Origin: a virus
Length of the DNA: 29,107 nucleotides
IMG/VR virus record: IMGVR_UViG_3300050121_000015
Span: 1-29,107 of that record
Reading direction: 5' to 3' (one strand)
Positions 1-29,107 of this stretch are shown piece by piece. Each line of letters opens with the position of its first letter. Positions within the stretch are counted from its first letter, which is position 1. The position numbers and the translations under genes were made by a program. Below the pieces are notes generated by a model that made no database searches, was not told where the DNA came from, and worked only from the letters and a program-made list of their open reading frames with translations.

Positions 1-191
1 AACAGCATTTGCATCCTCTTCTGAAACCCACCCACCGGCAACAGTGGGGGTTCCATTGCTGCTTTTGGAGGATCTGGCATTACTGGGCACGGTACAGCTA
101 TTGCTACTGGCGGAAGTTGCGCTGTGCATCCGAGTTGCAAGTAACTTACGATTAGCATCAGCAAGAGTAGTAATGGTTTGATTATTTTCAT
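1..191 (-). CDS. Rz1: Rz1-like outer-membrane lipoprotein spanin nested in Rz (+1 frame), 3' end cut
   Basis: Inside the Rz frame, shifted +1, an ATG at 191 opens 63 codons without a stop to the window edge. The product starts MKIIKPLLLLLMLIVSYLQL, then G21 and C22, a typical lipoprotein signal: charged N-end, hydrophobic core and a Cys for lipid attachment. The lipobox is imperfect because Q rather than L, V or I sits at -3. After Cys22 the chain is rich in proline (PP, PCP, DPPK, EPPLLP), as Rz1 o-spanins are. A GAGGA Shine-Dalgarno lies 8 bases upstream of the ATG, within Rz coding sequence. Fully or partly nested Rz1 genes are well known in lambdoid phages. Rz1 would sit in the inner leaflet of the outer membrane and bind Rz across the periplasm. 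It is too short and too overlapped for ordinary gene callers. Confidence 0.8.
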   Translation of the reverse strand, partial: MKIIKPLLLLLMLIVSYLQLGCTAQLPPVAIAVPCPVMPDPPKAAMEPPLLPVGGFQKRMQML

Positions 192-429
192 TAGATGTTT
201 CCTCAATATGTTGTTTAGCAGCAGTTAGTTCAGTAGTAACTGCTAATTCTCGTTGCTTACCTTGGTAGAGCATCTCCACACTTGCTCGGGTTAATTCACT
301 TTCCCGTAAGTCCCACTTAGCCTGCACATGGGATTCTCCTTTAGTGTAGGAGTAAATGCCAAGACCTGCAATAAGGGCAAGAGGAAGCAGTACTTTCAAG
401 CATAGATTAAGTATTAATGAGATTGACAT
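1..429 (-). CDS. Rz: Rz-like inner-membrane spanin (i-spanin), 3' end cut by window
   Basis: Reading the minus strand from the ATG at 429 gives 143 open codons running off the window edge. The product begins with a short N-terminal stretch and one hydrophobic segment (about residues 4-27, ending GLGIYSYTKGE). A long polar, helix-prone region with many E, K, Q and A follows to about residue 95, then a Ser-rich segment with a single Cys (SCTVPSN). That is the architecture of Rz-type i-spanins: an N-terminal signal anchor with a periplasmic coiled coil that binds the outer-membrane lipoprotein Rz1 and fuses inner and outer membranes at the last step of lysis. It starts 4 bases after the stop of the preceding gene, so it is the last visible gene of the minus-strand late operon. 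The identity is strengthened by the embedded Rz1 frame. The true C-terminus is not in the window. Confidence 0.85.
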   Translation of the reverse strand, partial: MSISLILNLCLKVLLPLALIAGLGIYSYTKGESHVQAKWDLRESELTRASVEMLYQGKQRELAVTTELTAAKQHIEETSNENNQTITTLADANRKLLATRMHSATSASSNSCTVPSNARSSKSSNGTPTVAGGWVSEEDANAV

Positions 430-433
430 AGCT

Positions 434-934
434 TTACCACACTACAGCTTGTAGATCGGTGAAAGTAATGGCAGCATTTACCTGAGCTTTTAGTAACTGC
501 AAATGAGTAAATGCATCCTGTCTGCGTACAAAGGCTAAGTATCCAAGGAATTGCAGTTGAGCATAGATCATAGGAATCTGTGTATTAAGTATATCTTGGT
601 AGTAGAATCCAGGAGGTACACTACCTACAGACAACATTTCAGCCAGCAGTTGTCTACTTGCGGAGTCCATAGCAAACGTAGTACTCATGTATGCTATATC
701 AGCAGAAATAGCATTTTGATAACTATTAGTCAAAGACGATATATGGCTAATTTTTTGTGTAATTATATCTACACCCCACGTTGCTGCATTGTATACAAAA
801 CGTAAAGTTGGGGTTAGGAGGGTAGTTACCTCCGTAGTGGTTAGTTGAACTGCACCTACAGGAATAAAACTATCTTGTGAACCATCATCTGCATAAGCAG
901 ATATATTATTTGAAGCATCTCTAAAATATTTCAT
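434..934 (-). CDS. DUF4376-like tail fibre assembly/accessory protein
   Basis: The 166-residue product has an N-terminal part (MKYFRDASNNISAYADDGSQ) that resembles the start of many tail-fibre assembly-type proteins. The second half resembles the DUF4376 domain as I remember it: an ITQKI segment, then YMSTTFAMDSASRQLL and a helical C-terminus. It directly follows a fibre gene (14-base gap) and precedes the spanins by 4 bases, the usual slot for a fibre chaperone or a protein capping the fibre. An AGGAAA ribosome-binding site lies upstream of the ATG. It has no signal peptide and no membrane segment. The family assignment is from memory of sequence patterns and the chaperone role is inferred from position; it could instead be a structural component of the fibre. 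Confidence 0.55.
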   Translation of the reverse strand: MKYFRDASNNISAYADDGSQDSFIPVGAVQLTTTEVTTLLTPTLRFVYNAATWGVDIITQKISHISSLTNSYQNAISADIAYMSTTFAMDSASRQLLAEMLSVGSVPPGFYYQDILNTQIPMIYAQLQFLGYLAFVRRQDAFTHLQLLKAQVNAAITFTDLQAVVW

Positions 935-948
935 ATTAATTTCCTGAT

Positions 949-1854
949 TTAGTAAAATTCAAACCACATAGCTACTGTCATTGTACCTACATTAGGGGCT
1001 AGTAAATACGTACTACCACTAGGAACTATAAAACTAGCATAGGCTATACCAGCAGATGAAGGAGATTCTGATGTATAGCCTATAGCTACCCCATCTATAA
1101 CTATAGTACATATAGTTAAGGAAGTAGACATAGAACCAGTAAACTGTACATACATAGCTCTACCAGTAGAATTAGGGTAAGTAATATTGGCAAAACGACT
1201 GCTTGTAAAGTTATAATAACTTCCGGCACTGAATAAATCAGATGTCATTGCAACAGTACCATCTTTATCAGGCATAGTCCATGTTCTAGCTGCTGTCGTA
1301 GCATTAGTTAAAAAGTTAGTAAATGTGTTTGCAGCATTTCGTAGATTGAGTTTGAACAGAGTTAATCCGGGATACCCTCCAGTTGTATCTTTAGCAATTT
1401 GCCCAGTACCCCCTTGTGCTACAGACAACGGAGTGGTAAGGCCTCCCAAAGATGTAATATCAATATTTGCTCCAGCCTGTGCGCCACCTATTACTTGCCA
1501 ATTCGTTGTATCTGTAGAAGGGTCAGTTGTACCTGCACCAGCAGTCTTCCTACGGTAAGTTAGAAAGTTAATTGGTGAGAAGCGTGCATTACCTACTGCA
1601 TAGGTAGTACCACTTACCCAAACTGTTACTCCTGTTGCAGCTAAGGCACTAGCAGCACTAGCCGCGGCAGCCACTGCGTTGTTGTAACAATCTACAGCAT
1701 TATTGTATACATTGGTTCCCAGTGCTCCGAACTGTGCAACTGCAGCAATTAACCAAGTTACAAAGTTATCAACACGAGTAGAGAATGTTGATCTATCACT
1801 ACGATTAGGGGCAGTAGGTGATGCCGTTATTGTTGGAGGTGCTGTTTGTGCCAT
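949..1854 (-). CDS. Tail fibre / receptor-binding protein B (shared N-terminal anchor)
   Basis: The 301-residue product has a Pro/Thr-rich leader, then a conserved block (about residues 15-58, PNRSDRSTFS ... FVTWLIAAV ... NVYNNA) shared with the fibre protein at 4053-5102; this is probably the tail-attachment segment. A short Ala-rich helix follows (residues 58-72), then a chitin-binding-like strand region (VWVSGTTYAVGNARFSP, about 78-105) and a linker with TTPLSVAQGGTGQ, typical of fibre proteins. The C-terminal beta-rich domain (about 210-301) lacks the anchor's similarity and is the likely receptor-contact part. It lies between the tail glycosidase and the DUF4376-like gene. AAGGAT lies upstream of the start. 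Host receptor binding is inferred, not shown. Confidence 0.7.
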   Translation of the reverse strand: MAQTAPPTITASPTAPNRSDRSTFSTRVDNFVTWLIAAVAQFGALGTNVYNNAVDCYNNAVAAAASAASALAATGVTVWVSGTTYAVGNARFSPINFLTYRRKTAGAGTTDPSTDTTNWQVIGGAQAGANIDITSLGGLTTPLSVAQGGTGQIAKDTTGGYPGLTLFKLNLRNAANTFTNFLTNATTAARTWTMPDKDGTVAMTSDLFSAGSYYNFTSSRFANITYPNSTGRAMYVQFTGSMSTSLTICTIVIDGVAIGYTSESPSSAGIAYASFIVPSGSTYLLAPNVGTMTVAMWFEFY

Positions 1855-1890
1855 TAGAGTATCCTTATAAGTATATTAGAAAGTATTAAA

Positions 1891-4056
1891 TTATACAGAA
1901 ATTGTTTCACCAGTAGCAAGATGAATGTATGCAGTGCCTCCCGTTGGAGATTCCCCATTAACTTGCACTATTGTTTTGCCTGCTACACTTGCAGCCCCAT
2001 CATGAACTGCTGTAATAGCTGATGTATTACCTACAATACCTCTAGTTGATGAGTCCCATGAATAGAAAAACGTCTTACTAAATCCAGCCGCTAGTCGTTG
2101 TAATATATTTTTATTAGCCAAATAGCCTATTTCTGCTGACGATAGAAAGGAAAAAGTACCAGTCAATGTAATCAGTGCTGGTGATGATAATGTAGCTGTA
2201 GTTCCAGAATTACCAGAAATATATCCAACAAGAGTTCCGCTTGCATCCATAAGTTTAAACCCAACCAGTGAGTTTGCTGTCTGAGTGGGCGCTACAGTTA
2301 CAGTATTACTACCTGCTGTAACTGTCACCGATGTTAAGTTAGCATTAAAAGCTACTCCAAATTCGGTAGTCCACTTTTCTAATGTATCTTTTCCTAAATA
2401 TGCTAAATACCTTCTCCACAAAAGTATCTGACTAAATATTAAATTATTAGATGCGTAAGTATGTGTAGCAAAAATATCTACCCAGTCCATAAGTGTTGTT
2501 CCAGTACCATTATTCCCACTGAATGAAAGGCCAACAGAAGAAGCTCGATACATAGAGTCTGTAACAGTAGTTTGATATAGTAGTGTACACACTCTATTAA
2601 TTCCGGCAGTACATGCCCTTGTGATTGTAAAGTTATGTGTAGTTGACGATATTACTATATCTCTAGTGCCAGCAGGTGTATTAAAGCTACCGGCATTAGA
2701 AAGAACAACCTGTGACCCTACAGATGCGTTATGTGTATTCTTATAAACAGTAATAGTTGTACCATCAGATGATACAGCAACGCCATTCGCCACTTTTGCA
2801 GGTACTCCAGACATATCAGGAAATGGAGGGCTTAAAACCTTAGCATTAGGATTGACTGACTTGATAGCCAATGATGCAAGCCGTACCATCTCAGATAACT
2901 TTTCAGGCATACCACTAAAATCGCCACTACTAGGAGAATGGAATGTTGCAGCTACTGTTCCAGATGCAGTGGCATTCATAGTCAATGTTACTGTTACTCT
3001 ATCTGAAGCAACGCTAGTAACCTGCGCACCTATTGGGATACCTGCGCCCATTACGCCGCCATTTGTGGTAACAAAGTAATATGACGAATGAAAAGAGATA
3101 GCTCCTGAAACTGTTCCGGTATTATTGGCAGATAAAGTTATTACATTACCATTTTTAGAGTTAACAGTTACGTTAGCTGCTATTCCTGTTCCTATTACAG
3201 CCCCGCCAACTTCGACTAGCAGCGAAGTTCCGCTAGATAGGGTAATAGTATTTGCACCACTTGCACCTGTTGCCGATACATTCAACGTTTCAGCAAGAGT
3301 AACAATATTTGAGCCAGATGTTGTTGTTACTTTACTATTTACTGCGGTAAAGTCCGGCTCATTCCATACTTCATAATGGGTTATCAATGGATAACGAGTA
3401 GCATGTGCTATACAATAATCTACCCAGTATTGCATGTTTAACGGCTCTGCCCCATGCCCACGTCCGCCATAGTTATAACCAATCTCTAATGGTCGAGCAG
3501 ATGCAAATTTAGGAGTACCTAGCAATGTACAAAGTATCTGCCTTCCTTCACTCACCATTTGAGCATAAACTGCATCAGGGTTAGTCCAGCAATACACCCC
3601 AGGCGCAGGATTATGAGTATACCACTGACCCCATTGACCATCATGAGTTCTATACCAGGAGTAACCTAAAGCACTTGGGCTACTACCAACAGCACCAAGG
3701 CTTTCTGTTAATCCGGCTTTATATATCTCAATGGTTTTACCTGCAAAAGTAGTAACGTTTGGAGTATCAAGTGTAAGAACTGCACCAGCAATACTTAATA
3801 CTTTAGCACCAATGCCCGTACCTAAATCATTTTGAGTTACGATATTACATCCAGCAGTTATCAGCGCATCTGCGGTACTTAACATTATCGTATACTCTCC
3901 AATATTTCCAGCAGCTATCCGACCGTTAAGGTAGTTTCTTTGGTTGATAGGCCATGTATGTATATGGATTCCTAAACAATCAATAGGTACAACTACATTA
4001 CTACTGCTAAGGATTCCAACCTTTGCAGTGTCTACATTTTGAGAATACGTTATCAT
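1891..4056 (-). CDS. Tail-associated glycoside hydrolase (clan GH-A type, GH39/GH5-like) with inserted beta modules
   Basis: The 721-residue protein shows a TIM-barrel glycosidase signature. HYEVWNEPDF (residues 227-236) carries the acid/base Glu233 after Asn232. EKWTTEFG (560-567) supplies a candidate nucleophile Glu565, and ATHTYASNN (530-538) resembles a strand-end segment before it. Earlier barrel-like pieces are LGIHIHTWP (28-36), YSWYRTHDGQWGQWY (132-146) and GRQILCTLLGTPKF (171-184). Four stretches do not fit the barrel and look like small beta domains set into loops: about 50-113, 240-376 (two units), 423-498 and 574-640. The start overlaps the previous stop (ATGA), with a GAGG ribosome site upstream. 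A phage-borne glycosidase between two fibre genes suggests a capsule or exopolysaccharide depolymerase that clears a path to the cell. Family number and substrate cannot be decided by eye. Confidence 0.75.
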   Translation of the reverse strand: MITYSQNVDTAKVGILSSSNVVVPIDCLGIHIHTWPINQRNYLNGRIAAGNIGEYTIMLSTADALITAGCNIVTQNDLGTGIGAKVLSIAGAVLTLDTPNVTTFAGKTIEIYKAGLTESLGAVGSSPSALGYSWYRTHDGQWGQWYTHNPAPGVYCWTNPDAVYAQMVSEGRQILCTLLGTPKFASARPLEIGYNYGGRGHGAEPLNMQYWVDYCIAHATRYPLITHYEVWNEPDFTAVNSKVTTTSGSNIVTLAETLNVSATGASGANTITLSSGTSLLVEVGGAVIGTGIAANVTVNSKNGNVITLSANNTGTVSGAISFHSSYYFVTTNGGVMGAGIPIGAQVTSVASDRVTVTLTMNATASGTVAATFHSPSSGDFSGMPEKLSEMVRLASLAIKSVNPNAKVLSPPFPDMSGVPAKVANGVAVSSDGTTITVYKNTHNASVGSQVVLSNAGSFNTPAGTRDIVISSTTHNFTITRACTAGINRVCTLLYQTTVTDSMYRASSVGLSFSGNNGTGTTLMDWVDIFATHTYASNNLIFSQILLWRRYLAYLGKDTLEKWTTEFGVAFNANLTSVTVTAGSNTVTVAPTQTANSLVGFKLMDASGTLVGYISGNSGTTATLSSPALITLTGTFSFLSSAEIGYLANKNILQRLAAGFSKTFFYSWDSSTRGIVGNTSAITAVHDGAASVAGKTIVQVNGESPTGGTAYIHLATGETISV

Positions 4057-5102
4057 ACTATAACCTCTATCATAGTGTTGGCAATAAGGGCGTAATCATT
4101 ATAAAGTTGATTACCGAAATTTACAAAATGGGTGAAAGTATTATTAACTGTTGAGTCAATATTTTGACCGCTAGCGACAAATATACCGGATGCAGTTGAA
4201 CCAGATAGCATAAAGGTAGAGTCAGTTCCTGCCCCTAGTAATGTAATTACAGTAGTATAAGTTTTATATGTTGCACTTGTGTTAATTGAGCTTTCTGCCC
4301 AAAATACTGCATTTTGATTCACCGCTCCTTTAGTATTACCTGCTAATTGTAATACCCTTGCTGTAATCCCTGTTGGCAGTAGTATTGCCGTAGTAATCCT
4401 AAATGAAGAACCGACTTGTAGTGTATTTGCTGGGATAGTAACCCCATAAGATTGTATGGGAGTATATCCAGTTAACTGAGTTACTGCCTGCGAAGTAGTA
4501 ACTGTTGCACTAATCCGTGACAAACAAGTAAATGTTGTAGGGCTAGTTACAATAATATTATTATATATCATTGTATTACCAACATCAGCGTGTATAGCAG
4601 CAGTTGCAAATTTTAGAAACACATCTGTATTAGCGTTACTTATACCATATGACACTTCTGATAGTATATTGTGTGCTACTCCTCCAAAATCTACAGTAAC
4701 TAAATAACCTACCTGAGTGGCAGTTATACCTGCACCATTATATGAAGGAACAAGTAAAGGACATTTCGAATCTGCTGTCAATGCTCCTGATATTGCAGGA
4801 ACTTTAGGTTGATTAGGTGCAAATCCTAGTAGAAGCCCTGTATCTAAAAATCTTGCAGTTCCTATAAACTCTGAAGTTACATTAGAGATAGAATTAAAGA
4901 GAGTTACAAATTCTTTAGAAATAGTTGAAGTGGAAACCTCTAAAGCATTATTATATACATTAGCCGCTAGTGTGTCAAATTGTCCTACAGCAGAAATTAA
5001 CCAAGTTACAAAATCCGCCCCTCTATTGGAGAACGTAACCCTATCATCCCTGTTTGGTTCAATAGGAGCTGCAGGTATTGGTGTTGGCGGTATTATAGCC
5101 AT
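4053..5102 (-). CDS. Tail fibre / receptor-binding protein A (shared N-terminal anchor)
   Basis: The 349-residue protein has a Pro-rich leader (IPPTPIPAAP) followed by an anchor block (EPNRDDRVTFS ... FVTWLISAV ... NVYNNA, about residues 14-60). That block matches the fibre protein at 949-1854 at 29 of 46 positions in my hand alignment. The rest is beta-rich and unlike the other fibre. A central domain covers about 100-220. A C-terminal jelly-roll-like part (about 225-349, including GVTIPANTLQVGSSFRI) has a pattern common in phage spike and fibre tips. The start codon shares one base with the previous stop (TAATG) and the stop overlaps the glycosidase start (ATGA), so the three are translationally coupled. 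It is probably one of two fibres attached at the same or equivalent tail sites. Confidence 0.65.
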   Translation of the reverse strand: MAIIPPTPIPAAPIEPNRDDRVTFSNRGADFVTWLISAVGQFDTLAANVYNNALEVSTSTISKEFVTLFNSISNVTSEFIGTARFLDTGLLLGFAPNQPKVPAISGALTADSKCPLLVPSYNGAGITATQVGYLVTVDFGGVAHNILSEVSYGISNANTDVFLKFATAAIHADVGNTMIYNNIIVTSPTTFTCLSRISATVTTSQAVTQLTGYTPIQSYGVTIPANTLQVGSSFRITTAILLPTGITARVLQLAGNTKGAVNQNAVFWAESSINTSATYKTYTTVITLLGAGTDSTFMLSGSTASGIFVASGQNIDSTVNNTFTHFVNFGNQLYNDYALIANTMIEVIV

Positions 5103-6037
5103 TATATTAATCCTTGTACAGTTAAATCAAGTTGAGTTGTTGTAGCAGAAAGATAAGTTACGTCAGAAGAGCCTAATCCAAAAATAGTTAAAGCTTCAAA
5201 ATTAGCTATAGTATCTTCATAAATCCATACACATGGTACGTCTAATACTTCCTGCAAGATTCCTACAACAGTAGTTGCTTGTGAGGTGTCTAGTCTAGCA
5301 GAACAGGTCATGTTTGTAGTGGCTTTCCTCCGGACAATTGTAGTAGTTCCAAAAGAATCTGTATTAATATAGCTATAAGTTTTAGGAGTTACTTTCCCTC
5401 CATACATAGCACGAGCTATTTGTTGCAGATCTCCTACAACAGCTATACCGCAGCGAACTTCTACTCCAGTTGTGGCTGCAATAGTAATTGTTACTTCAGC
5501 TGCACTGTACTGTATAAAGGATGGAAGTAAAACGCTAGTCTGTTGGCTTAATCTGGAAAAGAAGTATTCCCAATAATCAGAAGGAAGTGCGCCACCAAGG
5601 GGTATAACTCCAGTATCATATACTATGGTACCTCCAGGAGCATCTTTAACTACAATCTGTACATTATCTCCTACTAAACCTCCTAAGTATAAAGAGTTGA
5701 AAAATCCAGGATTAAGTACTACAGTAAGGGTTCCAACACCTATTGATTGAGTATTAACTACTGCATCAAACATAGCCCATTTGTTTGTCGGGCCGGTATC
5801 TATCCAATTAATGATACCGGCTGGATCTGCTATCTGATTTGCATCTAATGTTGGGTCTTTATTTAGATTTCCTGCTACTGCACTTTGATAGATACGATGT
5901 GTAGTGGTACTAATTACTTTATCCCCAAGCGTATAAGTGGTTGCAGCATTATAGGCCGGGAAATCTGCTTCCGTAAGTGTACTACTGCCAAGAACAGCAT
6001 CTGTAGTTACTTTAGGAATCATTACTGATAAACTCAT
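5102..6037 (-). CDS. Tail-tip protein encoded directly after the tape measure
   Basis: The 311-residue protein begins with a leader that includes a carbohydrate-binding-module-like segment (TTYTLGDKVISTTTHRIYQS, residues 33-52). An INWIDTGPTNKWAMFD stretch follows, which I recognise from uncharacterised phage proteins found right behind the tape measure. The middle is beta-rich (about 100-210) and the C-terminal region is mixed. There is no catalytic motif. Its start overlaps the tape-measure stop by 4 bases (ATGA). By position it should be a distal-tail or hub component joining the tail tube to the fibres, perhaps with a sugar-binding role. I see no similarity to lambda M, L, K, I or J. The role is inferred from context. 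Confidence 0.6.
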   Translation of the reverse strand: MSLSVMIPKVTTDAVLGSSTLTEADFPAYNAATTYTLGDKVISTTTHRIYQSAVAGNLNKDPTLDANQIADPAGIINWIDTGPTNKWAMFDAVVNTQSIGVGTLTVVLNPGFFNSLYLGGLVGDNVQIVVKDAPGGTIVYDTGVIPLGGALPSDYWEYFFSRLSQQTSVLLPSFIQYSAAEVTITIAATTGVEVRCGIAVVGDLQQIARAMYGGKVTPKTYSYINTDSFGTTTIVRRKATTNMTCSARLDTSQATTVVGILQEVLDVPCVWIYEDTIANFEALTIFGLGSSDVTYLSATTTQLDLTVQGLI

Positions 6038-9000
6038 GCTACCACCTTAACTAACATAGGGCCTCCTGCTGTTGAATTATCTAAAATATCTGTAGTTTGT
6101 TTAGTAGTAGAAGCTATTTTATTCAAAGTTGTTTGCTGCCTTTCTACGGTACTGCGTAATTCTTTTATTTCTTTAATAAGTTCTGAGTTATCCAGTTTAA
6201 TAGTAGTACTGCTAGTTTTAGCCAGCATACTCATTAATTTTGCATTATCCGCTGCAGGTATAATACGTTCCCCTTTATGGATATTAGCAGTCATATCCTC
6301 TGGAACAAAGTTAGTACCTATTGCAAATCCAGGAACTCCTTGAGAATGTAACCATGCAGAAGAACTTGCAATATCAGCTAACATTCCAGAATCCAAACCT
6401 GTAGTTGAAATCCTTTGAGGTATAGTTGCAAAAGTTCTAGCAATCTCCGTTGTAAGATTAGATAGATTTATAACATTGTTTGACAATGGTACTACCCATG
6501 ATGCTAACTCTTCTGCTGTAGGTGCATGTCCTTGAACCTGCTGGAAAGAAGCAATAATAGCTTTCTCTGTATCTGTCTTACTAGTATTGTTAACAGCTTC
6601 TGCCAATAGCTGCATAGATGCTTGAATTAATACATCCTTGGCTGCCATAGCAACCCCAAGATTAGCCAAAGACTGGTTCAAGGTAAGTACAGCAGTTGTT
6701 GTTCCGTTTGCAGCATCTAACTGCTTCTGTGCTATAGATACTTGATCAGTAGCACTTGTAGCAAGTTGTGATATTATATTCCCTGTTTTAGCTTGATTGA
6801 AAGCATATTGAGCAAATGAAGTATATAACTGTTCACTAGGTTTTGCAATATCGGTAAGGGCTTTATCCATTCCAGTTACATTGTCTATACTACCTCCTGA
6901 CTGAGCCGTATTAAGTGTAGTCTGCAGTAAAGCAACAGCACTATCTCTTTCTTGTTGCAGGGAAATATTTGTATCTATTACTGTAGACGCCATTGCAGAT
7001 TTCAGTTGAGTGGCCAAAGCCTGCATAGTACTAATAGCAGTAGATACAGCAGTGACTGCATTAGTAACTGCAGTATTTGCATCTGTCAAAGAATAGATCA
7101 TTTGTTGACTAGACCGTAAAGAAGAATCCATTGCAGCAAGATCAAGTTTACGTTGCGCTGTAAGCGCTCCAAGCGTGTTACCCGACAGTTGCATAATCTG
7201 TACTTCCAGACCTCGTTTTTGCAGATCAAGTGCATTGGCATTGGCAAGCAGGCTATAGTAAGTATCTGCACTAGCACTAAGTTTGAGCAGCATAGAGTAT
7301 TGTGCTTGACCCGCCGCAGTAGTAATATCTATTGCATCTACCTGAGCACGATACCCTTCCCGAGTTGAAGCTAGATTAAGATTTACTGAGTTCAACTGTC
7401 CTGAAAGTTGCTTGAATGATTGCGCCTGTTTCTCTGAATCTGTATAGAATTTATCAAAATAGGAGGAGAATTGTTTCTGAAACTCTTGTAAACCTCCAGC
7501 AGCCTGCACCAACGCATCACTAATTGCAATTGCATTGTCTGCTAGCAGTTTACCAGAGGTTGCAAGAGCATCTTTAACTACTGCTACTTCTGAAACTATA
7601 CGTACTGCCGTCTCCAGCATACCTTCACCAAGTTTTTGATATTGTCCTATTATATCTCCAAAGACTGAAGTAGCCATAGTGTCAAGTGTTGCAGAAAGAA
7701 CTCCATTTAGTTTGGCCGCAGCATCTGTACCATTAAGTCCTTTCAAATCTACTGTAAGAGCTGGAATCACATAGTTCTTAACACGGTCGGATAATCCTGC
7801 GCCTAGGGTATCTGCAAGACCGAACATAGTCTGACCCATACTTTTGAATACAGAGTTCAGTGCTCCTTGAGTAGAAGCATCAAGAGCAGCGTATTGAGTT
7901 GAGGTGCTATACTTGTCAGAAGTGAACCAACCACCAGCAGTCTTTGTTTGAATATCTGCATATTGTTGTGCTTGAAGATTCCCGCCTCCCATTATATCTG
8001 CCATAGATGTATTGGAAGTAGAAATACCTTGTGCTGTTACTGTGCTAGTTTTCTTTCCTCCAAAAGCAGCTCCAAGTAACCAACTCATAATAGGGTCAAC
8101 CTTCCAACCCCCTACTGTAGTAAGTTTATTGAACCCACTTGCTATTCCCATAGCTATACTGTCGGCAGGTAAAGTTGCAGACTTTAGTCCGCCAGCTTGG
8201 AATAGCCTAGTAACTACATTAGTAATACCTATAGATAAATTACTTATTCCTTGATCAATACTTCTCAAAACAGGATAATTATCTGCTTGAATATCCTTCA
8301 TCAACTGGGCAATGTTGACTATGCTATTCGACTTAGTAGTAGAATCTCCTAGCACTGTACCTGTATCTACTGATGCTGTTGAAGTCTGTGCAGGTGCTGT
8401 ATGATTAGCAGAAGCTGCTGCATAACCAAGACCTCCCATAACCCCTAACATAGCGGCTACACCGGCAAAACCAAACCAACCGCTTTGACCGAACATTTTT
8501 GCAGCGCCTGCCGCAACATCTATAGCAATGTAGGCTAAAGTCTTTGCTGCTCGTATAGCTTCTAATGCCATTTGTTCAGCTGCTATTCCTGTTTCAATAG
8601 CTTGGAAAGTTTTAGCTTCTTTACTCTTGGTTCCAAATAGTTTAACCACGGCATTGGTAAGGGTGGAGTATGCATCTGCCCCAGTCTTACCCATACTTTC
8701 ATAATAAGCTATATCAGCACTGCGGGTTTGCTCAATATACTTTTTGTCTAATGCAGCTTTCTCATCCAAAGTAATTTTATGATTTTGCAGAATGTAAGCA
8801 TTCTCAGCATCTACTCTAGCTTTCTCAGCTGCTGCTAAATCTGTCTCATGAGTATTTTTGATAGCTACCAAACCAGTAGTATCATTCTTAGTAAGTATAT
8901 TGTTAGCAATGGCAGCACTTTGCATAGCTTGCTGTCTACCTGCTTCTTGTATAAGCATCAACTTATTCTTAGCATCTATTGCTCCTTTACCTTCAAGAGC

Positions 9001-12000
9001 AATTATTTTATTCAACTGTGCAATTTCTTTCATCTGCAGATCAAGATACACTTTCTTAGCACTAACTAAAAGTCCTTGAACTGCATTACCAGAAATCATA
9101 CCAGCCTGCAACAGAGTTTGAGTTTCCTGTACTTTATCACGGTACAATTGCTCTGCTGCAGCTCTTTGAGTAGAGATTGTATTCAAACCAAGGTTCAATA
9201 CTTCAGACTGCTTGATCAAACCCAGTTTTTCTTTTTCAGTTGTCATACCATTTATTGCAAGAACTTCTTCCTGCACACGGTATTTGTTATTAATTTCTGC
9301 AATATTGGCTTCATCCTTCATACCAGTCAAACGCATGTAGTCTTTATCTATAGTATTCTTCATAACCAATAGTTCTTGATTATTGATAAACAATAGCTTT
9401 TCTGCTTCGATAGTACGTTGCTTATCTGCCTCGTATGCTCTGGAAATAGCATCTGTCTGAGCATCAATCTGTGAAGTATCTTTGATTGAATTCATTACCT
9501 GCTTTTGAGAAACAATTCCAAGCTTACCTTGTACTTGATTGGAGTAATCTGTTCCTTTTCCGTTCTTGGCTCCTGCCACTCCTGCATTATAGGCAGCTAA
9601 GCCTTTAGTAAGATCTCCAGGAAAAGATTTAAGGCTAGTTGCAAGAATCTTAACTCCAGAATCAATACTGTAGGACACATCCTGTACTAATCGTTGCTGA
9701 TTAACTTCTGAATGTGCTGCAGAATTAACTTGCATAAGACCTGAATCTGTACTGCCATTTTTATTCTTATTGGTAGCAGTTAGTACCCCACTGCTTTCCT
9801 GCATAATCACAGCTTTGATTATATCTGAGGATACACCATACTTAGTTGCAGCCGCTTGAATATCTGTAGCATATTTTTGTAATGCTTCCATGAACTTTGG
9901 ATCTGCAGTACTACGATTCACTAATGCATCCGCTAGTGCAGGTTTACCCTGTACTGCATTTATCTCTTTGTTTGCACGAGTAAGTTCAACTGCAAGAATC
10001 TCTTTGGAGATACGTAGACGTTCAAGGTAGGCATCGTTGAAAGAGAGTTGACGTTCTTTAACTTTTGCATCTACTTCCTCCTGCATAGTCTTTAATTGAT
10101 CTAATGCAAGTTTAGCATCAGCTTCTGCAGTACGTATCATAGACTTCATAATATTTGCTGCATAACCGGCCGCTTTATCTATAGCAGCTTGTTGCTTATT
10201 TACTTCTTTATCTGATACAGTATCTTTACCAGCCGCGAAGTTTGCAGCATTTTCTGCTTCTAGTTTTGCTTGTTTGGTTAAATCATCTGTCATTATAGCA
10301 CGAGTATCTGCTTCATTACGAACAGCAGCATTTAATAAAGTTTGTATATGTAGTCTTTCTTTTGCATTTCCTGTACCTGTTTCAGGGTTTTTACTTACAA
10401 AAGGTAGTTTGCTCTCTGCAGTGATAGATTTATCTAACTCTTTTAACTGCTTTACATACGTATCCACATCAGCAACTGCCTGTTTTACACTAGCATTTTC
10501 CTCTATAGCAAGAGTTAACTTTAACTCTGGGGTAGTTGCAGCAAGTTTATCATCAAATGCTTTACGAGCTTTAAGTACTCGGTCTTCAGTATCTTTTGCT
10601 TCTGCTCCCATACCAGCTAAAGCAATGGTAGCTGCTACTATACCTGCCACAAGAACTGCAGGAGAGGATAAGAAAGCAAATGCTACTTCTAGCCCTCCTA
10701 CGGCTGTTGCTGCTAGTCCTACAGTTGTAATACTTGTGGTAACTTCAGCAATAACAGTACCTATACCAGCTATACCAGCCTGTACCCAACCTAAACCAGC
10801 AACAAAATTACCTAGTAATACAAAAGTAGCTCCTAAAGCAATATTTACTCCTGTAGTTAATACAGTACTTAGAGTTCCAGTAGCTGTAACAAGTTTAGTC
10901 ATACCCTCTGCCGCAGCACCTAAACCTTTTACAATTCCTAAAAGAGGTCCAGAAGATACATTGTAAATAGACTCTCCAAGAAGCTGGAAATTTGTTTTCA
11001 TATCCTGCACATTAGCATTTAATCCTTTTCTGGCTAATTCAAAAGCAGCTGCAAACCGTGTTGCATAAAAGTCTGTAAAGTTTAATATATTATCATGAGC
11101 TGCTTCTGTTCCAGCCTTCATAGATTTAACTACCAGCAACGAAGCTTGTTGCTGGGTAACCGCAGCACGTCCAGCAGCTACTTCTATTTTATTATAATTA
11201 TCTCTCCATGCAGCTACATAAGATGCAAAAGCACCTGGCAGTAAGTTACCTAACTGTTTAACCAGTTCTTCTGACTGAACACGCGTCTTGTTGAATATTT
11301 GAGATATTGCAAGGAAGGTAAGTTGTACTTTATCTGCAGAAAGATGTAACGCAGTTGAAACTGTATTAATATTGGTAAACATATGCCAAACATCTGCAAG
11401 AGATTCACCTGCAAGACTAGCAGATGCTTGAAAAGTTCGGAAGTTTTCTCTAACTGTAGCAATCTCAATGCCTGTACGATGAGCTTCATCTGTTAAGGCT
11501 TTATAAACGCTATCCATACCTCCTATACCGACGGTAGCTGAAAGAGAAGCAAGAGTAGCTTCCTTCTGAATACCTATAGCCGGTATAGCCCGTATAGAGT
11601 TAGAAACTGCATTAATTACCGCGTTCAAGACTCGGTAGATACCTATAAATTCTGCTGCACGGCCTATGATGCTAGTATGCTGAGCTGCATTAGCGGCAAG
11701 TGCTGCATTTTCCTGTGCAGTAGCTTGAGCAGCCGCAAGAGTAACTTGATTTGAAACAATCTGTGCTTCAGTCCGTTGCATTATTGCAGTACGAGAAGCG
11801 TTAGCAGCTCCTCTATTAGATATAACACCTGCTCTAAGATTATCTTCAATAGCCTGCAACTGACTAGAAGCATTACGGCGTATAGCTATTTCATCATTAG
11901 CTGCTTGAAGTTCTATAGTACGGATATGATTTATACCGTTAGACCGAATAGATACTTCCAATGCTATTCTACGATTCATCTCTGTTTGGAGTTGAGCAGT

Positions 12001-12648
12001 CTCTGCTCGATAGATATCTGCTGAAGTACTTCTAGCTTGTGTTCCAGCTTGTACTGTTTCGATACTTCTGCGAATAGCGGTTATCTGGCTAGCAGCAGTT
12101 CTTTCCAATGCTACTCTTTGAGAAGTAGCAGTATGAATGTTATTCAAGGTTCCTGAAGCAATTTGTTGTTCAATTGCAGCAATATCTGTTGCTAGTTTTT
12201 GCTGTATAGCTTTTTCATCAGCTGCTGCTTGTATTTGCAACGTCTTGATATCTGTAATACCGTTAATACGTATGGAGCGTTCAAGGGTTAATCTTTGTTG
12301 AAGGGCTGCATTACTAACAGTAGCTGAAGAATTAAAAGTATCTGCTCGTATTGCAGAAGTACTTGCAGTACCAGTATTTCCTATTGTAGCATCACCAGCT
12401 AATGCTAAATTATGTACTAAATCTCTTGCAGCTTGAGCAGCAGCAATCGTAGAGGCTGTAAGTTTAACTACATGTTCATTAGTAGTCTGTATACCATCCG
12501 CATCCATGATTTGCTTAGATATAGTGTTCAACTGTTTAACAGCTACGCCTGTACCTTGCAAAGCTTTCTCTATAGATTTAAGGGCTTCTGGGGTATCTCC
12601 TAAATCACTTTTAATCCTAATCGTTAAAGTCTTATCTGAATTACTCAC
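6034..12648 (-). CDS. Tape measure protein with transglycosylase (SLT) domain
   Basis: This 2204-residue protein sets tail length and is expected to pass into the cell during DNA entry. Translation starts at GTG (12648), supported by AAGGAG 8 bases upstream; the start lies inside the end of the T frame (8-base overlap). Layout: two diverged copies of a 60-residue coiled unit (119-178 and 227-286); a tape-measure N-terminal domain (about 340-500, with RENFRTFQASASLAGES); a hydrophobic stretch (about 566-682); long helical coiled coils; a lytic transglycosylase SLT domain around 925-1050 with MQESSG (catalytic Glu951), SGLMQVN and AYNAG; a second hydrophobic, Gly/Ala-rich stretch (about 1363-1416); and a typical C-terminal end (GFAIGTNFVPEDM ... 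IHKGERIIPA). The SLT domain probably cuts peptidoglycan at infection. At lambda-like spacing this length predicts a tail of about 0.3 micrometres (inference). Confidence 0.95.
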   Translation of the reverse strand: MSNSDKTLTIRIKSDLGDTPEALKSIEKALQGTGVAVKQLNTISKQIMDADGIQTTNEHVVKLTASTIAAAQAARDLVHNLALAGDATIGNTGTASTSAIRADTFNSSATVSNAALQQRLTLERSIRINGITDIKTLQIQAAADEKAIQQKLATDIAAIEQQIASGTLNNIHTATSQRVALERTAASQITAIRRSIETVQAGTQARSTSADIYRAETAQLQTEMNRRIALEVSIRSNGINHIRTIELQAANDEIAIRRNASSQLQAIEDNLRAGVISNRGAANASRTAIMQRTEAQIVSNQVTLAAAQATAQENAALAANAAQHTSIIGRAAEFIGIYRVLNAVINAVSNSIRAIPAIGIQKEATLASLSATVGIGGMDSVYKALTDEAHRTGIEIATVRENFRTFQASASLAGESLADVWHMFTNINTVSTALHLSADKVQLTFLAISQIFNKTRVQSEELVKQLGNLLPGAFASYVAAWRDNYNKIEVAAGRAAVTQQQASLLVVKSMKAGTEAAHDNILNFTDFYATRFAAAFELARKGLNANVQDMKTNFQLLGESIYNVSSGPLLGIVKGLGAAAEGMTKLVTATGTLSTVLTTGVNIALGATFVLLGNFVAGLGWVQAGIAGIGTVIAEVTTSITTVGLAATAVGGLEVAFAFLSSPAVLVAGIVAATIALAGMGAEAKDTEDRVLKARKAFDDKLAATTPELKLTLAIEENASVKQAVADVDTYVKQLKELDKSITAESKLPFVSKNPETGTGNAKERLHIQTLLNAAVRNEADTRAIMTDDLTKQAKLEAENAANFAAGKDTVSDKEVNKQQAAIDKAAGYAANIMKSMIRTAEADAKLALDQLKTMQEEVDAKVKERQLSFNDAYLERLRISKEILAVELTRANKEINAVQGKPALADALVNRSTADPKFMEALQKYATDIQAAATKYGVSSDIIKAVIMQESSGVLTATNKNKNGSTDSGLMQVNSAAHSEVNQQRLVQDVSYSIDSGVKILATSLKSFPGDLTKGLAAYNAGVAGAKNGKGTDYSNQVQGKLGIVSQKQVMNSIKDTSQIDAQTDAISRAYEADKQRTIEAEKLLFINNQELLVMKNTIDKDYMRLTGMKDEANIAEINNKYRVQEEVLAINGMTTEKEKLGLIKQSEVLNLGLNTISTQRAAAEQLYRDKVQETQTLLQAGMISGNAVQGLLVSAKKVYLDLQMKEIAQLNKIIALEGKGAIDAKNKLMLIQEAGRQQAMQSAAIANNILTKNDTTGLVAIKNTHETDLAAAEKARVDAENAYILQNHKITLDEKAALDKKYIEQTRSADIAYYESMGKTGADAYSTLTNAVVKLFGTKSKEAKTFQAIETGIAAEQMALEAIRAAKTLAYIAIDVAAGAAKMFGQSGWFGFAGVAAMLGVMGGLGYAAASANHTAPAQTSTASVDTGTVLGDSTTKSNSIVNIAQLMKDIQADNYPVLRSIDQGISNLSIGITNVVTRLFQAGGLKSATLPADSIAMGIASGFNKLTTVGGWKVDPIMSWLLGAAFGGKKTSTVTAQGISTSNTSMADIMGGGNLQAQQYADIQTKTAGGWFTSDKYSTSTQYAALDASTQGALNSVFKSMGQTMFGLADTLGAGLSDRVKNYVIPALTVDLKGLNGTDAAAKLNGVLSATLDTMATSVFGDIIGQYQKLGEGMLETAVRIVSEVAVVKDALATSGKLLADNAIAISDALVQAAGGLQEFQKQFSSYFDKFYTDSEKQAQSFKQLSGQLNSVNLNLASTREGYRAQVDAIDITTAAGQAQYSMLLKLSASADTYYSLLANANALDLQKRGLEVQIMQLSGNTLGALTAQRKLDLAAMDSSLRSSQQMIYSLTDANTAVTNAVTAVSTAISTMQALATQLKSAMASTVIDTNISLQQERDSAVALLQTTLNTAQSGGSIDNVTGMDKALTDIAKPSEQLYTSFAQYAFNQAKTGNIISQLATSATDQVSIAQKQLDAANGTTTAVLTLNQSLANLGVAMAAKDVLIQASMQLLAEAVNNTSKTDTEKAIIASFQQVQGHAPTAEELASWVVPLSNNVINLSNLTTEIARTFATIPQRISTTGLDSGMLADIASSSAWLHSQGVPGFAIGTNFVPEDMTANIHKGERIIPAADNAKLMSMLAKTSSTTIKLDNSELIKEIKELRSTVERQQTTLNKIASTTKQTTDILDNSTAGGPMLVKVVA

Positions 12649-13021
12649 TAGCAGGACTCCTTGGTAAAACCATTTCTAAGTAGCCCGAACGGATATAGGC
12701 TATATCGTATACTGTTTGTTCTAATGGCATCTTCTTATCTTTAATTAAGGCTAGAAGTAGGGCAGTGTCTAGTTCATAATCTTTCTTAATATAAGAAGTT
12801 AGAAGTCTAAATAGTTTATAAACTTCATAATGTTCCTCCCAAAGAAAAAGGATAACTTCATTTTCTGAGTCATCCTCTTCTTCTTGCTCTTGCTCTTCCT
12901 GTTCCTCTACATCGTTAGCTTCTGGAAATAGAGCTAGTAGGGCAGCATCTTCTTCAGCTTCTGATTGTTTCTTAGAATCTGGAGCATTTTGCTGCCCTAA
13001 TAATTTACCTGCCTCTATTAG
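12641..13021 (-). CDS. T-frame extension of the tail assembly chaperone (GT fusion, -1 frameshift)
   Basis: This frame has no start codon of its own and is reached by a -1 ribosomal frameshift at the end of the G-like gene. From the codon CTA at 13021-13019 it is open for 126 codons and stops with TAA at 12643-12641, overlapping the tape-measure start. The product has a Glu-rich acidic linker (about residues 21-55), then a helical domain (FLWEEHYEVYKLFRLL ... LALIKDKKMP ... DIAYIRSGYLEMV) that resembles T domains of siphophage chaperones. With the 154-residue G part, the fusion would be about 280 residues. In lambda, gpGT binds the tape measure and recruits tail-tube subunits; neither G nor GT stays in the virion. 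The open frame filling the whole gap between G and the tape measure supports the call. Confidence 0.9.
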   Translation of the reverse strand, partial: LIEAGKLLGQQNAPDSKKQSEAEEDAALLALFPEANDVEEQEEQEQEEEDDSENEVILFLWEEHYEVYKLFRLLTSYIKKDYELDTALLLALIKDKKMPLEQTVYDIAYIRSGYLEMVLPRSPASE

Positions 13022-13482
13022 TTTTTTGAACTTGCTTCCTTATAGTCATTGTTCAGGAAAGCTTTCTGCATGTTGTCTAAAATGGAGACTCTGTAAGGTG
13101 CAGACGTCAGATATACAGAAGTGAGGAGGTCTTTGCATTCCTCAGAATCTCCCCACAGAGTCTCAATAGGTTTAGCCGTGCGGGTATCGGAAATAACCAC
13201 AACACGTTCTGTACCAGCAGCGGAGTCTTCAATAGTAATTGTAGCTCCTTTTATATATACAATTTCATCTGTAACAAAGGCATCAAGTTCTGGAGAACCG
13301 GTAGAATCGTTAGAAATTGTATCTTGAATTAGTTGAAGTGCTTTGAATTTTTCACGAGTAGCTTCTACAGAGTAACGCTTGAAACCAATCTTAATTGATT
13401 CGCTGTTACCGGAAGCATCTTTGGCTACTATATTTAATTCAATAGTAGGTGTTTGAAGTTTTAATTTTATTGCTAAAGCCAT
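13018..13482 (-). CDS. Tail assembly chaperone, G-like
   Basis: This 154-residue protein lies between the major tail protein and the tape measure, the fixed position of the lambda G gene (140 residues). The N-terminal half is beta-like (ALAIKLKLQTPTIELNIVAK); a helical part follows and the gene ends FLNNDYKEASSKN at the slippery site. G-type chaperones are made in excess over the frameshifted GT form and coat the tape measure during tail assembly. A strong GAGGAG ribosome site precedes the ATG. The gene sits directly behind an intrinsic terminator with no room for its own promoter, so its expression should depend on read-through from the major tail gene. Confidence 0.88.
   Translation of the reverse strand: MALAIKLKLQTPTIELNIVAKDASGNSESIKIGFKRYSVEATREKFKALQLIQDTISNDSTGSPELDAFVTDEIVYIKGATITIEDSAAGTERVVVISDTRTAKPIETLWGDSEECKDLLTSVYLTSAPYRVSILDNMQKAFLNNDYKEASSKN
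13021..13027 (-). other. -1 programmed frameshift slippery site A_AAA_AAC
   Basis: The last sense codons of the G-like gene on the minus strand are TCA AAA AAC followed by TAA. They form the canonical X_XXY_YYZ heptamer A_AAA_AAC in the correct phase, one codon before the stop. A tandem -1 slip of the two tRNAs puts the ribosome into the T frame. I see no obvious strong stem-loop or pseudoknot just downstream, but lambda G-T shifting likewise needs little more than the slippery sequence. The heptamer differs from the lambda GGGAAAG site. Confidence 0.9.
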
Positions 13483-13500
13483 GTTATTCTCCTCAGAATT

Positions 13501-13534
13501 AAAAAGAAATGCAGGTCATCTGAAAGACCTGCAT
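13501..13534 (-). terminator. Intrinsic terminator/attenuator between major tail protein and G
   Basis: Read on the minus strand, ATGCAGGTC (13534-13526) pairs perfectly with GACCTGCAT (13517-13509) across an 8-base loop. The stem is followed at once by a T-rich run (TTCTTTTT, 13508-13501). A second, smaller inverted repeat (ACCTT/AAGGT, 13541-13556) lies just before it. The pair fills most of the 82-base gap after the major tail gene. Partial termination here would keep tail-tube mRNA high relative to chaperone and tape-measure mRNA. Confidence 0.8.
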
Positions 13535-13564
13535 CGAAAGACCTTCCGCTTAAGGTAGGTAGTA

Positions 13565-14851
13565 TTAGTAAAACTTAATAGTAGTTGTGGAAATGTTACG
13601 CATGTTTAAATCAAGAGCGGTATTGGTAGCAATCTTACTTTGAGTAACTTTAGCCAGTTTCACCTTATTCATAGACACTTCAATCTGCTTGCCAACAGTT
13701 GGCGCAACAATCTTATCAGCGTAGTCTATAGTTAGTAGGTAATCAGTACCTAACTTGCTATAAGGTTCTAAAGCAGCCGCAGCAGAATCTTCCAAGATAG
13801 ATACGGTTACATCTGTAGGATCTGCACGTTTACTCCAACCATCTCCACAAGTAAGAAGGTAACGAGTGTAGCTCCATCCTGACATGTTTACCATATTTAT
13901 CTTTTGGAAGCAGAAATTACTTACTCCTGTGATAGCAGGTACTGCGCCAGACGTATAGGCATCCATTTCAGTAAGGATAGTAGTGCTGCTTTTGATAGCC
14001 GGTGACACATCAAACTTCATATTACGGAAGTTTGGCACCAAAGTCAACTTTTGAGCAATAGTGGATAAGTTACCCAACATATTGAACTTCAGTTTAGGTT
14101 TAGAACCTACGACCATATCCAAGTCCATACCACCACGAACATTATGCAGAACGTAAGCTTTTTGCGTAACACCTACTGCCAAATCAGGAGATGATCTACG
14201 AACGTCAACGGTAAGATAGGCATTTGAAGCAATAGAATTGGTAATAGAGTAGTAACCAACTCCAAGAATCAAAGCCATACCGCAAGATTGATACCAGTCT
14301 GCCAAAGGAATTTCAGACTCTACCGGAGAAGAACCTGCCATAGTACCACGAGTAGGCATACGAGCTTCAAAATCGAATTTAGCGAACAAATCGGTAATGT
14401 CTGTAGTTTCATCTCTGTCCAATTCGTCGCCAACATACTGCATAACATCTGTAGTAGTTTCAACAGAAAAGTTCAAGTTCAATACTGCAATGGCGTTCTT
14501 CGGGCCAAGACCTGTTTGAAATGCAGTACCAGTAACAGGAGCACTAATAGCCATAACACCTGATGCTTGAGCTACAGCAACTGCAGGAACAACGGCATCC
14601 AACGTAAGAGCTGTATCAGATGCAATAGCAATTACCTGACCGATGATTTTCAAACCAGTAGCATCGAACAAGTAACTATTAAGAGCTACCTGAGAGAGGA
14701 ATGCAGTACCTACACCAGGAACCGCAGCAGAACCTGAAGTAGTAGTGATAGTACCGACGGGCGCAGTATTTTCAACAGGTACATTTTCTGCAATCTGTTG
14801 GCAGCCAAATAATGCAATGGCCTTTTCGTCAAACTTTGCTAATTGAGCCAT
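13565..14851 (-). CDS. Major tail (tube) protein, gpV-like
   Basis: The 428-residue protein occupies the lambda V position, before the G/GT chaperones and tape measure. It is longer than lambda gpV (246 residues). Part of the extra length is a small beta module at residues 32-105 (VGTITTTSGSAAVPGVGTAF ... IASDTALTLDA), a repeat type common in phage surface proteins. The remaining beta-rich sequence (for example DVMQYVGDELDRDETT and VLHNVRGGMDLDMVVGSKPK) fits a tube subunit. The ATG is 2 bases after the upstream stop, and GGAG lies across that stop, so translation is coupled. An intrinsic terminator follows the gene, consistent with very high expression. The inserted module probably projects from the tube surface; this is inference. 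Confidence 0.85.
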   Translation of the reverse strand: MAQLAKFDEKAIALFGCQQIAENVPVENTAPVGTITTTSGSAAVPGVGTAFLSQVALNSYLFDATGLKIIGQVIAIASDTALTLDAVVPAVAVAQASGVMAISAPVTGTAFQTGLGPKNAIAVLNLNFSVETTTDVMQYVGDELDRDETTDITDLFAKFDFEARMPTRGTMAGSSPVESEIPLADWYQSCGMALILGVGYYSITNSIASNAYLTVDVRRSSPDLAVGVTQKAYVLHNVRGGMDLDMVVGSKPKLKFNMLGNLSTIAQKLTLVPNFRNMKFDVSPAIKSSTTILTEMDAYTSGAVPAITGVSNFCFQKINMVNMSGWSYTRYLLTCGDGWSKRADPTDVTVSILEDSAAAALEPYSKLGTDYLLTIDYADKIVAPTVGKQIEVSMNKVKLAKVTQSKIATNTALDLNMRNISTTTIKFY

Positions 14852-14853
14852 GA

Positions 14854-15033
14854 TTAAACTCCCTCAACAGGCTGAATAGGATTAGCAAGAGTTGCTAATA
14901 AATCTTTACTGCATGTAGACACAGGCAGACCAGCAGCCGCAAGATTATTAGCAATTTGCTCTAATAATTGCGCTTCTGAAATATCTGCCCGGGATAAGAC
15001 GGGTACACCGTCCACTTCAATATATACTGTCAT
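14854..15033 (-). CDS. Small hypothetical protein upstream of the major tail protein
   Basis: A 59-residue frame starts at the ATG at 15033, with AAAGGA 7 bases upstream, and ends with TAA at 14854, two bases before the major tail gene. The product begins MTVYIEVDGVPVLSRADIS and continues with an amphipathic helix-like stretch (EAQLLEQIANNLAAAGLPV). It fills the gap between the tail-terminator-like gene (10 bases away) and the tail-tube gene. Its stop overlaps the tube gene's ribosome site, so it is very likely translated. No membrane segment or known motif is visible. It may be a minor tail-completion factor or a coupling leader peptide; the function is unknown. Confidence 0.7.
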   Translation of the reverse strand: MTVYIEVDGVPVLSRADISEAQLLEQIANNLAAAGLPVSTCSKDLLATLANPIQPVEGV

Positions 15034-15043
15034 AGTCGTTCCT

Positions 15044-15448
15044 TTAAGTTATAGCTGGAAAAATTAAACCTACTTCTTCTTCATACCAAATACTATTCTC
15101 AGTATTAGCCAGCACGTTACCTTGAATAAAAAATAATCTGGAATAGTCTGCATCATTCACCGGAGAAAAGTTCTTATAAGCAGCCTGCACTTTTAATAAC
15201 GTGTCTACGAATATACTTCTCAAGCAGATGATTTGTATCTTGGTTAGTAACACTTTGGGATTATCATACTCTTCGTATCCATTAGCAAATAAGAAATTAG
15301 GATTCTTCACCATGACACCTTTATGTCCTACATATACTCTAGGACTGGAGATAGAATTCAATGTCTGTACAACGGAATCAGTAGTTTGAGAAGTAACAAA
15401 ACCTGTACTAGCTTCTATTAGATCAATTAATTGAGATTCTTCAAACAT
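15044..15448 (-). CDS. Tail terminator-like protein (gpU position)
   Basis: The 134-residue product matches lambda gpU in length (131) and in position, between the Z-like gene and the major tail protein. It opens with a helix (FEESQLIDLIEASTGF). A mixed alpha/beta segment follows (SPRVYVGHKGVMVK, LLTKIQIICL, LLKVQAAYKNF), and the C-terminus is EEEVGLIFPAIT. Tail terminators form the ring that stops tube growth and joins the tail to the head. Its start overlaps the stop of the preceding 107-residue gene by 8 bases. The identification is mainly positional; a member of another head-tail connector family is possible. Confidence 0.6.
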   Translation of the reverse strand: MFEESQLIDLIEASTGFVTSQTTDSVVQTLNSISSPRVYVGHKGVMVKNPNFLFANGYEEYDNPKVLLTKIQIICLRSIFVDTLLKVQAAYKNFSPVNDADYSRLFFIQGNVLANTENSIWYEEEVGLIFPAIT

Positions 15449-15764
15449 TTTCTACTCCTAACATAGTAGCATATAATAGAGCAAATCCTGTTAAATCTTC
15501 AGTATAGTCTCCAGCAGAAAAAGTATAAACTCTATTAAATACTGTAAGAGTAAATGTATTTCCTGCTACAATACTTAAAAGCAGCATATCATGAACTGAA
15601 ACTATAAAAGAATAAGCATTTTTATTAACAGTATATGGAGAACCGTGATCAGAAATATTCTCTATTTTCTGCTGAGAAATTCCAAATAAACTACCTGCAT
15701 CAAATGCTAGTACCGTACCAGCAATAGATAAAGTAGTTTGAATTGAATCTTCAGATTCCATCAT
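15441..15764 (-). CDS. Probable head-tail joining protein (107 residues, unassigned)
   Basis: This 107-residue beta-rich protein lies between the Z-like and tail-terminator-like genes, overlapping both (4 and 8 bases). Features are a short acidic N-terminus (MMESEDS), strands such as TTLSIAGTVLAFDAG and TFTLTVFNRVYTFSAGDY, and no Cys. Length and composition resemble head-closure proteins such as lambda FII (117 residues), but FII precedes Z in lambda while this gene follows Z. The start could be the first or second Met codon. It is probably a connector or stopper component; I cannot assign a family. Confidence 0.5.
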   Translation of the reverse strand: MMESEDSIQTTLSIAGTVLAFDAGSLFGISQQKIENISDHGSPYTVNKNAYSFIVSVHDMLLLSIVAGNTFTLTVFNRVYTFSAGDYTEDLTGFALLYATMLGVENV

Positions 15765-16336
15765 AACTGTATCTCATTCTCTATAATAGAGTAGATGTTA
15801 TCTATAAAGTACATAACAGAACGGTCGTTATCTACAATATGTCCTGCCATTTGGGAAAGGCTTGGAGCAAACAAAGGATGGGTAGGATACCTATTCTGTC
15901 CATCCCGTTCTATCATACGCCTTCCGCCAATAGGAATGAACCCTCCACGACCATCTGTACCATGAACTATCTGCCTACTTCCTCTAAGAACTTCTACAGA
16001 ATGTACACGACCTTTCTTTGTTTTTCCCGGATTAATATTTCCCATAAAAATAGGAGGAGAGAAGAAATCAGAGAGAAAGACTGGAACAAAGCGATACTGC
16101 AGATCACCTGTAATAATGTTCTTACCAAATGTTACATTACTAGCAGAACCTCCAATAAGCACACTTGAAAGAGGTTTAGAAGTAGCATAACGAGCAGAAA
16201 CAGCACTAGAAATCAATGAGTTAAGTTGTTTCATAGCTACACCAGTACCAAGAGCTACTGCTTTTGGTATTCTAGCAGTATTAAAAGTATCTTTAAATGC
16301 TTCTAATCCTTGTAACTCAACTGTGAAACCACTCAT
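15761..16336 (-). CDS. gpZ-like minor tail / tail completion protein
   Basis: The 191-residue length is close to lambda gpZ (192). The sequence begins VELQGLEAFKDTFNTARIPKAV, then ALGTGVAMKQLNSLISSAVSARYA. This is the typical opening of the Minor_tail_Z group: a short strand, then long helices with conserved small residues. A Gly-rich basic middle region (FMGNINPGKTKKGRVHSVEV) and a C-terminal helix follow. Proteins of this type finish the tail end that docks to the head connector. AAGGAA lies upstream of the ATG. The gene comes after the capsid gene, separated by an intrinsic terminator, so it depends on read-through. Assignment rests on pattern, length and position. Confidence 0.7.
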   Translation of the reverse strand: MSGFTVELQGLEAFKDTFNTARIPKAVALGTGVAMKQLNSLISSAVSARYATSKPLSSVLIGGSASNVTFGKNIITGDLQYRFVPVFLSDFFSPPIFMGNINPGKTKKGRVHSVEVLRGSRQIVHGTDGRGGFIPIGGRRMIERDGQNRYPTHPLFAPSLSQMAGHIVDNDRSVMYFIDNIYSIIENEIQL

Positions 16337-16384
16337 ATTCAGAATTCCTTGAACTGTCGTCAGAAGTATTATCAGCTTAGTATG

Positions 16385-16423
16385 AATAAAAAGAACTGCT
16401 TAAAAGTATAACCCTTAAGCAGT
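16385..16423 (-). terminator. Intrinsic terminator/attenuator after the major capsid gene
   Basis: On the minus strand ACTGCTTAA (16423-16415) pairs perfectly with TTAAGCAGT (16403-16395) around an 11-base loop. It is followed by TTCTTTTTATT. It begins 9 bases after the capsid stop codon and before the gpZ-like gene. I see no convincing new promoter in the remaining 58 bases. It should reduce transcription of the tail genes relative to capsid while still allowing read-through. Confidence 0.75.
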
Positions 16424-16432
16424 CAGGCTGAA

Positions 16433-17500
16433 CTACATCACTTTTATAGCAAATGTAGAGTGAATCTTGGTATGTACCAACATTGGAGCAGATTGAAACT
16501 GCAGATAAGGTATACCAAATTCTGGGTCCATCCACATGTTCCAGAATTCATCTACAGATTGGTAACCTGCTTCGCCATGTTGAATAGCACCATAGGCAAC
16601 AGTACCAAAAGAAGCAGATGGAACACCAACAACCATACCGTCAGGAATATAACGAGTAATGGTTCCGGTAGTAGGATGTTCGTAAACACCGTTGAAGGTA
16701 TAGATGTCGGTACCATTTGATTCCAAAGTACCACGTAATTTCAAACCTTGGATAGTACCTTGTTTAGGCATTACTTCAAAGTTTGATTGAGACATATTAC
16801 GAACAGTAGTTGTCAATGCGGTTTTGAAGGCAGGGTCAAGTTTAAATTGCGCCCAAGCATCATTTGACATATAGATTGTTTCAATATGTTCTTGGCAGTT
16901 GTCTAAAAACTCTTCCAAATCAGCTACAGGAGAGACAGTAGCGGTACCACCAGTGTGGCCCCATACGCCAGAACCAACTCCGCCATTTCTATTCAAAGTG
17001 GTAAAATCACGAGTATTGATTGCTTTGCGTTCAAAGTCTACAACAATAGGTTGTGGGTACAATTCAGACACTGCTGTGTAACTACCAGCCAACAATAGCT
17101 GACTTGCGGTTAGTTCCAATAACCGGCGATGAAAGTTACGCATACTGGTAGCTTTGGTAAGCAGTGTTGCAGCATATTTTTCAGCAGGAGAGCCAAAGTT
17201 ATTGATTGGTTCACCAGCGGCTCTTTTCCAAATATTTGCAGGAGTAATTCCGGCTTTCTGTTTGGTATAAGGAGCCACGTAGGTCTTGGTATCAAAACCA
17301 CGTTCACGCATATTCTTTGCAGACAGAGAAGGGTCAACGTAGATAGCAACACGCAGATCATTTGCAATTTTATCAAAGTCGATAGTAGGTGTATCAAAGT
17401 TGATTACATTGCCAAAATGATTAAGCAGTTGATGCTGGAATGGTACGGTTTCCTCCAGAACTCCGGAGATTTCTTTATGGTCATAAATAGTATACGGCAT
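16433..17500 (-). CDS. Major capsid protein, lambda gpE-like
   Basis: The 355-residue length is close to lambda gpE (341). The N-terminus includes a phrase like those of the gpE family (VPFQHQLLNHFGNVINFDTP), followed by IDFDKIANDLRVAIYVDPSL. The middle has VADLEEFLDNCQEHIETIYM and the C-terminal part is beta-rich (PFGIPYLQ-like segment, then a basic end), in line with an HK97-type fold. It forms the icosahedral shell on the scaffold. The start codon shares one base with the stop of the decoration gene (TAATG), and GGAG lies 7 bases upstream. A terminator directly follows the gene, as expected for the most abundant head protein. There is no sign of interruption. Confidence 0.92.
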   Translation of the reverse strand: MPYTIYDHKEISGVLEETVPFQHQLLNHFGNVINFDTPTIDFDKIANDLRVAIYVDPSLSAKNMRERGFDTKTYVAPYTKQKAGITPANIWKRAAGEPINNFGSPAEKYAATLLTKATSMRNFHRRLLELTASQLLLAGSYTAVSELYPQPIVVDFERKAINTRDFTTLNRNGGVGSGVWGHTGGTATVSPVADLEEFLDNCQEHIETIYMSNDAWAQFKLDPAFKTALTTTVRNMSQSNFEVMPKQGTIQGLKLRGTLESNGTDIYTFNGVYEHPTTGTITRYIPDGMVVGVPSASFGTVAYGAIQHGEAGYQSVDEFWNMWMDPEFGIPYLQFQSAPMLVHTKIHSTFAIKVM

Positions 17501-17925
17501 TATAATGCTCCAGCTGAGTAGAAGGTAGCGAATAAATCCGTACCCGCAAATATTTTCTGTTTTGTCAGATTGGTAGCTGCAACACCATCGACATTAGCAG
17601 GCCAAACTAGCAAATCACCGATGAAATCTCCATCACAATAGATCATACCATCTACATCAGCAGCAGTTGCATCTACAGCATTTATCAATACAGCAGGAGC
17701 ACCGGCGGATGGGGTAAAGGTAACAGCAAAAGGCGTAATACCACTTTGAACCATAGTAGGAGTCAGCAGACCATTATGGGCAATTATCTTACCATCTGCG
17801 TCGAAAGTTACAACGGTATTAGCAAGAAGAACTTGACCATGTTTAACTGTACATGGGCGACGGTCTTCTGATACATCTCCTGCAAATAACTCAGCAGGAG
17901 TAAAAGTAGTTGATACAGCAGTCAT
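17500..17925 (-). CDS. Head decoration/stabilisation protein, gpD-like
   Basis: The 141-residue protein lies between protease/scaffold and capsid, the lambda D slot (gpD has 110 residues). It shows the usual order: a flexible start (TTFTPAELFAGDVSEDRRPC), then LLANTVVTFDADGKIIAHN, then the signature-like GDFIGDLLVWPANVDG region near the end with a closing IFAGTDLFATFYSAGAL. gpD-type trimers bind the expanded capsid at three-fold sites and stabilise it for full-length DNA. The start follows the protease stop by 2 bases, with GGAG overlapping that stop, so the genes are coupled. Confidence 0.85.
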   Translation of the reverse strand: MTAVSTTFTPAELFAGDVSEDRRPCTVKHGQVLLANTVVTFDADGKIIAHNGLLTPTMVQSGITPFAVTFTPSAGAPAVLINAVDATAADVDGMIYCDGDFIGDLLVWPANVDGVAATNLTKQKIFAGTDLFATFYSAGAL

Positions 17926-17927
17926 GA

Positions 17928-18335
17928 TTATGCTCCAACTTTGAAGGTAAGACCAGCACCTTTAACGCCTGCGCGTAAAGAAGTCATTCTATCTTCTGAG
18001 GTTACGGGAATTTCCTTACCTACCATCTTGGTAGCAAGATCAGGGTCAAGGGCAGATACAAGGCCTGCAGAAGTATCCAAGGCATTAACTTTGCCTAAAG
18101 CTTCTGCTACTTCTGTCTGCATTTCCAGACTAGATTCTGCAGAATAACCCCGTTGAATATGTTTAATAGCCATATCAAGAGGTAACTTCAAAGCAGTATT
18201 AGATGTCAGAATACCGAGAGTTCTTGTTTGTTCTGTCATTCGTACAGTTTCAGTTAGAGAAACTGCTTCTGCTTTCAAAGTAGCTACCTCCATCTGAGAC
18301 TGCAGCAATAGCATTTGTAATTGTTCAATATCCAT
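17928..18335 (-). CDS. Internal-start scaffold protein (Nu3-like), in frame within the protease gene
   Basis: Within the protease gene an in-frame ATG at 18335 (codon 304) is preceded by AAAGGAG with 5 bases of spacing, one of the strongest ribosome sites in the window. It would give a separate 135-residue protein starting MDIEQLQMLLLQSQMEVATL, a long amphipathic helix. The C-terminus is basic and small-residue rich (LRAGVKGAGLTFKVGA), as expected for capsid binding. In lambda, Nu3 is made the same way from the 3' end of C and is about 130 residues long. It should direct capsid assembly and then be degraded by the protease. Independent translation is inferred from the ribosome site and the lambda parallel. 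Confidence 0.85.
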   Translation of the reverse strand: MDIEQLQMLLLQSQMEVATLKAEAVSLTETVRMTEQTRTLGILTSNTALKLPLDMAIKHIQRGYSAESSLEMQTEVAEALGKVNALDTSAGLVSALDPDLATKMVGKEIPVTSEDRMTSLRAGVKGAGLTFKVGA

Positions 18336-19244
18336 TTTAACTCCTTTATGAGTCGGTTGAGTTTTAGCAGATATTCCTGCTGTTGGTTTACTACTTTGCA
18401 TAGCCATTTTGACAGCTGAATCTACACCAGATACAACATAATCAATTAAACCTAATTGAAGTGCATCTGCTGCTATAAACTCACTACCATTCATATCAAT
18501 GATATTTTGTAACGATAGATTAGGCATATTTGCTAGTACATCATTATTAAATAATGTGTCCATGTTGTCAAGTAATGTTTGAAACTTATCCTTTACATCG
18601 GATGATAACTGCGTATGTGAATCTCCCAACGCTTTACCTGTTTTACTTCTAAATATTGTATATGTTCTACCAGCAGTAGCATCAGCTTGGCTAGTTTCCA
18701 TGTGAACCATAATTGCAGCAATACTTCCAACCAAAGAAGTGGAGGTTGCATAACGTACATCAGTTGCAGCTGCAATAGCAAAGGCGGCGCTAGTAGCTGA
18801 ACCATCAATGTAACTGTACAATTTAATTCCTTGTGCAGAAAGACTGCGCATATAGTCAGTAAGAGCAAATAATCCTACTACTTCACCTCCGGGAGAGTCA
18901 ATGTTCATCAAGATGCTGGTGTAACCGGAAGAAACAGCTGCTTGCAGACTTGTTCTAATGCTTTCGTAAGTGGTAAACCCTGAAAGGCCTCCAAAACCTC
19001 CTTTAGCTTGCAAGGAATCATATACATCGACAACTGCCATATCTTTTGCAGTAACTACCTTGGATGTTTTAGTTGCTATTTCTGTGCGAGTAGCTTCTTT
19101 AACAGAAGTATCTAAAACAGTATTAGGAGCTAATCCTAATGCAATAGGAAGGAAAACAGCTTCAGTTATTACTTCTAACTTTAACTGGGAAACAAACAAA
19201 GGTGTTCCAATAACCCTTGAACGTAGATGTAAGTAGTCTTTCAT
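17928..19244 (-). CDS. Prohead protease (S49/gpC-like) with C-terminal scaffold domain
   Basis: The length, 438 residues, is almost that of lambda gpC (439). The N-terminal two thirds form an S49/SppA-type protease. LMNIDSPGGEVVG (112-124) is the oxyanion region. IDGSATSAAFAIAAATDVRY (146-165) contains the nucleophile Ser152. VGSIAA follows (172-177), and FRSKTGKALG (198-207) offers the catalytic Lys, K201 or K204. The last 135 residues are helical and polar and correspond to a scaffold. A gene with this structure processes the portal/scaffold interior of the prohead. Its ATG is 9 bases after the portal stop, with AAGGAAT upstream. The same stop is used by the shorter scaffold product described separately. 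Confidence 0.9.
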   Translation of the reverse strand: MKDYLHLRSRVIGTPLFVSQLKLEVITEAVFLPIALGLAPNTVLDTSVKEATRTEIATKTSKVVTAKDMAVVDVYDSLQAKGGFGGLSGFTTYESIRTSLQAAVSSGYTSILMNIDSPGGEVVGLFALTDYMRSLSAQGIKLYSYIDGSATSAAFAIAAATDVRYATSTSLVGSIAAIMVHMETSQADATAGRTYTIFRSKTGKALGDSHTQLSSDVKDKFQTLLDNMDTLFNNDVLANMPNLSLQNIIDMNGSEFIAADALQLGLIDYVVSGVDSAVKMAMQSSKPTAGISAKTQPTHKGVKMDIEQLQMLLLQSQMEVATLKAEAVSLTETVRMTEQTRTLGILTSNTALKLPLDMAIKHIQRGYSAESSLEMQTEVAEALGKVNALDTSAGLVSALDPDLATKMVGKEIPVTSEDRMTSLRAGVKGAGLTFKVGA

Positions 19245-19253
19245 AGTAATTCC

Positions 19254-20801
19254 TTAAGATTTAACTGGAGAAGAAGGTTTAGTTTTAGCTGGATTAACTT
19301 TATTAGGTTTTGTAGTTGCTGCCTCACTTGTAGGTACTACTGCCGCAGTAGGAACAGCTTCAGGTAGAAGTGAATCAGGGAAACTAGAAATTTTAATACC
19401 TGAGGTTTCTACACGCTTACGGTCAGCAACAATATCTTCAAAAGTAGTATTACGTTCTGCCAGTTTACTTTCCAAAGTTGCAAATCCAGCCTGCACTTCC
19501 ATTAAATCTGCTTGAGCATCCTTCAAATCGTCCACCCCATAACGACGGGGAGGATAGTAGTAAGGAATAGCAGTAAGCATTGCAGCACTTTCATAGATAC
19601 CAGCTAGTTCTTGGAAACGGCTAGTAACCCTTTTTAATCCAAGTGTAATGAATAGGTGCTCCTGCACCATTTCAATCCTAATACGTAGTTCATTTAAACC
19701 TGCACGAATAGAGCTAAAGTTTACCCCTGAAAGATCTCCAGTAACTTGATGATAAGCCAGACCTAAAGCAGATGAAATCTTACTCCATTCATCTTCAAGT
19801 AATACCTGCAAATTACCTCCAATATCATCTAAAGAAGACAGAGTTATATCTTCTCCTTTGTTAAGATACTGCACGTTGCCTCCAGCACCTTGAATAATAA
19901 CCTTCCGTTGTCCTGTAATTGAGTCAAGTTCCAGCGGGTTGACAGACTGCCTTACAGTTCCAGGAGCTACAGCATTAGTAACAGAGGTATTTTTAATTAT
20001 CCAAGATATTGCTTGAGCTGCTTTCTGTCTTTGAATAGTAGCATCAACCAGTTCATCCATTTCATAGATATTCAGTAAAACAGCTGTAAGCATTGGAACC
20101 CCGCGCCACTGCCCAGGTCTTTCTCTTTCAAAGATATGGATTACATCTTCTGCAGGAACGGCAACACGAATATTTCCCGGAACTGTAATTAAACGACTGC
20201 CAGGATGCTTCTTCCAAAAATAGTAGGTAATAGGTTTACCGTCTATAAAGCCTATACCTGTTCGTACATCCTGTTCTGCAGGAATCATAGGGTCTATACC
20301 TACATTCTCTGTAGCAACTTTAGTAAACATAGGGTCAAGTTGTTCTGACTCTACGACCTTCAATGCAAGAGGTATCTTACTTGTAGGTCTTTTGGAGATT
20401 ACCATTTGTGTTAGAGATTCTCCAGATTCAAAGAGAGCACTTCCCCAAAGAGCTTCAGTAGTGTATAGATTTCCATAACCATCATAATTGCACTCCTGAA
20501 TCCATGTATCCCAAAGTTTTTGAAACTTTTTGTTTGGGGTATTATTAGGATTCATCCATTTAACTGTAATCCCTTTACCTACCCAGTTTGCAAGTAGTCG
20601 TTTCTTTGCAGTTATACTGCAAGCATTATTACGGACAAGGTAGTGAGAACGTGCCCATAGATTCTTAAGTTCTCTTGCAGAAGTAGTATCTTGATCTCCT
20701 TGCGAGAGCCCTCTCTGCTCTAGTCGATAGGAGGTAGTAGCTCCTTCGTAACCTGCCTGCCTAGGAACCCCGTATGTATTATTATTAGTGAACTCACTCA
20801 T
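19254..20801 (-). CDS. Portal protein, lambda gpB-like
   Basis: The 515-residue length is near lambda gpB (533). Family features: ARSHYLVRNNACSITAKKRL and NWVGKGI (about 49-76), WDTWIQECNYDGYGNLY with SALFESGESL, AEDVIHIFERERPGQWRGVP in the middle, and YHQVTGDLSGVNFSSIRAGL later, all expected of lambda-type portals. The dodecameric ring forms the DNA channel at the capsid vertex and docks terminase and tail. The C-terminal about 40 residues are Pro/Thr/Lys-rich and probably disordered or cleaved by the gpC-like protease. Its start shares one base with the W-like stop (TAATG), with AAGGAAT upstream. Confidence 0.92.
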   Translation of the reverse strand: MSEFTNNNTYGVPRQAGYEGATTSYRLEQRGLSQGDQDTTSARELKNLWARSHYLVRNNACSITAKKRLLANWVGKGITVKWMNPNNTPNKKFQKLWDTWIQECNYDGYGNLYTTEALWGSALFESGESLTQMVISKRPTSKIPLALKVVESEQLDPMFTKVATENVGIDPMIPAEQDVRTGIGFIDGKPITYYFWKKHPGSRLITVPGNIRVAVPAEDVIHIFERERPGQWRGVPMLTAVLLNIYEMDELVDATIQRQKAAQAISWIIKNTSVTNAVAPGTVRQSVNPLELDSITGQRKVIIQGAGGNVQYLNKGEDITLSSLDDIGGNLQVLLEDEWSKISSALGLAYHQVTGDLSGVNFSSIRAGLNELRIRIEMVQEHLFITLGLKRVTSRFQELAGIYESAAMLTAIPYYYPPRRYGVDDLKDAQADLMEVQAGFATLESKLAERNTTFEDIVADRKRVETSGIKISSFPDSLLPEAVPTAAVVPTSEAATTKPNKVNPAKTKPSSPVKS

Positions 20802-21070
20802 TAGTAGATTCCTTGCTTACTAACTACGATAGGCATACTTGCAAACTGCCTAAACGTCGGTAGAGTAGTTGTAAGAGATAGTAGTTCTTGCTCTAATAGA
20901 TATTTCTGAGCTTGTAGATTCTCTACAGTAATTTCAGAATATTTGTAATACCTACGAAGGATATGTGTATCTACTCGCAGTTCTGAAACACGGGTTCCAG
21001 TGTATAGACTCTGAAGTGCTCCATTGATTACTGCTAATTCTGCATTAATTTCTAACGCTGTTCTTGCCAT
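20801..21070 (-). CDS. Head-tail joining protein, gpW-like
   Basis: This 89-residue protein sits between large terminase and portal, exactly the lambda W position. Helix 1 (EINAELAVINGALQSLYTG), a short beta hairpin with SELRVDTHILRRYYKYSEIT, and helix 2 (VENLQAQKYLLEQELL) follow the gpW layout, although the C-terminal tail is longer than in lambda (68 residues). gpW binds the portal after packaging and gives the surface for further connector proteins. GAGGA lies 4 bases upstream of the ATG, 11 bases after the terminase stop. Confidence 0.75.
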   Translation of the reverse strand: MARTALEINAELAVINGALQSLYTGTRVSELRVDTHILRRYYKYSEITVENLQAQKYLLEQELLSLTTTLPTFRQFASMPIVVSKQGIY

Positions 21071-21081
21071 GACTTCCTCAC

Positions 21082-23013
21082 TTATTTATCTATGTTTAAA
21101 ATAGTTTTTTCTGCTTGTATCCAATGCGCATCTGTCCATAAACGTAATTGCAAAGCGTAGGAAGCGAACAGGTTCATCTTTTCACAATCTGCTACTTCTT
21201 TTCTTTTTCCAGGCTTCAATTCAAATCTCATAACTTTGTTATCAGAACTAACCCTCTTTACCATAGAAAGCATCTGTTCTTCATACATACCGTAAGAATA
21301 ATCTGTATGGTAGAATCTATCTTTAGTTCCTTGCAGTGCTAATCTTCGCAGAACTTCTTCATAAGCTTTATGCGCTCCCATTAGGAATAGCGTAACTCCC
21401 ATCCTAGAAGCCATAGTTGCGCGGTATTGCTTATCCGATGGGTCTTCTGCTATAGTAGGGTCAGTGTAAATTTCTGCATTAAAATTAGTATCTGAAGAAC
21501 CTTTCGTAGCCATTACATGCAAAAGAGGTTCTATCTCCTTCATAGCATTTACCCAAGTATACACTAATTCTGATGTTTTACCATCTGAACAGTCGATAGA
21601 GATTGCTTCCATTTTAAGATTGATATGCTCTCCTCGCAGATTCTTAGCAACATGAGGAAAATCTCCAAGCATATATTCAGTAAGTTTCTGCCAAACTGGA
21701 TCTTCTGCATCCGTTACGTTTCCAAATATTTCCTTCCAAGTTACTCCCCAAGAACAGTTATTTCTACCCCAAGCCCTAACAACGATAGCAAAACGATTGT
21801 GCTGAACATCAATACCAGCAGTAAGAACAATGCCCCCCATAGGTACATAGTTCTCAACATAAGATAATCTTGCTTTGCGCAACTGCTCAATATCAATTCC
21901 AGTATTTTTAGTTTCATAAGCCTTACCCATAGTATTATTGGTAAAAGACTTCATTAAACCTTCTTCTCCACGGTAGAGCGCCAATTCCGCCTTAATCTTT
22001 TTCTTCATTATCTCTTTATGCGTGCTAGCAGCAAAACTACTCATAAGCTCACAGAAGGCAAAACCGTAAATATCTGTTTCTTCTGGTTTACGAGCTATCC
22101 AACCAAGTTGGTTATAGTTTAATGCTTCAGTAACAGACCATTTACGATCTTCATCATCCCAAATAGCTTTGCAATGTTCACACTCGTAGTAGGCAGTGTT
22201 AGGGTTAAACTTACCATAGATTTCATGAGTCTTCATTGCAGGATATAGGTCACACTTCAAGTTATTGAAGTCAAACTCTTGAAGTTCTCCACAAAATCTG
22301 CAAGGAACCATATACACCATCTGGTTACTTTGATTGTATGCGTTGTCAACTCTGGAGAAACCTGCATCCGTAGGAGTGCCAGCAAATATAAGCTTACGCT
22401 CTTCGTAGGTTTTCTGCCGTTGCATAAGAATATCCAGTGCATCACCTTGATTACCTACGTCATCTTGAAGGCCATCCGGTTCTTCAACCAAAATGATTGG
22501 AACAGAAGTAGATTTCAAATCTTCTGTACTACGAGCAGTAATCAAAGATAACCAGCCTCCATGAAACTTAAAGAACTTGTAAGAGCATCTATCAGGATTA
22601 CCGATAGTATCTAGCAGATATGGGTTAGTCTTAATCATAGGTTTAATCTTTTCCCGTGAATACTTTTTAGCAGATTCCATTCGAGGAAAAGCTACAATCA
22701 TATTCTGTGGGTCAAGATGCATACGTTTACTCATGTAGGAGTTGGTAGTTTCCGACCAAGCTATCTGAGCACTCTTCTTTCCTACTATAACGAATATAGT
22801 TACGTCATCCATACACTGCATAGGAAATAGCATGAATGGAGTCTTCATGCAATCCATTTTTCCAGGAGTAGCAGTAACATCAGAACCTAGCCAACGATAC
22901 TTTTCTGCATAATCTTTAGTAGACAGACGTTCAGGCTTTTTAAAGAACTTAAGCATCTGCCCTAAGAAGATTCTTTCTACAATATTATCTTGAGTTATCG
23001 GTATGATAGGCAT
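21082..23013 (-). CDS. terL: Terminase large subunit, GpA family
   Basis: The 643-residue length matches lambda gpA (641). ATPase elements: a deviant Walker A around IVGKKSAQIAWSET (76-89), Walker B VPIILVEEPDGLQDD (171-185), and the coupling motif IFAGTPTD (209-216). A zinc-ribbon-like insertion follows, CRFC (238-241) paired with CEHC (278-281), characteristic of the GpA group. The nuclease domain starts at LTAGIDVQHNRFAIVVRAWG (397-416), whose Asp402 is a metal ligand, with a later AISIDCSDGKTSELV. The protein cuts concatemers and pumps DNA into the prohead with the small subunit. The start was chosen at 23013, 3 bases after the small Cys-rich gene. No truncation is seen. Confidence 0.96.
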   Translation of the reverse strand: MPIIPITQDNIVERIFLGQMLKFFKKPERLSTKDYAEKYRWLGSDVTATPGKMDCMKTPFMLFPMQCMDDVTIFVIVGKKSAQIAWSETTNSYMSKRMHLDPQNMIVAFPRMESAKKYSREKIKPMIKTNPYLLDTIGNPDRCSYKFFKFHGGWLSLITARSTEDLKSTSVPIILVEEPDGLQDDVGNQGDALDILMQRQKTYEERKLIFAGTPTDAGFSRVDNAYNQSNQMVYMVPCRFCGELQEFDFNNLKCDLYPAMKTHEIYGKFNPNTAYYECEHCKAIWDDEDRKWSVTEALNYNQLGWIARKPEETDIYGFAFCELMSSFAASTHKEIMKKKIKAELALYRGEEGLMKSFTNNTMGKAYETKNTGIDIEQLRKARLSYVENYVPMGGIVLTAGIDVQHNRFAIVVRAWGRNNCSWGVTWKEIFGNVTDAEDPVWQKLTEYMLGDFPHVAKNLRGEHINLKMEAISIDCSDGKTSELVYTWVNAMKEIEPLLHVMATKGSSDTNFNAEIYTDPTIAEDPSDKQYRATMASRMGVTLFLMGAHKAYEEVLRRLALQGTKDRFYHTDYSYGMYEEQMLSMVKRVSSDNKVMRFELKPGKRKEVADCEKMNLFASYALQLRLWTDAHWIQAEKTILNIDK

Positions 23014-23016
23014 AAG

Positions 23017-23160
23017 CTATTCCAAAAGAGCTTTTGCAAGTATGCATCCATTTCTATGACCTACTCCTATAGAATCATATCCTTTAGCAGCTCCTTTACA
23101 ATTAGGTTTAATACCTCTACAGATTGGACAACAAGGAAGATTAATGTAAACGTAAGACAT
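23017..23160 (-). CDS. Cys-rich mini-protein between the terminase subunits
   Basis: A 47-residue frame starts at the ATG at 23160, with GGAG 5 bases upstream, and ends 3 bases before the large terminase start. It reads MSYVYINLPCCPICRGIKPN, then a basic Gly/Ala part with C21, H36 and C39 (HRNGC). The spacing C11-x2-C14 with C21, H36 and C39 could bind one zinc. A longer reading exists, with an upstream Met at 23238, but it would run 47 bases into the small terminase gene and has a poorer ribosome site. No family is recognised. Position suggests a packaging accessory factor, for instance one that helps holoterminase assembly or cos recognition, but this is inference. Confidence 0.65.
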   Translation of the reverse strand: MSYVYINLPCCPICRGIKPNCKGAAKGYDSIGVGHRNGCILAKALLE

Positions 23161-23191
23161 TACACTCCATTCCAGTTTCAATATCACTTCC

Positions 23192-23803
23192 CTAGATAAG
23201 GTCATCGTAGTTATCTCTTTCTGGAGCAATGTAATCATTAAAGGAGTTCAATGGTTTATCTTCCTCTTCTTCTTCTTCCTTCGGTTCTACTTCTAATTCT
23301 TCATTCATCTTAATGTCTATGAATTCTGCAAGATCTTCTGATCCACGAGCAAATACTGTTTCACCAAGATGGTATAGTTCTTCCATAGCTTGGTCAATAG
23401 ATTCAGTAGTCTCTGGATGCTTTCTACTAAGAGACACAAGCCGAGTACGAATATGTATGAAAATAGGTTCAAATGCTTCTGCTAGTTGAGCAACATCCAG
23501 AAGTTCCATCTTCTTTTGTTTGATATTCAACCATTCCATTTCAGTCTTGGCGGTGTCTAATTTAATTTTCTGCAATAGTGCTGCTTCTGAAACATTAGAT
23601 ACTTTACTAGAAGATTTAGTTTTCCAATAGTTGATATAATGGTTAATACACTCCTTATATGTAGCATCAGCGTTCGGGGGTAACTTTCCATCTTGCCTTC
23701 CTTGATAAACCATTTGAACACTAATGCCCAGTAATCCAGCAAGAACGGCGGGTGAAGGCTTATCATGTATATTTATCTGCTGTACTGGTCGTCTAGTTTC
23801 CAT
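23192..23803 (-). CDS. terS: Terminase small subunit, Nu1-like
   Basis: The 203-residue length is close to lambda Nu1 (181). An N-terminal winged-helix-type DNA-binding region includes AVLAGLLGISVQMVYQGRQD (19-38), then YKECINHYINYWK. The middle is helical (LLQKIKLDTAKTEMEWLNIK, about 75-95), a pattern shared with Nu1-like small subunits. An acidic tail contains a run of Glu (EPKEEEEEED). The protein recognises the packaging site and regulates the large subunit. AAAGGA lies upstream of the ATG. It lies directly upstream of the Cys-rich gene and terL, as in lambda. Confidence 0.85.
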   Translation of the reverse strand: METRRPVQQINIHDKPSPAVLAGLLGISVQMVYQGRQDGKLPPNADATYKECINHYINYWKTKSSSKVSNVSEAALLQKIKLDTAKTEMEWLNIKQKKMELLDVAQLAEAFEPIFIHIRTRLVSLSRKHPETTESIDQAMEELYHLGETVFARGSEDLAEFIDIKMNEELEVEPKEEEEEEDKPLNSFNDYIAPERDNYDDLI

Positions 23804-23866
23804 AAAAATCCTTTAATTGAGCTTGATTGACTTTACACTTTATTGATGTAATAATCAAACCATAAT

Positions 23867-24064
23867 TTAATCAAATATAGAAGAAGCTATTGCATCGAAG
23901 GGGGAAGACTGCTCACGTACTTGCAGTACCCTGCAAGGTTTATCCTTTCTAGCTACAAGTTTCTCTACTGTTACAGATTTTAAAGGTTTAGCTTCTCCAG
24001 TAGTTATAATAGAACGATACCATATATCTATTGCAGAAGTTTGATTAGCTTTATTAGTTTTCAT
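23867..24064 (-). CDS. Small hypothetical protein at the head of the late operon
   Basis: This 65-residue basic protein (MKTNKANQTSAIDIWYRSII, then EKLVARKDKPCRVLQVREQS) has one Cys, no membrane segment and no recognised motif. AAGGAAT lies 5 bases upstream of its ATG. It is the first gene of the minus-strand operon, 63 bases before terS, directly behind the putative promoter/palindrome. Its place resembles that of small DNA-binding or Rz-adjacent genes beside cos in lambdoid phages. Coding status is supported by a good ribosome site and the filling of the gap; the function is unknown. Confidence 0.6.
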   Translation of the reverse strand: MKTNKANQTSAIDIWYRSIITTGEAKPLKSVTVEKLVARKDKPCRVLQVREQSSPFDAIASSIFD

Positions 24065-24083
24065 GGCTATTCCTTAAAGAGTT

Positions 24084-24098
24084 GTGCTAATATAGCAC
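24084..24098. promoter_or_regulatory. Perfect palindrome (operator candidate) in the divergent gap
   Basis: GTGCTA-ATA-TAGCAC is a perfect 6-base inverted repeat with a 3-base centre. It lies in the 71-base gap between the two divergent operons and covers the putative minus-strand -10. It could bind a dimeric regulator or form a small hairpin. No regulator gene is visible in the window. Confidence 0.45.
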
Positions 24099-24117
24099 TA
24101 TTGAACAGCCAATACAA
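24089..24117 (-). promoter_or_regulatory. Putative late-operon promoter
   Basis: On the minus strand TTGTAT (24117-24112), a 17-base spacer and TATATT (24094-24089) form a sigma70-like pair: -10 matches consensus at 5 of 6, -35 at 3 of 6. It points to the small gene at 24064 and the whole packaging/head/tail operon. The sequence is AT-rich, so chance matches are possible; the spacing and its unique place in the divergent gap support it. Confidence 0.4.
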
Positions 24118-24135
24118 TTAAATAGGTTAAGTAAT

Positions 24136-24600
24136 ATGGAAATGATAACTCATGCAGAATTAATTAATGACCCAGTATCTTTAGGGTATACAGTATTTGT
24201 AGCTACTCGTAATGATGAGGCGCTGACGGCTTTAGTAAACGATAAAACTAAATTTACTAAGTTAGGTTGGATAACTGTTGCAGGTTTTAAGACTTGGTGT
24301 GCAGGGCATAATTCTGAATACGTCAATATAGAAACAGTAGCAGGTAATAATACTAGCCCTTACTATGCTATAGCTAAGATACTTCTTAGTAGTTTTAATA
24401 GTTCAGTAACAGATCAAGCTCTTAATCTGTCAGATTCCAATATATTGGGTATGTTAAATACTTGGCCTTTCGTAGATACTACAGGAGCATCTAAAGCAAC
24501 CCTTATTGCTTTTGGCACTTTCCAAGCAAGTAGGGCAGATATACTAGCAGTATCAGCATCATTGTCGGATGTTTCCGATGTATTAAACAGAGGTTATTAA
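24136..24600 (+). CDS. Hypothetical phage protein, first gene of the plus-strand operon
   Basis: The 154-residue product starts MEMITHAELINDPVSLGYTV and ends in a helical part (SNILGMLNTWPFVDTTGASK ... FGTFQASRADILAVSASLSDVSDVLNRGY). I recognise this pattern (a small protein of repeated short helices with ADILAVS near the end) from uncharacterised genes beside LamG-type and fibre-adaptor genes in other phages. There is no signal peptide, membrane segment or catalytic motif. A weak AGG ribosome site precedes the first Met; the Met at codon 3 is an alternative. It overlaps nothing and leads the operon after the divergent gap. Probably a virion or virion-assembly component. Confidence 0.6.
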   Translation: MEMITHAELINDPVSLGYTVFVATRNDEALTALVNDKTKFTKLGWITVAGFKTWCAGHNSEYVNIETVAGNNTSPYYAIAKILLSSFNSSVTDQALNLSDSNILGMLNTWPFVDTTGASKATLIAFGTFQASRADILAVSASLSDVSDVLNRGY

Positions 24601-24602
24601 TC

Positions 24603-25043
24603 ATGGCTGGCGCACTACGAAATTTAATTGGTTCAGTTTTAACAGTTACAGCAGCAAATGCAGTAGCAAACAATGCTTATTCAGTTAGCGGGGATAAGTT
24701 AACAATAGACAATACAACTAATCTCGCACTGTTAGCAGATTTCCATCTTAATCTAACATTTGGAACAGCTCCTGTTACAGGGTCAATAATTCTAATTGCA
24801 GTAGACTGGTCTCTTGATGCAACTCCAGTAGCTGGCGCTGCACCTGTAGCAACCTTACTTGGAAAATATGTAGGAACATTCGATAGGCAGCCACAGGCAA
24901 GTAATACTGCAACAACATGGATTGCTCGTCTTGATTCAATACCATTGACAGCTAAAACTGATTACTATATCTTAAATTCAGGCACCGGACAGGCTATATC
25001 TACTGGTTGGGTATTGAAGGCACAATGCTGGTCTCCAGGATAA
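24603..25043 (+). CDS. Probable virion structural protein, beta-rich
   Basis: The 146-residue protein has an N-terminal hydrophobic-to-Ala part (LRNLIGSVLTVTAANAVANN), then alternating beta strands (LTFGTAPVTGSIILIAVDWS, ATLLGKYVGTF, TTWIARLDSIPL, YYILNSGTGQAI) typical of a jelly-roll-like capsid- or tail-surface protein. GAGG lies 9 bases upstream of the ATG and the gap to the previous gene is 2 bases; the LamG gene starts 6 bases after its stop. The family appears in phages upstream of LamG proteins, to my recollection, but has no assigned role. The N-terminus is not long or hydrophobic enough for a membrane anchor. Confidence 0.6.
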   Translation: MAGALRNLIGSVLTVTAANAVANNAYSVSGDKLTIDNTTNLALLADFHLNLTFGTAPVTGSIILIAVDWSLDATPVAGAAPVATLLGKYVGTFDRQPQASNTATTWIARLDSIPLTAKTDYYILNSGTGQAISTGWVLKAQCWSPG

Positions 25044-25049
25044 GCAGTT

Positions 25050-26843
25050 ATGTCTTTTGATATATCAAAATATATCTACCCTGATACTAATCAAGGTAGG
25101 CAGCCACAACAAATAACACCTATAGATTGGGATAACCCTTTAACTAAGGGTTTAGTAGGTTCATATACTCCAATTGATAATGGTATCACTGTTGGAGGGG
25201 TAAGCAGTATTGTAGGAAACATTGTTGGAGATATAGGTAACCAAGGACAGGCATGGAAAGGGACATACCAAGCTAGCAATAACTACATCTTAATACCAAA
25301 AACCGACGCATTTGCTTACACAAATCAAGTAACCTTTGAAGCATTAATAAAAGTTAATGCTTTTCAAACAGCTATTTTTCCGTATATATCTGGAATTATT
25401 GGACAATACCAATCTAATACTACGGGTAGCCCCGATTATTACGGCCCATTTCTTAGATTTAATAATACTGCGGCACTAGGTGATGCAGCTAGACTTGTAT
25501 TTGGAGTTATGCAGGGTGGGGCTGGTTCTGGTGTATATGCAATAAATCCAACGGATTTGGTAGTTAATACCTTATACCATTTATTAGGTACATACGACGG
25601 CTCAGCAGTTAAGTTATATGTGAATGGTGTTCTAGTTGCCAGTACGGTATATTCAGGGGCAATAGATAATGACCCAAATACTTTTATATCTTTACTAGCT
25701 GATTATACTGCATCTACTGAGTCATATTTTCATAATCGCTGTTTAAATGGCGATATATTCTTAGCTCGCATATACAATACTGGAAAGACAGATGCAGAAG
25801 CAAAAGCCTTAGCAGATAATCCTTGGGGAATATATAAAACTAGAAGTTTATGGGTAGGGTTATCAGGCAGTACCATAAACCTTATCATTGCAAATCTAAC
25901 TCAAAGCAGTTCCTTAGGAACTCCTGCATTAGTACAGCAAAATATTCTTAGTATTGCAAATGCTTCTCAATCTTCTTCCTTGCAGAATTTAAGTTTAGTA
26001 CAAGCATCTACTTTAGTGGTAAACAATATACTTTCTGGACAATCTTTAGAAGTTTTAGTCTTAATTCAGCAGAATACTTTAGTAATAAATGGAATTACTG
26101 AAGCTAGTTTAGTAGTTAATTTAACCTTAGTTCAGCAGAATTTATTGACTATTGCAGGTATTTTAAGTTCAGATACTCTTGACACTTTAATACTTGTTCA
26201 GCAGAACATACTAGCTATTAATTCGCTCCTAGAAAGTAATAGCATAGGTACTTTAACGCTTGTACAACAGAATCTGTTAGTTCTTAACAATTTATTAAAC
26301 TCTTCAGTTTTAGATAATGTAGTACTAACTGGTCAAGGTTCTTTAGGAGTTAGTTCTTTAACTGCTGCTAGTTCCTTAGGATTGATTGCATTAGTGCAGG
26401 CTAACTTATTGGTTATACAAAACAATCTGCAGAGCAGTACTCTTGCCATACTTGACTTGGTTCAGCATAATGTTCTTACCGTAGGAAGTCTTCTAGCTTC
26501 TCAGACTCTTAATTCAATACTGCTATCTTTGCAAACAGTATTGCAGATAAGTAATATAGGACAGACAGCTGCATTAAGTAGTCTTGTTTTACTACAAAAC
26601 AATATTCTAACTATTCTAGGAATTACTGAAGCAACTTCTCTGATTAATTTGTCATTGACTCAGCAGAACTTACTGACTATAAACAATATTAGTTCGTCCG
26701 AACTGCTTGAAAACTTACATCTAATCTCTGGTATTATTGATCTAATACTAGAAGGTAAGATAATATATGTAGTTGAATCTAACTCGTTCATCTATGTAAC
26801 TGAAGAAAACCGTTCTCCTACCACCTTCATCCTTCAATCTTAA
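25050..26843 (+). CDS. LamG/concanavalin-like protein with thirteen 22-residue repeats
   Basis: In this 597-residue protein, residues about 50-245 form a concanavalin/LamG-type domain, marked by YHLLGTYDGSAVKLYVNGVL and a closing ARIYNTGKTDAEAKALADNP. From residue 276 to 561 there are thirteen consecutive 22-residue units of consensus xLxI-x8-SLxxLxLVQQN. They would form a regular coil or solenoid, or a trimeric rod. A 36-residue tail follows (LEGKIIYVV ... FILQS), strand-rich and perhaps a trimer cap. No catalytic residues stand out. Similar LamG proteins with LTQ/LVQ repeats are known to me as uncharacterised phage fibre-like proteins. It is likely an extended sugar-binding virion protein; attachment to the particle is inferred. 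Confidence 0.75.
   Translation: MSFDISKYIYPDTNQGRQPQQITPIDWDNPLTKGLVGSYTPIDNGITVGGVSSIVGNIVGDIGNQGQAWKGTYQASNNYILIPKTDAFAYTNQVTFEALIKVNAFQTAIFPYISGIIGQYQSNTTGSPDYYGPFLRFNNTAALGDAARLVFGVMQGGAGSGVYAINPTDLVVNTLYHLLGTYDGSAVKLYVNGVLVASTVYSGAIDNDPNTFISLLADYTASTESYFHNRCLNGDIFLARIYNTGKTDAEAKALADNPWGIYKTRSLWVGLSGSTINLIIANLTQSSSLGTPALVQQNILSIANASQSSSLQNLSLVQASTLVVNNILSGQSLEVLVLIQQNTLVINGITEASLVVNLTLVQQNLLTIAGILSSDTLDTLILVQQNILAINSLLESNSIGTLTLVQQNLLVLNNLLNSSVLDNVVLTGQGSLGVSSLTAASSLGLIALVQANLLVIQNNLQSSTLAILDLVQHNVLTVGSLLASQTLNSILLSLQTVLQISNIGQTAALSSLVLLQNNILTILGITEATSLINLSLTQQNLLTINNISSSELLENLHLISGIIDLILEGKIIYVVESNSFIYVTEENRSPTTFILQS
25875..26732 (+). repeat. Thirteen tandem 66-base repeats (22 codons) inside the LamG gene
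   Basis: The region encodes 13 units in perfect 22-residue register without indels (for example NILSIANASQSSSLQNLSL, STLVVNNILSGQSLEVLVL, NLLTIAGILSSDTLDTLIL). Units are conserved mainly at L, I, V, Q and N positions and have drifted at the DNA level, so the array is old or under structural constraint rather than a recent expansion. Confidence 0.85.
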
Positions 26844-26853
26844 GAGGTATAAA

Positions 26854-27081
26854 ATGTCTATACAAGTAAAAGTTATAATTCCCGGCGGTTTCCTGCATGA
26901 TGGAGTCCGTTACTCAGAGGGAGATGTGTCAACTGAACCTAATGAACTTGGTTCTTACTTCATTCGTGCTGGTTGGGCTGAAGATACTGCAGGTTTGGTA
27001 ATTCATCCTAAACCGGCTCTGTCTGATACTATTCTAATGATTGAAGACATCATTCAACCAGCTGCTACTGAGGTGATCTAA
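26854..27081 (+). CDS. DUF7210-like small phage protein
   Basis: The 75-residue protein has a compact beta core, VKVIIPGGFLHDGVRYSEGD, then LGSYFIRAGWAEDT. This is the signature of a small phage family often listed as DUF7210 and found beside head or fibre genes. There is no membrane segment. The AAGAGG ribosome site is 7 bases upstream and the stop overlaps the next start (TAATG). It probably folds as one small domain and may bind a neighbouring structural protein; the role is unknown. Family name is from memory. Confidence 0.6.
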   Translation: MSIQVKVIIPGGFLHDGVRYSEGDVSTEPNELGSYFIRAGWAEDTAGLVIHPKPALSDTILMIEDIIQPAATEVI

Positions 27082-27446
27082 TGGCTAAATTAGAAACTGC
27101 TGCCATGACAGATGGTGGTTTAACAAAGATGGGTCTTTCTGTACGTATGGTAGCCTGTGCTGGGCAACCTACTTCTTTCTCCGATATTACTGCTAGAGCT
27201 CTTACATCTCCTGTTACATTAGCAGGCGGAGACTTTACACTAGCTGCTGGTGATGTATCCGGAAGAAAATCTACTGTAGGTGCTAAACCAACCATTAGTA
27301 TTGCTACTTCTGGTACTGCTGATCATGTAGTAATTCATGACAACGTATCTGAATACATTGTAACTACATGCACTTCTCAAGCACTTACTGCCGGTGGTAC
27401 TGTATCTTTCCCAGCATGGAAAAAAGAAATTGCTGCTCCAGTATAA
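27081..27446 (+). CDS. Conserved phage virion-associated protein
   Basis: The 121-residue product is composed of short strands and Ala/Thr-rich loops: VRMVACAGQPTSFSDITARA, then GDFTLAAGDVSGRKSTVGAK, ISIATSGTADHVVIHDNVSE, and a last SFPAWKKEIAAPV. The GDVSGRK and SGTADHV phrases recur in uncharacterised proteins coded next to fibre-adaptor genes of other phages. It is coupled to the upstream gene by TAATG. There is no signal peptide. It is likely a structural component of a fibre or neck; this is inference from recurrence and context. Confidence 0.65.
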   Translation: MAKLETAAMTDGGLTKMGLSVRMVACAGQPTSFSDITARALTSPVTLAGGDFTLAAGDVSGRKSTVGAKPTISIATSGTADHVVIHDNVSEYIVTTCTSQALTAGGTVSFPAWKKEIAAPV

Positions 27447-27455
27447 GGACTAATC

Positions 27456-27959
27456 ATGATTCTGTATTCTAAAGTGCAAGGAGGGAGTCTGGCTCTTACC
27501 TATGACCCAGATAATAAAGAACTGTATACTTTAGTCTACAGACCTGAAGTATGGAGTTCTAGTATAGAGGTGATTCAAGATAGTCTGATACTTGCTCCTA
27601 CTGTTCCAAATGGTTGCATGTATCAGGTTAGTCAAGGAGGTGTTACCGGAACTACTGAACCCGTGTGGAACACTTCCAAAGATAGTATAACCAAAGATGG
27701 TGCAACTGTTAAGTTTAAATGTATACCCTACAAGTTACTATTGAAGACTGGAGACATTATTCAATCATTTACTATTCTTCCAGTGGCTGGTTTAGTAACT
27801 GATAGCAGTTTGTTAGTTTCTGGAAGTATAATTAGGTTCAGGGTAACTACTTTCCCGCTTACTGCTTTCAGTCTTACCCTACGTATCACTGTACTGCTAG
27901 CTTCTGGAATAGTTACGCAGTACGATGATACAATTTTATTCACTCCAAAGAATCTTTAG
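27456..27959 (+). CDS. Fibre-tail adaptor-like protein
   Basis: The 167-residue protein contains VPNGCMYQVSQGGVTGTTEPV followed by WNTSKDSITKDGATVKFKCI (about residues 49-90). That is the recognisable repeat-type motif (PNG-x-Y ... G-x-TGxTEPxW ... DGxxxxxxC) of phage fibre/tail adaptor-like proteins. The N-terminal part is a beta segment (LALTYDPDNKELYTLV) and the C-terminal part is beta-rich (RFRVTTFPLTAFSLTLRITV, then a DDTILFTP end). AAGGA lies upstream of the ATG. It probably links the LamG protein or other fibres to the particle, which would give this plus-strand operon a structural half before the lysis genes. Confidence 0.6.
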   Translation: MILYSKVQGGSLALTYDPDNKELYTLVYRPEVWSSSIEVIQDSLILAPTVPNGCMYQVSQGGVTGTTEPVWNTSKDSITKDGATVKFKCIPYKLLLKTGDIIQSFTILPVAGLVTDSSLLVSGSIIRFRVTTFPLTAFSLTLRITVLLASGIVTQYDDTILFTPKNL

Positions 27960-27969
27960 GAGATAATCT

Positions 27970-28269
27970 ATGAACCCATACGTTACCCTTGGTATTTACA
28001 TTGCACTAGGCTTGATAGGTGCTTACGCTCATTACTTCAAAAAACGCTACAAAGACAAAACAACTGCCTGTACCTTGATGGAATATATTGTCGGGAATCT
28101 TCCTGAAACGCTCTATTCGCTAGGTTCTATGGTGTTTGGTGAAATGGTTATTTCAGCTGCTAATCCTGAGTTCAGTATGACTGCTATTATGCTGGCGCTG
28201 ACGACTGGCTTTGTTCCTGATAGTGTACTGAATAAATCTCCAGATGCTCAAAACAACCCTCCAGAATAA
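27970..28269 (+). CDS. Small membrane protein, holin candidate
   Basis: The 99-residue protein has a TAGGAG ribosome site 7 bases upstream. Membrane segment 1 is YVTLGIYIALGLIGAYAHYF (residues 3-22), followed by a basic KKRYKDK loop. A second hydrophobic stretch lies around LYSLGSMVFGEMVISAA (48-64) and a third weaker one around MTAIMLALTTGFVPDSVL (71-88). The C-terminal tail is polar. Two or three short membrane helices and a charged loop, immediately before another small membrane protein and an endolysin, fit a holin. Similar phage membrane proteins exist without proof of function, so the call rests on context. Confidence 0.55.
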   Translation: MNPYVTLGIYIALGLIGAYAHYFKKRYKDKTTACTLMEYIVGNLPETLYSLGSMVFGEMVISAANPEFSMTAIMLALTTGFVPDSVLNKSPDAQNNPPE

Positions 28270-28274
28270 TAACT

Positions 28275-28583
28275 ATGGCCGATACTACAAGGAATAGAAG
28301 AGGAATCAATATGGTCGAACGAAGGAGAGATGATAGAACCGCTAGAGAAAGTTTAGAAACCCGAATAGCTCTTCTAGAAGCTAATTTTGATTCTTTACAG
28401 AGGATTGTAACAGAATTTATGCAAGCTGAGAAGGATAGCAAAAAAGAGATTCTGGAAAAGTTAGAAGAGATTCAAGATTTCCAGAAAAGGCAGCGAGGGT
28501 TTATTGCAGGAAGTGTTTTTACATTTACAATTTTAGCAGGAGGAATAACTGCTAGTGTAAAGTATCTATTCTTTAATAATTAA
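28275..28583 (+). CDS. Coiled-coil protein with C-terminal membrane anchor (XhlA-like; holin/antiholin candidate)
   Basis: The 102-residue protein has a basic N-terminus (RNRRGINMVERRRDDRTARE), a long coiled coil (about 25-70, with LLEANFDSLQRIVTEFMQ and ILEKLEEIQDFQ) and one C-terminal membrane helix (GFIAGSVFTFTILAGGITAS, about 75-97). This order resembles XhlA-type proteins that assist holins. There are two possible starts. The ATG at 28275 lies 5 bases after the previous stop but has no clear ribosome site; the ATG at 28311 (Met13) has GAGG 7 bases upstream and gives a 90-residue form. Either or both may be used. The position between holin candidate and endolysin supports a lysis or lysis-timing role. 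Confidence 0.6.
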   Translation: MADTTRNRRGINMVERRRDDRTARESLETRIALLEANFDSLQRIVTEFMQAEKDSKKEILEKLEEIQDFQKRQRGFIAGSVFTFTILAGGITASVKYLFFNN

Positions 28584-28619
28584 CCAAACCAAAACAATCA
28601 CAAGATTTAGGAGAAATAT

Positions 28620-29107
28620 ATGGATTTTGATACTGCGTTTGATCTATTGATAGATACGGAGAAAGGCCTTTCCATGGATCCTTCTGACCCAGGTAATTGG
28701 GTAACAGTAGGCGGTAAACGTGTCCTGAAGGGAACCAAATATGGTATCTCGGCAGCGGCATACCCTACTCTGGATATTGCTAACATTACACTGGAGCAGG
28801 CAAAAGCTATCTACATTAAAGATTATTGGATAGAAGGTATTCCTGATTCAATCGCTTTCGACCTGTTTGATACTTCTGTAAACTCAGGTAAGCATACAGC
28901 TATTAAACTACTACAGCGAACAGTAGGTGTTATTGATGATGGCAGTCTAGGCCCTAATACGTTAGCAGCATGTGTTCATACTACTAATATTTCTGCTAGG
29001 TTCAATGCTAACCGTTTACTGTATATGACTTCTTGCAATGGTTGGCAATCGCAGGGTAAAGGTTGGGCTCGTAGAGTAGCCCTTAATATCCTACTCTCCA
29101 ATAAATA
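28620..29107 (+). CDS. Endolysin, GH108-type N-acetylmuramidase with C-terminal peptidoglycan-binding domain
   Basis: There are 162 codons, ending in TA at the window edge, probably one base short of a stop. The N-terminal catalytic half carries the GH108 pattern: TEKGLSMDPSDPGNW (13-27) with the proposed catalytic Glu14, then KGTKYGIS (37-44), and TLEQAKAIYIKDYWIEGIPD. An unusual short insertion (VTVGGKRVL) lies between the DPG and TKYGIS motifs. The C-terminal half has FDLFDTSVNSGKHTAIKLLQ and VGVIDDGSLGPNTLAA, a PG_binding_3-like segment. There is no signal peptide, so it needs a holin to reach the wall. TTTAGGAG provides the ribosome site. It is the last visible gene of the plus operon, after two small membrane genes. 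Confidence 0.9.
   Translation, partial: MDFDTAFDLLIDTEKGLSMDPSDPGNWVTVGGKRVLKGTKYGISAAAYPTLDIANITLEQAKAIYIKDYWIEGIPDSIAFDLFDTSVNSGKHTAIKLLQRTVGVIDDGSLGPNTLAACVHTTNISARFNANRLLYMTSCNGWQSQGKGWARRVALNILLSNK

Follow-up and report, generated by a model that had tools for sequence, protein, structure and literature searches.

The most likely product of the gene at positions 1891 to 4056 of the window (the whole stretch of 29,107 nucleotides of viral DNA analyzed here) is a GH39-like (PslG-like) endoglycosidase of clan GH-A with a retaining mechanism, which would serve the phage as a tail-associated depolymerase of exopolysaccharide or capsule and has been enlarged by virion-type modules. We place the probability of this reading at about 0.7. 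Tail tube and sheath proteins with inserted beta domains are already known; the arrangement here, with such modules, one of them apparently nested, at four catalytic-face loops of an enzyme barrel, had no counterpart in the phage records and relatives searched. On the source contig (29 kb, IMG/VR virus record IMGVR_UViG_3300050121_000015), genes for a terminase, a portal-like protein, a protease, tail proteins, and an endolysin are recognized. The terminase was confirmed by tblastn, and several of the other gene calls were read from sequence only. The glycosidase gene is one open frame of 721 amino acids with no internal stops:

1891..4056, minus strand: phage GH39-like glycosidase; core at residues about 1–37, 121–238, 379–420, 499–571, and 640–721

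Homology of the insert-free core

The full 721-aa protein has no PHROG match, no NCBIfam match, and no Pfam match above cut-off; because of the entry of modules, enzymes of this kind escape standard family searches. With the inserts removed, the core (~370 aa) aligns end to end with uninterrupted phage homologues. When a profile was built from 12 uninterrupted relatives, with the window protein excluded, it matched the insert-free form over a single domain (167 bits, E 2e-48) and the whole protein in four colinear pieces (132.6 bits). The tblastn match to the “xylanase” of phage Cr30 likewise extended from 108 aa (9e-8) with the full protein to 270 aa (9e-16) with the insert-free form of 373 aa. 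This Caulobacter phage protein, annotated as a beta-1,4 xylanase (AGS80957, 394 aa), resembles the window protein in its YELWNE and WSTEF segments and differs from it in having no inserts and a longer C-terminal part.

The original prediction had proposed a profile search with the inserts removed, and its outcome was mixed: the insert-free core reached GH39 structures at 1e-4 and PslG at 0.011, but its score against Pfam GH39 (PF01229) was sub-threshold, at 17.7 bits versus a gathering cut-off of 26, and for this reason the protein is named GH39-like rather than filed as GH39. The whole protein gave no match to Pfam GH39.

A profile search for relatives returned 32 viral and 80 genomic loci. 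The closest, from IMG/VR (L068–L083), are uninterrupted phage proteins of ~360 aa with about 30% identity, whose domain termini coincide with those of the window protein; they differ in having no inserts and in having an upstream partner gene of another type. Exact-pattern searches of viral and genome contigs found no close relatives of the whole protein, and no glycosidase relatives were found at 63 loci from phages sharing the gene at 5102–6037.

No second interrupted homologue was found in the searches for relatives, so that the interrupted form is documented in a single virus record, as might be expected if the interruptions were an assembly or annotation artefact in a chimeric contig. That explanation is highly improbable, given that one open frame spans all junctions, that GC content is equal in core (0.403) and inserts (0.402), and that the five core segments occur in the correct order.

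Barrel fold and catalytic residues

AlphaFold2 with an alignment of 45 sequences confidently predicted a (beta/alpha)8 core (pTM 0.67; pLDDT 75–97 over most of the core), which is the barrel that had been anticipated from the sequence. The modelled strands are beta1 28–31, beta2 134–136, beta3 173–179, beta4 227–230, beta5 406–408, beta6 528–535, beta7 560–568, and beta8 659–665, and the modelled helices include alpha4 384–401, alpha7 640–656, and alpha8 678–691. The start of alpha4 at 384 agrees well with the earlier estimate that the helix after the catalytic strand resumes near residue 380. A single-sequence model (pLDDT 30) was discarded, and a second model used family rows only because module fragments had spoiled the family alignment. 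The stretch at about 433–442, modelled as alpha5 and partly misaligned, is probably an alignment artefact.

The best PDB matches of the model are PslG and GH39 enzymes (Foldseek 5e-7), and GH39 entries, including PslG and XynB1, lead the structure-match lists. VIA-align superimposes the model on PslG with Z 26 and an rmsd of about 3.3 over ~320 residues. VIA Z scores to GH39 and GH1 enzymes range from 22 to 26, with GH1 some Z units lower, as is expected within the clan.

The catalytic segments VWNEPDF, with Glu233, and WTTEFG, with Glu565, lie where the original prediction had placed them:

3358..3360, minus strand: Glu233 codon (YEVWNEP, end of beta4), predicted acid/base; invariant in 45 sequences
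2461..2463, minus strand: His532 codon, beta6 (THTY); invariant in 45 sequences
2362..2364, minus strand: Glu565 codon, predicted nucleophile on beta7 (WTTEFG); nearly invariant in 45 sequences

Across the alignment with 44 homologues, no variation is seen at W231, N232, E233, or H532, and Y228, E229, P234, Y534, W562, and E565 are nearly invariant. The WNEP motif of Glu233 aligns with WNEP in PslG and in GH39 xylosidases, and His532 is presumably the active-site residue typical of clan GH-A. In the model, Glu233 on beta4 and Glu565 on beta7 occupy the canonical clan GH-A catalytic places. GH39 enzymes are retaining. The acid/base and the nucleophile of PslG are Glu165 and Glu276, respectively (PMC11912335).

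We infer catalysis from this conservation. By what is known of the GH39 family, the enzyme would cut a beta-linked exopolysaccharide through a double-displacement mechanism, with Glu233 as the putative acid/base and Glu565 as the putative nucleophile. An insert only 6 residues past the acid/base could conceivably disturb substrate binding, and the barrel might then be catalytically dead, or a binding or structural domain with its cleft blocked by the inserts. We consider this distinctly unlikely, since the protein keeps both glutamates and His532 as well as Trp562 and the WNEP motif, and the relatives vary in length at the same place.

Four inserts in catalytic-face loops

Comparison with the uninterrupted homologues delimits four inserts, given here with the length of each affected loop and its range in 44 relatives:

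3697..3945, minus strand: insert 1 (residues about 38–120), beta1 loop; 103 residues vs 13–28
2923..3342, minus strand: insert 2 (about 239–378), beta4 loop, from the sixth residue after Glu233; 150 residues vs 8–25
2563..2796, minus strand: insert 3 (about 421–498), beta5 loop, beta-rich; 116 residues vs 21–37
2140..2343, minus strand: insert 4 (about 572–639), beta7 loop, after the nucleophile segment; 75 residues vs 8–26

The remaining loops are inside the length range of the relatives or at most 2 residues off, and none of the 44 aligned relatives has comparable inserts. The boundaries are close to those originally read by eye (50–113, ~238–380, 423–498, and 574–640), as are the placements of one insert soon after Glu233 and of the last just after the nucleophile segment. 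Since all four inserts lie in beta-to-alpha loops, they are on the catalytic (C-terminal) face of the barrel, and loop lengths together with the model uphold the earlier picture of several small beta modules on that face, in loops 1, 4, 5, and 7. The further claim that most active-site loops carry inserts was too broad; the loops are indeed catalytic-face loops, but only four of the eight are affected.

The position of the inserts invites the view, taken in the original prediction, that they wall the cleft as a functional collar that binds polymer or gates access, and that exchange of modules would retune substrate or host range. In its favor, all four inserts are in catalytic-face loops and two directly follow the catalytic strands beta4 and beta7. 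Loop tolerance, however, is sufficient to explain their position: with the terminal loops excluded, the core has ~137 loop residues in beta-to-alpha and 29 in alpha-to-beta connections, and from loop lengths alone all four inserts would fall on the catalytic face by chance in about 46% of cases. The beta1, beta4, beta5, and beta7 loops are among the more length-variable ones in the relatives, and the insert sites are places where the fold tolerates a change in length. The composition of the inserts also speaks against a collar. Trp is absent from them, Tyr is scarce, and other aromatic residues are sparse as well, unlike in typical carbohydrate-binding modules; this argues against classical modules of that kind and for structural ornaments, with binding still possible. 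In addition, the module types belong elsewhere to structural virion proteins, and in the AlphaFold2 model the inserts are mostly at pLDDT <50, too low to orient them. A collar is on balance unlikely. More speculative still, and improbable on our estimate, is a design like that of antibody loops, in which the active-site loops of the barrel are ports for exchangeable virion modules and swaps retune which polysaccharide is bound and cut. If this were true, a phage could change its polysaccharide specificity by a module swap, with no need for a new enzyme.

Module identity of the inserts

Insert 2 is the insert whose module identity the computation supports. It is made up, by sequence comparison, of two copies of a phage virion module of the GTGIPAGATV type (GxGIPxGATV), here called X and Y:

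3283..3342, minus strand: first part of module X (residues about 239–258); 8.1 bits, module-profile positions 1–13
3076..3282, minus strand: module Y (about 259–327), intact, apparently nested in X; 42.1 bits
2929..3075, minus strand: second part of module X (about 328–376); 29.1 bits alone

The module profile was built from 65 external phage modules and included no sequence from the window. Joining the two parts of X raised the score from 29.1 to 35.7–39.7 bits over the full module, and X so joined aligns with Y at z 8.4. Module X is thus probably split by Y, that is, one module is nested within another. Nesting is favored rather than proved by these scores, because the join scan would be satisfied equally by a tandem pair of homologous modules with one strand in common. 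When X without Y was used as the query, a database search returned the tail tubular protein A of Xanthomonas phage PBR31 (E 0.2) and the GTA_TIM protein of Rhodobacter phage RcZahn (E 3); within a local set the corresponding values were 0.0014 and 0.013.

The other inserts cannot be assigned securely to any module family. Insert 1 aligns with Y at z 4.9 and scores 7.4 bits against the module profile, and insert 4, with five predicted strands at pLDDT about 45–70, aligns with Y at z 3.8 and scores 6.5 bits; both profile scores are weak. These two inserts are possibly distant relatives of the virion module. Insert 3 scored 3.2 bits against the profile, which is not significant, and shows no sequence similarity to the other inserts (z near or below 1); it matches phrog_38468 and phrog_14643 at E 0.04–0.05. 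No convincing named phage match was found for inserts 1, 3, and 4 in the searches.

The module in other virion proteins

Viral contigs scanned for the module yielded 80 loci, and iteration extended this to 93 domains in 84 proteins. A tail tube protein of the Phage_tube_2 type contains the module, as do proteins in which DUF3383 or tail-fibre domains occur. In the two phages that also match module X, it is found at the following places:

L181, 351–4751: RcZahn GTA_TIM protein, module between Pfam Phage-tail_3 and Rcc01698_C
L180, 1261–2214: PBR31, module within the protein that carries the annotation tail tubular protein A

The GTGIPAGATV-type module is promiscuous: its carriers also include tail-tube, sheath-like, tail-tubular, and fibre proteins. 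In the window itself, a major-tail-protein-like gene at 13565–14851 (minus strand) contains, near residues 31–86 (about 14594–14761), a small beta module that has PHROG tail-protein matches and aligns with joined X at z 4.1.

The presence of related modules in many unrelated virion proteins, together with the natural variability of the affected loops and the fact that all aligned relatives do without inserts, is what would be expected if mobile modules had landed in permissive loops and persisted as near-neutral ornaments with no specific role. We regard this as somewhat unlikely: four insert sites, with five or more modules, have stayed in frame around a conserved catalytic core, and 359 residues are a cost in a small virion. 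In the preferred reading, small beta modules from a mobile pool of virion modules would have entered the beta1, beta4, beta5, and beta7 loops, and the inserts, one apparently a module within a module, would nearly double the size of the enzyme. The modules would then most likely be rigid ornaments that space or stabilize the enzyme and contact either adjacent proteins of the virion or the polymer as it enters the cleft.

Relation to known systems

The closest characterized counterpart is PslG of P. aeruginosa (CAZy GH39; PDB 4zn2, 5bx9, 9g17), which shares with the phage protein the barrel and the WNEP acid/base segment. Both are of exopolysaccharide-type, the phage enzyme being so classed by prediction. 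In contrast to the phage enzyme, with which it has ~15–17% identity, PslG has no inserted modules and is encoded in the chromosomal Psl operon.

Precedents for inserted beta domains exist in conserved virion cores, for example domain 2 of the YSD1 tail tube protein (PMC8718954) and the additional beta domains of type 2 and 3 sheath proteins (PMC9230969), and the shuffling of receptor-binding proteins is also known (PMC10684548). In the YSD1 and sheath cases one or a few domains are carried by a structural core, whereas in the window protein four loops of an enzyme barrel are occupied. Elsewhere the GxGIPxGATV module is found in structural-type proteins, and none of those examined is a glycosidase barrel carrying it in catalytic-face loops. 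A tblastn search of 50,697 phage records with the full and insert-free proteins turned up no other enzyme barrel with such modules, an apparently nested one among them, at four catalytic-face loops, and the relatives examined include none.

The protein provides a clear example from nature in which several mobile virion modules have entered one enzyme fold, at four separate catalytic-face loops and with the catalytic core intact, and it indicates that enzymes, too, can acquire modules known from the structural proteins of tails. The system offers a direct test of the effect of loop modules on depolymerase specificity.

Gene neighborhood and tail association

The glycosidase gene is located in a tail-gene neighborhood and is flanked by two genes on the same strand:

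4053..5102, minus strand: upstream gene, with a 4-nt overlap with the glycosidase start
949..1854, minus strand: downstream fibre-like protein, with PHROG tail and tail-fibre matches

These flanking genes have their N-terminal ~60 aa in common (phmmer 3.2e-15), and the similarity suggests a tail-fibre-type anchor. The glycosidase genes of the relatives adjoin virion genes, behind a conserved partner gene. From the anchor-like segment shared by the flanking genes and the location of the relatives beside virion genes, we infer attachment to the virion; a tail-associated exopolysaccharide or capsule depolymerase would be the most likely role of the enzyme in the phage. The glycosidase itself has no recognizable tail-anchor domain and could for that reason be soluble.

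In nine of the relatives' loci (L068, L070–L072, L074, L076, L077, L081, and L082), the upstream partner gene has a conserved C-terminal part of ~150 aa and variable N-termini, and it often adjoins or overlaps the glycosidase gene. Partner and glycosidase could possibly form a split tailspike, composed of an anchor and an enzyme. No homology was detectable between this partner gene and the upstream gene of the window.

Two further genes of the window have recognizable features. The gene at 6034–12648 (minus strand) encodes a putative tape measure protein of 2204 aa, in which the stretch ATKYGVSSDIIKAVIMQESSG resembles a lytic transglycosylase motif, as judged from its residues. The product of the gene at 25050–26843 (plus strand) has a laminin-G-like domain (Pfam 3.7e-14) and, after it, many repeats of about 20–25 residues of the type xLVQQNILxINxLxxS.
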